Source: Deltaproteobacteria bacterium (GTDB lineage Bacteria > Desulfobacterota > Desulfomonilia > UBA1062). Taken from it: a stretch of 40,641 bases of DNA. Below, in pieces: positions 1 to 40,641 of the stretch. Both the position numbers and the translations under genes were made by a program. The notes beneath the pieces were generated by a model. That model was not told where the DNA came from. It did not search any database and was given only the letters and a program-made list of their open reading frames with translations. The stretch covers positions 1-40,641 of the forward strand of contig JAJFUP010000081.1 of assembly GCA_021372395.1 (NCBI GenBank), read 5' to 3'. Numbering within the stretch: position 1 is the first letter of the stretch; every line of letters starts with the position of its first letter.

Positions 1-203
1 GAGGGATGCACCACGTCCATGAAGCCCATGCCCATGAGCTCGCCTGCGCTATACCCGAGCATCTGCTCGAACGCGGGATTCACATAGGAAAACCGGCGGT
101 CCTGATAGACAAAGATCCCGTCACCAGCCACCTCTACCATATTCTGGAAGATGGCCTTGCTGATCTTCTTCGCCTTCAGATGCGAGGTCTTCTGTGAAGA
201 CAT
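1..203 (-). CDS. PAS-domain protein, N-terminal part (runs off the window)
   Basis: The reverse strand opens with ATG at 203-201 and stays open for about 67 codons to the window edge. The translation contains a typical PAS-domain start: a GDGIFVYQDRRF strand followed by NPAFEQMLGYSAGELMG at about residues 42-58, the classic asparagine-proline-alpha-helix segment of sensor PAS domains. An in-frame stop lies just upstream of the ATG, so the start is not further back. The first 15 or so residues are Lys-rich and show no signal peptide, so this is probably a cytoplasmic sensor. The output domain (kinase, GGDEF or other) lies outside the window, so only the PAS assignment is supported. Confidence 0.7.
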   Translation of the reverse strand, partial: MSSQKTSHLKAKKISKAIFQNMVEVAGDGIFVYQDRRFSYVNPAFEQMLGYSAGELMGMGFMDVVHP

Positions 204-338
204 ATATTATTGTGGAAATACACGATGCAACGCACTCTATCAACCGAAAAAGGCCGCAATGAGCCCCCTTCTCTTCAGAACGGTCGGGATCGTATGGCAA
301 AAAATCGCATGAGCCGGGGAGAGGGTGGAGAAAAAAGC

Positions 339-857
339 TTATGCCTTGAACTTTCCAAAATCCTCGGGGTTCATCTTCTCGAGGATTTCCTTGAGCTTTT
401 CCGTGTCCTGCTCGAATCCCACCATGATCTTTCCGGCGCCCGTCTTCAAGGAGTCGACCTTGATCGCATCCTTGATCACGTGGTTTGCCACAAAGATCGA
501 AGACTTGGTCCTCAGTGCGATGGCAATGGCATCGGAGGGGCGCGCATCGATGGTGATGCGGTTTCCCTGGAGTTCAATGGTGATGAGTGCATAGAAAACG
601 TTATCCCTGATATCGACGACCTCGATCTTTTCGAGAGTGGCGCCCAGGGTGTCTATGAACGACTTGAACAGATCGTGCGTCATGGGCCTGGAATAGTGGA
701 TCCCTTCCAGGGCGGCGGCAATGGCGCTCGCCTCCATGATGCCGATCCAGATCGGAAGGATGTATTTGCCTTCGGGGTCACGCAGAACAACGATGGGAGC
801 ATTGTTGGTGGGGTCAAGCGCAATGCCTGCCACTTTCATTTCCACAAAGCTCGACAT
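339..857 (-). CDS. Bifunctional nuclease (BFN/DUF151) family protein
   Basis: This 172-residue protein matches the bifunctional nuclease family (PF02577) over almost its full length. It begins with the typical VEMKVAGIALDP strand and carries the family signature RPSDAIAIALRTKSSIFV at about residues 107-124. Members of the family degrade DNA and RNA in vitro, and bacterial copies are common but poorly characterised. The C-terminal 30 residues (FEQDTEKLKEILEKMNPEDFGKF) are a charged helix like the tail seen in many proteobacterial members. A strong ribosome site (AGGAGGAGG on the minus strand, about 870) lies just upstream of the ATG at 857. The gene sits between the ABC ATPase upstream and the PAS gene downstream, all on the same strand. 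Confidence 0.85.
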   Translation of the reverse strand: MSSFVEMKVAGIALDPTNNAPIVVLRDPEGKYILPIWIGIMEASAIAAALEGIHYSRPMTHDLFKSFIDTLGATLEKIEVVDIRDNVFYALITIELQGNRITIDARPSDAIAIALRTKSSIFVANHVIKDAIKVDSLKTGAGKIMVGFEQDTEKLKEILEKMNPEDFGKFKA

Positions 858-938
858 GGTGTGCCCTCCTCCTGGATAAAGTAAGATCCTGGGTGGGAAT
901 AGTCAATACGCAATTGGCCCCGGGCAGAGGGTCTCGGG

Positions 939-1793
939 TTACGGCCGCGGCCCGGGTACGTGTCCCTTCAGGAAGGAGATCAGATCCTCCATGTCGTAAT
1001 AGGTGCGGTCGAGTCGGATCCCGGCCTGAGAAAGCCAGCGCTGCACCAGAAGGACGAGAGGAGGAACGATATGGAAGCGCTCCATGGACTCGAGGAGCTC
1101 GAGCAGGCGATCTTTTCGGACATCGAGCACCTTCCTGCCTCCGGATATTCCGACGACACGGTCAATGATCCCGAGGAAGTCCTCCTGATTGTGGGTGACG
1201 ATGATGACGGTGGTATCATCGAGAGACGACAGGATGCGGATGAGCTCGCGCCTGCCTGCCGCATCCATGCCTGCGGTAGGCTCGTCGAGCATCAGGATCT
1301 CGGGAGAGATCATGAGGGCGGACGCGAGCGCCAGCTTGCGCTTCTCTCCGGAGCTCAGACGAAAGGGCGACGTGGTCTTGAGGAGGGCAAGATCGAGGCC
1401 GAACCCCTGCGTGATCTCATATGCCCTGCGCTCTATCTCCTGTTCCCTGGGTCCGAAGAAATTTCTCATGGCAAAGGCGAGCTCGTCATAGGCCGTGTCC
1501 TGGAAGAACTGGTCCTCGGGAAACTGGAACAGGACCCCCATGCGTCTTCGCACCGAGGGAAGGCCTTTCTGCCGGGCCATGGCGCGGACACTGAGACCGT
1601 CATAGAGGATATCCCCCCTGGTGGGCATGATGAGTGCGTCAAAGAGTTGCAGGAGGGTTGTCTTGCCTGAGCCTGCAGGTCCCACGAGCACGATCTTCTC
1701 GCCCCTGCCGATCCTCAGGTCCACGTCACAGACGGCCCACTCATCGCCGGGGGACTCGTATTGATACGAGACATTGCTGCACGTTATTTCCAT
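939..1793 (-). CDS. Energy-coupling-factor-type ABC transporter ATPase
   Basis: The 284-residue protein is an ABC ATPase. It has Walker A GPAGSGKTT at about residues 38-46, a Q-loop in VLFQFPEDQFF, signature LSSGEKRKLALASAL, Walker B ILMLDEPTAGMD and H-loop IVTHNQED. The sequence after the Q-loop (FPEDQFFQDTAYDELAFAMRNF) is typical of EcfA/CbiO ATPases that power uptake of vitamins or metal ions. The C-terminal 70 residues continue past the ATPase core, as in EcfA. The start at 1793 overlaps the polX stop by 10 bases and has AAGGAGG upstream at a long spacing. An in-frame ATG at 1844 is possible but adds 17 residues unlike the family. No EcfT or substrate-binding S component is present in the window, so the substrate is unknown. 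Confidence 0.85.
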   Translation of the reverse strand: MEITCSNVSYQYESPGDEWAVCDVDLRIGRGEKIVLVGPAGSGKTTLLQLFDALIMPTRGDILYDGLSVRAMARQKGLPSVRRRMGVLFQFPEDQFFQDTAYDELAFAMRNFFGPREQEIERRAYEITQGFGLDLALLKTTSPFRLSSGEKRKLALASALMISPEILMLDEPTAGMDAAGRRELIRILSSLDDTTVIIVTHNQEDFLGIIDRVVGISGGRKVLDVRKDRLLELLESMERFHIVPPLVLLVQRWLSQAGIRLDRTYYDMEDLISFLKGHVPGPRP

Positions 1794-3526
1794 CGGGAGG
1801 CGAATACCTCCTTGAGCCGATCTGCCTGAAGCGTATTCAGGCATGCATCTTTTGTGAGGAGTCCTTTCCTCGCCAGGGCAACCCCGTAGATGACATCGTC
1901 GAGGCCGCCGGCAGCATGGGCATCAGGCCCTATGATGACACGGCCACCCAGGGAGACAAATCCTTCGATGAGACGCCAGTCGATGTCGAGCCTCTGGGGG
2001 TTCGCATTCAGCTCAACGGCCACCCGGCACCTTGCCGCCTCGAGGAGCACCTTCTCCAGATCCAGCTCATAGGGCTGCCGAGAGAGCAGCACCCTCCCGG
2101 TGACATGGCCGAGGATGGACGTGTAGGGGTTGCGGATCGCCCTGATAATCCTCTCGGTCATGGAGGCAGCGTCCATGTCCATGTGGGAATGGACGCTGGC
2201 GATCACGAAATCGAGCCGGGAGAGGATCTCAGGCGGATAGTCGAGGGCCCCGTCGGCAAGGATGTCGGACTCGATCCCCTTCAACAGGGTGATGCCTCCG
2301 AGGGCGGCATTCAGGCGGTCGATCTCTGCGAGCTGCTTCATGAGATCGGGCTCGATGAGGCCCCCGGCATAGTACGCGCTCCTGCTGTGGTCCGAGATCC
2401 CTATCCAGGCGAACCCCCTTCTCTGTGCAGCCCTCGCCATGTCCTCGAGGGACGACTTGCCGTCGCTGAAGGTGGTGTGGATGTGGATGGTTCCCACGAG
2501 ATCCTCGAGGGAGATGAGCCTTGGCAGGATGTCTCCCATGGTACGGCCGAACTCGAGATCTCGGCCCTCCCTGACCTCGGGGGGGAGATACGGCATGCCG
2601 AGCAGGCCATAGATCTCGGTCTCGTCGCGGACAGGAACGTCCCGGGAGTCCTTCTTCACCCCGTCAAACCCTATGCTGACAGCCCTTTCTGCGCCGATCT
2701 TCCTGGCCCGTGCCACGTGGACATCCGATCCCGTGGTGATGAACAGCGCAGGCAGGAAGACAGGCGCAGGAACCGTGAGGACCTTTACCGGCGGCTTGTC
2801 CGGGTGGGTTCCGACCAGGGCATCCCCTTCCCTGCCGACCTTAACCCCGGGGACGGCGGTCAGGCATTGACGGACCTTCTCTTCTTCATCCCCTGCCCCT
2901 TCAACGAGGAGATCCACGGATTGAACGACCTCCATGGCCCTCCGGCAGGCGCCCGTCACCTCGGCCTTGAGACCGGATTCCTTCAGGAGCTCGATCATCT
3001 CCCGGCCCCAGGCCCATGCCGCATCGAGAAGATACCACCCGCGGTATTGAAGCACGGTCTCGATCGACCCTCGGAGCTTGCCAATGCTCTTGTCCGGAAA
3101 GCCCTTCACCCCGGAGAGCCTCCCCTGGTCGATGGCTGCCAGGAGATCATCGAGGGTTGCTATGCCGAGCTCCCGGTGAAGCGTCCTCAGCTTCTTGATG
3201 CCGAGGCCCTGGACCTTGCCCATCTCGGCAAGCCCCGGTGGGATCCGGGCACGCAGTTCCTCGAGGGCAGAGAAGTCATGGCCCTTCACCCATGCCTTCA
3301 GATGGGCGCCGATTGCCTGGCCCACTCCTTTCACCCGATCGATTTCGCCTGTGTCAATGAGTTCTTCCACGGGCACTTCGAGCGCGGAGATAGACTGTGC
3401 CGCCTTCCGATAGGCCTTGACCTTGAACGGGTTGTCCTCGAGAAACTCGACAGCCATCGCCATCCCCAGAAGGATCTCAGCAATCTGCGTGTTGTTCAAG
3501 GGTCTCACCTCTGAGGGTGTTACCAT
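1784..3526 (-). CDS. PolX-type protein with PHP phosphoesterase domain and degenerate polymerase site
   Basis: This 580-residue protein has the domain order of bacterial DNA polymerase X: helix-hairpin-helix-rich N-terminus (NPFKVKAYRKAA at 32-43, VKGVGQAIGAHL near 65-76, GLGIKKLRTLH), polymerase-beta-like core and C-terminal PHP domain. The PHP metal ligands look intact (HIHTTFSDG, GISDHS, GIESDIL, HSHM, HVTGR, GPDAHA). In the polymerase core the usual D-x-D is S203-V-D205, and the third Asp position reads KVL (about 248-250). Two of three catalytic aspartates therefore appear lost, so a repair nuclease or phosphoesterase role is more likely than polymerase activity. The start overlaps mtaB by 50 bases. 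A downstream TTG at 3499 with AGAGGTGAG just upstream is an alternative that fits the family N-terminus better. Confidence 0.85.
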   Translation of the reverse strand: MVTPSEVRPLNNTQIAEILLGMAMAVEFLEDNPFKVKAYRKAAQSISALEVPVEELIDTGEIDRVKGVGQAIGAHLKAWVKGHDFSALEELRARIPPGLAEMGKVQGLGIKKLRTLHRELGIATLDDLLAAIDQGRLSGVKGFPDKSIGKLRGSIETVLQYRGWYLLDAAWAWGREMIELLKESGLKAEVTGACRRAMEVVQSVDLLVEGAGDEEEKVRQCLTAVPGVKVGREGDALVGTHPDKPPVKVLTVPAPVFLPALFITTGSDVHVARARKIGAERAVSIGFDGVKKDSRDVPVRDETEIYGLLGMPYLPPEVREGRDLEFGRTMGDILPRLISLEDLVGTIHIHTTFSDGKSSLEDMARAAQRRGFAWIGISDHSRSAYYAGGLIEPDLMKQLAEIDRLNAALGGITLLKGIESDILADGALDYPPEILSRLDFVIASVHSHMDMDAASMTERIIRAIRNPYTSILGHVTGRVLLSRQPYELDLEKVLLEAARCRVAVELNANPQRLDIDWRLIEGFVSLGGRVIIGPDAHAAGGLDDVIYGVALARKGLLTKDACLNTLQADRLKEVFASRWK

Positions 3527-4697
3527 CCATTTCCGAGAGCCTTACCCTGACGATGTCGCCCTCGGTTGCCGCCCCTTTCGCCTGGACCGTGAGATAGTTG
3601 GAGGTCACGCCGAAGAACGACCCGGGGCATACCCTGGTGACGAGGAGATCCTCCTCGCACCCCATGCGGAATCTGGCGAAGGACTGCCTCTTCTCACGGG
3701 AGAGGTCCCGGAGGCGCCGCGCCCTTACCCTCACCTCCTCATCACCGGGACGTCCGTCCATGCGAGCGGCCGGGGTGCCGGGCCTTGGCGAGAAGGGGAA
3801 CACATGGAGATACGCTACCTTGATGTCCCTGATGAAGGAGCGGCTCTCTTCGAAGAGTGCCCTGTCCTCCCCCGGAAACCCCACGATGACGTCCGCGCCC
3901 ACGGCGATATCCTCCGAGCGCGAGGCTATCCTTTCCAGGAGGGACCGGAAGTAGCCGGCCGTGTACGGCCTGCCCATGGCCTTCAGAAGGACGTCGCTGC
4001 CGTGCTGCAGGGGAAGGTGCAGGTGCTTGCACATCCGCGGCTCGTCCGCGACCAGAGCGATGAGGCGCTCTTCCACGGTCCAGGGCTCCAGCGAACTGAT
4101 CCGTATCCTGGGGATGGAGGTTTCGCTGAGCACCTTCTCCACGAGCAGGGCAAGCCCTCCCTCGTAGAGCCCGATATTGATCCCGGTGAGCACCACCTCG
4201 GCATATCCCGCATCGGCAAGGGCGTTCACCTCTGCCACGACCTTCTCCCCGGGCCTGGTTTCAGGCTTGCCCCTCGCATGGGGGACAATGCAGTAGGAGC
4301 AGAACATATCGCACCCCTGCTGGACCTTGACGAACGCCCTCGAATGCCCGTCGAAGGTCGAAATAGCCTGTGGCAGGGTTATGCCGAACACCCCACCCAG
4401 CCGTTCGGGCCGGACCACCACCACCTCTTCCGAGACGGCCCTGATGTCTTCGGGGTAAACAACAGCCTGGCACCCTGTCACTGCCACCCTTCCCCCGAGC
4501 CTCAGGGCCCTGCGCATCAGGTTCCGGGCGTCTGCATCGGAGCGGTGGGTGACGGTACAGGTATTGATGATGTACCAGTCGGCGCCGGGCTCGGAGAAGG
4601 GTTGTTCGGTATGGCCGGCACTCAGCAGGCCTTCCCGGAGACACTGGCTTTCATACTGGTTTACCTTGCATCCCGAGGTGGAGATGGCGAATCTCAT
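3477..4697 (-). CDS. mtaB: tRNA (N6-threonylcarbamoyladenosine(37)-C2)-methylthiotransferase
   Basis: The protein (406 residues) is a methylthiotransferase of the MtaB/MiaB/RimO family. It converts t6A37 to ms2t6A37 in tRNAs that read ANN codons. The N-terminal domain has the three cluster cysteines C10 (TSGCKVNQYES), C47 (NTCTVTH) and C76 (TGCQA). The radical SAM cluster is C129-x3-C133-x2-C136 in CDMFCSYC. The phrase PLQHGSDVLLKAMGRPYT and the C-terminal TRAM-like stretch complete the family layout. The TSGCKVNQYES opening and overall length favour MtaB over MiaB or RimO. It lies immediately upstream of polX on the same strand. TsaE, which acts in making the t6A substrate, is encoded elsewhere in this window at 20568. 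Confidence 0.88.
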   Translation of the reverse strand: MRFAISTSGCKVNQYESQCLREGLLSAGHTEQPFSEPGADWYIINTCTVTHRSDADARNLMRRALRLGGRVAVTGCQAVVYPEDIRAVSEEVVVVRPERLGGVFGITLPQAISTFDGHSRAFVKVQQGCDMFCSYCIVPHARGKPETRPGEKVVAEVNALADAGYAEVVLTGINIGLYEGGLALLVEKVLSETSIPRIRISSLEPWTVEERLIALVADEPRMCKHLHLPLQHGSDVLLKAMGRPYTAGYFRSLLERIASRSEDIAVGADVIVGFPGEDRALFEESRSFIRDIKVAYLHVFPFSPRPGTPAARMDGRPGDEEVRVRARRLRDLSREKRQSFARFRMGCEEDLLVTRVCPGSFFGVTSNYLTVQAKGAATEGDIVRVRLSEMDGNTLRGETLEQHADC

Positions 4698-4730
4698 ATC
4701 CTGGTGGAATACTATGCACCCTCATGGGTG

Positions 4731-5396
4731 TCAATCACGACGATCTTTCTTGGTTTTTGCTTCTTCACTCAGGATCTTCCTGACCTCTTTCAGAAAGTCT
4801 TCCGAAGGGTTCAGGAGCTTGACTCCCGTCTCCGCCAGGCCGCTCGAGTCAGGGATGGACCACATGGCCTTTCCCCGGGCGTTCTTCCCGGCGATGGAAA
4901 CCTTTACCTCGTGATCAGGGGACACCTTCTCCGCGGTTTCCATGAGGAGCCCCTCATCCTGCATGTTCAGGATATCCCCGGCCTGCGGTCCTTCTCCGAT
5001 GTCATAGACCACGGGTGCATGGATGCGCCTTTGGCGGAGCTTCAGCTGCTGTTTGAGGGCATCCCTGTTTCCCATGCTCCTGAGCTGGGAGTCCATGTTG
5101 TAGATGGCATTGAAGTACCGGATCTTCTGCTCGTGCCTGGCCGCCCTGGAGAGATCCCTGAGCATGACCTTCCGCTGTCTCTGGAGGGTCTCGACGAGGT
5201 GGGTGAACGCCGCCTCGTATTCGCGGTTCCCCCGGTTCATCAGGTAACTGTTGATCATCGAGGGCAGCTTCTTCTTGATCTCCGACTCGAAAGCCTTGAG
5301 CGCCTCTTCGAATTCCTCCCTTGTCATGGGGTTACCATAGACGAACAGCACGCCGAATGCAAACTCCCCTTTGAAGGAGCTGCAGAATGACAGCAT
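4731..5396 (-). CDS. Unrecognised protein, divergent from glgA
   Basis: I do not recognise this protein. From the ATG at 5396 it has 221 residues. After a short, somewhat hydrophobic N-terminus it becomes a charged, helix-rich sequence (TREEFEEALKAFESEIKKKL, then LVETLQRQRKVMLRDLSRAARHEQKIRY). The C-terminal part, with EVKVSIAGKNARGKAMWSI and a Lys/Glu-rich end, looks like a separate small domain. No signal peptide or cofactor motif is visible. The start is uncertain: ATG 5396 has GAGG at a suitable distance, while ATG 5327 (MTREEFEEAL) gives a cleaner N-terminus but no ribosome site. It ends 33 bases before mtaB on the same strand and is transcribed away from glgA. Confidence 0.6.
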   Translation of the reverse strand: MLSFCSSFKGEFAFGVLFVYGNPMTREEFEEALKAFESEIKKKLPSMINSYLMNRGNREYEAAFTHLVETLQRQRKVMLRDLSRAARHEQKIRYFNAIYNMDSQLRSMGNRDALKQQLKLRQRRIHAPVVYDIGEGPQAGDILNMQDEGLLMETAEKVSPDHEVKVSIAGKNARGKAMWSIPDSSGLAETGVKLLNPSEDFLKEVRKILSEEAKTKKDRRD

Positions 5397-5451
5397 CCAT
5401 CTTACCTCATTGTCTTTACGGGTGATCCCACTTTGGTGTATGATACGGAAC

Positions 5452-6876
5452 ATGAAGGTGCTTTTCTGCTCGTCAGAGGTGACCCCGTATGCCAAGACCG
5501 GCGGCCTCGCAGACGTCAGTGCGGCCCTGCCCGACGAACTCCTCCGCCAGGGCGTGGAATGCCCGGTGGTGATGCCTCTGTACCAGGAGGTCAAGGCCAT
5601 GGGCCTGCCCCTTGCACACCTCGATGAAATACCGGTGCTCACGGGAACGGGGATCAACCAGGTGCATGTCTACCGACACGACAACACCTATTTCATCGAC
5701 AGCTCCCCGCTGTTCGACCGCATGGGGCTCTACTCGTATGCCGGGAGCGACTACCCCGACAACCTCGAGCGCTTCGCCCTGTTCTCGAGGGCCTGCGTGG
5801 AACTGGCCCGGATCATGGGGGATGTGGACGTGGTCCACTGCAACGACTGGCAGACAGCCCTGGTCATCGCCTATCTGAAGGCCCTGGACATCGAGGGCAT
5901 ACGGTCCGTGTTCACCATCCACAACCTCGCATACCAGGGGGCCTTCGACCCCTCGCTGTGGCCCATGCTCTTCCTGCCCCGGGAGTACTTCCACCCCGAG
6001 TGCATGGAGTTCTTCGGAAGGATCAACATCATGAAGGCGGGGATCGTGTTCGCGGATGCGGTGAACACCGTGAGCCCCACCTATGCCCGTGAGATCCAGA
6101 CCCCCGAGTACGGCTCGGGGCTCGACGGGCTGCTGCGGTCCGTTGCCGGGAAGCTCACGGGTATTGCGAACGGCATCGATACGCGGGCGTGGGACCCGGG
6201 AAGCGATCCGCTCATCGACAAACCGTATTCATGGGGTGACTTGTCCGGCAAGGATGACTGCAAGAATGCCCTTCAGGAGATGTTTTCCCTTGATCGCCGA
6301 GCAGTTCCGCTCTTCGGGCTCATCAGCCGCCTGGTCGAACAGAAGGGGATCGATCTCGTGATCGAGGCCATCCCTGCCGTGATCGCCCTGGGGGCCCAGA
6401 TAGTGGTCCTCGGCAACGGGAACCCGGGCTTCGAGAGACGCCTGGCAGAGCTCCAGCGAGCATTCCCCGGGAAGCTCGGCATCCATGTGGGCTTCGATGA
6501 AACCAAGGCACATGCCATCGAGGCCGGGGCGGACTTTTTCCTCATGCCATCCCGGTTCGAGCCGTGCGGGCTCAATCAGATGATCAGCATGCGCTACGGC
6601 ACCATCCCCATCGTGACCGGCGTGGGTGGGCTGAAGGACACGGTTACGGCTTACGGAGAGGGCGACTGTCCCTTCGGCCTGAGGGTCTCCTCGCCCGCGG
6701 TGGAAGCCCTCCTGGATGCCGTCCGCTTCGCATGCAGGATCTACGGCCAGGACAAGGACCTGCTCGATGCCATGAAAAAAAATGCCATGTCCCGGGATGT
6801 GAGCTGGGCAGTCCCGGCCGGAGAATATTCCCGTCTTTATTGCAATCTCAAAGATTTTGAAGAAAGATCAAGATAA
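5452..6876 (+). CDS. glgA: Glycogen synthase (ADP-glucose type)
   Basis: This 474-residue protein is a GT5 glycogen/starch synthase, which extends alpha-1,4-glucan chains from ADP-glucose. The N-terminal ADP-glucose-binding motif KTGGLADV is at residues 15-22. The middle has HCNDWQTALV and FTIHNLAYQG, and the C-terminal GT-B half has GLISRLVEQKGIDL and the RFEPCGLNQMISMRYGTIPIVTGVGGL segment. Length matches the family. The start at 5452 gives the standard MKVLFCSSEV opening; an upstream in-frame extension from 5371 does not resemble the family. No glgC, glgB or glgP lies nearby, so the gene stands apart from a glycogen operon here. Confidence 0.92.
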   Translation: MKVLFCSSEVTPYAKTGGLADVSAALPDELLRQGVECPVVMPLYQEVKAMGLPLAHLDEIPVLTGTGINQVHVYRHDNTYFIDSSPLFDRMGLYSYAGSDYPDNLERFALFSRACVELARIMGDVDVVHCNDWQTALVIAYLKALDIEGIRSVFTIHNLAYQGAFDPSLWPMLFLPREYFHPECMEFFGRINIMKAGIVFADAVNTVSPTYAREIQTPEYGSGLDGLLRSVAGKLTGIANGIDTRAWDPGSDPLIDKPYSWGDLSGKDDCKNALQEMFSLDRRAVPLFGLISRLVEQKGIDLVIEAIPAVIALGAQIVVLGNGNPGFERRLAELQRAFPGKLGIHVGFDETKAHAIEAGADFFLMPSRFEPCGLNQMISMRYGTIPIVTGVGGLKDTVTAYGEGDCPFGLRVSSPAVEALLDAVRFACRIYGQDKDLLDAMKKNAMSRDVSWAVPAGEYSRLYCNLKDFEERSR

Positions 6877-7132
6877 ACACAGTTCGGAAGTTTTCTACAA
6901 AATGTAGATAACGTTGACAGAACCAGGTCAGCACGGTGTCCTTCTCGGGTACCACCAAACAGTCTCAATATCGGGTTTTGTCATATACTATATTGTTATC
7001 ATTGAGCGTATCGTGATTTGCTCAAAATTCACACAGGTTGCCATAACCGGGGTGATTCACCTTTGACCTTTTTCGTGGTTCGCCCCATTATGGCGTCCGT
7101 TGAATCTGAAGTTATTCATTCTGGGGGTTGAT
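6877..7132. other. AT-rich intergenic region upstream of the dnaA-like gene
   Basis: The 256 bases between glgA and the DnaA-family gene are visibly richer in A and T than their surroundings, especially 6960-7035. They hold an inverted repeat at 6890-6912 whose right arm, TGTAGATAA (6903-6911), is one base from the reverse complement of the canonical DnaA box, and a short symmetric GGTGATTCACC at 7051-7061. No open frame of credible coding character is seen. A role in autoregulation or origin function is inference. Confidence 0.4.
6890..6912. repeat. Inverted repeat with DnaA-box-like arms
   Basis: The arms GTTTTCTACA (6890-6899) and TGTAGATAAC (6903-6912) are complementary except for one position and are separated by AAA. 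Read outward, the arms are TTTTCTACA and TTATCTACA, close to the DnaA box TTATCCACA (two and one differences). It could equally be a weak hairpin at the end of glgA transcription, but no T-run follows. Confidence 0.4.
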
Positions 7133-8479
7133 GTGAATCACATTGCATTTATGAAAGAATCCATACTCTCGGTGGCACCCGCAGCATCGGACAGGGCATT
7201 GATTGAACAGCTTGATATCAGAGAGGAAAACGGCACGGTCTTCGTCCGCTGCCCGAATCTCTTCTCACAGAAATACATCACCCGCATGTACAAGGACCTC
7301 ATCGTCTCGCGCATCAGATCGTGCCTGGGAAGACCCGTGAACGTGGAATTCTGCGTATCACCCTCCAGCGGGGCACTGGAAGACCGCGGTCCATCCCCGG
7401 AGAGTCGCCCTGTCCAGATGAACCTCCCGGCCCTCCTGTCTTCGCCCATATCCTGCGGCTTGAACACGCACTTCACCTTTGACGAGTTCGTGGTGGGCAG
7501 ATGCAACGCCTTTGCCTATGAGGCCGCCCTGGCAGTCTCCGATGGAGAGGTGAGCAGGTACAACCCGCTCTACTTCTATTCCGACATAGGACTGGGCAAG
7601 AGCCATATCTCCCATGCCATCGGCAACAAGATCATCACGTCCAAACCCGGCGCATCCGTAAGGTACACCACTGCCCGGGACTTCACACAGGACTATGTGC
7701 AGTCGGTGCGGAACAACTGCCTGAGCGATTTCAAAAACGCATACCGGAGTACCAAGGTCGACATATTCTTCATCGACGACGTGCACCTCTTCAAGAACAA
7801 GGAAAAGACGCAGGTGGAATTGTGTCATGTGCTCGACGACCTCATCAGCGCGGGCAAGCAGGTGATCCTTTCCGGATTCCGCCCCCCCACGTCCATGCCG
7901 CAGATCGACAAGGGGCTGAGGTCGAGGTTCTCCTCCGGGCTCGTCATCGACATCAAACGGCCCGACAAGGCCACCAGGGCAAAGATCGTGAAGCACAAGG
8001 CAAAGAAGAACGGGATCACCATGCCCGAGGAGGTGATCGAGTTCATCTGCAACACCGTCCACAGCAGCGTGAGGGACCTGGAGAGTGCGGTGATGACCAT
8101 CGCGGCCATGAGCTCGCTCATGAAACGCCAGATCACCATCGACCTGGCACAGGAACTCCTGGAGGGGACCCTTGAAAAACAGCAGCGGATAAACATCCCC
8201 TACATCCTGGACTTCATCTCGAAGAACTTCTCCATACCGCAGGAGAAGCTCACCTCGCCTTCCCGGAAAAAGGATGTCCTGTACCCCCGGCAGGTAGCCA
8301 TCTTCCTGTGCAGGCGCTACACCGAGGAACCCCTCCAGACCATCGGCGAGGCCTTTTCCCGGAAACACTCCTCCATCATCCATTCCCTGGAGACCATCGA
8401 GGCCAAGTATACCCAGAGCCTGACGGTGAAACGGGATATAGACTTTCTCATCGAGAAGCTCGACAGCGAGTCCGCCTGA
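7133..8479 (+). CDS. dnaA: DnaA-family replication initiator ATPase (divergent; possible paralog)
   Basis: The 448-residue protein has the DnaA domain order. FTFDEFVVGRCNAFAYEAAL opens the AAA+ domain. Walker A is SDIGLGKSHISHAIGN (about residue 150), Walker B is IFFIDDVHLFKNKEKTQ (about 211), and sensor II is SVRDLESAV. The C-terminal helix-turn-helix domain contains YPRQVAIFLCRRYTEEPLQTIGEAF. The highly conserved GGRDHTTV signature of the DNA-binding helix is replaced by SRKHSSII, and domain I is unusual. No dnaN, recF or gyrB follows, so this may be a second DnaA rather than the main initiator. GTG at 7133 has GGGGG six bases upstream and is the best start; TTG 7100 and ATG 7151 are alternatives. 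Confidence 0.8.
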   Translation: MNHIAFMKESILSVAPAASDRALIEQLDIREENGTVFVRCPNLFSQKYITRMYKDLIVSRIRSCLGRPVNVEFCVSPSSGALEDRGPSPESRPVQMNLPALLSSPISCGLNTHFTFDEFVVGRCNAFAYEAALAVSDGEVSRYNPLYFYSDIGLGKSHISHAIGNKIITSKPGASVRYTTARDFTQDYVQSVRNNCLSDFKNAYRSTKVDIFFIDDVHLFKNKEKTQVELCHVLDDLISAGKQVILSGFRPPTSMPQIDKGLRSRFSSGLVIDIKRPDKATRAKIVKHKAKKNGITMPEEVIEFICNTVHSSVRDLESAVMTIAAMSSLMKRQITIDLAQELLEGTLEKQQRINIPYILDFISKNFSIPQEKLTSPSRKKDVLYPRQVAIFLCRRYTEEPLQTIGEAFSRKHSSIIHSLETIEAKYTQSLTVKRDIDFLIEKLDSESA

Positions 8480-8584
8480 GGCATGTGCTTCAGGATGCCC
8501 CGGACTGCGAGGGAATTCTCAGGAACTTCTGTGGGCCATAGTCCGACCGCTCAAGGGCATGCGGCCGGGCAGGCAATAAGGGTG

Positions 8585-8614
8585 GAGGGAGCCCTGCTGC
8601 TCGGAGGCTCCCTC
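8585..8614. terminator. Hairpin between convergent dnaA-like and hemW-like genes
   Basis: GAGGGAGCC (8585-8593) pairs perfectly with GGCTCCCTC (8606-8614) around a 12-base loop. It sits between two convergent genes and overlaps the stop codon of the minus-strand gene. There is no T-run on either side, so it may be a bidirectional terminator or only an mRNA-end hairpin. Confidence 0.45.
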
Positions 8615-9863
8615 AGAGCCCTGCAGCGATTCTGCTCATGTCACGGAAATTATCCACCCCTGTGAAGAATTCCCTCATCATGACCACCCAGTAGTACCTT
8701 CCCCGCTCGGTGAGTTCGAAGGTCGAGCCGTTCAATCTCAGCGCCCCGATGAGAAGGAAAAACACGCACTCCGGCCCCAGAAGGCGCCAGAGAGAAGACC
8801 CGAATCGCTTCTTAAATGCATCGACGTCGAGCCTAAGCCCGAAAAGGCTCATGAGAAAGCTGTAGCGTGCCATATCCTTTCTGGAGAAGGCCTTGTACGA
8901 TTTCATGGGCAGCGTTGCGGCATCCAAGGCCTGCTGGTACTCGGCAAGCGAGAACGTATTCGCATAGATCGCCCCGCCCACGAGACCGAACGCACCGCTG
9001 CCCGCGCCCACGTATTCTTCGCCGCCCACTATGTACTCGTCTATCATGGGCGATCCTGCCCGGGAAAAGCACCATGCCGAGTTCGGCTCATAGATGGACG
9101 TGAGCGAGGAGGTGATGGTACGGTAGAAGAGCCTTTCCTTGCCGGGGCTCATGCGCCCCATGATGCCCTCCATCCGCTTCCTGGTGGCCGATGAGATCAT
9201 GAGGGGGTAGAAGGTGATCTGGTCGGGGAGGATGCGGTGCAGGGTCTTCAGGTCATATTCGAGCATCGACCGGTCCTGGATGGGGAAGTTGTAGATCATA
9301 TCCACGTTCAGGGTATCCACCGTTCCCCTGACCTCTTCAAGCCGCTCGGCCAGCACTGACCCGCTCCCGTACTTCTCATAGCGGCCGATGGCCTTCAGGA
9401 TATCGTCGTGAAAGCTCTGGATGCCCACGGATACCCGCTTCACACCGGCACGAGCCAGAGAGCTGAGGGTATCTCTGTCCAGCCTGTCCGGGTTCGTCTC
9501 TACCGAGACCTCTTCGGGGGAGAAGAGATCATCGATGAGTTCGAGCACACCGAAGAGTTCCTCCATCACGATGGTCGGGGTGCCTCCACCCATATAGACG
9601 CTGGAAAACCGGAATCCGAGCCCGGCATAGATCCTGAGCTCGGTCTTGAGGGCACGGAAATATGCGCGGACAGCACCCTCTTCAAACAGGTATCTATGAA
9701 ACGAGCAGTAGGGGCAGAGCTGCATGCAGAACGGGATGTGGATGTAGAGCTGGATGGGCCTTAGCGGCGCTGAAGGAGGACGGACCGGTGAGCCTTCCTC
9801 AAAGGTAAAGCATCTCGAAGAGTTTTTGGCCACGAACCAGGCTATGAAACGGTCAATGGACAC
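8613..9863 (-). CDS. HemW/HemN-like radical SAM protein
   Basis: The protein (416 residues) belongs to the coproporphyrinogen III oxidase-like radical SAM family. YIHIPFCMQLCPYCSF holds the CxxxCxxC cluster motif at about residues 47-54. It is followed by YMGGGTPT, EVSVETNPDRL, VSVGIQSFHDDIL and NVDMIYNFP, all hallmarks of HemN/HemW proteins, then the VGAGSGAFG segment in the C-terminal half. Only three cysteines are in the cluster motif; the fourth Cys of true anaerobic HemN (CxxxCxxCxC) is Ser. This fits HemW-like heme chaperones or related enzymes better than HemN itself. It lies 7 bases downstream of the DUF2905 gene on the same strand, probably in one transcript. Confidence 0.78.
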   Translation of the reverse strand: MSIDRFIAWFVAKNSSRCFTFEEGSPVRPPSAPLRPIQLYIHIPFCMQLCPYCSFHRYLFEEGAVRAYFRALKTELRIYAGLGFRFSSVYMGGGTPTIVMEELFGVLELIDDLFSPEEVSVETNPDRLDRDTLSSLARAGVKRVSVGIQSFHDDILKAIGRYEKYGSGSVLAERLEEVRGTVDTLNVDMIYNFPIQDRSMLEYDLKTLHRILPDQITFYPLMISSATRKRMEGIMGRMSPGKERLFYRTITSSLTSIYEPNSAWCFSRAGSPMIDEYIVGGEEYVGAGSGAFGLVGGAIYANTFSLAEYQQALDAATLPMKSYKAFSRKDMARYSFLMSLFGLRLDVDAFKKRFGSSLWRLLGPECVFFLLIGALRLNGSTFELTERGRYYWVVMMREFFTGVDNFRDMSRIAAGL

Positions 9864-9870
9864 GAGCGCG

Positions 9871-10086
9871 CTACCTGAAGATCCTGAAGAGATACACGAC
9901 CAGGCTGATCACGATGCTCAGGATGATAGACGTCGTGAGGGGGAAGAAGAAGCCAAAGCCTTGTTTCGTTATCCGGATGTCGCCCGGGAGTCTTCCGAGC
10001 CAGGCCAAGCCGCCGCCGGCCATGAGGATGCCGAGCACCAGGAAGATGATACCGGCCAAGATGAATATATTCCCGAGCTGTCTCAT
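9871..10086 (-). CDS. DUF2905 family small membrane protein
   Basis: This 71-residue protein has two predicted membrane helices, about residues 5-24 and 48-68. They flank the short LGRLPGDIRITKQGFGFFFPLTTSI loop that identifies the DUF2905 family. Function is unknown for the family; members are widely scattered as small inner-membrane proteins. The gene ends 7 bases before the HemW-like gene and is the first gene of that minus-strand pair. The ATG at 10086 starts the family-typical MRQLGN(I/L) segment. Confidence 0.8.
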   Translation of the reverse strand: MRQLGNIFILAGIIFLVLGILMAGGGLAWLGRLPGDIRITKQGFGFFFPLTTSIILSIVISLVVYLFRIFR

Positions 10087-10428
10087 GACAAGTCCCTATA
10101 TACCACATTCCAAGCACGGGGCAAGGCGGGTTTCTTCCCTGTTCCCGGGGTCGAACAGGAACGCCGATCACCTTGCCCGCCACCCCCTATTCATGGTAAA
10201 GGGGCGCCAGATGCATGTGAGTGGAATCCCGAGGAGGAGCGTATGAGAGCTCATCTTGTTCTTGAGACCGAAGGGCTCACCCCTCTCCCGGGTGCCCCGG
10301 AAAACACGACCGGCAAATCTCACGGGTATCGGTCATCATGCGTGCTCTCACTCCATACCGGGCCCACACGGAAGCTTTGCGCTTCGGAGCATACCCGGAT
10401 GATCCACTCCCCCGAGGTACCATAAAAC
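10087..10428. other. Intergenic region between divergent DUF2905 and rhomboid genes
   Basis: These 342 bases separate two divergently transcribed genes and should hold both promoters, but I see no convincing -35/-10 pair. A 60-codon plus-strand frame at 10243-10425 has a good GGAGGAG site upstream of its ATG, but the translation has no recognisable character. Nothing else stands out. Confidence 0.4.
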
Positions 10429-11082
10429 ATGATCCCTGTACGGGATACCACGGTTGCGCGCGGATTCGCACCGGTGACATCGTGCCTCATCCTCCTCATC
10501 CTCGCCATGTTCATCGAGGAACTTCGTCTCGGCGAGCAGGTCTTCCACTTGTTCAAATCAAGCCCGATAGACATCTACCAATATCTGGTGAACGGCACCG
10601 GAACCTTCTTCGGCATCCATGGGGCTATTCTTGTCTCGGGCTTCATGCACGCGGGATACGTCCACCTCATCGGGAATCTCATCTTCCTGACCGTTTTCGG
10701 ACCTCCCGTGGAGAAGAGCCTGGGCGTGATCCGGTTTGCAATCTTCTACCTCGTGGCGATCTTTGTGGCATTCTACGCGCATGCGCTGGTCCACCCCCTC
10801 TCGGACGCACCCGTAGTGGGCGCCTCCGGGGCCATTGCCGCCATCATGGGAGCCTACCTCATCCTGAATCCACGGGGGCGGATCCTGACCATCATATTCC
10901 TGATCTTCCTCATCGAGGTCGTGGAGATCCCCTCGGTGATCTTCATCCTCGTCTGGTTCGCGATTCAGGGTGCCAGCGGCTATCTGAGCATCCACCAGCA
11001 GAGCTCAGTGGCCTGGTTCTCCCACATCGGCGGGTTTCTCATGGGCCTTTCCCTCGGGATCCACCACCGGTGGTTCAAATAA
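10429..11082 (+). CDS. Rhomboid family intramembrane serine protease
   Basis: The 217-residue integral membrane protein is a rhomboid protease. SGFMHAGYVHLIGNLIFLTVFG carries the conserved His and Asn of helix 2 (about residues 71-92). VGASGAIAAIMGAYL (about 125-139) contains the catalytic Ser in the GASG motif. AWFSHIGGFLMGLSLG near the C-terminus supplies the catalytic His. Six hydrophobic segments match the basic rhomboid core. Rhomboids cleave transmembrane segments of other membrane proteins; the substrate here is unknown. It is a single gene, followed by a hairpin before the ftsB-like gene. Confidence 0.9.
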   Translation: MIPVRDTTVARGFAPVTSCLILLILAMFIEELRLGEQVFHLFKSSPIDIYQYLVNGTGTFFGIHGAILVSGFMHAGYVHLIGNLIFLTVFGPPVEKSLGVIRFAIFYLVAIFVAFYAHALVHPLSDAPVVGASGAIAAIMGAYLILNPRGRILTIIFLIFLIEVVEIPSVIFILVWFAIQGASGYLSIHQQSSVAWFSHIGGFLMGLSLGIHHRWFK

Positions 11083-11388
11083 TCCCGGCCCTTGAATTCC
11101 TGGGGGGAGGATTCCCCAAGGAGAATCAAGGGGATGATCAGCCGGTTTCCTCCCCAGTCCCCGACCCCCGGCGAGTTCGAACACCGGCGTGCACACGCTG
11201 TCTTCTCCAGGGAAACCATCGGCTCCTGCCCTACCTTCCCTCAGGATCATGAATCCTCCATCGCACGAACAGGTACCATTTTGAAATTCTCCTAAAGATT
11301 CATTTCTCGTGTCCCGATACAAAGGCTATGCGTAGGGAAGAACTGATTTTTAATGCGATCCAAAAACTAATACGTTATAATACGGAGA
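11083..11388. other. Intergenic region with a strong hairpin after the rhomboid gene
   Basis: This 306-base gap has one clear structure: CCCTTGA (11089-11095) pairs with TCAAGGG (11126-11132), continuing inward with small bulges to a GGGG/CCCC inner stem. It lies just after the rhomboid stop and probably marks the transcript end, although no T-run follows. The rest holds the upstream region of the ftsB-like gene, with TATAAT at 11376-11381. No gene is seen. Confidence 0.5.
11089..11132 (+). terminator. Hairpin downstream of rhomboid gene
   Basis: The outer stem CCCTTGA/TCAAGGG and inner GGGG/CCCC pairing give a long imperfect hairpin beginning 7 bases after the rhomboid stop codon. The absence of a following T-run makes factor-independent termination uncertain. 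Confidence 0.45.
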
Positions 11389-11676
11389 ATGACAGTGTCG
11401 CGTTCCCTAACCTTCGGTCTCATCTTGGTTATCGCGTTGCTGCTCGCCTTCACTCTTCCCGGGGAAAAGGGGCTCATTCGGGGGTATCAACTCCATCGCG
11501 AGCTCATCAAATTGCAGAATCAGAATACGGTCCTCGAACAGGAGAATGCCGGGCTCACGAGGGAGGCGACCATGATGAAAGACAACCTTGCATACATAGA
11601 GCATGTTATCGTCAAGGAGCTGAACCTGGTGAGACCTGGAGATACCATCGTGGTTTTCAAAAGGAAAAAGACTTGA
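11389..11676 (+). CDS. Septum formation initiator (FtsB/DivIC-like) protein
   Basis: The 95-residue protein has one N-terminal membrane helix (about residues 6-24) followed by a coiled coil rich in Leu, Gln, Asn and Glu (ELIKLQNQNTVLEQENAGL), then a conserved-type RPGDTIVVF end. This is the layout of FtsB/DivIC proteins, which join FtsL and FtsQ in the cell division complex. GGAG at 11384-11387 is only one base from ATG 11389 but seven from the in-frame GTG at 11395, so the true start may be two codons later. The gene ends 15 bases before pilM and probably shares its transcript, an arrangement that ties a division-type coiled-coil protein to the pilus operon. Confidence 0.8.
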   Translation: MTVSRSLTFGLILVIALLLAFTLPGEKGLIRGYQLHRELIKLQNQNTVLEQENAGLTREATMMKDNLAYIEHVIVKELNLVRPGDTIVVFKRKKT

Positions 11677-11691
11677 TCGCGGGGTGATGGG

Positions 11692-12747
11692 ATGCTTTTT
11701 GAGAAAAACTTACTGGGATTGGATATCGGCTCACAATCCATCAAGATGGTGGATATAGCCAAGACCCGGACCGGATATGAGCTCAAGGCGTTCGGCCTTG
11801 GCCTGATCCCTTCAGAGTGTATTGTTGACAAGGATATCATGGATTCTGAAACAGTGGTTGACACTGTCAAGAATCTCAGAGAAAACCTGAAAATCCGTTC
11901 CCGTGGCACCGCCTCGGCCATATCGGGCCACTCCGTGATCGTGAAAAAGGCTGAACTGCCCCTCATGAGCGAGGCAGAGCTCAGGCAGACGCTGCTCATC
12001 GAAGCGGAACAGTACATCCCCTTCGATATCAACGACGTCTACCTGGATTCCTTCATCCTGGGGGAAAGCCTCGAAAGATCGGACATGATGGATGTTCTCT
12101 TCGTGGCAGCCAAGAAAGAACTGGTGGACGATTATGCATCGGCTGTACGCAATGCAGGACTGAAGCCCATGCTCATGGACATCGACGTGTTCTCGATGGA
12201 GACCATGTACGAGGTGAATTATCCCGACGCGCCCGAATCCATCGTAGCACTCGTCAATGCAGGCGCATCCATGATCAACATCAATGTGCTCAAGGAAGGG
12301 ATGTCGATCTTTGCCCGCGATATTTCCATGGGCGGCCGCCAGCTCACGGAACGCATCCAGCGGGAATTCGGGGTGAGCTATGAGAGGGCGGAGAACATCA
12401 AGACCGGCGCCAACATCGAGGGCATAGACCTCGAGAAGATCAACTACATCTTCAAGATGGCGGCGGAGACCTATGTGCAGGAAATCAGGCGGACGCTCGA
12501 TTTCTTCCTCTCCACCATGGTGAACGAGAATATCGAGAAGATCTACCTGAGTGGCGGGTCAAGCAGAATACCGGGCCTCGTCAAGCTGCTCGAGAAACAG
12601 ATGGAGATCCCCGTGGAGAAGGTAAACCCGTTCAACAACATAAAATGGGACGATCGCGTGTTTGACCCGGAATATATGGCCTATATCGCACCACAGATGG
12701 CTGTGGCCGTGGGCCTTGCATTAAGGAGGGCCGATTATAAATGGTAA
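11692..12747 (+). CDS. pilM: Type IV pilus assembly protein PilM
   Basis: PilM is an actin-like ATPase that forms a cytoplasmic ring and binds the N-terminal tail of PilN. The 351-residue protein starts with LLGLDIGSQSIKMVDI, the phosphate-1 nucleotide-binding motif of actin-like folds. It contains QYIPFDINDVYLD, and its second phosphate motif IYLSGGSSRIPGL is near residue 285. GGGGTGATGGG directly before the ATG is a strong ribosome site. It overlaps pilN by 7 bases, the first of the tightly packed pilMNOPQ genes. Confidence 0.93.
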   Translation: MLFEKNLLGLDIGSQSIKMVDIAKTRTGYELKAFGLGLIPSECIVDKDIMDSETVVDTVKNLRENLKIRSRGTASAISGHSVIVKKAELPLMSEAELRQTLLIEAEQYIPFDINDVYLDSFILGESLERSDMMDVLFVAAKKELVDDYASAVRNAGLKPMLMDIDVFSMETMYEVNYPDAPESIVALVNAGASMININVLKEGMSIFARDISMGGRQLTERIQREFGVSYERAENIKTGANIEGIDLEKINYIFKMAAETYVQEIRRTLDFFLSTMVNENIEKIYLSGGSSRIPGLVKLLEKQMEIPVEKVNPFNNIKWDDRVFDPEYMAYIAPQMAVAVGLALRRADYKW

Positions 12748-13274
12748 AGATTAATCTATTACCCATCCGATCGGAACTGAGGAAAAAGGCCCTGGTGGAA
12801 CATGTCGTACTCCTTGCGCTTTGCATTGTCCTCGTCTTCATCTTCGAATGGTTTGTTCAGGCGGCGATAACCGGGCAGAGGGATTCCCTCCAGCAGGAAG
12901 TCGCATCCACCAAGGTGGAGATCAAGAGGCTCACCATAGAGGCGGGGGAGATAGAAAAGTTCAAGGTGCAGAAGCAGGAACTGGAGCGCAAGCTCGACGT
13001 GATCCAAGCCCTCAACGCGAAGAAAACCGGGCCGGTGGAGATACTCGACGAGCTGAGCCTCATCATCCCTGAAAAGGCGTGGATCACCTCGCTTGACAAC
13101 AAGGGAGACAACCTTGTGCTCGAAGGGCTGGCACTCGACAACACCACCATTGCCACCTTCATGAAAAGTCTCCAGGCATCCTCCCATTTCGATAACGTGG
13201 CATTGATCCTCTCTCAGAAGGAGGGGGGCAACCACAAATTCTCCATCATGTGTAAAATCAAGTTGCCGGCCTGA
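12741..13274 (+). CDS. pilN: Type IV pilus assembly protein PilN
   Basis: The protein (177 residues) begins MVKINLLPIR, the conserved N-terminal motif INLLP that docks into PilM. A membrane helix at about residues 21-42 is followed by a coiled coil (QQEVASTKVEIKRLTIEAGEIEKF) and a periplasmic ferredoxin-like domain containing ILDELSLIIPEKAWITSL. PilN joins PilO in the inner-membrane alignment complex of the pilus machine. Overlap with pilM and the 8-base gap to pilO support one operon. Confidence 0.92.
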   Translation: MVKINLLPIRSELRKKALVEHVVLLALCIVLVFIFEWFVQAAITGQRDSLQQEVASTKVEIKRLTIEAGEIEKFKVQKQELERKLDVIQALNAKKTGPVEILDELSLIIPEKAWITSLDNKGDNLVLEGLALDNTTIATFMKSLQASSHFDNVALILSQKEGGNHKFSIMCKIKLPA

Positions 13275-13282
13275 GGTGTGGT

Positions 13283-13888
13283 ATGAACGTAATCGATATA
13301 ATATTGCGGCAGAAGACGCTCATCAAGGTAGCCATCCTTGTGGTGATCCTAGGCGTGATCACCGGCGTCTACTGGCAGTTCTTCTACAGACCGGTTCTGG
13401 CAGAGATCAAGACCATCGAGCCGGAACTGAACCAGCTCAAAAACGAGCTCGCTGCCAAGAAGGAGATCGTGAAAGGCAAGTCGCGTTATCAGGCAGAGCT
13501 TGAAGATACAAGGGTCAAGCTGCACCTCGCGCTGAAGCAGCTCCCCGACAAGAGCGAGATACCGTCTCTGCTGGAGAATGTCTCTTCGCTGGGCACAGCT
13601 GCCGGTCTGCAGTTCAAGCTATTCAAGCCCATGCCGGAGGTCCCCAAGAATTTCTACGCAGAGATCCCCGTGGATATCCAGGTGGAGGGCAAGTACCGCG
13701 ACATCGTCACGTTCTTCGACAACGTATCCAAAATGCCGAGAATCGTCAACATCATGAACATCACGATCGGCACCCCGAAAAAGGACCCGATTGGTGGAAC
13801 GATGGTAAGCACTTCGTGCAATGCCATCACGTACAAGTTCATCGAAGGGGCGCAGACAACGCCTTCAGACAAGGGGGCGAAGAAATGA
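13283..13888 (+). CDS. pilO: Type IV pilus assembly protein PilO
   Basis: This 201-residue inner-membrane protein has a helix at about residues 17-35, a coiled coil (IEPELNQLKNELAAKKEIVKG) and a periplasmic domain with ALKQLPDKSEIPSLLENVSSLGTAAGLQF, the most recognisable PilO segment. PilO pairs with PilN and contacts PilP. Its stop overlaps the pilP start in ATGA. The sequence PEVPKNFYAEIPVDIQVEGKYRDIVTFFDNVSKMPRIVNI also matches the family closely. Confidence 0.92.
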   Translation: MNVIDIILRQKTLIKVAILVVILGVITGVYWQFFYRPVLAEIKTIEPELNQLKNELAAKKEIVKGKSRYQAELEDTRVKLHLALKQLPDKSEIPSLLENVSSLGTAAGLQFKLFKPMPEVPKNFYAEIPVDIQVEGKYRDIVTFFDNVSKMPRIVNIMNITIGTPKKDPIGGTMVSTSCNAITYKFIEGAQTTPSDKGAKK

Positions 13889-14412
13889 ACAAGATCATGT
13901 ATTCTCTCCTTATTATATGCCTGTCCGGGATATTCTCCGCCTGCAGCGGCAGCAAGCCCGATTCCACCGCGCCGCAGGGCCCCGCCCTTCCCGCTGTCCA
14001 GAAAAAAGCGGAAAAGGTTGAGCCCGTCGTTGTCCCGGAGGAAGTGGAGAAGGCGCAATATCAGGTGGTTGGAGTCAGAGACCCCTTCCTGCCCTTTATG
14101 GGGAACACCCCGAGCGAACCCGGGATGCCCGGTGATATGAGCAAAGGCCCTGACGCACTCCAGAAGGTCTCCCTCTCGCAGGTATTCCTCGTGGGTGTCA
14201 TCACCGGAAAACAGAACAAGGCACTTATCCAGGAAGCTTCAGGCATGGGATACATAATCTCTGAGGGCATGCTCATCGGAGAAAACAACGGGATCGTCAC
14301 CAGGATCACCAAAGACGGGGTCATCATCAAACAACATTTCAAAGACTACATGGGCCGCGTGAATACACGAGAAGTTGTATTGTCGCTCAAGAAGGAAGAG
14401 GGGGTAAAGTAG
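13885..14412 (+). CDS. pilP: Type IV pilus assembly lipoprotein PilP
   Basis: The 175-residue protein starts at ATG 13885, overlapping pilO by four bases, with AAGGGGGCGA upstream. A hydrophobic signal ends in IFSAC, a plausible lipobox, so the mature protein is probably anchored by lipid at the inner membrane. A Pro- and Lys-rich linker leads to the conserved PilP core: YQVVGVRDPFLPF, then LSQVFLVGVITGKQNKALIQEASGMGYIISEGMLIG. PilP links PilN/PilO to the secretin PilQ, which is encoded next. Confidence 0.9.
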   Translation: MNKIMYSLLIICLSGIFSACSGSKPDSTAPQGPALPAVQKKAEKVEPVVVPEEVEKAQYQVVGVRDPFLPFMGNTPSEPGMPGDMSKGPDALQKVSLSQVFLVGVITGKQNKALIQEASGMGYIISEGMLIGENNGIVTRITKDGVIIKQHFKDYMGRVNTREVVLSLKKEEGVK

Positions 14413-14413
14413 C

Positions 14414-16255
14414 ATGAAGAGAGATACCATCCTTATCTTGATAATCGGCATGCTGGTAATGCCGTTCTCCGCTCATGGTTTGACCATCAAGAGCGTTGAT
14501 TTCATGAATGTGGAGAACAAGTCGAGGCTCCAGATAAGCCTCGATGGGCAGGCCACCTACGATGTAATCAGAGAGGGGAACAGCGTGATGCTCAGGATCG
14601 ACAAGGCCCGAATCCCGAGCGAACTCGCTCGTCCCTACATCACCAAGGAGTTCGAGACAGCCATCAGCCAGATCCTTCCCAGGCAGAGCAAGGAGGATGT
14701 GGTCTTCAATATCCAGATGAAGCAGATGACCCCCTACTTCGTGTCGCAGGACAAGAAGCTTCTCATCATGGACTTCGACATCCCCGCTGACGTGAAGAAA
14801 AAGGTGGAGCCCGTCAAGACCGTCACGCTCAATACCGCGCAGACGAAAGCATCCTCCACCGCTGATGCTGAGACACCGGCGCTTCCGTCCCAGATCGTTG
14901 CCGTGTCCGATTCGAGCCGTCCCCAAGGGACCATCATCAACAGCGATCTTACACCCAGGTACAAGGGCGAACGCATCACCCTCGATTTTCAGAACGCCGA
15001 CATACACAATGTCTTACGAATCATAGCCGATGTGAGCGGACTCAACATCGTCACCTCCGACGAGGTGAAGGGAACGATCACGATCCGTCTCAAAGATGTT
15101 CCGTGGGACCAGGCCCTCGATGTGGTGCTGGAAAGCAAGGATCTTGACAAGATGGCCATCGGCAACGTGGTACGGATCGCACCGGCCGACAAGATCAAGT
15201 CCGCCCAGGAACGGCAGCTCGCATCCAAAAAGACCAAGGAACAATTGGAACCGCTCGTCACCTCGGTCATTCCCGTGAACTTCGCCAAGGCATCCGAAAT
15301 CTCCGCCACCATGAAGGGCAAGGAGGTGGGTCTGCTGTCTGAAAGAGGAAACATCACAGCGGAACCCAGGACCAACGTGCTCATCGTGAAGGACACAAAG
15401 AAGAGCGTGGACGACATCAATGCCATGGTGAGGAGACTCGACAAGCCTACCCGTCAGGTCCTCATCGCAGCGAGGATCGTCCAGGCGGACAATGAGTTCA
15501 CCAAGGGATTGGGCGTCCAGTGGGGAGGTGCGTTCAAAAGTCAGTCCAGCCGGAATGCCTTCGGTCTCACCGGGGTAAATACCGGGTCGACGACAAACTA
15601 CTTCAGCACCACCACCACACCAGGCAGCAATCCGACCTGGAGTACCACATCGGTCCCCTCCCCCTCCATGGCCGTCAACTTCCCCCAGAGCCAGAATGCC
15701 GGAATCGGCGTCTCGATCGGCAGACTGGGTGGAACCCTCATCGATCTGGACCTGCGGCTCGATATCGGCGAGACCATCGGCAATGCCGAGGTTCTGGCCA
15801 GGCCCAAGGTCGTGACGCTGGACAACAAGAAGGCCACTATCCGGCAGGGTGAAAAATACCCCTACATAGTCAGGGACAAAGACGGCGAACTCTCCACGGA
15901 GCTGAAAGACATCGAGCTCGTGCTCGAGGTGACCCCCCGGGTCGCCTTCGACGGGAGCGTGAATATGGAGATCTCCGTGAAGCGCAACGCCATCGGATCC
16001 ACCAAGAACCAGCTCGGTGATCCGTCTATCGCCTCCCGGGAAGCCCAGACAGAGGTTCTGGTGAAGAACGGAGAAACTAGTGTCATCGGCGGTATCATCG
16101 AGGAGGAGACCAGACAGAACATACAGCAGGTGCCTTTCCTGCACAGCCTCCCCGTGATCGGTTATCTCTTCAAGGGCAGGACCGATACGAAATCGAAAAA
16201 GGAACTGCTGATCTTCATCACACCCCAGATCCTGGAGCCCGTTGCCATGCAGTAA
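14414..16255 (+). CDS. pilQ: Type IV pilus secretin PilQ
   Basis: PilQ forms the outer-membrane channel through which the pilus passes. The 613-residue protein has a signal peptide (about 1-22, ending SAHG) and a single AMIN domain for peptidoglycan contact (about 24-130). Next come a secretin/TonB N-terminal short domain (LDFQNADIHNVLRIIADVSGLNI near 195) and an N1-type domain ending KPTRQVLIAARIVQ. The C-terminal secretin barrel contains VLARPKVVTLDNKKATIRQGEKYPY and ends VPFLHSLPVIGYLFKGRTDTKSKKELLIFITPQIL. It is the last gene of pilMNOPQ and is followed by a strong terminator. A Ser/Thr-rich insert at about 395-415 lies in the pore region. Confidence 0.95.
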   Translation: MKRDTILILIIGMLVMPFSAHGLTIKSVDFMNVENKSRLQISLDGQATYDVIREGNSVMLRIDKARIPSELARPYITKEFETAISQILPRQSKEDVVFNIQMKQMTPYFVSQDKKLLIMDFDIPADVKKKVEPVKTVTLNTAQTKASSTADAETPALPSQIVAVSDSSRPQGTIINSDLTPRYKGERITLDFQNADIHNVLRIIADVSGLNIVTSDEVKGTITIRLKDVPWDQALDVVLESKDLDKMAIGNVVRIAPADKIKSAQERQLASKKTKEQLEPLVTSVIPVNFAKASEISATMKGKEVGLLSERGNITAEPRTNVLIVKDTKKSVDDINAMVRRLDKPTRQVLIAARIVQADNEFTKGLGVQWGGAFKSQSSRNAFGLTGVNTGSTTNYFSTTTTPGSNPTWSTTSVPSPSMAVNFPQSQNAGIGVSIGRLGGTLIDLDLRLDIGETIGNAEVLARPKVVTLDNKKATIRQGEKYPYIVRDKDGELSTELKDIELVLEVTPRVAFDGSVNMEISVKRNAIGSTKNQLGDPSIASREAQTEVLVKNGETSVIGGIIEEETRQNIQQVPFLHSLPVIGYLFKGRTDTKSKKELLIFITPQILEPVAMQ

Positions 16256-16289
16256 CCGTCGCATCCGGGCACAGGCCTCGAACATTTTC

Positions 16290-16326
16290 ATGGCCCTGCA
16301 CAGGAATGTGCGGGGCCATTGTTTTT
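16290..16326 (+). terminator. Intrinsic terminator of the pilMNOPQ operon
   Basis: ATGGCCCTGCAC pairs with GTGCGGGGCCAT across a short loop, leaving small internal irregularities, and is followed by TGTTTTT. It begins 34 bases after the pilQ stop codon, exactly where an operon-end terminator is expected. Confidence 0.88.
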
Positions 16327-16507
16327 CCGTGCGGAACCCACCCATGGAATGGGCCCGAAGCCGCCCCCGAACACTCGCCCCCCTGCACAGGAATCCCGCG
16401 GTCATATGCCATGGTATGAGAAAGGCCATTCCCGCAGAGGTCATCACGCGCTGCCATATGTGAGCACCCGCGGCAATCAGTCTGCCTGAGTGGCCGGAGA
16501 ATCCGCA

Positions 16508-16537
16508 TTGACAGGAGATGGTGAGAGTTACTATAAC
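16508..16537 (+). promoter_or_regulatory. Sigma-70-type promoter of the TPR-ftsH-folP operon
   Basis: A perfect -35 TTGACA (16508-16513) is followed after 18 bases by TATAAC (16532-16537), one base from the -10 consensus. The predicted start near 16544 leaves a short leader holding AGGAGG at 16546-16551. Confidence 0.65.
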
Positions 16538-16559
16538 TATCCTTCAGGAGGTTCTTTCT

Positions 16560-17210
16560 ATGGCACGAATGACACGCAAAGATCTGCTGAATACCCCGGA
16601 TGAGTTCGTAACCACCACAAGTACCCTCCTCACGTGGATCAGGGAGAACCCATCCAGGTTCACCATAGGTGCCGTCATCGTTGTCTGTATTCTTGCCGGC
16701 GGATACGGTTTTTACTACTGGAAGACAACCCGGGAGTTCGATGGGATGCATGCGTACATGAAGGCAGCCGACAATTCCCAGTTGACCCTCCAGGTAGCGC
16801 AGGATTACTCTGATACCAAGGCAGGCAGGCTCGCCAAGCTAAGACTCGCCCGCATGGCGTACGACCAGGGCAATCAGAAGATGGCAATCAGCTATGCGGA
16901 TGAATTCATCAACCTCTGGGGACAGAAAGATATCTTCCTTTGGCAGGCTACCCTGATCACGGCATCGGCATACATGAAACAGAAGGACATTGCCAAGGCT
17001 TTGCCTCTCCTTGAGGACTGCATCAAAAGCGCACCCAAGGACCTCAAAGACCAGGCATTGCTTCTCAAGGCCAGTGCGCAGCTCACGTTGGGCAAAAATG
17101 CGGAAGCAAAAAAAACCCTGGATGCGGTGTCGGAAAACTACCGGGAGATCGCCAGGACCATGCTTGCATCCCAGATAGCCTCTTCGGGAGAAAAATTGAA
17201 TGCAGAATAG
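16560..17210 (+). CDS. Membrane-anchored tetratricopeptide-like (YfgM-type) protein
   Basis: This 216-residue protein starts at ATG 16560, with AGGAGG eight bases upstream; an upstream in-frame start at 16518 is less likely. It has a cytoplasmic N-terminal tail with ENPSRF, a membrane helix at about residues 36-55, and then helical repeats of tetratricopeptide type ([29 protein letters not shown], and [41 protein letters not shown]). The layout matches the TPR_21/YfgM family. E. coli YfgM is a partner of PpiD and the Sec translocon, but that role is not shown here. The stop overlaps the ftsH start by 11 bases, so the two are probably translationally coupled. Confidence 0.8.
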
Positions 17211-19038
17211 CAAGCCACCATTGAATGCGAACACCAGCATGATGAAGACCATCGCGCTGTGGGTGGTCATAGCGCTGATCGGGGTGATGCTCTTTCACCT
17301 CTTTAATCAGCCCACGAAACAAACCACGGCCTTTGCGTTCAGCGAGTTTCTGAAGATCGTGGACAAGGGCGAGGTCAAAGAGGTCACCATCCAGGGTAAC
17401 ACGATCAAGGGGACGCTCACCAACGGGAAGCCCTTTGACACCTATACCCCGGACGATCCGAAGCTGGTGGAAAGGCTCATGGCAAAGAACGTCCTCATCA
17501 CTGCCAAACCGAAGGACGAATCGCCCTGGTACCTCACGGCACTGATATCGTGGATCCCCATGCTGTTGCTCATCGGGGTCTGGATCCTCTTCATGAGACA
17601 GATGCAGACGGGTGGGACCAAGGCCATGAGCTTCGGCAGGAGCAAGGCCAGGCTCATGACCCAGGACAAGATCAAGGTCACCTTCGCCGATGTCGCCGGA
17701 GTGGACGAGGCGAAAGACGAACTGGAAGAGATCATCGATTTCCTCAAGGAACCCAAACGATTCACCTCACTCGGGGGCAGGATACCGAAAGGGGTTCTTC
17801 TCCTGGGTCCTCCCGGTACCGGAAAAACCCTTCTGGCAAAGGCGGTGGCCGGTGAGGCCGGTGTCCCCTTCTTCAGCATGTCGGGCTCAGACTTCGTGGA
17901 AATGTTCGTAGGTGTGGGCGCTTCACGGGTAAGGGACCTCTTTGCCCAGGGGAAGCAGCATGCCCCCTGCATCATCTTCATCGACGAGATCGATGCCGTA
18001 GGAAGACACCGGGGGGCAGGCCTCGGCGGAGGACACGACGAACGGGAACAGACCTTGAACCAGCTTCTGGTAGAGATGGACGGGTTCGAATCAAACGAAG
18101 GCGTTATCCTCATGGCCGCCACCAACCGCCCGGACGTCCTGGACCCAGCCCTGCTCAGGCCGGGGAGATTCGACCGCCAGGTGGTGGTGGTACATCCCGA
18201 TGTCAAAGGCAGGGAAGGCATATTGAAGGTCCACACCCGGAACATCCCGCTCTCCGATGACGTCAACCTGGCAACCCTTGCAAAGGCAACACCCGGATTC
18301 TCAGGGGCCGATCTGTCCAACCTCGTGAACGAGTCCGCCCTGCTGGCTGCACGCAAGAAGCGGACAAATGTCATGATGGACGACCTGGAGATGGCCAAGG
18401 ACAAGGTTCTCATGGGGGTGGAAAGAAAGAGCATGGTGATCTCCGAAGAGGAGAAGAAGACCACTGCATACCATGAGGCCGGCCATGCCCTGGTGGCGAA
18501 GATCCTGCCGAATGCCGACCCGGTATACAAGGTGAGCATAATCCCCAGAGGCCGGGCCATGGGCATCACCCAGCAGCTCCCCATCGACGACAGGCACACC
18601 TACAGCAAAGAATTTCTGCTGGCCACTATTTCCGTGCTCATGGGCGGGCGGGTGGCAGAAGAACTCGTGCTCGGCTGGCTGACAACAGGCGCAGGAAACG
18701 ACATCGAACGGGCCACTGACATGGCCAGGCTCATGGTCACGGAATGGGGCATGAGTTCTCTTGGACCCTTGAGCTTCGGCAAGGTGGAGCAGGAGATGTT
18801 CCTCGGGAGAGAAATCTCCAAACGGGTTGACTACAGCGAACTGACGGCCCAGAAGATCGACGAAGAGGTGAAAACCATCATCATGGGCTGCTATACAAAG
18901 ACCAGGGATGTCATCCAGAACAACCTGGATATCCTGCACAAGATCGCTCAGCGCCTGCTGGAGAAAGAGGTCATCGATGGCTCAGAGATCGATAAGATCG
19001 TCCAGGAAGGGGCTGCCTCGGGCGAGGCTCCTCTCTGA
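17200..19038 (+). CDS. ftsH: ATP-dependent zinc metalloprotease FtsH
   Basis: FtsH is a membrane-bound hexameric AAA+ protease that degrades unassembled membrane proteins and selected cytosolic regulators. The 612-residue protein has two membrane helices (about 17-35 and 108-127) flanking a periplasmic domain. The AAA+ module contains GPPGTGKT (about 203), the Walker B segment [11 protein letters not shown], and the second region of homology [20 protein letters not shown]. The zinc site HEAGH is near 425, with the third ligand Asp in [21 protein letters not shown] eight bases before ATG 17200 supports the start; the internal ATG pair at 17239 is an alternative. It precedes folP, a pairing seen in many bacteria. 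Confidence 0.96.
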
Positions 19039-20197
19039 TGCGGACGAGCATGTCCTGCTTGCCTGCGGTGTAGATCCGGCATCGCTGCCCTATCTGATTC
19101 CAAAGCTGTGCCACAAAAACCTCCTGCTGGAGGGGGTGAAGCTCTATGCAGCGAACATCCTCAAGCAGAGCATGCTCTCCATCGGCGGGGATGTTGCGGT
19201 CCACCGGCATGCGGTTTCCGGCAGGGTGGAAACTTCCCACTGCGTGATCATGGGGGACTTGAGGCACTTCCGGCAGCTGCTGGAAAAACTCAAGCTCCAG
19301 CCGGGGCTCGAACCCGTTGCAGAATGCATCCGTGAGCAGGTATTCCCCCTGGAAGGCCCCCTGGAGCTCGATCTTCAGGGCATTGTCCACCGGTGGGGGA
19401 AAAAACCGGCCATCATGGGCATCCTCAATATGACCCCTGATTCATTCTCCGATGGGGGCGTGTGGGTCGATCACGCCGCTGCCGTCAGACATGCGCTCGA
19501 GTTGGTAAGGCAGGGTGCGGATATCATCGATGTGGGAGGAGAATCATCCAGACCGGACGCACGGCCGGTGGATGAGAATGAGGAAAAGTCACGCGTGCTG
19601 TCCCTCATCGAGGAACTCTCCTCTTCCATCGACGCCCCCATCAGCATCGACACGACCAAGGCCAAGGTTGCCGAGGCCGCCCTGGCAGCAGGGGCATCCA
19701 TCATCAACGACATCACTGCGCTCACCGGCGATCCCGACATGCCGGACCTCGCCCGGGAGACGGGGTGCGGGGTGATCCTCATGCACATGCGGGGCATGCC
19801 TGCAACCATGCAGCACCAGACCAACTACCAGGACATCGTCCAGGAGATCCATGCATACCTGGACGAAAGGATCGAGGCCTGTCTCATGGCTGGGATCTCC
19901 CCTTCCTCCATCATAGTGGACCCGGGGATAGGATTCGGGAAAGACACCGCGGGAAATCTCGCCATCATCCGCCATATTGCCGAGTTCAAATCTCTCGGTA
20001 TGCCGCTCCTGCTGGGCCACTCCCGCAAGTCATTCATCGGGAAGATCCTCGATACAGACCCTCATCAGCGTGAAGAGGGGACCGATGCGATAACCGCATG
20101 GGCGACCATGCACGGGGTAGACATGGTGCGCGTCCATGATGTCCTCCATGCGGTACGGCTTCGGGAAGTGATCAGATCCGTCATGGAGGCTGCATGA
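18977..20197 (+). CDS. folP: Dihydropteroate synthase
   Basis: FolP joins p-aminobenzoate to 6-hydroxymethyl-7,8-dihydropterin diphosphate in folate synthesis. The core begins at about residue 140 with [18 protein letters not shown], then [38 protein letters not shown] and [12 protein letters not shown], all family hallmarks. About 130 residues precede the core (FGVDP-like start, [23 protein letters not shown]), longer than the E. coli enzyme but like the extended form seen in some anaerobes. The start is uncertain: ATG 18977 has AAAGAGG six bases upstream but overlaps ftsH by 62 bases. A non-ATG start nearer 19030 cannot be excluded. acpS follows with a four-base overlap. Confidence 0.88.
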
Positions 20198-20571
20198 TCC
20201 TGGGCGTCGGAATCGACCTCGTCGATATCTCCCGGATAGAGGCCATCATGGCCAAGCACCCGGAGCGTTTTCTCTCCAGGGTCTTCACTCCTGAAGAGAT
20301 CGAGCACTGCACAAAGAGACATGATGCAGCCACCTGCCTGGCCGGAAGGTTTGCCGCCAAGGAGGCGACCTTCAAGGCCCTTGCCGCGGGGAGACATTCA
20401 GGCATAGGGTTCAAAGACATCCGGGTAAACGTGCTCCGGGGAATACCTGTGCTGGAGCTCATCGGCAGTGCACGGTCAAGGGCGACAGATCTCGGCGCGG
20501 CAAGGATGCTCCTCAGCATATCTCATGACAAGGGCTGCGCCGTAGCCGTGGTGATTCTGGAGGGCCAATGA
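20194..20571 (+). CDS. acpS: Holo-[acyl-carrier-protein] synthase
   Basis: AcpS transfers the 4'-phosphopantetheine arm of coenzyme A to a serine of acyl carrier protein. The 125-residue protein has the two metal-binding motifs: GIDLVDISRIE with Asp at residue 8, and RFAAKEATFKALAAG with the Glu of KEA near 58. Length is typical. ATGA overlap with folP and with tsaE (20568-20571) shows tight packing in the operon. Confidence 0.93.
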   Translation: MILGVGIDLVDISRIEAIMAKHPERFLSRVFTPEEIEHCTKRHDAATCLAGRFAAKEATFKALAAGRHSGIGFKDIRVNVLRGIPVLELIGSARSRATDLGAARMLLSISHDKGCAVAVVILEGQ

Positions 20572-21008
20572 GACAGGAGTACACGACCAACTCGCCTGAA
20601 GAGACTCTTGCTCTCGGGACACGGATCGGGGCTGTTCTCAAGGGAGGGGAGATCCTCCTCCTGAACGGTGACCTGGGGGCGGGCAAGACCCTTCTCACCA
20701 AAGGCATCGTGGAAGGCATTGCCCCGGGCACGTCATCAGAGGTAGCAAGCCCGAGTTTTACACTGGTGAACATCTACAACGCCAAGCTTGACATTATCCA
20801 TGTAGATCTTTATAGGCTAGACTCTGAAGAAATAGGCAACCTCGGTTTGGAAGACTTCATGGACAAGGACCATGTCATGGTAGTCGAATGGGCTGAACGT
20901 GCACAAGGATTTTTCACGGGTGACACGGTGGGGATCACCATTGATTACCTGGGGGAGCATTCCCGGAAGATCACCGTCACCTCCGATATTCCATGGATCA
21001 GATCCTGA
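20568..21008 (+). CDS. tsaE: tRNA threonylcarbamoyladenosine biosynthesis ATPase TsaE
   Basis: TsaE is the ATPase that activates the TsaB-TsaD complex making t6A37 in tRNA. The 146-residue protein has Walker A GDLGAGKTLLTKG at residues 34-46, then EVASPSFTLVNIY, the HVDLYRLDS segment with a conserved Asp, and VVEWAERA, all diagnostic. It overlaps acpS by four bases. Its product, t6A, is the substrate of MtaB encoded at 3477-4697. Confidence 0.94.
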   Translation: MRQEYTTNSPEETLALGTRIGAVLKGGEILLLNGDLGAGKTLLTKGIVEGIAPGTSSEVASPSFTLVNIYNAKLDIIHVDLYRLDSEEIGNLGLEDFMDKDHVMVVEWAERAQGFFTGDTVGITIDYLGEHSRKITVTSDIPWIRS

Positions 21009-21112
21009 AGAAATGATCAGGCCCCGGGATCACGTTTGCCTGCCAGTTATGCCAACAGGGACAATCATCATGACACGAGGCGTATGCATCAATCTATGAG
21101 AGGGGTATCCAC

Positions 21113-22348
21113 ATGGCAGTAATCATTCAGAAGTATGGTGGTACATCAGTGGGATCTCCGGAAAAAATCAAGTTCGTGGCAGGCAAGGTTGCCAAGAGGT
21201 ACCGGGAGGGGAACGACATCGCGGTGGTGGTCTCGGCCATGTCCGGGGAGACGGACAAGCTCATCAGGCTGGCCAAGGAACTCTCATCATCCCCCGCACC
21301 CAGGGAAATGGACGTACTGGTTTCCACCGGGGAACAAGTCACCATCGCCCTGCTCACCATGGCACTCAAAGATCTCGGGGTGCCGGCCCGATCCCTGCTC
21401 GCCTTCCAGATCGGAATCAAAACGGACGATGCCTACATGAAGGCGCGGATTCAGGAGATAGACGTGGACCTCCTGAAGAAAACATTTGCAGCCAAAGAAG
21501 TAGCCGTTGTCGCAGGGTTTCAGGGGATCACGGAAGACGGCGACATCACGACCCTGGGCAGAGGCGGGTCCGACACATCGGCTGTTGCCCTGGCTGCGGT
21601 TCTCGGTGCAGAGTTGTGCGAGATCTACACCGATGTGGACGGCGTCTATACGTGCGACCCCAATATCTGCAACAAGGCCCGGAGGCTCGACAAGATCACC
21701 TACGATGAGATGCTCGAGATGGCATCTCTCGGCGCAAAGGTCCTTCAAACCAGATCAGTCGAGTTCGCGAAAAAATACAATGTTCCAATACTCGTGAAGA
21801 GCACCTTCTCTGATGAGGGCGGCACCCTGACCACCAAGGAGGATAGTGACATGGAAAAAGAGGTCGTTTCCGGAATCACCTATGACAAGAACGAGGCCAA
21901 GATCACCATACTCGGTGTCCAGGATAAACCGGGGGTCGCAGCAAAGCTCTTCTCCCCCCTCTCAGACAATAACATCAATGTCGACATGATCATCCAGAAC
22001 GTATCGTCGGATGGAAAGCAGGCGGACCTGAGCTTCACGGTCACCAAGACCGACTACGACAAGGCCATGAAGATCGTCAAGGCCATGATCAGCGACCTGG
22101 GTGCACGGGATGTGGTGGGAGACCCCTCCATTGCAAAGATATCCATTGTCGGTGTCGGCATGCGCTCGCATGCAGGGGTTGCGTCGAAGATGTTCTCGGC
22201 CCTCTCCAGCGTAGGGATCAACATCCAGATGATATCCACCTCCGAGATCAAAGTCTCCTGCGTAATCGACGAAAAATTCATCGAACTCGGTGTCCGCGTG
22301 CTTCACGAGGCCTTCGAGCTCGACAAGACAGGGAGCGCTGTTGCATAA
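21113..22348 (+). CDS. lysC: Aspartate kinase
   Basis: Aspartokinase phosphorylates aspartate, the first step towards lysine, threonine, methionine and isoleucine. The 411-residue protein begins with IIQKYGGTSVGS, has FQGITEDGDITTLGRGGSDTSAVALA in the catalytic half, and ends with two ACT domains (about 265-335, KITILGVQDKPGVAAKLFSPL, and 345-411, SIVGVGMRSHAGVASKMFSAL). ACT domains bind amino acids for feedback control. GAGAGGGG lies upstream of ATG 21113. It overlaps the cimA start by eight bases. Position suggests coupling to threonine-independent isoleucine synthesis by CimA. Confidence 0.95.
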   Translation: MAVIIQKYGGTSVGSPEKIKFVAGKVAKRYREGNDIAVVVSAMSGETDKLIRLAKELSSSPAPREMDVLVSTGEQVTIALLTMALKDLGVPARSLLAFQIGIKTDDAYMKARIQEIDVDLLKKTFAAKEVAVVAGFQGITEDGDITTLGRGGSDTSAVALAAVLGAELCEIYTDVDGVYTCDPNICNKARRLDKITYDEMLEMASLGAKVLQTRSVEFAKKYNVPILVKSTFSDEGGTLTTKEDSDMEKEVVSGITYDKNEAKITILGVQDKPGVAAKLFSPLSDNNINVDMIIQNVSSDGKQADLSFTVTKTDYDKAMKIVKAMISDLGARDVVGDPSIAKISIVGVGMRSHAGVASKMFSALSSVGINIQMISTSEIKVSCVIDEKFIELGVRVLHEAFELDKTGSAVA

Positions 22349-23936
22349 GATCGAGATCTACGACACAACGTTGCGGGATGGAGCCCAGTCGGAGGACATC
22401 AGCCTTTCACTGGACGACAAATGCCGTATCGCCCTGAAGCTCGACCAGCTGGGCGTCGATTTCATCGAGGCCGGATGGCCCGGGGCAAACCCGAAGGACG
22501 AGAGTCTCTTCGGGAAGATACTGGCCCTGCCGATCACACATGCCCGAATCATCGCCTTCAGCAGCACATGTAAACCGGGCCAGACCCCGGATAAAGATCG
22601 CATGATCCAGGCACTCATCAAGGCACGCCCGGATGGCGTGACCATTTTCGGGAAGTCGTGGGACACTCATGTCAAGGGAGAAGGCGGCTTGAGGTGCACA
22701 CTGGAAGAAAATCTCCGGATGATTCGCGACACCATTGCCTATCTCAAGGGATTTTTCCCCTCGGTCCTCTTTGATGCAGAGCACTTCTTCGACGGATTCA
22801 GGGCAAACAGGGAGTACGCCTTGTCGGCACTGAAGGCAGCCGTCGATGGAGGCGCGGACAGGGTTGTCCTCTGCGATACCAATGGCGGGACCCTGCCTTC
22901 GGATATCAGTGTCATTGTCTCGCACCTGGCAGAGGAACTGAACACACCCCTGGGCATCCATTGCCACAACGACGGCGAGCTTGCGGTGGCGAATACCATC
23001 TGTGCCGTACAGGCGGGAATCGACCATGTTCAGGGTACCATCAACGGTGTGGGGGAACGATGCGGGAATGCGAATCTGTGCTCCATCATCCCGAACTTGG
23101 GCCTGAAGCTGGGTTTGGAGTCCATACCGCTCACCCACATGAAGCACCTGAGCGAAGTCTCCCGTTTCGTGGACGAGATCGCCAATCTCTCCCACAACAA
23201 ACACCAGCCCTATGTCGGGGAATCGGCCTTTGCCCACAAGGGCGGCGTCCACGTAAGCGCGGTCATCAATGACCCTGCGACCTACGAGCACATCACGCCT
23301 GAGCTCGTGGGAAACCAGCGGCGGGTGCTGGTTTCCGAGCAGTCCGGCAAAAGCAACATCCTCTACAAGGCCCGGGAATTCAACATCGACCTCTCGCAGG
23401 ACCATACCGCTGCTACCGAGATCGTGAAGATCATCAAAGACCTCGAGAATTGCGGCTTTCAGTTCGAGGGGGCTGATGCATCCCTGGAGCTCCTCATGAA
23501 AAAATCGTTGGGCGAACATATGCGGCATTTCAAGCTGAAAGGATTCCGGGTGAATACGGAACGCCGTACCGACGATACCGACCCCATGTCAGAGGCCACC
23601 ATCATGATCGAGGTGGGCGGCAATGTGGAGCATACCGCCGCCATGGGCAACGGTCCGGTCAATGCCCTTGACCAGGCCCTGCGCAAAGCCCTCCAGAAGT
23701 TCTACCCGAGCATCCACGAAGTGCAGCTCCTGGACTACAAGGTGAGGGTGATCTCATCGAGGCAGGGGACCGAGTCCGTAGTGCGGGTTCTCATCGAGTC
23801 CGGTGATAAAAAAGACCACTGGAATACGGTCGGCGTGTCCAGCAACATCCTCGAGGCATCATGGATGGCCCTTGTGGACAGTATGGACTACAAGCTCTAC
23901 AAGGATGCGAAACAGGGGGTCTTGCCCGAACGATGA
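22341..23936 (+). CDS. cimA: (R)-citramalate synthase
   Basis: CimA condenses pyruvate and acetyl-CoA to (R)-citramalate, giving 2-ketobutyrate for isoleucine without threonine deaminase. The 531-residue protein starts at TTG 22341, with GGGAG five bases upstream. The HMGL-like barrel contains DTTLRDGAQSEDI (residues 8-20), VVLCDTNGGTLP, GIHCHNDGELAVAN and INGVGERCGNANL. The C-terminal half has the LeuA-type dimer/regulatory fold with SVVRVLIESGD. Length and the AQSEDI variant match the longer citramalate synthase type rather than isopropylmalate synthase. Upstream extension to 22290 lies inside lysC and is unlikely. Confidence 0.92.
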   Translation: MHKIEIYDTTLRDGAQSEDISLSLDDKCRIALKLDQLGVDFIEAGWPGANPKDESLFGKILALPITHARIIAFSSTCKPGQTPDKDRMIQALIKARPDGVTIFGKSWDTHVKGEGGLRCTLEENLRMIRDTIAYLKGFFPSVLFDAEHFFDGFRANREYALSALKAAVDGGADRVVLCDTNGGTLPSDISVIVSHLAEELNTPLGIHCHNDGELAVANTICAVQAGIDHVQGTINGVGERCGNANLCSIIPNLGLKLGLESIPLTHMKHLSEVSRFVDEIANLSHNKHQPYVGESAFAHKGGVHVSAVINDPATYEHITPELVGNQRRVLVSEQSGKSNILYKAREFNIDLSQDHTAATEIVKIIKDLENCGFQFEGADASLELLMKKSLGEHMRHFKLKGFRVNTERRTDDTDPMSEATIMIEVGGNVEHTAAMGNGPVNALDQALRKALQKFYPSIHEVQLLDYKVRVISSRQGTESVVRVLIESGDKKDHWNTVGVSSNILEASWMALVDSMDYKLYKDAKQGVLPER

Positions 23937-23994
23937 GAAAGTTAAGGCCGAACTCTGCAAATCCGATAAGTACCAGTAACAGGGAGAACCGGTA

Positions 23995-24291
23995 ATGAAG
24001 AGAGAGGCCGTTATGTATAGCGAGAACCAGAAGTTCGAGTTCCAGGGCCTGAAGAAGTGGATGAGGCAGGGTGAGTACATCATCTCCACCATTGCCGAGG
24101 ATGGAACCATCTGGACCTATACCAGCAAGGCCTTGCCCATATTCGACTTCGGCAACACCAAGATCTTCCAGGCTCAAGAATCAGGCGTCGCAGAGGTTCG
24201 AGGGGTCGAGCGCGGAGACGAGTTCTTCTTTTCCATCCAGGGGATCAAGGTCTCGAAGATCTACGACTATACCTACGCCGAGGACCTTTAA
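23995..24291 (+). CDS. Small protein of unknown function downstream of cimA
   Basis: I do not recognise this 98-residue protein. It is soluble-looking, with alternating aromatic and charged residues (KKWMRQGEYIISTIAEDGTIWTYTSKALP, GDEFFFSIQGIKVSKIYDYTY), suggesting a small mostly beta fold. There are no cysteines, signal peptide or membrane segment. GGGAGA seven bases before ATG 23995 supports translation. An internal ATG at 24013 is an alternative. It follows cimA by 58 bases and probably shares its transcript. Confidence 0.6.
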   Translation: MKREAVMYSENQKFEFQGLKKWMRQGEYIISTIAEDGTIWTYTSKALPIFDFGNTKIFQAQESGVAEVRGVERGDEFFFSIQGIKVSKIYDYTYAEDL

Positions 24292-24336
24292 TCAGATTCG
24301 GGTTTTTAACCTCACCCATCTTTTCGAACAATCCTT

Positions 24337-24558
24337 CTAACGGAAAATTACGCTTCCCACAAGCGACGCGAGGATCAGGCACATGATCATCAGAGGTGCC
24401 TTGGAGCGCGAGTGGTCCCGTGATAACTGGATGAACTCCACGAGAGAGAATATAAGGATCACCACGAAGACTATGGCGAGCGTAGCCCAGCTGAACTGTG
24501 ACGCAAAAGCGACACTCAGCCAGAGTGCAAGCGGGATGAAGAGGATGACCCATACCAT
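24337..24558 (-). CDS. Small two-helix membrane protein
   Basis: The 73-residue translation is strongly hydrophobic, with helices at about residues 3-40 (one long or two short spans) and 55-71, separated by the charged loop LSRDHSRSKAPL. No family is recognised. GGGG lies five bases upstream of the ATG at 24558. Codon choice and the membrane-like pattern favour a real gene, but there is no neighbour that hints at function: it lies alone between the cimA operon and the tRNA genes, on the opposite strand. Confidence 0.5.
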   Translation of the reverse strand: MVWVILFIPLALWLSVAFASQFSWATLAIVFVVILIFSLVEFIQLSRDHSRSKAPLMIMCLILASLVGSVIFR

Positions 24559-24742
24559 ATGGACCCCGTCTATACCACAGTATCTCGCTCCAGAAAACCC
24601 TCTTGCATGGAATGCGGAAAAACACCCTGTCGCCGGCGCATGTTTGCACCCGGTTCATCCGGGTCCAAAGGAAAGGGTACGCCGGCCGACTCGTTTTATC
24701 CTTGATATTTTTCCATAACCATGACATACGGGGGTTCAAACT

Positions 24743-24815
24743 GAGCCAGTAGCTCAGTTGGTAGAGCATCGGACTTTTAATCCGGTGGTCGAGGGTTCGA
24801 GTCCCTCCTGGCTCA
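24743..24815 (+). tRNA. tRNA-Lys (anticodon UUU)
   Basis: The acceptor arms GAGCCAG and CTGGCTC pair over 7 bases (24743-24749 with 24808-24814). The D arm GCTCAGTTGGTAGAGC is standard. The anticodon loop CTTTTAA carries TTT at 24776-24778. The T arm is GAGGG-TTCGAGT-CCCTC and the discriminator is A. CCA is not encoded. Confidence 0.97.
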
Positions 24816-24821
24816 CTGAAA

Positions 24822-24899
24822 GTCCCCATCGTCTAGCCTGGCCCAGGACACCGGCCTTTCACGCCGGCGACAGGGGTTCAAATCCCCTTGGGGACGCCA
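24822..24899 (+). tRNA. tRNA-Glu (anticodon UUC)
   Basis: GTCCCCA (24822-24828) pairs with TGGGGAC (24889-24895), followed by G and an encoded CCA (24897-24899). The anticodon stem CCGGC/GCCGG encloses CTTTCAC with anticodon TTC at 24858-24860. The T arm is AGGGG-TTCAAAT-CCCCT. It lies six bases after tRNA-Lys, so the two are probably one transcript. Confidence 0.97.
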
Positions 24900-24908
24900 A
24901 TTATTACC

Positions 24909-24938
24909 GGGGGTTACGATGTGAATCGTGCCCCTTTT
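24909..24938 (+). terminator. Terminator of the tRNA-Lys/tRNA-Glu transcript
   Basis: GGGG plus ACGAT pairs with ATCGT plus CCCC around a GTGA loop, with a one-base bulge, and TTTT follows directly. It starts ten bases after the encoded CCA of tRNA-Glu. Confidence 0.65.
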
Positions 24939-25117
24939 CCATTTCCGGCTGTCCAGTCCACCCATCTTCTCCCCAGCCTCTGCAGCGGGAATCATTCCAG
25001 CATGGCTGTTCAGTCTATGCCCGAGAGATACTCACATCAATCGGTGAGGTTATTGAGACAGGAGATAACATCGATACAGCCGGCAAAGGCAGAGACGGTG
25101 ACAATGCTTCAACCCCA

Positions 25118-25146
25118 TTGACAAGCCATTTCGTCTGCTGTATCTG
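25118..25146 (+). promoter_or_regulatory. Candidate promoter of the Tyr-rich repeat RiPP operon
   Basis: A perfect TTGACA (25118-25123) is followed after exactly 17 bases by TATCTG (25141-25146), a weak -10. The expected transcript start near 25153 leaves a leader of about 36 bases. The leader includes GGGaAGCA (25151-25158) able to pair with TGCTCCC (25170-25176), directly before the AAGAAGG ribosome site. Confidence 0.45.
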
Positions 25147-25188
25147 TTAAGGGAAGCAGCTTACGATCATGCTCCCAAGAAGGTTACT

Positions 25189-25623
25189 ATGACAGACCAG
25201 CCAAAAGACAACATCAAGAACGCAGATCAGACTGACAAGGCACCTGACGCACCCATTACCAGGAGAGATGCCATCAAGCGGATCTCCAAGGTGGTGATTG
25301 CCTCCGGTGCGGTGGCATCCATCCCCGGCCTGTTCGCATCAAAGGCCTCTGCCGAGGACACAGAGTACAGCAATTACTGCAATTACACCAACTATGCGGA
25401 CTACACCAATTATGCGAACCAGAAGTACGGGAACTACACTGCCTACGGCAACTACAAGAATGTCGCGAACTATGCAAACTACTATAACAAGGGCACGGGG
25501 AATTACCTGAACTATGCCAACTACACCAACTGGCAGGACTACATAAACTACACGAATTACGGGGATTACGCGAATTACACGAACTACACGAATTACGCGA
25601 ATTACGCGAACCACTGCAAGTAA
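25189..25623 (+). CDS. Tat-exported Asn-Tyr-x repeat protein, candidate RiPP precursor
   Basis: This 144-residue protein has two parts. Residues 1-55 are a long Tat signal: a charged start, TRRDAIKRISK with the Arg pair at 25-26, a hydrophobic stretch (VVIASGAVASIPGLFA) and a cleavage-like ASA at 53-55. Residues 56-144 consist almost wholly of Asn-Tyr-x triplets: 24 Tyr, 22 Asn and 23 [Tyr/Trp]-x-[Asn/Asp] motifs, 12 of them in unbroken register at 106-141. One repeat uses Trp (W115-Q-D117). Cys occur only at 64 and 143, near the ends of the repeat. AAGAAGG five bases before the ATG is a good ribosome site. Radical SAM genes follow immediately, so I infer a modified peptide substrate. A structural or adhesive surface protein is the alternative. 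I know of no named family with this repeat. Confidence 0.8.
   Translation: MTDQPKDNIKNADQTDKAPDAPITRRDAIKRISKVVIASGAVASIPGLFASKASAEDTEYSNYCNYTNYADYTNYANQKYGNYTAYGNYKNVANYANYYNKGTGNYLNYANYTNWQDYINYTNYGDYANYTNYTNYANYANHCK
25356..25620 (+). repeat. Degenerate 9-base tandem repeat encoding Asn-Tyr-Ala/Thr
   Basis: The unit is roughly AAYTAYRCS, read as Asn-Tyr-(Ala/Thr). It is repeated with synonymous variation throughout the 3' two-thirds of the gene. The tightest run is 25506-25612. Third-position differences (AAC/AAT, TAC/TAT) between units show that the protein sequence, not the DNA, is being conserved. Confidence 0.85.
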
Positions 25624-25666
25624 CAAACCGGTTATGGAACACCTTTCCTGGTAAGCCTGGCATACC

Positions 25667-26665
25667 ATGGCGAATTTGCTGCTGACCACGAGATGTGTCC
25701 GTTCCTGTCCGTACTGCTTTGCCAAGAACGAGATGGCCGAGTCCGATCCGAATGATACCGTGTCGTGGGAGAACATCGTATACCTGGCAGACTTTCTCAT
25801 ACAGTCCGATGATCGCCACCTCGCACTGCTGGGTGGAGAGCCGACGCTCCATCCGCAGTTCGTTGATATCGTGCTCTACCTGCTCCAGAGGGGGCTCCAC
25901 GTCACCATCTTCACCAGCGGTGTGATGTCTGGCGAGCGGCTCGGGGAACTCGAGCGCCACCTCACGCAGATCTCCCCGGACAGGATCCAGTTCGTGTGCA
26001 ATCTCAACAATCCGGAACAAACTCCAGCGCCAGGAGGTGAACATGAGAAGCTGCACCGGTTCCTCACCACCCTGGGCCCCTGGACAACGCCGGGATTCAA
26101 CATCTACAGAACGGATTTCGACCTCGCCTTCATCTTCGAGTACATCTCCCGCTTCGGGATGCAGGGGCAGTTGCGTCTCGGCCTCGCGAGCCCCATCGCC
26201 AGGCAGGACAACCTGTACATCGGCAAGCAGGACATGAAAGGCGTCATCGACAGGCTCTACGGTTTCCGGCATCTCTTCGAGAGGTTCAGGGTGAGACCCA
26301 ACCTCGACTGCGGGTTCCCGCTCTGCTTCTTCTCGGACGAGCAGCTCGGGTGGTTCTTCCGCATGACGGGCACGGTGAACTTCGGCTGCGGGCCGGCCAT
26401 CGACATAAAGCCCAACATGGATGTGTACAGCTGTTTCCCTCTTTCCACCATCCACAAGAGGTCGCTCTATGAGTTCAACTCCATCCAGGAGGTCGCTGCC
26501 TTCTACATCGGCCTTCACGACCAGATACGCCAGGATTTCCCCGGTGCGTTCGAGGAGTGCGTCCCCTGCATCTTCCGGAACGAGAACCGCTGCTCCGGTG
26601 GTGGCGTATGCCACATACTGAGACAGGTTGCCGATGAAACCGCCGATCCTCGTCTGTCCGTATAA
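25667..26665 (+). CDS. Radical SAM/SPASM-like peptide maturase
   Basis: This 332-residue protein starts MANLLLTTRCVRSCPYCFAKNEM, with the cluster motif C10-x3-C14-x2-C17. LLGGEPTLHP (GGEP at about 56-59) is the SAM-binding turn of radical SAM enzymes. The C-terminal third has extra cysteines (NLDCGFPLC, FGCGP, VYSCFP and then C298, C301, C309, C315), a SPASM-like pattern that in peptide maturases binds auxiliary iron-sulphur clusters. It lies 43 bases after the repeat-protein gene, which suggests that protein is its substrate. It overlaps the next gene by 32 bases. The ribosome site is weak, so translation may depend on the upstream gene. The chemistry is not shown by sequence; cross-linking of the Tyr-x-Asn repeats is inferred. 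Confidence 0.85.
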   Translation: MANLLLTTRCVRSCPYCFAKNEMAESDPNDTVSWENIVYLADFLIQSDDRHLALLGGEPTLHPQFVDIVLYLLQRGLHVTIFTSGVMSGERLGELERHLTQISPDRIQFVCNLNNPEQTPAPGGEHEKLHRFLTTLGPWTTPGFNIYRTDFDLAFIFEYISRFGMQGQLRLGLASPIARQDNLYIGKQDMKGVIDRLYGFRHLFERFRVRPNLDCGFPLCFFSDEQLGWFFRMTGTVNFGCGPAIDIKPNMDVYSCFPLSTIHKRSLYEFNSIQEVAAFYIGLHDQIRQDFPGAFEECVPCIFRNENRCSGGGVCHILRQVADETADPRLSV

Positions 26666-27500
26666 TCGTTTGCTGCTCGATCAGATCGGCGGTCATGATA
26701 TCGTCGTCAGGGTCGAGAACCCCCCGGACATCCCCCGGGCAGCCGAAGATGTCCGATGCTCGGGCAAGGCCCTGCACAGCGTCATCATCGAGACCCGGCA
26801 GCCGCTGAGCGCTTTCCGCCCCCAGGACGACTGGGTCGGCATCCCCATCGCATTGTTCGTGCCCGGGATGGGCAACTTCCGGGATGTCGCCCCCTGGGTC
26901 GGAAGCATCCGGGACCTCAAGATGCACGTGTACCTGTCTGCCGGCGACAGGGAAAACCTCACCAGTTGCCGTGTTCTTGCATCCCTGGGAGTCACCTGCT
27001 GTCTCGTCTTCGACACCACGGAGCCGGATTGGGAGGCCCTTTCGGATCTTATGACCTGGGCCGTCTTCGCTCCCTCCTCCCATGCCCCCGTCGAACCTTT
27101 CCATCACGTTGCCGTCCATCACAATCCCGGCGCCTACGTTGATTGGGGAGTGGTCTATTTCGATGGGCCGGGGGCCTTTCTCCATCTGGATTCGGCCGGC
27201 CGGGTGGCCCTGTCTCACCGGGAGCTTCAAAACGGCTCGTTCATCACGGAACATGTGTCCCTGCTGGGCGATCCCTTCGAGAACGAGGGATATCGAAACG
27301 CCTTGAACGCCTGGCGGCACTATTTTCTGAGTGATCATCCCTGCATCGCGTGCGAGGGATGGAAGATCTGCATGGGAAGATTCGGCATGAACGGGAGGCA
27401 TGCCCCGGGATGCCGGGCCTTTGCTTCAGACATGTTGGCCGAGATAGAACAATACAAAGGCCGGCAGCAGGAAGAACAGGCAGAGAGGGCACCTTCATGA
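26634..27500 (+). CDS. Radical-SAM-like protein without the SAM-cluster motif, SPASM-like tail
   Basis: The 288-residue protein has no CxxxCxxC motif, but its last 75 residues resemble a SPASM region: HLDSAGRVAL, VSLLGDPFENEGYRNALNAWRHYFL, and then CIACEGWKICMGRF and a final GC. The first 200 residues show alternating beta and alpha segments, like a degenerate barrel (VVRVENPPD, SVIIETRQPL, MHVYLSAGDRENL, CCLVFDTTEPDW). I infer a non-catalytic partner of the two radical SAM enzymes, perhaps for substrate recognition. Homology to a known family is not certain. ATG 26634 has AGACAGG seven bases before it; TTG 26628 is an alternative. Its stop overlaps the next ATG (ATGA at 27497-27500). Confidence 0.65.
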   Translation: MKPPILVCPYNRLLLDQIGGHDIVVRVENPPDIPRAAEDVRCSGKALHSVIIETRQPLSAFRPQDDWVGIPIALFVPGMGNFRDVAPWVGSIRDLKMHVYLSAGDRENLTSCRVLASLGVTCCLVFDTTEPDWEALSDLMTWAVFAPSSHAPVEPFHHVAVHHNPGAYVDWGVVYFDGPGAFLHLDSAGRVALSHRELQNGSFITEHVSLLGDPFENEGYRNALNAWRHYFLSDHPCIACEGWKICMGRFGMNGRHAPGCRAFASDMLAEIEQYKGRQQEEQAERAPS

Positions 27501-29563
27501 AAACCATCATCTTCAAGGCAACCGACCTGTGCAATTCCAACTGCATCTATTGCCACGCGATCAGAAAAGACCCGCACGCCATAAAGACGATGCCCCTGGA
27601 CATTCTCGAGCAGTTCTTTGCGAGAGCGAACGCCTTTCTCATGGAACAGCCCGAAGAGACCCTGAAGATCATCTGGCACGGCGGGGAGCCGCTGATGCTC
27701 GGACCCGATTATTTCTCCCGGGCACTGGAGTTCAAGGAGGATCTCTGCAGGGACACAGGTTCGCGCATATCCTTCGACATGCAGAGCAACCTCACCCTGT
27801 TCTCCCGGGAGTATGTGGATGTCTTCCAGCGGATGGGAATCAGGACCATAGGCACCAGTTTCGAGCTGCTGCCCGGGGTCCGGGGACGTGGAGGCAAGGA
27901 AGGCTCGGATATCTACAACCGGCAGTTCATTCGGGCAGTCTCGTTGCTGGAGCATGAAGGGCTCTCGTGGGGGATCATCTATGTGGTGACCAGGCCCTCG
28001 CTGAAAAACCCCCTCGAACTGTTCCGCACCCTGACCAACTTCGTCCCCTCCTCCTCGGTCATGTTCAACCCCGTCACCTTTCACAAGGCAGGGCCCGACC
28101 AGATAGCCATATCCCCTGAGGAATTCGTGGATTTCCTCGGCGAGATCTTTCCCGAGTGGTGGTGCAAACGGGAGAGGTATCAAGGTGTAGACCCCTTCCA
28201 TTCCCTGACAGACAACCTCATGAAAGGCGGCGAGTCGCTCTTGTGCGTCGACTCGGGCAGATGCGCCGACACGCATCTCTGCGTGAGCCCAGACGGCATG
28301 GCCTGGCAGTGCGGGAGATCCGCCGACTGGGACCTGATGAGGTATGGATCGATCGTGGATCTTTCCCTCAAGGAGATCCTGGAACACCCTGACAAGGAGA
28401 TGCTGAGAACGAGACCCCGGGTATTGAAAGACGGCGAGTGCAGCGGCTGCCGTTTCTGGGACATCTGCCACGGCGGTTGCCCGCTGGATGCCCTTGCAGA
28501 GACCGGGTCCATCATGCATAAATCCCCGTGGTGCGGGACGAAGAAAGGGTTCATCGAAAAGTATTTCGAGCCCATCACGGGCTTCAGGTACCCATCGCCT
28601 GTCCTGCAGTATGGAGAACCGGGAACCGGACACAACGAGGCAACCGCCGTGCCCTCTGTCGCGTCATGTCCCCCGGGCTGCTCCACCGGAATACGCACGC
28701 AGGATGATGCGCCATGGATAGGGCCCGTCGAATGCATGGACGATGCCTTGATGGTATCCGGGATATTGAACCAGCTTGTCGAAGAAAACCCTTCGAAGAG
28801 ATTCAACCTGGTTTTCAGAGCGAGCTACCGGGAGATCTTTCAGGGGCACCCCGCCATCTCTGAATTCGGCCTGCCGCCCCAGGGAACAACACCGATCCGC
28901 TTGAGCTGCCGCAGCAATGGGGATATTCCCTCTCCTTCCACGAGCGCCTACCAGCTTCTGGCCGGCCTGCTCGGGTTGAAAACTCCTGCAGCAGAAGAGC
29001 TTTTTGTTCCCTGGAAGTTCGAGGATGATCCATCTCTCCTCGAATCCATCCCGTGGAGAAAGCCCAATATCCTCATCTGTCCCTTCTCCGAAACACCAAG
29101 AACGCGGATTGATATCCGTACATGGGAAGAGCTTGCGGCGAGACTGATCGTCGATGGTTTCGGTGTCATGCAGCTGGCAAACATGCGGCAGCCTCATATA
29201 CGTGGCGCCTACAGCATACGCGGGCTGCTCGATGTGAGACGGATGATATCTTTCGTGCGTCACTTCGATCTGGTCATCACATCGAACAATATGTTCATGC
29301 ACATTGCCCGACTCCACGAGATACCTGCCCTCGTGCTGTGGGGACCGAGCGATCACGGCTTCTACGGCTATACCGGCCACTCCCATCTTCAGGGCAAGAG
29401 GACATGCGCGAATGCAGGAGGCTGCATCGGGCCCCTGACGGATGGCCGCCTCTCCTCCCCATGTCCCATGGGGGATGATCACTGCATGAACACATTGAAA
29501 GCAGAAGCGATCTATCAGGCTGCCCTTGAAATAGCCGGGACGCCGACCTCTTCAGGAAGGTGA
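27497..29563 (+). CDS. Fusion: radical SAM/SPASM maturase with C-terminal GT9 glycosyltransferase domain
   Basis: The 688-residue protein joins two enzymes. Residues 1-360 are radical SAM/SPASM: C12-x3-C16-x2-C19 in DLCNSNCIYCHA, GGEP at 62-65, and a C-terminal cysteine set (LLCVDSGRC, HLCVSPDG, WQCGRSAD, ECSGCRFWDICHGGCPLDAL, PWCGTK). Residues about 405-685 resemble GT9 heptosyltransferases: MDDALMVSGILNQLVEENP at the N-lobe, then a C-lobe with DLVITSNNMFMHIARLHEIPALVLWGPSD. In GT9 proteins the usual SnD position before the HxA motif is Asp; here it is Asn. The ATG at 27497 overlaps the previous stop, with GAGAGGG upstream; a frame opening at 27350 is an unlikely start. I infer modification plus glycosylation of the repeat peptide. 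Confidence 0.82.
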   Translation: MKTIIFKATDLCNSNCIYCHAIRKDPHAIKTMPLDILEQFFARANAFLMEQPEETLKIIWHGGEPLMLGPDYFSRALEFKEDLCRDTGSRISFDMQSNLTLFSREYVDVFQRMGIRTIGTSFELLPGVRGRGGKEGSDIYNRQFIRAVSLLEHEGLSWGIIYVVTRPSLKNPLELFRTLTNFVPSSSVMFNPVTFHKAGPDQIAISPEEFVDFLGEIFPEWWCKRERYQGVDPFHSLTDNLMKGGESLLCVDSGRCADTHLCVSPDGMAWQCGRSADWDLMRYGSIVDLSLKEILEHPDKEMLRTRPRVLKDGECSGCRFWDICHGGCPLDALAETGSIMHKSPWCGTKKGFIEKYFEPITGFRYPSPVLQYGEPGTGHNEATAVPSVASCPPGCSTGIRTQDDAPWIGPVECMDDALMVSGILNQLVEENPSKRFNLVFRASYREIFQGHPAISEFGLPPQGTTPIRLSCRSNGDIPSPSTSAYQLLAGLLGLKTPAAEELFVPWKFEDDPSLLESIPWRKPNILICPFSETPRTRIDIRTWEELAARLIVDGFGVMQLANMRQPHIRGAYSIRGLLDVRRMISFVRHFDLVITSNNMFMHIARLHEIPALVLWGPSDHGFYGYTGHSHLQGKRTCANAGGCIGPLTDGRLSSPCPMGDDHCMNTLKAEAIYQAALEIAGTPTSSGR

Positions 29564-29577
29564 TCCCTTTCCGGTCT
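29542..29577. terminator. Hairpin between convergent genes
   Basis: GACC...GGAAGG pairs imperfectly with CCCTTTCC...GGTC around the stop codon of the fusion gene, 14 bases before the convergent response-regulator stop. It could serve both strands, but no strong T-run is present. Confidence 0.35.
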
Positions 29578-30548
29578 CAGTTGCCGCGTCCGGCACTCTC
29601 GAGGTCACCGCTCGCGACGATGGATGAAAAGCATTCCACGAGCTTCGGATCAAGCACGTTTTCTTTCATGGATATGAGCATTTCCAGGGCCAGCTCCGGG
29701 GTATATGCCTTCCGGTAAGGCCGCTCGGTGGTCAGGGCATCATAAATGTCAGCCACGCTGACAATCCTGGCCTCGAGGGGTATCTCTTCTGCCTGCAGAC
29801 CCGATGGATACCCTTTCCCGTCATACCGCTCATGGTGTGAAAGGATGATATTCACGATCATGTCGGAGAGCCTGGCCTTCCTGGCTACATCAGCCCCCCA
29901 CAGGGGATGGTTCCTGATGATATGGATATCGGCTTCATCGAGCGGCCCCTCGTTATTGAGGATGTTTTCCGAGACGCCGATCTTTCCGCAGTCATGGAGC
30001 CAACTCCCATAGCGAATGGCCTTCAACTCATCTTCATCCAAGCCGAGATGACGTGCGATCAACAGCGCATATCGCGCAACACGCTCGGAATGTCCCCTGG
30101 TGTAGGGATCCTTGAGCTCGAGGGCATGAACCAGGGAACGCATGGTATTCTCGTCCCCTCGGATTATGGACTTGATGAGCCGGTATCGTTTCAGGGCATC
30201 CTCGACAAGACCCACGAGCTGGGTGTTCTCCCACGGTTTCACGATGAAGCGGAAGACCTCCACCCTGTTGATGGCCTCAAGTGCCGTCTCAAGGTCGGCA
30301 AACCCGGTCATCAGGATCTTCACCGTTTCCGGAGAGAGGGCCTTGACCCGGGAAAGGAGATCGATCCCCCTCATGCCGGGCATATGGTTGTCGGAAACCA
30401 GGACGGCAATCTCATGCGTACGCACTACATCGAGCGCCTCGGCGGCATTTCTTGCCGTGAGGATTTCTATACCGCTCTCCATGAAGATCTGTGAGGCGAT
30501 TTCGAGGATGTACTCTTCATCATCAACGAACAGGATCTCTTCAGCCAT
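29577..30548 (-). CDS. Response regulator with HD-GYP output domain
   Basis: The 323-residue protein has an N-terminal receiver domain (residues 1-120). It has acidic pocket DDEE near 9-12, the phosphoacceptor Asp at 53 in VSDNHMPG and Lys in IVKPW. A C-terminal HD-GYP domain follows: HALELKDPYTRGHSERVARYA, the metal-binding HDCGKIG, HHERYDGKGYPSGL and VADIYDALTTERPYR. HD-GYP domains hydrolyse cyclic di-GMP, so the protein probably lowers c-di-GMP in response to a sensor kinase. No kinase is adjacent. c-di-GMP often controls pili, and pilBTC begins 1 kb away on the other strand, but the link is inference. Confidence 0.93.
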   Translation of the reverse strand: MAEEILFVDDEEYILEIASQIFMESGIEILTARNAAEALDVVRTHEIAVLVSDNHMPGMRGIDLLSRVKALSPETVKILMTGFADLETALEAINRVEVFRFIVKPWENTQLVGLVEDALKRYRLIKSIIRGDENTMRSLVHALELKDPYTRGHSERVARYALLIARHLGLDEDELKAIRYGSWLHDCGKIGVSENILNNEGPLDEADIHIIRNHPLWGADVARKARLSDMIVNIILSHHERYDGKGYPSGLQAEEIPLEARIVSVADIYDALTTERPYRKAYTPELALEMLISMKENVLDPKLVECFSSIVASGDLESAGRGN

Positions 30549-30802
30549 CTCTTATCCATCATCGTCCATCAGATATGGAAAGTTGAGTGATTCCGGGTGA
30601 AAACATTCCTGCTCCCGCAGCGTTACCCTCCGGACGACAAGAAGCAGTTTTCCACAAAATGAGGATTTTATCAAGGAAAGAGCTCTTCGGTGCATACGGG
30701 AAGGCTCTTTCCCCCTCGATCCAGCCGAAGATGCCTGTCTTGTGCCTTCCACGGGGAAAATCGCCGGTGGATATGAACGGGCTGTTGTGATAGAGGAAGC
30801 CC

Positions 30803-31150
30803 ATGCGTAGCACTATCGGAGACGTCGTTGCCATATACATCGACAACAAGCCATCCGTATATGCGAGGATCGAGGGGATAGAACCCGATATCAAGCACAG
30901 GTGGTACCAGGTGAGACTCCTGTTCCTCGGGTTTCCACCCCAGGAGATGTCCTGGATCCTCAAAGAAGAATACCTTGAGGGTTCTTTGTTTACTATGAAA
31001 GACATCCCCATACAGATTATCCCGGTTGAAAAACCCGGCTCTTACAAGCCTCAGGTGAGGAAGAAAGTGGATGATTCCCGTGCCGAGGTGATCTCCTTGG
31101 ACCAGGTACGGGCAAAAAGGGTGAAGAAAAGCTCGGCCGATGAAGCGTGA
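30803..31150 (+). CDS. Unrecognised 115-residue protein upstream of pilB
   Basis: No family is recognised. The protein opens GDVVAIYIDNKPSVYARIEGIEPDIKHRWYQVRLLFLG, a beta-rich segment, then PPQEMSWILKEEYLEGSLFTM, and ends in a basic tail (LDQVRAKRVKKSS). There is no signal peptide or membrane helix, so it is probably cytoplasmic. GAGGAAG precedes the ATG at 30803. The response-regulator gene is divergent and pilB follows on the same strand after 414 bases. The charged tail and small beta domain would suit a nucleic-acid or protein-binding role, but nothing shows this directly. Confidence 0.65.
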   Translation: MRSTIGDVVAIYIDNKPSVYARIEGIEPDIKHRWYQVRLLFLGFPPQEMSWILKEEYLEGSLFTMKDIPIQIIPVEKPGSYKPQVRKKVDDSRAEVISLDQVRAKRVKKSSADEA

Positions 31151-31380
31151 CGTCCACGGCGATCCCGACTTCTGCCGCTACGGAGAACCGTCCGAGCAGC
31201 ATTGATCCGACAGAGGGGGCCGAGCACGCGAACACCCGGATAACCTGACCAGGCAATGTTATGATACGTTCAGAGGCTTGGATACGAAGGTGAATTCGGC
31301 AGGTCATGGCGATTCCCGCATGGTTCATCACACGGCATTGCTGGCGCACGAACTCATGAGTGAGGTCCACGGGGATCCCG
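31147..31380. repeat. Pair of 21-base direct repeats, 213 bases apart
   Basis: The copies start at 31147 and 31360, read GTGA[C/G]GTCCACGG[C/G]GATCCCG, and match at 19 of 21 positions. The first overlaps the stop codon of the 30803 gene. Origin unknown: partial duplication or paired regulator sites. Confidence 0.5.
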
Positions 31381-31564
31381 GGATGAAATACGTATTTCAT
31401 GAGGAGATCGAAACCGGGTTTCCCTGATCATAACCGATCATGATAAGCCCTCCTGGCCTGGGGATATGAAAGCTATCGCACCACGAGTTGGCATCAAGGA
31501 TTACAGGTCCTGCTCTGTTAAAGTCAGATCCTCCGGGTGCCGATACTCAATAGGAAGGTGAGAC
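31151..31564. other. Intergenic region upstream of pilB
   Basis: The 414-base gap holds a pair of 21-base near-identical direct repeats (31147-31167 and 31360-31380), a perfect 18-base palindrome (31383-31400) and clustered GATCAT motifs (31427-31445). A minus-strand frame across it looks like chance. The pilB ribosome site AGGAAGGTGAG lies at 31552-31562. I see no clear -35/-10 pair. Confidence 0.55.
31383..31400. repeat. Perfect 18-base palindrome
   Basis: ATGAAATACGTATTTCAT reads the same on both strands. It starts two bases after the second direct repeat and lies 165 bases before pilB, so an operator for a dimeric regulator is possible. Confidence 0.5.
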
Positions 31565-33268
31565 ATGGCAAACGAGCGTATTGGTGAGCAGCTGATTAAG
31601 AATGCCCTCATTACCCCGGAACAGCTTCTCGAGGCCCAGAAGGCCCAGAAGGTTTCCGGTACCAGGCTGGGGTCCCAGCTCGTGAAGCTCGGACACTTAT
31701 CCGAGGAACAGCTCGTGGATTTCCTGGGTAAACAGTATCGTCTCCCCTCGGTCATCATGAGGAACAAGAACCCTGATCCCGAGGTGGTAAAGCTCATCCC
31801 GCTCAATGTGGTCCAGAAATACCATGCCATCCCCTTCGAACGGAACGGGTCAACGCTGAAGGTTGCCATGACCGACCCGGCGAACATATTCGCGGTAGAC
31901 GACCTCAAGTTCCTCACCGGATACGCCATTGAAGTTTATGTCACCTCCGAAGATTCCCTGAAATGGGCGATCGACAACTTCTACGATCAATCCGCGTCCC
32001 TGGACGACGCCTTGAGCAGCATGGAGGACATGCAGGGGGCCGTAGAGGTGTCATCCGAAGGCGACGATATCGCTGTAGGAGATCTGGAGAGAGAGGCGGA
32101 CCAGGCACCGGTCATCAAGCTCGTGAACCTCACCCTCGTGGATGCGATCAAGAAGGGCGTGAGCGACATCCATGTCGAGCCCTACGAGAAATTCCTGCGG
32201 ATCAGATTCAGGATGGACGGCATGCTCTATGAGGCCATGAAGCCTCCGTTGCGCCTGAAAAACGCCATGGTCTCGAGGCTCAAGATCATGGCCAAGCTCG
32301 ACATCGCCGAACGGAGACTTCCCCAGGACGGCCGGATAAAGCTCAAGATCCAGGGCGGCAAGGAGGTGGAGTTTCGCGTATCCGTAATGCCCACCCTCTA
32401 CGGCGAAAAGGTGGTCTTGAGAATTCTGGACAAGTCCAATCTGCAGCTCGACATGACCAAACTCGGGTTCGAGGAGGAGGCCCTGGCTCGGTTCAAGGAC
32501 TCCATCTACAAGCCGTGGGGAATGGTGCTCGTCACGGGTCCCACAGGCTCTGGAAAGACCACGACCCTCTACTCGGCACTTTCCGAACTGAACAAGATGG
32601 ACAGCAACATCTCCACTGCGGAGGATCCCGTGGAATTCAACCTCCCGGGTGTAAACCAGGTCCAGATGCACGAGGAGATCGGGCTCACCTTTGCCACTGC
32701 GCTGAGATCCTTCCTCAGGCAGGACCCGGACATCATCCTCGTGGGCGAGATCCGTGACTTCGAGACTGCGGAGATCGGTATCAAGGCGGCACTCACCGGC
32801 CACCTCGTACTCTCGACAATCCACACCAACGATGCGCCATCAACCGTGAACAGGCTCCTCAACATGGGGATCGAGCCCTTCCTGGTCGCATCGTCCGTGA
32901 ACCTGATCGTGGCCCAGAGGCTCTCACGGAAGATCTGCCCCCATTGCAAGACAAGAGACGACGCCTCGAAGGAGACGCTCATCCAGATGGGGATGGATCC
33001 CGAGACAGCCGGCAGGGTCGAGTGTTTGGTGGGAAAAGGGTGCCCGGCATGCGGAAACTCAGGATTCAAAGGGAGGATAGCCCTTTACGAGGTCATGCCG
33101 GTAACCGAGGAGATTCGGGAATTGATCCTCATGGGCGCATCTGCTTCCGAGATCAAAAACCAGGCAATAAGTCAGGGAATGAAGACCCTGCGGCAGAGTG
33201 GCCTCACCAAGATCACCGAGGGTATTACCTCGGTTTCCGAGATCTTGAGAACCACCATGGCCGATTAA
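31565..33268 (+). CDS. pilB: Type IV pilus assembly ATPase PilB
   Basis: PilB powers pilus extension. The 567-residue protein has an N-terminal GspE/PilB domain (IGEQLIKNALITPEQLLEAQKAQ; KQYRLPSV; LIPLNVVQKYHAIPFERNG). Next come SDIHVEPYEKFLRIRFRMDG and Walker A GPTGSGKTT at about 325-333. The Asp and Walker boxes are AEDPVEF and ILVGEIRDFETAEIG. A four-cysteine zinc site follows (ICPHCK ... GCPACGNSGFKGR). Length and domain order are typical. AGGAAGGTGAG precedes the ATG. pilT and pilC follow with short gaps. Confidence 0.95.
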   Translation: MANERIGEQLIKNALITPEQLLEAQKAQKVSGTRLGSQLVKLGHLSEEQLVDFLGKQYRLPSVIMRNKNPDPEVVKLIPLNVVQKYHAIPFERNGSTLKVAMTDPANIFAVDDLKFLTGYAIEVYVTSEDSLKWAIDNFYDQSASLDDALSSMEDMQGAVEVSSEGDDIAVGDLEREADQAPVIKLVNLTLVDAIKKGVSDIHVEPYEKFLRIRFRMDGMLYEAMKPPLRLKNAMVSRLKIMAKLDIAERRLPQDGRIKLKIQGGKEVEFRVSVMPTLYGEKVVLRILDKSNLQLDMTKLGFEEEALARFKDSIYKPWGMVLVTGPTGSGKTTTLYSALSELNKMDSNISTAEDPVEFNLPGVNQVQMHEEIGLTFATALRSFLRQDPDIILVGEIRDFETAEIGIKAALTGHLVLSTIHTNDAPSTVNRLLNMGIEPFLVASSVNLIVAQRLSRKICPHCKTRDDASKETLIQMGMDPETAGRVECLVGKGCPACGNSGFKGRIALYEVMPVTEEIRELILMGASASEIKNQAISQGMKTLRQSGLTKITEGITSVSEILRTTMAD

Positions 33269-33282
33269 GAGGAGGTGCTTTT

Positions 33283-34386
33283 TTGGAACAATCAATCTAT
33301 GATCTGCTCAAGACGATGGTGGAAAAAGGCGCCTCGGACCTCCATATCACGACGGGGTCATCCCCGCAGGTACGGGTTCGAGGACAGCTCTATCCCCTCG
33401 ATGCCCCGCAGCTTGACCCCAAATCAACGAGAGAGCTCCTTTACTCGGTGCTCACCGAAACCCAGAAGCACAAGTTCGAGGAGGAACAGGAACTCGACCT
33501 CTCCTTCGGCATCAAGGGGGTGGCACGCTTCAGGGCAAACCTCTTCATCCAGAGGGGAGCACTGGCAGGCGTGTTCAGGATGATACCCTTCGAAGTCCTG
33601 CCACTTGACAGCCTCGGGCTTCCCCCGATTGTCGCCAAGCTGACATCCCTGCCCCGGGGGCTGATCCTGGTGACCGGACCCACCGGGTGCGGCAAATCCA
33701 CCACGTTGGCCGCTTTCCTCGACAAGATCAACACCGAGCGACACGACCATATCGTCACCATCGAAGATCCCATCGAGTTCGTACACAAGCACAAGGGGTG
33801 TCTCGTCAACCAGAGGGAAATCGGCGCCGATACCAGGAGTTTTGTGACCGCGCTCAAGTATATCCTGCGTCAGGATCCCGACGTGGTTTTCATCGGCGAG
33901 ATGCGCGACCTTGAAACCATCCAGGCAGCGCTCACCATCTCAGAGACAGGTCACCTCGTGTTTGCCACCCTGCATACCAACTCGGCGGTCCAGACGGTGA
34001 ACCGCGTGGTGGATGCCTTCCCGGCACATCAGCAGTCACAGGTAAGGGCTCAGCTTGCCTTTGTCCTGGAGGCAGTCATTGCCCAGCAGCTCATCCCGAA
34101 GTTGGACGGTAAAGGCAGGATGCTCTCCGCAGAGGTCATGATATCGACCCCGGCAATACGGAACCTCATCAGAGAAGACAAGATCCACCAGATATATTCA
34201 CAGATGCAGGTAGGACAGACCAAGCATGGGATGCAGACCATGAACCAGTCTCTGCTGAACCTCTACACACGCAAATTCATATCCCTGGACGACGCCCTTG
34301 GCCGGTCCATGGATCCTGATGAACTGAGACAGATGATGTCTTCCCCCGGCCAGCACAGGAATGTGTCCGGGGTTGAGAGGAGATAA
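33283..34386 (+). CDS. pilT: Type IV pilus retraction ATPase PilT
   Basis: PilT drives pilus retraction and twitching. The 367-residue protein starts at TTG 33283, seven bases after GGAGG, giving the standard opening IYDLLKTMVEKGASDLHITTGSSPQVRV. It has LILVTGPTGCGKSTTLAAFLD (Walker A near 132), IEDPIEF, LRQDPDVVFIGEMRDLETIQAAL, and the PilT-specific C-terminal segments AVQTVNRVVDAFPAHQQ and GMQTMNQSLL. An upstream frame from 32944 lies inside pilB and is not the start. Only 14 bases separate it from pilB. Confidence 0.94.
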   Translation: MEQSIYDLLKTMVEKGASDLHITTGSSPQVRVRGQLYPLDAPQLDPKSTRELLYSVLTETQKHKFEEEQELDLSFGIKGVARFRANLFIQRGALAGVFRMIPFEVLPLDSLGLPPIVAKLTSLPRGLILVTGPTGCGKSTTLAAFLDKINTERHDHIVTIEDPIEFVHKHKGCLVNQREIGADTRSFVTALKYILRQDPDVVFIGEMRDLETIQAALTISETGHLVFATLHTNSAVQTVNRVVDAFPAHQQSQVRAQLAFVLEAVIAQQLIPKLDGKGRMLSAEVMISTPAIRNLIREDKIHQIYSQMQVGQTKHGMQTMNQSLLNLYTRKFISLDDALGRSMDPDELRQMMSSPGQHRNVSGVERR

Positions 34387-34389
34387 CCC

Positions 34390-35583
34390 ATGTCAGTTTT
34401 CGTTTGGGAAGGAAAACTTGCCAACGGCAGCATGAAGAAGGGCGAGATCGAGGCATCCGACAAGGCTGCGGCAGCCATGCTCCTGAAGCGCCAGAGGATC
34501 GTCCCCACAAAGCTTAAATCCAAGCCGAAAGACATCAACCTCTTCGCGAAGAAGATAAAGACCAAGGACCTCGTCGTTTTCACCAGGCAGTTCTCCACTA
34601 TGATAAGCGCCGGTCTGCCGCTGGTCCAGTGTCTTGACATCCTTTCATCCCAGCAGCCCAACCCCGCATTCAAGAAGGTGCTCACCCAGATCAAACAGGA
34701 CGTGGAGGGAGGAAGCACCTTTGCGGACGCTCTTGCGAAGCACCCCAAGGTCTTCGACAGCCTCTTCGTGAACCTCGTCGCCGCCGGTGAGGTGGGTGGT
34801 GTGCTCGACACGGTCTTGAACCGCCTTGCGACGTATATGGAAAAGAACGAGAACCTCAAGAACAAGATTAAAAGTGCCATGACCTACCCCATCATCGTGC
34901 TCTGCGTTGCCTTCGGCGTTGTAGCGATACTCATGATCTTCGTGATACCCACCTTCCAGGACATGTTCACCCAGTTCGGCTCGGCGCTTCCGGGACCCAC
35001 CCAGTTCGTGGTGAACCTGAGCAATTTTTTCCGGGGGTACTGGTATGTAATGATCGGTGTCATCATCCTGCTCATAGCCGGGTCCAAGCAGCTGAGGAAA
35101 CATCCGAAGGGCAGGTTTCATATGGACAAGCTGGCCCTGAAGCTGCCGATATTCGGCCCTCTCCTCCGTAAGGTTGCTGTTGCCAAGTTCACGAGGACAC
35201 TGGGCACGATGATCTCGTCTGGTGTTCCCATCATGGACGGCCTGGATATCACCGCGAAGTCGGCCGGTAATGTGATCGTGGAAAATGCCATACGGGCCGT
35301 GAGGTCCGCCATCAGCGAAGGCAAGTCCATGTCCGAACCGCTTGAACAGACGGGCATCTTCCCGGGCATGGTCGTGCAGATGATCTCAGTCGGAGAGGCA
35401 ACAGGTGCCATGGATCAGATGCTGGGAAAGATCGCCGACTTCTACGACGAAGAGGTCGATACGGCCGTAGACACCCTCACCTCCGCCCTGGAGCCCATGC
35501 TCATGGTCTTCCTCGGAGGCATCGTGGGTTTCGTGGTCGTGGCCATGTATCTGCCCATCTTCAAGATGGCACAAAACGTATAG
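34390..35583 (+). CDS. pilC: Type IV pilus inner-membrane platform protein PilC
   Basis: PilC is the membrane platform that couples PilB or PilT to the growing pilus. The 397-residue protein begins FVWEGKLANGSMKKGEIEASD and has two tandem GspF domains: FTRQFSTMISAGLPLVQCLDIL (about 60) and FTRTLGTMISSGVPIMDGLDIT (about 275). Three hydrophobic membrane segments are seen, near 165-185, 215-235 and 365-390. It ends VAMYLPIFKMAQNV, the standard C-terminus. It follows pilT by 3 bases and closes the pilBTC group with a strong terminator. Confidence 0.95.
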   Translation: MSVFVWEGKLANGSMKKGEIEASDKAAAAMLLKRQRIVPTKLKSKPKDINLFAKKIKTKDLVVFTRQFSTMISAGLPLVQCLDILSSQQPNPAFKKVLTQIKQDVEGGSTFADALAKHPKVFDSLFVNLVAAGEVGGVLDTVLNRLATYMEKNENLKNKIKSAMTYPIIVLCVAFGVVAILMIFVIPTFQDMFTQFGSALPGPTQFVVNLSNFFRGYWYVMIGVIILLIAGSKQLRKHPKGRFHMDKLALKLPIFGPLLRKVAVAKFTRTLGTMISSGVPIMDGLDITAKSAGNVIVENAIRAVRSAISEGKSMSEPLEQTGIFPGMVVQMISVGEATGAMDQMLGKIADFYDEEVDTAVDTLTSALEPMLMVFLGGIVGFVVVAMYLPIFKMAQNV

Positions 35584-35613
35584 AAAATCGCCCCACCCAC
35601 AAAGCAATATCAG

Positions 35614-35648
35614 GGCCGGAGGTGAACCAAACCTCCGGCCTCTTTTTT
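35614..35648 (+). terminator. Intrinsic terminator of pilBTC
   Basis: GGCCGGAGGT (35614-35623) pairs perfectly with ACCTCCGGCC (35631-35640) around a 7-base loop, and TCTTTTTT follows. This is a textbook intrinsic terminator 30 bases after the pilC stop. Confidence 0.95.
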
Positions 35649-35666
35649 GCCATCCGCACCTTTCCC

Positions 35667-35703
35667 CTTGGCGGCATTTCAGCCACGATGAAATGCCGCC
35701 AAG
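35667..35703. repeat. Perfect 15-base inverted repeat with 7-base loop
   Basis: CTTGGCGGCATTTCA (35667-35681) and TGAAATGCCGCCAAG (35689-35703) are exact complements. It lies 18 bases after the pilBTC terminator and 84 bases before the small membrane-protein gene, and no T-run follows. It might be an operator, an RNA hairpin in the next gene's leader or a dispersed repeat. Confidence 0.75.
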
Positions 35704-35786
35704 CTTCACGATGGTTTTCTCAAGCATTCCATGCTACGAATTCCTCTCGACAGCAGCCACAGCAAAGGACAGGAGGAGGGTGCTCC

Positions 35787-36056
35787 ATGAGCATATTCGA
35801 GGTGATCATGATGGTGTGCTTCGGCTCTGCGTGGCCAGCATCCATCTACAAATCCTACACGGAGAGGACTGCCCGGGGCAAGAGCATCGCCTTCCTGCTC
35901 ATCGTCTTTATTGGCTATATTGCAGGAATCCTCCACAAGGTCTTCTATAACCTCGACTGGGTCGTGAGCCTCTACGCCCTCAACGGCCTTCTGATCCTCG
36001 TGGACATCGTGTTGACGATACGAAACAGTTCCCTTGACCAGCGGGCTCATTCATGA
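35787..36056 (+). CDS. Small PQ-loop/SemiSWEET-like membrane protein
   Basis: The 89-residue protein has three hydrophobic helices (about 3-18, 32-52, 57-80). The pattern FGSAWPASIYKSYTERTARGKSIAFLLIV resembles the proline-containing first helix and following loop of PQ-loop/SemiSWEET proteins. In these proteins two copies of a three-helix unit form a small-molecule channel or carrier. The assignment rests on this pattern and size and is moderate. AGGAGGAGGG precedes ATG 35787; an extended frame from 35622 is not favoured. It is convergent with and overlaps the ChbG-like gene end by six bases. Confidence 0.6.
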   Translation: MSIFEVIMMVCFGSAWPASIYKSYTERTARGKSIAFLLIVFIGYIAGILHKVFYNLDWVVSLYALNGLLILVDIVLTIRNSSLDQRAHS

Positions 36057-36806
36057 TGAAGTCCGGACCTCTGTAAGGAGATCGGAAAAGCTCATGAGCC
36101 TGATTCCCCTTCGCATCAGGCTCACCACACCCTCTGCGGACTGGAGGGCTTCCATCTCCTGAGACCTCCAGGGTTCCCCGCCCCGGGAGGGATGTACCAC
36201 AAGCTCTGTCACGCCGAAACCCACTTCCGGGATCTTCCCTGACCCTTCCAGAAGCGTATCGCAGTGGAAAACCCCCTTCTCCCTGAGGGTGTCTTCCATA
36301 CGGCGGTACATCCCGCGCTCGTACGGGATATCTTCACGGGTGGGGAGCTGATACCCCTGGGCGGAAAACCTCATGGCCGGGATTGCATACTCGTCCATGA
36401 GCCCCATGAGTGTCTCGAAGATGGGTCCGAATCCGTGCACATGATGGTGTGTATCGAGATGGGTGGCCATGAGATCAAACGACAGGAAGCGCTCGATCTG
36501 TGCGCGTGCCTCGCGGGCACATGCCGCCAGCAGGTCTGCCCTTTGCAGCATCTCCATGAGCACGGGCCTGGGGTTTGCTTCATAGCCGCCTGGCCTCCAG
36601 CCAAGGAGTTCATCGAGATCGATGTGGATGCCCGCGCAGCCAGTGCCGAGATTTTTCAGACCTTCCACTGCAGGCTCAGCGAACGGGGCCTTTACGAGCA
36701 ACGATGCGTCGCTCATGAAGCCGTACTGCAGACCGGTGAGAATCCCGGCGTTCACCTCAGGGCTCATGCCGAGGTCATCGGCATTGATGACCAGGAGACC
36801 CTTCAT
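36051..36806 (-). CDS. ChbG/HpnK (YdjC-like) family carbohydrate deacetylase
   Basis: The protein (251 residues) belongs to the YdjC-like deacetylases, which remove acetyl groups from N-acetylated sugars (ChbG) or act in hopanoid synthesis (HpnK). It has the metal and catalytic motifs INADDLGMSPEVN (near 7-19), GIHIDLDE, MATHLDTHHHVHG, MRFSAQGYQLP and LVVHPSRGG. Length is typical. The substrate is not shown by sequence. It overlaps the upstream BCAM0308-type gene by four bases. Confidence 0.88.
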   Translation of the reverse strand: MKGLLVINADDLGMSPEVNAGILTGLQYGFMSDASLLVKAPFAEPAVEGLKNLGTGCAGIHIDLDELLGWRPGGYEANPRPVLMEMLQRADLLAACAREARAQIERFLSFDLMATHLDTHHHVHGFGPIFETLMGLMDEYAIPAMRFSAQGYQLPTREDIPYERGMYRRMEDTLREKGVFHCDTLLEGSGKIPEVGFGVTELVVHPSRGGEPWRSQEMEALQSAEGVVSLMRRGIRLMSFSDLLTEVRTSS

Positions 36807-37276
36807 TCATCACGATGCCAGTAGAGCCTGACAAACTTTTCTTCATCCGAGTATTTTACCTGCAGGTCCCCCTTGTATGCCCGGTAGACGGCATCACCAA
36901 TGTGACGGGCAAGGTGATCATCGGTCAATCTCACACAGAGTCCCTTGTTTTCCTGTCTGATCTCCATGATTCTCTTCTGAGATGACCTTTCCTTGGCATC
37001 TTTGACGATCTTCTGGATCAGATTCTCGATCTCCTTCTTGTGTCTGGCCAGATAGGCCCCTGACAGGTACACCTCTCCTGCCGGGAATTTATCCCTGATT
37101 CTCCTGCATGCGGAGCAGAGGAGGGATTCGCCGGATGTTACAGGCTTCACAGGCCACACCCATCTGCCTCCCTGATAGACGGCATGGCATTCGGGGCAAT
37201 GGATGCCCTCGGGATATTTACGCCCTTCGACATACGGATCATGGCCTTTTTCCTTAATATTCCTGTCTATGCGCAT
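36803..37276 (-). CDS. BCAM0308-family zinc-binding protein
   Basis: The 157-residue protein has paired cysteine motifs for zinc: CPECHAVYQGGRWVWP (near 27-42) and CSACRRIRDKFPAGEVYLSGAY (near 54-75). Later RLTDDHLARHIGDAVYRAYKGDLQVKYSDEEKFVRLYW matches the conserved C-terminal part of the BCAM0308 family, in which a HLARxIG segment is invariant. Function is unknown; the zinc module resembles nucleic-acid-binding ribbons. It is the third gene of the valS-birA minus-strand group, 81 bases after birA. Confidence 0.8.
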   Translation of the reverse strand: MRIDRNIKEKGHDPYVEGRKYPEGIHCPECHAVYQGGRWVWPVKPVTSGESLLCSACRRIRDKFPAGEVYLSGAYLARHKKEIENLIQKIVKDAKERSSQKRIMEIRQENKGLCVRLTDDHLARHIGDAVYRAYKGDLQVKYSDEEKFVRLYWHRDE

Positions 37277-37357
37277 ATTCCCGTCTCCTCCCGGTGTATA
37301 ATGTTAGCAGCGAGGAGATAAAAGACAAGAGCGGGATGGACACGCAGGAAAGACCTT

Positions 37358-38065
37358 CTACCACGACAGCGATATGGTTTCGTACCTGAGGCTCCTTGCG
37401 CTCCCAGAGACATCGATGACGAGACGTCCCTCCATGTCGAGGTCTTTGATGGTGCACCTTTCACCCTCTTCAGTGTAGAGTTCATACCCTTCAAGCAGGC
37501 CGTAACGGAGAAACTCATCCCGTACAGAACCGAAACCCTGATGGAAGAACCGTTCGAGCCACCTGGAAAGGTGAACGATCACCGTATCTGTCACCTCATC
37601 GAAGCTGAATCTTCTGTGAGAGGTCTGCATGAGGGAGATGGCCCTGTGCGCGAGGTCTTCGGGCCATGAAGTCTGGTTCACATTGACACCGATACCCACG
37701 GCCGTGATGCCGCCCCTCGTCTCGCAGAGGATCCCGCACACCTTCTTGCCGGTTATGACAATATCATTGGGCCACTTGACAGCGACCCCCACACTGTCGA
37801 GGAGTTCCGCGAGGGCTTCACGCACTGCCACACCGGCTATGATGGGATAGCGATCCTCGGGAGGGGCAAGCGTGACGGTCATGTAGAGATTTTCCCCTGC
37901 AGGAGAGAACCAGGTCCTCCCCCTCCTCCCCCGCCCCAGGGACTGGGACAGGGCAGTGACAAGCAGCCCCGGCCTTCCTGCATCGAGGGCATACGTGTTC
38001 GTTGAATCGACAACGTCAAGCTCGACTATCTCTTCAATGATCCCCTGGCACGGAGGATTTTTCAT
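37358..38065 (-). CDS. birA: Biotin-[acetyl-CoA-carboxylase] ligase
   Basis: BirA attaches biotin to the carrier protein of biotin-dependent carboxylases. The 235-residue protein is the catalytic form without the N-terminal DNA-binding domain of E. coli BirA, so it is not expected to act as the biotin repressor. Motifs are VVDSTNTYA, the biotinyl-AMP loop GRGRRGRTWFSP, KWPNDIVITGKKVCGIL and GIGVNVNQ. A C-terminal SH3-like cap domain ends with the YETISLSW tail. Its start overlaps the valS stop (TAATG), so the two are probably translationally coupled. Confidence 0.93.
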   Translation of the reverse strand: MKNPPCQGIIEEIVELDVVDSTNTYALDAGRPGLLVTALSQSLGRGRRGRTWFSPAGENLYMTVTLAPPEDRYPIIAGVAVREALAELLDSVGVAVKWPNDIVITGKKVCGILCETRGGITAVGIGVNVNQTSWPEDLAHRAISLMQTSHRRFSFDEVTDTVIVHLSRWLERFFHQGFGSVRDEFLRYGLLEGYELYTEEGERCTIKDLDMEGRLVIDVSGSARSLRYETISLSW

Positions 38066-40641
38066 TATCCCTGAAGCAGCTCCCGGGCGTTCTGAAGGCT
38101 CTTGTACTCGAAGGAAAGATCCTCCCTGATCCTGAGCTGTTCCTCCACCACTTCCGGTTTGGCCTTCTCGCGGAAGTTGGGGTTGTTCAGCTTTTTTTCC
38201 TTTTCCTCCAAGTCCTTCTTCACCTTTGCCATCTGTTTGCTCAGACGGTCGAGCTCCTTATCGATGTCGATGACACCCTCGAGGGGTACGTAGACCTCGA
38301 GACCCTTCCTCACGGAGAGGGCGCACTTTTTCGGTCGATCGACATCATCGCTGATGAAGCGAACCAGACCCGTCCGCGCCAGATCCCTGATGTGTGCGCT
38401 GTTTGCCTCGAGGAGACTCTTAAGCGCCGGATCAGCCACCTTGATGGCCACGTCCAGCACAGTGGCAGGCGATATGCCCGTCTCGCCCCGGATACTGCGG
38501 ACACCCGAGATGACCTCGATGATGTAATTCATGAGAAGGGCTTCCTCGGTGAATGCGAACTCGGCCCTGACGTGCGGGTAGGCTGCGAGCACGATGGATT
38601 CCCCCCCTGCCCTGGGGAGGCATTGCCATATCTCCTCGGTCACAAAGGGGATGATGGGATGGAGCAGTTCCAGGATGCTTTTGAACACGTGGTGCAACAC
38701 CCACCGCGTATCCTGTGCATCGTCGGAGAGCAGGGTGGATTTAGAGAGCTCGATGTACCAGTCGCAGAAGGTATGCCAGGTGAACTGGTAGAGGATCTCG
38801 GAGGCCTCGTTGTAACGGTATTCGTCGAGCGCTGCCCGGGTTTCCGTGATCGCCTTGTTCAGTTCCGCAAGGATCCACTTTTCGGCAAGACCGAGTCTGG
38901 CAGGGTCGATGGACACGTCCGAAGGGTGGAATCCTTCGATGTTCGTCAGGACAAACCTTCCTGCATTCCATATCTTGTTGATGAAGAAGCGGTAGCCCTG
39001 GATGCGCTTGTCGCTGACCCGCACATCCCTGCCCATGGCGGCAAAGGCCGTCAGTGCAAAACGGAAGGCGTCCGCACCATACTTGTCCATCTCCACGAGG
39101 GGATCCACGATGTTTCCCTTGGACTTGCTCATCTTCTGGCCCTGCTCGTCACGGACAAGCGCATGCAGGTAGACGTCTTTGAACGGCACCTCCCCCATGA
39201 ACTTGAGCCCGAGCATCATCATCCTGGCAACCCAGAAGAAGAGGATGTCGAATCCGGTGATCAGGACATCGGTGGGATAGAACCGTTTGAGCGCCGCGGT
39301 CTGCTCAGGCCAGCCCATGGTTGAGAAGGGCCACAGCCCGGAAGAGAACCACGTGTCGAGCACATCGGTTTCCTGCCTGAGACTCCCGGAGGCGCATTTC
39401 GGGCACTTCACGGGGTCGGTCTCGCTCACGATGACCTCGCCGCATTCATCGCAGTACCATGCGGGGATCCGGTGTCCCCACCAGATCTGCCGGGAGATGC
39501 ACCAGTCCCGGATATTGTTCATCCACTCGTAGTACACCTTCTCCCATTGCCTGGGTATTATCCTCGTCCGTCCGTCGCGCACAGCCTCGATGGCCTTTTC
39601 CGCAAGCGGCTTCATCTTCACGAACCACTGCTTGGACAGATGCGGCTCGATGGTGGTCTTGCACCGGTAGCACTTGCCCACCGGTACCCGGTAGGGGGTC
39701 TTGCCCACGAGGAAGCCCTGTTCTTCGAGGTCTCTCTCCAGGGTCTGCCTGCACTCGAACCGGTCGAGCCCCTGGTAGGCCCCGGCATTCTCGTTCATGC
39801 CCCCGGACTCGTCGATGATGACGATCACGTCGAGTCCGTGCCTCATGCTGATCTCGTAGTCGGTAAGGTCATGCGCAGGGGTTACCTTGACGGCGCCGGT
39901 CCCGAACTCCTTGTCCACCAGATGGTCCGCGATGATGGGGATGCGCCTGTTCATGATGGGCAGGATGAGGTGCTTCCCCAGCATGCCGGTGTAACGCTCG
40001 TCACCGGCGTTGACTGCCACAGCGGTGTCACCGAGCATGGTCTCGGGCCTGGTGGTGGCAACGACCACCTCTCCACTGCCATCCTCGAGCGGATACCGGA
40101 TGTGCCAGAGCCACCCGTCCTCTTCCTCGTGCTCCACTTCCAGATCGGAAAGCGCACTGTGGCACCTGGGGCACCAGTTCACGATATAATCGCTGCGGTA
40201 GATCAGCCCGTCCCGGTACAGGGAGATGAACACCTTCCTGACTGCGCTCGAAAGGCCTTCGTCCATGGTGAACCTGATCCGGTCCCAGTCACACGATGCC
40301 CCGAGCCTTTTCAGCTGGCTGATAATGAGGCCTCCGTGTTTCTCCCGCCACTTCCACACCTCGTCGATGAAGGTCTCCCTTCCCAGGTCGTGCCTCGAGA
40401 TCCCCTTGGCCGCAAGGTATTTTTCCACCACGTTCTGGGTGGCGATGCCCGCGTGGTCGGTTCCCGGCATCCACAATGCATTGTAGCCGTCCATGCGCTT
40501 GTAGCGTATCATGATGTCCTGAAGGGTATTGTTGAGTGCATGCCCCATGTGGAGCACCCCGGTGACATTCGGCGGGGGGATAACGATAGTGTAAGGAGGC
40601 TTTACTCCGTCGTTTTCATCTGCGTGAAAGTACTTCTTCTC
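38065..40641 (-). CDS. valS: Valyl-tRNA synthetase (5' end beyond the window)
   Basis: ValS charges tRNA-Val. The open frame runs unbroken to the window edge, giving at least 858 residues. The first visible part is KPPYTIVIPPPNVTGVLHMGHAL, with the HxGH class I signature HMGH. KMSKSKGNIVDP is the KMSKS loop. The C-terminal anticodon-binding domain and the coiled-coil tail (LEKEKKLNNPNFREKAKPEVVEEQ) are present. A four-cysteine segment (CDECGEV...CPKC) lies in the middle. The true start lies upstream of 40641; a GTG at 40557 is internal, inside GVLHMGH. Confidence 0.95.
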   Translation of the reverse strand, partial: EKKYFHADENDGVKPPYTIVIPPPNVTGVLHMGHALNNTLQDIMIRYKRMDGYNALWMPGTDHAGIATQNVVEKYLAAKGISRHDLGRETFIDEVWKWREKHGGLIISQLKRLGASCDWDRIRFTMDEGLSSAVRKVFISLYRDGLIYRSDYIVNWCPRCHSALSDLEVEHEEEDGWLWHIRYPLEDGSGEVVVATTRPETMLGDTAVAVNAGDERYTGMLGKHLILPIMNRRIPIIADHLVDKEFGTGAVKVTPAHDLTDYEISMRHGLDVIVIIDESGGMNENAGAYQGLDRFECRQTLERDLEEQGFLVGKTPYRVPVGKCYRCKTTIEPHLSKQWFVKMKPLAEKAIEAVRDGRTRIIPRQWEKVYYEWMNNIRDWCISRQIWWGHRIPAWYCDECGEVIVSETDPVKCPKCASGSLRQETDVLDTWFSSGLWPFSTMGWPEQTAALKRFYPTDVLITGFDILFFWVARMMMLGLKFMGEVPFKDVYLHALVRDEQGQKMSKSKGNIVDPLVEMDKYGADAFRFALTAFAAMGRDVRVSDKRIQGYRFFINKIWNAGRFVLTNIEGFHPSDVSIDPARLGLAEKWILAELNKAITETRAALDEYRYNEASEILYQFTWHTFCDWYIELSKSTLLSDDAQDTRWVLHHVFKSILELLHPIIPFVTEEIWQCLPRAGGESIVLAAYPHVRAEFAFTEEALLMNYIIEVISGVRSIRGETGISPATVLDVAIKVADPALKSLLEANSAHIRDLARTGLVRFISDDVDRPKKCALSVRKGLEVYVPLEGVIDIDKELDRLSKQMAKVKKDLEEKEKKLNNPNFREKAKPEVVEEQLRIREDLSFEYKSLQNARELLQG

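Follow-up and report, generated by a model that had tools for sequence, protein, structure and literature searches.

A recurrent two-radical-SAM operon predicted to cross-link Tat-exported tyrosine-repeat proteins

The window analysed here, a 40,641-nucleotide contig of a Deltaproteobacteria bacterium, carries four adjacent genes (A to D; Table 1) that raise the question of whether an exported tyrosine-repeat protein is the substrate of the radical SAM enzymes encoded beside it and, if so, what is made of it. An earlier note on this DNA had described the genes as packed on one strand behind a promoter, with the last three overlapping. The four co-directional gene calls were confirmed, as were the overlaps between B and C (32–38 bp, depending on the start of C) and between C and D (4 bp, ATGA). 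The promoter was not recovered: a scan found no sigma-70-like promoter in front of A, and promoter and terminator signals at the operon were no better than in shuffles.

Table 1 Features of the operon and its left border, in window positions.
Feature	Position	Strand	Description
Gene A	25189-25623	+	Exported Tyr-repeat protein
Gene A, leader	25189..25353	+	Tat-type signal; T-R-R-D-A-I-K-R at aa 24-31; RR codons 25261-25266
Gene A, mature part	25354..25623	+	Tandem N-Y-x repeat, 23 [Y/W]-x-[N/D] motifs
Gene B	25667..26665	+	Radical SAM enzyme, SPASM-like; PF04055 2e-13
Gene C	26634..27500 (ATG start; in-frame TTG at 26628)	+	Pseudo-radical-SAM/SPASM partner
Gene D	27497-29563	+	Radical SAM/SPASM and GT9 fusion
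Gene D, N-terminal part	27497..28606	+	Radical SAM/SPASM, two full auxiliary-cluster Cys sets
Gene D, C-terminal part	28691..29563	+	GT9-type glycosyltransferase; PF01075 3.5e-5
tRNA-Lys and tRNA-Glu	24743..24899	+	Left border of accessory cassette; ARAGORN
Accessory cassette, 4.7 kb	24900..29622		Without counterpart in four same-genus genomes

The same gene set was found in many lineages, as the earlier note had anticipated. Searching with gene B alone recovered 34 loci in about ten phyla, and a gene for a Tat-type leader followed by a tyrosine-rich repeat lay beside B, C and D in 30 of the 31 loci having all three, the single exception ending at a contig edge; no enzymes with unrelated substrates were found among these 31 complete sets. 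Distances of B, C, D and GT9 co-varied (r 0.74-0.82). The four genes are a real, recurrent system. Carriers include many anaerobic bacteria, among them Bacteroidales of gut and rumen as well as Chlorobiaceae. An alternative is that A is an unmodified, low-complexity structural protein exported by Tat while B to D act elsewhere, on a small molecule or a glycan. Slippage can give rise to low-complexity repeats, but we consider this reading highly improbable in view of the linkage seen at loci found by B alone, the codon-level conservation of the repeat (below), and an automatic filter for twin arginines plus tyrosine richness that returned 31 matches in 258 kb around operons versus 0 in 306 kb outside. 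It is further opposed by the absence of orphan repeat proteins, encoded without the enzymes, among 390 genomes of the phylum. A fifth match (G158) was rejected as an orphan A, being weak (E 1e-4), 40 residues long and in a frame with stops.

Within its genus the operon is accessory. It forms a 4.7 kb insertion beside tRNA-Glu that is missing at the corresponding place in four congeners, where the same tRNA pair is directly followed by an HD-GYP gene; in three of the four, about 105 bp separate tRNA-Glu from the conserved part of that gene. A duplicated tRNA 3' end was sought at the cassette's other end and none was found, so there is no integrase-type att pair. Viral contigs searched with C yielded no relatives, and a PHROGs search gave no match.

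The mature part of A has 24 tyrosines in 86 residues and 23 aromatic-x-N/D motifs, in the NY-x form that the earlier note had expected always to accompany the enzymes. Across loci, however, repeat periods were 3, 4, 5 and more, and NY-x was dropped as the defining feature because other loci use YxS, YxR and YxD; it is a lineage-specific form of the common rule Y-x-X3, in which X3 is N, S, D or R. These four residues accounted for a 0.80 share of non-tyrosine residues at +2 of tyrosine (0.63 when shuffled, with 0 of 2000 shuffles reaching the observed share). Positions −1 and +2 are one and the same residue in triplet repeats, while in period-4 repeats the share was 0.88 at +2 and just 0.23 at −1, which ruled out the −1 asparagine as a conserved position. 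The rule was broken in one locus (L011, 0.30) and weak in two (L056 and L024, about 0.5). Between the window and the locus L009, its 62-74% relative, synonymous and non-synonymous codon changes numbered 10 and 0 at tyrosine, 6 and 1 at +2, and 8 and 7 at +1. At the sequence level these changes confirm the +2 rule, tyrosine and +2 being held through synonymous change and +1 being variable.

The leader of A carries the twin-arginine motif ITRRDAIKR followed by a hydrophobic stretch, the pattern of a Tat substrate, and a predicted AxA-type cleavage site would follow A55. RR-[DE]-A-[LI]-K-R was present in nearly all homologues (exceptions L027 and L035), tatA and tatC adjoin A in one locus (L031), tatC adjoins it in two others (L028 and L036), and TatC is encoded in the window's own genome. 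The Tat export proposed earlier was retained because of the conserved motif and the tat genes adjoining other loci, but it finds no backing in the Tat model TIGR01409, which scored A below cut-off (12.2 versus 16.7 bits).

Judged by its cysteine columns, B is a second radical SAM/SPASM-type enzyme, with C10-x3-C14-x2-C17 (CX3CX2C) and 7-8 further conserved cysteines (C215, C220, C241, C256, C298, C301 and C309). C, which the earlier note had called clusterless, indeed lacks the CX3CX2C triad, conserved in none of 29 homologues, but it retains the auxiliary CX2CX5C...C set (C237, C240, C246 and C260), kept in 27-29 of the 29, so that the description holds only for the radical SAM triad. Its AF2 model (pLDDT 92.5) matched SuiB, a C–C cross-linking enzyme (5v1s, E 5.7e-4), and CteB (5why, 1.8e-3), and C is, as modelled, a degenerate SuiB-like fold retaining one auxiliary-cluster cysteine set.

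D, whose radical SAM cysteines are C12, C16 and C19, matched PF04055 and, above cut-off, TIGR04085, with all auxiliary cysteines conserved. It scored below cut-off with the cross-linking maturase models DynA (140.7 bits, cut-off 450) and DarE (109.3, cut-off 650) and with the cyclophane-former models AmcB (87, cut-off 425), YhhB (71, cut-off 445), GrrM (67, cut-off 310) and FxsB (63, cut-off 370). All 34 D proteins matched the DynA, DarE, AmcB and YhhB models and 33 matched GrrM/OscB. By these scores D belongs to the SPASM radical SAM enzymes and is related, at scores short of the cut-offs, to the makers of darobactin, dynobactin and cyclophanes, although it lies under every curated equivalog cut-off and sulfatase maturases are as close to it as cross-linking enzymes (134 versus 141 bits). 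If D acted like a sulfatase maturase, a repeat side chain (serine or other) would be oxidised to an aldehyde-type residue and no cross-links would form. The best solved-structure match of D in a PDB profile search was the anSME 4k36 (1.7e-37, full length), TIGR03942 gave 134 bits (cut-off 349), and serine-rich repeats are common; yet the invariant residue is tyrosine, not serine or cysteine, NYx repeats are nearly without serine, and A has no C/S-x-P/A-x-R, the sulfatase motif, which makes such an oxidation quite improbable. Tyrosine, the one constant residue, might also undergo an ether-forming or other change centred on itself (Tyr-O to C-beta as in daropeptides, hydroxylation or Tyr-Tyr coupling), giving a modified repeat that is not a triceptide, and the top scores of D are with DynA and DarE, whose relatives make C-O, C-N and C-C links. 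We regard this as unlikely, since alone it leaves the restriction of +2 to N, D, S and R across repeat periods unexplained.

The AF2 fold of the GT9 domain matched 3tov, TibC (4rap) and WaaF (1psw) at a Foldseek E of about 1e-8, and four cysteines after its W-G-P motif were kept in 17-18 of 18 sequences. The earlier note had counted the fusion as part of the class, but GT9 is fused to D in some Desulfobacterota only and is a separate gene elsewhere. A core role was ruled out because GT9 is missing in about ten loci, among them even a close relative (L040).

The gene set and its linkage support the layout proposed earlier, that of a secreted repeat protein modified by radical SAM enzymes, for which the chemistry is predicted. 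In triceptides, tyrosine is known to donate to Asp and Arg, and the known acceptor residues are N, R, D, S and A (PMC11002830); the X3 residues N, S, D and R are thus experimentally known acceptors of three-residue cyclophanes, and the repeat resembles triceptides. We think it probable that the product is an exported repeat protein made rigid after translation, and that radical-SAM modification of the cyclophane type has here a new branch whose targets are entire exported repeat proteins. In a putative division of labour, C would probably mediate cytoplasmic recognition of the Tat-type leader of A, and D, with B, would abstract hydrogen atoms and join tyrosine, or occasionally Trp, His or Phe as donor, to the residue at +2 (N, D, S or R). 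The bond type would be that of a run of three-residue cyclophanes, or of an ether analogue, along the repeat. Where present, GT9 would then add a sugar, with the protein as presumed acceptor, and the modified chain, no longer Sec-compatible, would exit via Tat and remain in the envelope, apparently as a lipoprotein in several lineages. As a guess, it may serve there as a rod or as part of a sheath. The presence of two radical SAM enzymes besides the partner points to two or more kinds of modification, so the cyclophane may be just one of them.

We advance only tentatively, at slightly less than even confidence, the broader proposal of a cross-phylum, undescribed class of protein-scale cyclophane polymers. 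These would be whole repeat proteins, Tat-exported and in part lipid-anchored, in which a pair of radical SAM enzymes working with a pseudo-enzyme cross-links Tyr to +2 in every triplet to quintet; some would be glycosylated, and they would serve as rigid parts of the envelope, not as small antibiotics. No curated family or paper searched describes the Tyr-repeat operon; among openly available papers, nothing relevant was found on radical SAM systems with Tat, tyrosine-rich or NYx features, and the 2022 triceptide landscape survey (JACS) may list part of the family. If the proposal is true, radical SAM cross-linking builds long exported proteins in about ten phyla, beyond short peptide natural products. 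The operon offers, as natural substrates, repeat proteins whose motifs can run to dozens and whose acceptors are of several types. It also offers a means of asking why cross-linked chains would need Tat, a clean way into pseudo-radical-SAM partners, and a possible bridge from protein glycosylation to modification by radical SAM enzymes.

Among known systems, DarE and DynA gave D its highest NCBIfam scores for cross-linking enzymes, aligned full length, but D is far below their cut-offs, and, in contrast to long Tyr-repeat proteins with a Tat-type leader, the precursors of darobactin and dynobactin are short antibiotic peptides. The GT9 domain shares with the protein O-heptosyltransferases TibC and BAHT a GT-B fold and four cysteines after the W-G-P region, although their spacing is CX5C-x12-C-x6-C here and CX2C-x15-C-x11-C in the four-Cys iron finger (PMC4358343). 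The window GT9 did not match TIGR04414 (BAHT), for which L014 was the sole scanned member matching (14 of 200 bits), and LPS heptosyltransferases are as close to this GT9 by fold. Pseudo-radical-SAM partners (IPR026418, TIGR04347) have a degenerate radical SAM fold, and their genes adjoin those of radical SAM enzymes and of a precursor (PMC10352776). C likewise has a predicted radical SAM-like fold without CX3CX2C in such a setting, but the window C matched no NCBIfam or Pfam family, including the curated pseudo-radical-SAM models. The earlier note had held that the cluster matches no class known to its reader, and while no curated NCBIfam equivalog cut-off was passed, the system resembles triceptides (XncB, OscB/GrrM, MscB, YxdB, HaaB, YhhB), which were not on that reader's list. 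Both have a SPASM radical SAM maturase and, in tandem, aromatic-x-X3 motifs in which X3 is N, D, R or S. Triceptides have one maturase, whereas in this operon a pseudo-enzyme joins two radical SAM enzymes and the enzymes score under all curated cut-offs; the operon further has a Tat leader, up to dozens of motifs per protein of 90-250 aa and an optional GT9.

Re-examination of the window bore out the coordinates at which the earlier note had placed a four-gene operon for a Tyr-repeat protein (A), a radical SAM protein (B), a pseudo-radical-SAM partner (C) and a radical SAM/SPASM protein with a GT9 part (D). A 9-bp array was detected in gene A (TRF), and its repeat codons mix TAC with TAT for Tyr and AAC with AAT for Asn, indicating that the array is maintained at the protein level.

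Genes of the operon in the window
Gene	Position	Description
A	25189-25623	144 aa: leader with ITRRDAIKR, hydrophobic stretch, AxA-type site, 86-aa mature part with 24 Tyr
B	25667-26665	radical SAM protein (Pfam)
C	26628 or 26634-27500	without family match
D, first part	27497-28606	radical SAM protein (Pfam)
D, end		GT9-like (Pfam)

Gene C as sole query returned the same gene set in two related genomes, and a gene B alignment returned 34 loci (L numbers below) among ~85,000 species genomes, with matches in 10 of 395 genomes of the window's phylum. Recorded hosts were Desulfobacterota/Syntrophaceae, Zymogenus, Bacteroidota, Chlorobi, Ignavibacteria, Nitrospirota, Nitrospinota, Elusimicrobia, Spirochaetes, Gemmatimonadetes and one Gammaproteobacterium. 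Genes were ordered A-B-C-D-(GT9) or B-C-D-(GT9)-A, and an A-like gene adjoined the enzymes in 30 of the 31 main-clade loci having B, C and D, counting L019, where it is interrupted by the contig end; the sole B-C-D locus without one, L021, is on a contig that stops 148 bp past D. Because gene B alone determined which loci were chosen, selection does not account for this association; the A-gene filter gave 0 matches on 306 kb of other sequence. We conclude with high confidence that this radical SAM system for exported Tyr-repeat proteins is real, widespread and apparently unnamed. Around one Bacteroidales B homologue (L038:1739-2746), neither C nor D nor A was recognised; it is possibly a decayed or reassigned copy.

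Recurrence in several lineages, which the earlier note had named as a supporting result, was observed; NY-x in every repeat protein, named there too, was not. Repeats vary widely, from NYx (window, L009, L040) to YNYxRYSRSY (L007), YYYNYGD (L053), YxS with period 4 (L013, L015, L017, L041), YSN/YSD with period 5 (L035), YSYSDYYNYYN (L033) and LQYFSYSS (L012), and have in common N, S, D or R two residues after Tyr. These residues made up 0.80 of non-Tyr residues at +2 (mean of 22 repeat groups) compared to 0.63 when shuffled, and 0 of 2000 shuffles reached 0.80. The excess was absent at +1 and +3 and smaller at −1, where it is expected if the repeat period is 3; in period-4 repeats the fraction was down to 0.23 at −1 and still 0.88 at +2. 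Between the window and L009, synonymous and amino-acid codon changes numbered 10 and 0 at Tyr, 6 and 1 at +2, and 8 and 7 at +1. Where Tyr is replaced, the motifs are W-Q-D, W-R-D, H-K-D, H-N-D, F-Y-S and F-Y-R. We hold the Y-x-[N/S/D/R] rule with equally high confidence. In one Chlorobiaceae A protein (L037:6615-7586), a globular-looking C-terminal domain comes after the Tyr/Ser repeat, which means that the repeat can form one module of a larger protein.

D has CX3CX2C and eight more conserved Cys, which correspond to two auxiliary clusters. The DynA, sulfatase maturase, DarE, AmcB and YhhB models matched 34 of 34 D members, the window D falling below the cut-off of all five, and the closest solved structure is a sulfatase maturase. 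Two tandem D copies within the operon, in L013 (9865-12118) and likewise in L017 (7949-9821), hint at more than one Tyr-directed step. B combines the radical SAM triad with seven or eight SPASM-like Cys; what it shares with viperin, MoaA and PqqE is no more than a weak, local similarity. The predicted fold of C (pLDDT 92.5) had SuiB as its sole PDB match below 0.001, with CteB next; C lacks the triad and the first auxiliary set and retains a CX2CX5C...C set. Its divergence outpaces that of B and D (mean distance 0.71 vs. 0.50–0.53), as would fit a partner tracking a changing substrate.

Nearly all A proteins carry the motif RR-[DE]-A-[LI]-K-R. In L027 and L035 the Arg pair has been lost and a similar A-x-K-R stretch kept, suggesting that this leader region may double as an enzyme recognition site. 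A is followed by tatA and tatC in L031 and by tatC in L028 and L036 (Pfam), and TatC is encoded in the window's genome. In several A proteins (including those of L015, L017, L025, L026 and L041) the hydrophobic stretch is followed by a Cys, and by eye these look like Tat lipoproteins. Tat export would plausibly suit a chain that had become stiff before leaving the cytoplasm. Adjoining tatC (11483-12205) and the A gene, the ORF L028:12212-13912 has 45 TatA/B-like first residues continuous with a radical SAM protein, the only part recognised by Pfam, and is a possible Tat component/radical SAM fusion.

The gene B tree was patchy by phylum, several phyla needing more than one change. Enzyme distance matrices were concordant (r 0.74–0.82), indicating that the gene set travels together. 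In four same-genus genomes, tRNA-Lys and tRNA-Glu are followed by the HD-GYP regulator region, ~105 bp away in three of them; in the window, 4.7 kb separates tRNA-Glu from this region. The operon is an accessory cassette in the window's genome, and no duplicated tRNA end was seen at the cassette.

On an outer branch, L055 and L056 have divergent B-D-C sets. The L056 Tat-like protein contains YTNYGAYTNYGA and YVNYGKY; two tandem GT9 genes (10227-12299) adjoin the L055 set, where no Tyr-rich precursor was recognised. A more distant set (L008:4926-9718, minus strand) comprises a Tat-like protein ending in RVWGNRGRVWGNR, again aromatic-x-Asn, a D-like radical SAM/SPASM enzyme, a C-like partner and a double radical SAM protein. 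At L058:1323-8795 and L057:2443-3429, B-like radical SAM proteins of greater distance lie beside ORFs that by eye look PqqD-like and lasso-B-like; these are other RiPP-type loci with the B fold in common.

The GT9 fusion to D described in the earlier note is present in 4 Desulfobacterota loci, but elsewhere GT9 is a separate gene (~15 loci) or absent (~10, including L040). Its predicted fold resembles GT9, TibC and WaaF alike, with four conserved Cys downstream of W-G-P in a stretch comparable to that in which four Cys of TibC bind iron and are required for glycosylating a protein (PMC4358343); the GT9 part may glycosylate A. The +2 rule in turn resembles triceptides, three-residue cyclophane RiPPs whose aromatic-x-acceptor pairs are bonded i to i+2 (Trp-Arg/Asn/Asp, Phe-Asn/Ser, Tyr-Asp/Arg and His-Ala/Arg; reviewed in PMC11002830). 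Cross-links in A are fairly likely to be of the cyclophane type, mainly because the rule matches these pairs and was found without the triceptide motif as a search criterion; cyclophane precursors with many motifs have already been proposed (PMC9062424).

Follow-up and report, generated by a model that had tools for sequence, protein, structure and literature searches.

A RiPP-like radical SAM cassette for an exported tyrosine-rich repeat protein with probable cyclophane-linked triplets

The window (the whole 40,641-nucleotide stretch of DNA that was analysed, from a Deltaproteobacteria bacterium) encodes what we consider probable to be a RiPP-like cassette for an exported tyrosine-rich protein, with cyclophane-linked triplets and export through the Tat pathway. 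This explanation builds on established parts, namely a motif rule in the repeat core, a conserved cassette, the predicted fold of protein B and a genetic link to Tat. The cassette consists, in this order, of a precursor gene and genes A, B and C, the last spanning 27497-29563 (Table 1). The enzyme genes overlap, A with B by about 32 bases and B with C by ATGA, which suggests a single operon; for B, the ATG at 26634 is a likelier start than the TTG at 26628 of the listed open reading frame.

Table 1 Features of the cassette, with positions in the window
Feature	Position	Strand	Evidence
Precursor gene, 144-aa protein	25189..25623	+	ORF; homologs adjoin nearly all related cassettes
Twin-arginine-type leader TRRDAIKRISKVVIASGAVASIPGLFASKASA, putative cleavage after SKASA	25258..25353	+	Leader HMM E 6.5e-16 (window leader part of the training set)
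Core, residues 56-144: 20 YxN, 2 YxD, 1 WxD	25354..25620	+	Motif count; aligned to L033, L035
Gene A, radical SAM enzyme, 332 aa, CxxxCxxC and conserved C-terminal Cys set	25667..26665	+	PF04055 E 2e-13
Gene B, predicted pseudo-radical-SAM/SPASM protein	26634..27500	+	Alignment, predicted model, structure matches; overlaps A
Gene C N-terminal half, radical SAM/SPASM enzyme	27497..28591	+	NCBIfam matches, 32-row profile; ATG overlaps B stop
Gene C C-terminal half, GT9 (heptosyltransferase-like) domain	28688..29563	+	PF01075 E 3.6e-05

Our recount of the precursor core agreed with the original prediction that residues 56-144 carry 23 aromatic-x-Asn/Asp motifs of the types given in Table 1, whereas 10,000 composition-preserving shuffles averaged 7.2 and did not exceed 14. 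Counted by offset, 23 aromatic-Asn/Asp pairs fall at +2, one at +1 and none at +3 or +4. The 12 consecutive terminal motifs said to stand in register are the final 12, at residues 106-141, and the irregular sites are YTA at 83, Tyr 99 in the middle of YYN, and VAN at 92-94, the last aligned with YAN in the relative L033. Codons of the repeat differ synonymously (TAC/TAT, AAC/AAT), so that it did not arise by recent duplication at the DNA level, and the repeat itself seems to account for the long antisense ORFs that cover the gene. The core is bracketed by Cys 64 and Cys 143, both of which had been pointed out previously and are invariant in the alignment with L033 and L035, as if they closed the chain. 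Such flanking Cys occur around the motif array of the window (25378-25617) and of L033, L035, L048, L052 and L057, and other clades have none.

The motif rule extends to related loci. Pooled over 36 cores, which are related within clades and so not fully independent, 755 non-aromatic residues stand two places after Tyr or Trp, and 92.7% of them are N, S, D, R, K, Q or E; shuffles that leave each Tyr in place and permute the rest give 73.5 +/- 1.2%. A check on motif spacing among homologs, suggested with the original prediction, showed that the Tyr-x-partner pair is kept while the spacing of the units shifts from 3 to 4, 5, 7 or 8: at Tyr-Tyr gaps of 3, 4, 5, 7 and 8, N, S, D, R, K or Q occupied +2 in 92, 96, 83, 83 and 100% of cases (n = 6 each at gaps 7 and 8), positions other than +2 being clearly lower in these residues. 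The preference was weaker at gap 6 (67%). Its persistence across different Tyr-Tyr distances sets it apart from simple periodicity. Asn and Asp had a Tyr two places ahead in 72-75% of cases, and Gly, Ala and Thr had one immediately ahead in 34-49% and two places ahead in only 7-11%. The +2 rule is explained neither by composition nor by Tyr placement.

Clades of very different core sequence obey the rule, including YxN cores of period 3 (window, L033, L035, L056, L061), YxN/YxR cores (L022, L034), a YYYNYGD core (L023), YxS cores of period 3-4 (L037, L038, L040, L042, L065) and short Elusimicrobia cores (YTN-YSQ-YTQ-YGK-YAD-YVN in L048; L057 similar). The GYGVSGDYVASG repeats of a Chlorobiaceae cassette (L036:7442-7831) mostly break it, with 3 motifs for 9 Tyr. 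Tyr-Tyr runs are found in many Bacteroidota cores, so that not every Tyr can start a ring. Both observations count against the cyclophane reading. Unmodified Tyr-rich structural repeats do exist, and the core might be a low-complexity protein of this kind, with the radical SAM enzymes acting elsewhere; we regard this as improbable, because the precursors adjoin the cassette, share one leader and obey the +2 rule beyond composition or Tyr placement.

In published triceptides, a Trp, Phe, Tyr or His is linked to the beta carbon of the residue at i+2, which is Arg, Asn, Asp, Ser or Ala, and the joining of Tyr C3 to Asp (YxdB) and to Arg (YhhB) is proven (PMC11002830). Given the +2 rule in 36 cores and the published partners N, S, D and R, the aromatic-x-Asn rule of the original prediction holds at +2, once widened from Asn as such to residues with a beta-CH2. 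A strict Asn-partner rule was accordingly dropped in favour of such residues (N, S, D and R, with K or Q more rarely). What is tolerated and what is avoided at +2 fits a need for a beta-CH2, and by analogy with the triceptides we infer that a cross-link from the aromatic ring to C-beta is the best-supported reading.

In the mechanism that we propose, the conserved leader would cause the precursor to be recognised in the cytosol, and enzyme C, aided by enzyme A and pseudo-enzyme B, would abstract a beta-hydrogen from the residue at +2 of each Tyr or Trp. That beta carbon would then be joined to the aromatic ring (Tyr C3 to C-beta, by analogy with YxdB and YhhB), with 2 H lost per motif and up to 23 non-overlapping motifs in the window core. 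The GT9 domain, where present, may decorate the product, and the stiffened chain would pass through Tat, after which signal peptidase would free it or, in some ten relatives, it would be retained as a lipoprotein.

The system resembles the triceptide enzymes XncB, OscB/GrrM, MscB, YxdB, YhhB and HaaB in that a precursor with aromatic-x-[N/D/S/R] motifs stands beside a SPASM radical SAM enzyme, and it has partner residues in common with them, including Tyr-Asp and Tyr-Arg (PMC11002830). The sequence features that mark triceptides, aromatic-x-known-partner motifs and an adjacent SPASM maturase with CxxxCxxC in conserved synteny, were both found. It differs in its Tat leader (sometimes with a lipobox), its Tyr-dominated core of up to about 50 motifs, its second radical SAM enzyme, pseudo-enzyme B and the GT9 fusion, and C lies under the model cut-offs of the triceptide families GrrM, XyeB and YhhB. 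The triceptide-type reading proposed at the outset is partly supported, the pair rule among homologs being in its favour. It does not take in the twin-arginine leader, B, GT9 or the presence of two radical SAM enzymes.

Judging from its profile matches, C is a relative of the cyclophane synthases and of sulfatase maturase, and a member of no curated family. Its NCBIfam matches, all below cut-off, were DynA (3.6e-40), anSME (3.3e-38), DarE, DarW, AmcB, YhhB, GrrM and FxsB. In bits over cut-off, C scored best on DynA (138/450), with 131.7/349.45 on the anaerobic sulfatase maturase TIGR03942, 107/650 on DarE, 85/425 on AmcB, 68/445 on YhhB, 64/310 on GrrM/OscB, 60/370 on FxsB, 51/450 on XyeB and 50/370 on HxsB; with such values for GrrM, FxsB and HxsB, none of the maturase groups originally named fits. 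Invariant Cys in the C family are 12, 16 and 19 (CxxxCxxC) and the SPASM Cys. An AlphaFold2 model of full-length C (4-row alignment) had a pLDDT of 47.6 and is the basis of no structural claim.

C falls below every curated cyclophane-maturase cut-off and scores on sulfatase maturase, an enzyme that forms no cross-link, at much the same level as on the cyclophane families; both points are evidence against the cyclophane reading. C could be an oxidase akin to anaerobic sulfatase maturase, performing a formylglycine-type side-chain oxidation without a cross-link, and anSME, which has the SPASM architecture in common with C, is indeed its best solved match (4k37, E 2.2e-30 with the 32-row profile), nearly tied with DynA. 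We nevertheless hold this to be very improbable: Asp277, the acidic residue after the anSME cluster Cys (PCDFY) and one that we take to be catalytic, is replaced by Gly in the C family (QCGRS), and the +2 residues in the window are Asn or Asp rather than Ser or Cys. The substrate here, a Tyr-rich repeat, is a further difference from anSME.

The 32-row profile also matches ChlB (9gm3, E 1.3e-15), cited in PMC12636437 as a multiple cyclophane synthase. As is proposed for C, ChlB forms cyclophanes at more than one motif by radical SAM chemistry, but it is fused to an alpha-KG-HExxH hydroxylase and C to a GT9 domain. DynA and DarE, the dynobactin and darobactin maturases, are among the best-scoring families for C, which reaches only the bit scores given above; the antibiotics that they mature are short peptides containing few rings. 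According to PMC9055067, these two enzymes, among the closest to C, make ether, C-N and C-C links, and two complete radical SAM enzymes are retained in the cassette, which may mean two different modifications. Both observations lend weight to an alternative in which A and C modify the same residues by another radical reaction, be it an aryl ether (as with DarE), a Tyr-Tyr or C-alpha link or some other oxidation, and the i/i+2 rule would then reflect the spacing of the enzyme pocket and not a three-residue cyclophane. We judge it unlikely, if worth serious attention, since the +2 set (N, S, D, R, K, Q; not G, A, T) matches the known C-beta partners and, in the case of an ether, no heteroatom is common to the +2 residues.

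In gene A, Cys 10, 14, 17, 215, 220, 241, 256, 298, 301 and 309 are invariant (alignment A1). B matched no Pfam or NCBIfam model, and the CxxxCxxC cluster motif is absent from all 24 rows of its alignment. That alignment has three invariant Cys (239, 242 and 248) and an almost invariant one (262), arranged as C-x2-C-x5-C-x(n)-C. The AlphaFold2 model of B from this alignment (pLDDT 90.7) had a weak best Foldseek match (E 3.3e-3), the top three being SPASM radical SAM enzymes. With VIA-align, twelve SPASM radical SAM chains ranked first (Z 12.9-9.2, 210-267 residues), led by 5why (12.9), 4k37 (12.7) and 8vpo (12.1) over 255-267 residues. On the strength of this predicted model, we call B a pseudo-radical-SAM/SPASM partner, a SPASM radical SAM fold without the SAM cluster motif. 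The pseudo-radical-SAM partners of IPR026418, as portrayed in PMC10352776, resemble B by description: they have no cluster motif, and their genes lie next to those of radical SAM enzymes and of a precursor.

The GT9 domain of C passed PF01075 marginally (23.7 bits against a gathering score of 22), and its activity is predicted. GT9 relatives were found in 19 of the 31 cassettes collected (see below), and some of the other 12 end near a contig edge. The usual sugar acceptors include Thr and not Asp. It is therefore highly improbable that glycosylation by GT9 is the main modification, with the polar residues as acceptors, given that Thr is nearly excluded at +2 and Asp is among the +2 residues. 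The fusion of the domain to C and its presence in those 19 cassettes favour such a role, but it was not found in the other 12, including L035, a close relative with precursor and enzymes close to the window's.

The leader HMM, built from 14 leaders including the window's, so that the scores of these members are not independent, found a precursor beside nearly every cassette, about twenty of them beyond the training set. The leaders combine RR with a hydrophobic stretch and finish in either an AxA-type site or a lipobox; RR is present in 34 of 36 (L052 and L060 being without it), and ten show a lipobox pattern, although pattern calls of this kind are crude. On TIGR01409, the leaders of the window (12.2) and of L048 (16.2) both scored under the cut-off of 16.7 bits. 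TatC is encoded in 30 of the 34 host genomes, the window's own included, and was not found in four draft genomes, one of them that of L060, whose leader also has no RR. Directly behind the precursors stand tatA and tatC in L056 and L061, and tatC in L053. Because tatC genes follow precursors in these three cassettes, export of the product through Tat is very probable, in some cases in lipoprotein form. Beside the L053 tatC, a single frame (L053:12206-13909) has by eye a TatA/B-like start and continues as a radical SAM/SPASM protein, possibly a fusion or two genes.

The Tat pathway transports folded proteins, which is in keeping with a chain that enzymes have already stiffened in the cytosol. 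Among the listed cassette neighbours there is no conserved gene for a leader protease, an ABC exporter or immunity, which speaks against a diffusible antibiotic, and the final role is most likely that of a cell-envelope component. A bolder proposal, which we offer tentatively and with more doubt than confidence, is that A, B and C define a new class of poly-cyclophane proteins, spread across phyla and anchored in the envelope. They would turn Tyr-x-[N/S/D/R] arrays into rods of 6 to about 50 rings, exported folded through Tat (through a TatAC pair of their own in some hosts), and these rods would be surface material with a structural or redox function, not antibiotics. If the chemistry is true, many uncultured lineages would make genetically encoded, very rigid polymers with up to dozens of consecutive cross-linked triplets, a ring number far above the few rings of well-known triceptides, and a RiPP-type product would be tied to the Tat pathway. 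Peptide engineering and materials work would further gain a cyclophane synthase that acts at many sites, and what pseudo-radical-SAM partners do could be put to a direct test.

Related loci were collected by searches with C and with A. Genes A, B and C stand in this order in 28 of 34 loci and in the window, L022 and L023, giving 31 cassettes (duplicates L021/L033 and L024/L038 taken once), hence 30 besides the window's, across many phyla and nearly all with a twin-arginine-leader, Tyr-rich precursor. Most of the six loci outside this count stop at a contig edge, the exceptions being L064 and L063, where 10.7 kb hold a homolog of A but neither B nor C; most host genomes are MAGs, so that absences are weak evidence. 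The MAG labels are Deltaproteobacteria, Syntrophaceae, Zymogenus, Bacteroidetes, Ignavibacteria, Chlorobiaceae, Nitrospirae, Nitrospinales, Gemmatimonadetes, Elusimicrobia and Spirochaetaceae, with Gammaproteobacteria for one related contig-end fragment. A search of plasmids gave as sole radical SAM relative a distant one in Candidatus Chlorohelix, and a genome scan with B alone, using back-translated patterns that were too specific, gave no matches. In the literature searched, no radical SAM system with Tat export or a Tyr-rich substrate came to light, and the portion of the Bacteroidales RiPP survey PMC10352776 available to us contains no such cassette.

At 24743-29622 of the window, the cassette lies between tRNA-Lys/tRNA-Glu and a gene for an HD-domain response regulator. 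It is absent from four same-genus genomes, in which the distance from tRNA-Glu to the regulator is about 0.1 kb (about 0.3 kb in one) versus 4.7 kb here, and the cassette is therefore a clean accessory module. A duplication of the tRNA end from integration was looked for at the locus, and no shared word of at least 10 bases was found.

Two gut Bacteroidales cassettes encode a similar protein directly after their precursors (L055:11910-12596 and L059:11146-11865), the latter with no match in Pfam. A distant cassette (L095:5639-6070, seen in L073/L095), with an A 36% identical, a TRRDFLK leader and YTN/YGA/YSR/YGK units, suggests that the family is wider than the collected set. Finally, a Gly-rich precursor with many Trp-x-Asn units (L027:11486-11953), resembling the GrrA-type triceptide precursors, adjoins a radical SAM enzyme ~27% identical to C.

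Follow-up and report, generated by a model that had tools for sequence, protein, structure and literature searches.

A radical SAM/SPASM-GT9 fusion protein encoded in a tyrosine-repeat peptide cassette of a deltaproteobacterium

Results

A four-gene cassette ends in the fusion gene

One gene in a 40,641-nucleotide stretch of deltaproteobacterial DNA (JAJFUP010000081.1:1-40641; the whole stretch is called the window here) was found to encode a radical SAM/SPASM half and a GT9-type glycosyltransferase domain in a single protein. The fusion recurs in at least five genomes and is a real enzyme design, apparently an undescribed one. It is encoded by the last of four genes on the same strand, A-B-C-D, which form a translationally coupled cassette. 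The nearest named relative of the host is Syntrophaceae bacterium UBA4054, and judging by this relative the host is probably Syntrophaceae-like. The four genes are as follows.

25189..25623, + strand: gene A, an open reading frame for a 144-residue Tat-type precursor with TRRDAIKRI in its leader and a Tyr-rich core
25667..26665, + strand: gene B, a stand-alone radical SAM protein of 332 residues with SPASM-like C-terminal cysteines (PF04055, 51.3 bits)
26634..27500, + strand: gene C, a 288-residue SPASM remnant recognized by its cysteine pattern and overlapping the end of B
27497..29563, + strand: gene D, the radical SAM/SPASM-GT9 fusion of 688 residues, recognized as an open reading frame and by Pfam and NCBIfam

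The core of A contains 24 Tyr and one Trp, all 25 of which fall in Y/W-x-[N/D/A/K] triads beside a SPASM radical SAM gene, as in triceptide systems. Asn occupies position i+2 in 20 of the 25 triads, and A is the NY-repeat protein to which a sequence-only reading of this DNA had linked the fusion. Tyr pairs at a lag of three residues numbered 18, compared with 5.9 in shuffled cores, and none of 2000 shuffles scored as high. The window core is nearly devoid of Ser, and the precursor cores have few or no Cys. A is 71-72% identical to its counterparts in UBA4054 and genome G011, and it scored 12.2 bits against the Tat model TIGR01409, under the cut-off of 16.7. We strongly favor A as the substrate of the cassette enzymes, and export of the product by Tat is predicted with fair confidence.

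The radical SAM motif of B reads CVRSCPYC in seven of nine family rows and CNRNCPYC in the remaining two. Relatives of B also occur in other peptide-modification clusters, for example with PqqD-family, YcaO and TfuA proteins in Thiodictyon. C lacks CX3CX2C and conserves CX2CX5C plus one more Cys. No Pfam or NCBIfam model matched C itself, a relative in genome G134 matched TIGR04085 weakly (E 1.9e-4), and the relatives of C matched no GeoRSP model. B and C had been omitted from the sequence-only reading. The stop codon of C overlaps the start codon of D by four bases (ATGA), and promoter and terminator scans gave signals at chance level.

D has an intact radical SAM/SPASM half

The reading frame of D runs from an ATG to a TGA, with residues 1-365 forming the radical SAM/SPASM half and residues 405-688 the GT9 half. 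The frame and coordinates in the sequence-only reading were correct, as was its description of an intact radical SAM cluster with SPASM cysteines. The features of this half and of the linker are listed below.

27530..27553, + strand: radical SAM 4Fe-4S motif of D, C12-N-S-N-C16-I-Y-C19
28244..28534, + strand: SPASM domain, residues 250-346, with a complete canonical cysteine set (TIGR04085 and pattern match)
28592..28708, + strand: linker joining the halves of D, residues 366-404, scarcely conserved (dN/dS)

Residues 256-346 matched exactly the SPASM test pattern CX9-15GX4C-gap-CX2CX5CX3C-gap-C, the cysteines being C256-X10-G-X4-C272, C315-X2-C318-X5-C324-X3-C328 and C346. D scored 38.9 bits against Pfam Radical_SAM PF04055 (cut-off 29.5), 42.6 bits against the NCBIfam SPASM domain model TIGR04085 (cut-off 27) and 21.4 bits against Pfam SPASM PF13186, just under the cut-off of 21.5. 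By motif and by profile, the N-terminal half of D is assigned as a radical SAM/SPASM enzyme.

The nearest NCBIfam profiles to D were DynA (138 bits), anaerobic sulfatase maturase (132 bits) and DarE (107 bits), of which DynA and DarE span nearly the whole radical SAM/SPASM half. D reached no NCBIfam equivalog cut-off: the requirement is 450 bits for DynA and 650 bits for DarE, and among cyclophane maturases D obtained 84 of 425 bits for AmcB, 68 of 445 for YhhB, 64 of 310 for GrrM/OscB, 60 of 370 for FxsB and 51 of 450 for XyeB. The GeoRSP radical SAM equivalog TIGR04303 gave 31 of 400 bits. Because D fails the equivalog cut-off of every cyclophane maturase model that it matched, we did not file it as a triceptide member. 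D, C and the cassette as a whole lie outside the named families, and no cassette protein passes the cut-off of a named RiPP family.

Comparison of D between the window and G011 gave dN/dS ratios of ~0.19 in the radical SAM half and ~0.30 in the GT9 domain, as against ~0.73 in the linker; these are rough values, with synonymous change near saturation. These ratios indicate that both halves are under purifying selection and the linker hardly so.

The C-terminal half of D is a GT9-type domain

The GT9/GT-B fold that had been proposed for residues 405-688 was borne out by both profile search and structure prediction of the following span.

28697..29560, + strand: GT9 domain with a GT-B fold, residues 401-688, the span modelled and searched (Pfam, AlphaFold and fold matches)

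Against PF01075 (Glyco_transf_9; cut-off 22 bits), the GT9 half scored 23.7 bits within the whole protein and 26.4 bits as a domain, and all three alignment members matched this family. An AlphaFold model of the whole fusion from three sequences had a pLDDT of 40 and was discarded; the GT9 domain was modelled alone instead, from 20 sequences, giving a pLDDT of 88 and a pTM of 0.88. The best structure matches of this model were 3tov (Z 21.7), 1psw (21.2), TibC (20.5) and WaaC (19.4), and the solved GT9 enzymes 3tov, WaaF, TibC and WaaC spanned Z scores of 18.9-21.7. The next folds were a chloroplast NDH subunit (Z 16.5) and the remaining GT-B enzymes, from 12.8 down. This NDH subunit resembles GT9 profiles too. 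On the model and the profile match, the C-terminal half of D is a GT9-type domain with a GT-B fold.

The domain differs from lipopolysaccharide (LPS) enzymes. Its best score against the NCBIfam LPS heptosyltransferase equivalogs was 12 bits, against 569, and the features of LPS heptosyltransferases I, II and III are absent: NNMFMH stands in place of D(T/S)(G/A)XXH, Thr occupies the K192 column, and the E222 region is deleted. No BAHT model was matched in the NCBIfam search of the domain. The N-lobe, on the acceptor side, is ~60-70 residues shorter in the cassette GT9s than in ordinary GT9s. The other four aligned cassette GT9s are 37-59% identical to that of the window, and 13 ordinary GT9s of the phylum together with two G134 genes are 11-19% identical to it. 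We considered whether four C-terminal cysteines represent the iron finger of TibC and rejected this; ordinary LPS-type GT9s of the phylum have them as well, and the cysteines are therefore no evidence of kinship with TibC.

The catalytic Asp is kept and other active-site positions vary

Five cassette GT9s (window, G011, G054, G091 and G097) were aligned with WaaC, and the site assignments below come from this low-identity sequence alignment rather than from an inspected superposition.

28742..28744, + strand: D416, aligned with the WaaC catalytic base D13; Asp in five of five aligned cassette GT9s
29285..29287, + strand: N597, aligned with WaaC D261; N, H, D, A and D in the five copies
29300..29302, + strand: H602, aligned with WaaC H266; His in four of the five cassette copies

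The key residues of WaaC are D13, K192, E222, D261 and H266, of which only D13 and H266 are universal among the enzymes compared (PMC3559599). Both of these have their counterparts in the window, D416 and H602. The H266 column contains His in all copies except G054, which has Tyr. The K192 column reads Thr in the window, Ala in G011, Met in G054 and Lys in G091 and G097, and Lys is thus gone from three of five copies. The stretch bearing E222 is deleted in all five, with a short segment containing an invariant I-R-x-A in its place. This I-R-x-A, together with W-G-P-x-x-H and H-x-Q, makes up a new invariant set across the five proteins.

The motif SNNMFMHIA was located at residues 596-604, as the sequence-only reading had stated, with N597 at the position of D261, which contacts the heptose O3 in WaaC (PMC3559599). 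The further suggestion that this Asn marks an inactive enzyme or a different donor fared less well. The D261 column reads N in the window, H in G011, D in G054, A in G091 and D in G097, and WahF is active despite Ser at this position (PMC3559599); since the orthologues vary there and WahF is active, the Asn is only weak evidence for either. Stronger signs of a changed donor site, as far as the alignment goes, are the loss of K192 in three of five copies and the absence of the E222 region from every copy. LPS is probably not the acceptor of this GT9 domain, whose donor could be an unusual one.

The fusion occurs in two families of the phylum

We examined the distribution of the cassette in 395 genomes from the phylum. 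A search for the fusion beside Tyr-repeat proteins elsewhere, as proposed earlier, returned full-length copies in G011 (same family as the window, 66% identity), G054 (another family, 47% identity) and G091. The G154 copy is truncated at a contig end, with its SPASM region and GT9 still in one frame; A and B of this genome are on a separate small contig, and both contigs are cut at their ends. The fusion is thus present in five genomes and two families, and it follows A/B/C wherever the contig permits. Plasmid and viral searches returned radical SAM relatives only and no fusion.

The order A-B-C-D was found in UBA4054, G011, G054 (with two copies of A) and G091. D of UBA4054 is 77% identical to D of the window, ends at residue 371 and has no GT9 domain; this genome has two ordinary GT9 genes outside the cassette. 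The order is A-B-C-D-D2-GT9 in G097, where GT9 is a separate gene that overlaps D2, a second radical SAM gene with a broken SPASM set. G385 has A-B-D-C without GT9, and G134 has B-D-C-GT9-GT9 with GT9-type genes of another lineage. The C profile detected six of the 395 genomes, one of them weakly, and relatives of B were found in 14 at E 1e-25. The cassette-type GT9 profile detected six genomes at E <1e-128 and then nothing better than 4e-17, and all six also have B; this type of GT9 was thus detected only where the cassette is present. All nine genomes tested encode ADP-heptose kinase (RfaE domain I).

A concatenated tree of B, C and D supported the window/UBA4054/G011 and G134/G385 groups at 100/100 each and left the order within the first group unresolved; resolution was poor in a tree of D that included distant outgroups. 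Our reading of the pattern is that GT9 was probably recruited once in an ancestor shared by the lineages of the window, G054, G091 and G097 and a second time in G134, and that it was probably lost in UBA4054, loss being the simplest reading there. Because the G134 GT9s belong to another lineage, GT9 appears to have been drawn to such cassettes at least twice. D2 and GT9 of G097 may represent either a split fusion or a pre-fusion state.

Precursor triads vary among the cassettes

Precursor triads are Y-x-N in the window, UBA4054 and G011. G385 has Y-T-N, Y-G-A, Y-V-N and Y-G-K, G054 has Y-S-R, Y-Y-N and Y-F-R, G091 has Y-Y-N and Y-G-D with a period of 7, and G097 has Y-x-S with a period of 4. 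The lag-3 signal was strong in the precursors of the window, UBA4054, G011 and G385 and in the longer of the two G054 copies; it was moderate in the shorter one and in G154. The test was negative for G091 and G097, which lack period-3 spacing and still have Tyr-x-N/D/S triads, and no recognizable Tyr-repeat precursor lies beside the G134 cassette.

Across the cassettes, the third residue (X3) of the triad is N, D, S, R, K or A. In proven triceptide cross-links, one partner is Trp, Phe, Tyr or His and the other, at i+2, is Asn, Asp, Arg, Ser or Ala (PMC11002830). That the X3 set covers these partners counts for a cyclophane reading; the likeness of the precursors to triceptides is a motif match only. 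A rule relating Thr or Ser acceptors to GT9 was sought and none was seen: Thr is retained in UBA4054, whose cassette lacks GT9, and the core of G091, which has GT9, is free of Thr. The Tyr hydroxyl is the sole hydroxyl abundant in every GT9-associated precursor.

Discussion

Our overall explanation is that D cross-links Tyr to the residue at i+2 and, through its GT9 domain, adds sugar to that peptide ahead of its export by Tat, an explanation that we favor tentatively and hold nearly as likely to stand as to fall. The cassette would produce a ribosomally encoded, modified and exported RiPP-like peptide, with A as the substrate, comprising a Tat leader and a core built from Tyr-x-X3 triads. The radical SAM/SPASM half of D would form repeated C-C bonds from the Tyr ring to the beta carbon at i+2, giving a chain of triceptide-like three-residue cyclophanes; such chemistry is predicted with moderate confidence. 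B would probably be a second radical enzyme and C a substrate-presenting SPASM remnant, both aiding D. The fused GT9 domain would then add sugar to peptide hydroxyls, again a prediction of moderate confidence. The identities of donor and acceptor are weakly predicted: ADP-heptose would be the simplest donor, and the Tyr hydroxyl is a first guess at the acceptor because of its abundance. The fusion would hold both activities on a single repetitive substrate, and the folded product would exit via Tat. Counting for this explanation are the best scores of D, which are with peptide-cross-linking SPASM enzymes (and also sulfatase maturases), and the ADP-heptose kinase in nine of nine genomes together with the TibC precedent. 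Counting against it are the eroded donor contacts, the position of D under all equivalog cut-offs and the lack of period 3 in G091 and G097. The precursor of UBA4054, which is 71% identical and belongs to a cassette without GT9, suggests that either the sugar is not essential or the precursor is not shaped by it.

An alternative that we regard as rather unlikely, though one to take seriously, is that the GT9 domain has lost glycosyltransferase activity and instead binds or presents the precursor or organizes a B-C-D complex, so that the product is cross-linked and unglycosylated. The equivalents of K192, D261 and H266 are each lost in at least one cassette copy, the E222 region is missing from all five, UBA4054 manages without the domain, and the GT9 half evolves faster than the radical SAM half. 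However, all five copies have the catalytic Asp, the GT9 dN/dS is 0.30, the replacement invariant set looks like a re-tuned site more than decay, and the activity of WahF without D261 (PMC3559599) also argues against lost activity. Quite unlikely in our view is that the radical SAM halves perform other chemistry on the Tyr repeat, such as ether or C-N links (as in darobactin and dynobactin), Ser/Cys oxidation of the sulfatase type or Tyr oxidation, after which glycosylation may still come. The DynA, sulfatase maturase and DarE scores of D do exceed those of the named cyclophane families (51-84 bits), and two radical SAM genes make more than one reaction likely; the scarcity of core Cys and the near absence of Ser in the window core speak against a sulfatase-type reaction, and Asn at X3 in most triads fits cross-linking from i to i+2.

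Two further readings separate the GT9 half from the peptide. GT9 enzymes mostly build LPS and the host genome is predicted to make ADP-heptose, and the GT9 half might accordingly serve the cell envelope (LPS or another glycan) and be merely genetically joined to a peptide enzyme. We consider this improbable, as the host has two other, ordinary GT9 genes with far higher family scores (103-105 bits), cassette GT9s were found only where the peptide cassette is present, their acceptor-side N-lobe is shortened, and G097 has a separate GT9 gene within its cassette. That two separate genes were joined artificially, in assembly or sequencing, can be dismissed almost entirely: the window does come from a draft genome of 306 contigs, but the same architecture, diverged in sequence and without stops or frameshifts, recurs in four other assemblies, which refutes the frameshift or misassembly that the sequence-only reading had raised against its own proposal.

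Among known systems, the explanation preferred above, a cross-linking and glycosylating D, has parallels on both sides, and by analogy D would function most like a triceptide system plus a protein glycosyltransferase. The triceptide enzymes XncB, OscB, YxdB, YhhB and HaaB are likewise radical SAM/SPASM proteins beside an aromatic-x-X3 peptide, but D falls under all their family cut-offs. The known three-residue cyclophane links include Tyr-Asp, Tyr-Arg, Trp-Asn and Phe-Ser (PMC11002830). In the literature searched, we found no description of the additional radical SAM gene, the SPASM remnant, the Tat leader and the fused GT9 in such a system. DynA and DarE, nearest to D in profile together with sulfatase maturase, act in dynobactin and darobactin biosynthesis on antibiotic precursors and lack GT9, whereas the precursor of D is a Tyr-repeat Tat peptide. 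WaaC and WaaF share with D the Pfam GT9 family, the GT-B fold and the catalytic Asp and His; the GT9 domain of D differs in its shortened N-lobe, its missing E222 region and its changed K192 and D261 equivalents. Mycofactocin is made by the radical SAM enzyme MftC and the glycosyltransferase MftF, which, unlike the halves of D, are encoded by separate genes. MftF belongs to an unrelated glycosyltransferase family and acts on a small cofactor, not on a repeat peptide. The likeness to the proposed system of D is a radical-SAM-derived peptide product that is glycosylated (PMC7491314). TibC resembles the GT9 domain of D over 271 residues (Z 20.5), and TibC/AAH share with it the GT9-type fold, a short N-lobe, C-terminal cysteines and the catalytic Asp, but identity is 13-16% and D lacks their N-terminal beta-barrel. 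The statement of the sequence-only reading that GT9 enzymes normally build LPS has to be widened, as TibC/AAH are protein O-heptosyltransferases with a GT9-type fold (PMC4358343); peptide glycosylation by this type of enzyme therefore has precedent.

Radical SAM/SPASM peptide maturases and GT9-type protein heptosyltransferases are already known separately. No radical SAM-GT9 enzyme was found in the open-access literature searched, and we provisionally regard the design as new. If active, D would link C-C cross-linking to glycosylation on a single repeat peptide and would widen the range of GT9 acceptors. Related cassettes allow GT9 to be compared in its fused (window, G011), separate (G097) and absent (UBA4054, G385) states, and the contribution of the GT9 half is thereby open to direct test. 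In its fullest form, which is possible but doubtful, the proposal is of a single bifunctional enzyme that would make Tyr cyclophanes and glycosylate Tyr on one Tat-exported repeat peptide. The product, in presumed anaerobes, would be a rigid polycyclophane filament or surface coat covered in sugar. If true, this would be the first glycosylated triceptide-like polymer and the first radical SAM-GT9 enzyme.

GT9 genes in related cassettes

The cassette of UBA4054, a Syntrophaceae bacterium relative, and two loci in other genomes of the phylum (G097 and G134) differ from the window in their GT9 content.

L016:5705-9116, UBA4054, A-B-C-D cassette
L026:8461-10438, G097, second radical SAM paralogue and separate GT9 gene
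L027:7727-9799, G134, two separate GT9-type genes downstream of B, D and C

UBA4054 shares 61-77% identity with the window cassette and keeps its gene order, with D stopping at residue 371, the GT9 absent and an unrelated gene lying ~140 bases beyond. It is a natural variant lacking the sugar domain. The SPASM cysteine set of the G097 paralogue is broken, and the end of this paralogue overlaps the separate GT9 gene by 20 bases; the arrangement represents either a fusion that has since split or the pre-fusion state. The two G134 genes are of a different lineage, with 16% and 11% identity to the window GT9 domain, and no Tyr-repeat precursor was recognised at this cassette.

Neighboring genes and potential lipidation

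In the window, tRNA genes, an insertion site of a common kind, border the cassette on one side, and pilus-type genes lie on the other.

Window 24743-24899, tRNA-Lys and tRNA-Glu genes, immediately upstream
Window 31565-35583, type IV pilus-type genes (T2SSE, T2SSF), downstream

In three other genomes, an Lgt-like (prolipoprotein diacylglyceryl transferase) gene, identified by visual inspection, lies downstream of the fusion gene, together with a gene for a short, conserved protein.

L018:5089-6379, G054
L025:9647-10960, G091
L094:375-1673, G154

Since the precursors of these genomes also carry a Cys close to the expected Tat cleavage site, their lipidation is conceivable.

B relatives on plasmids

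L098:4339-10898, Chloroflexota plasmid (Chlorohelix), B relative (32%)
L099:2573-8650, Thiodictyon plasmid, B-like radical SAM protein

Two more radical SAM genes adjoin the Chlorohelix gene, as do small hypothetical proteins, and the group is possibly a distant cassette outside the phylum. The Thiodictyon gene is located among PqqD-family, YcaO and TfuA genes, which suggests a wider role for the B family in peptide modification.
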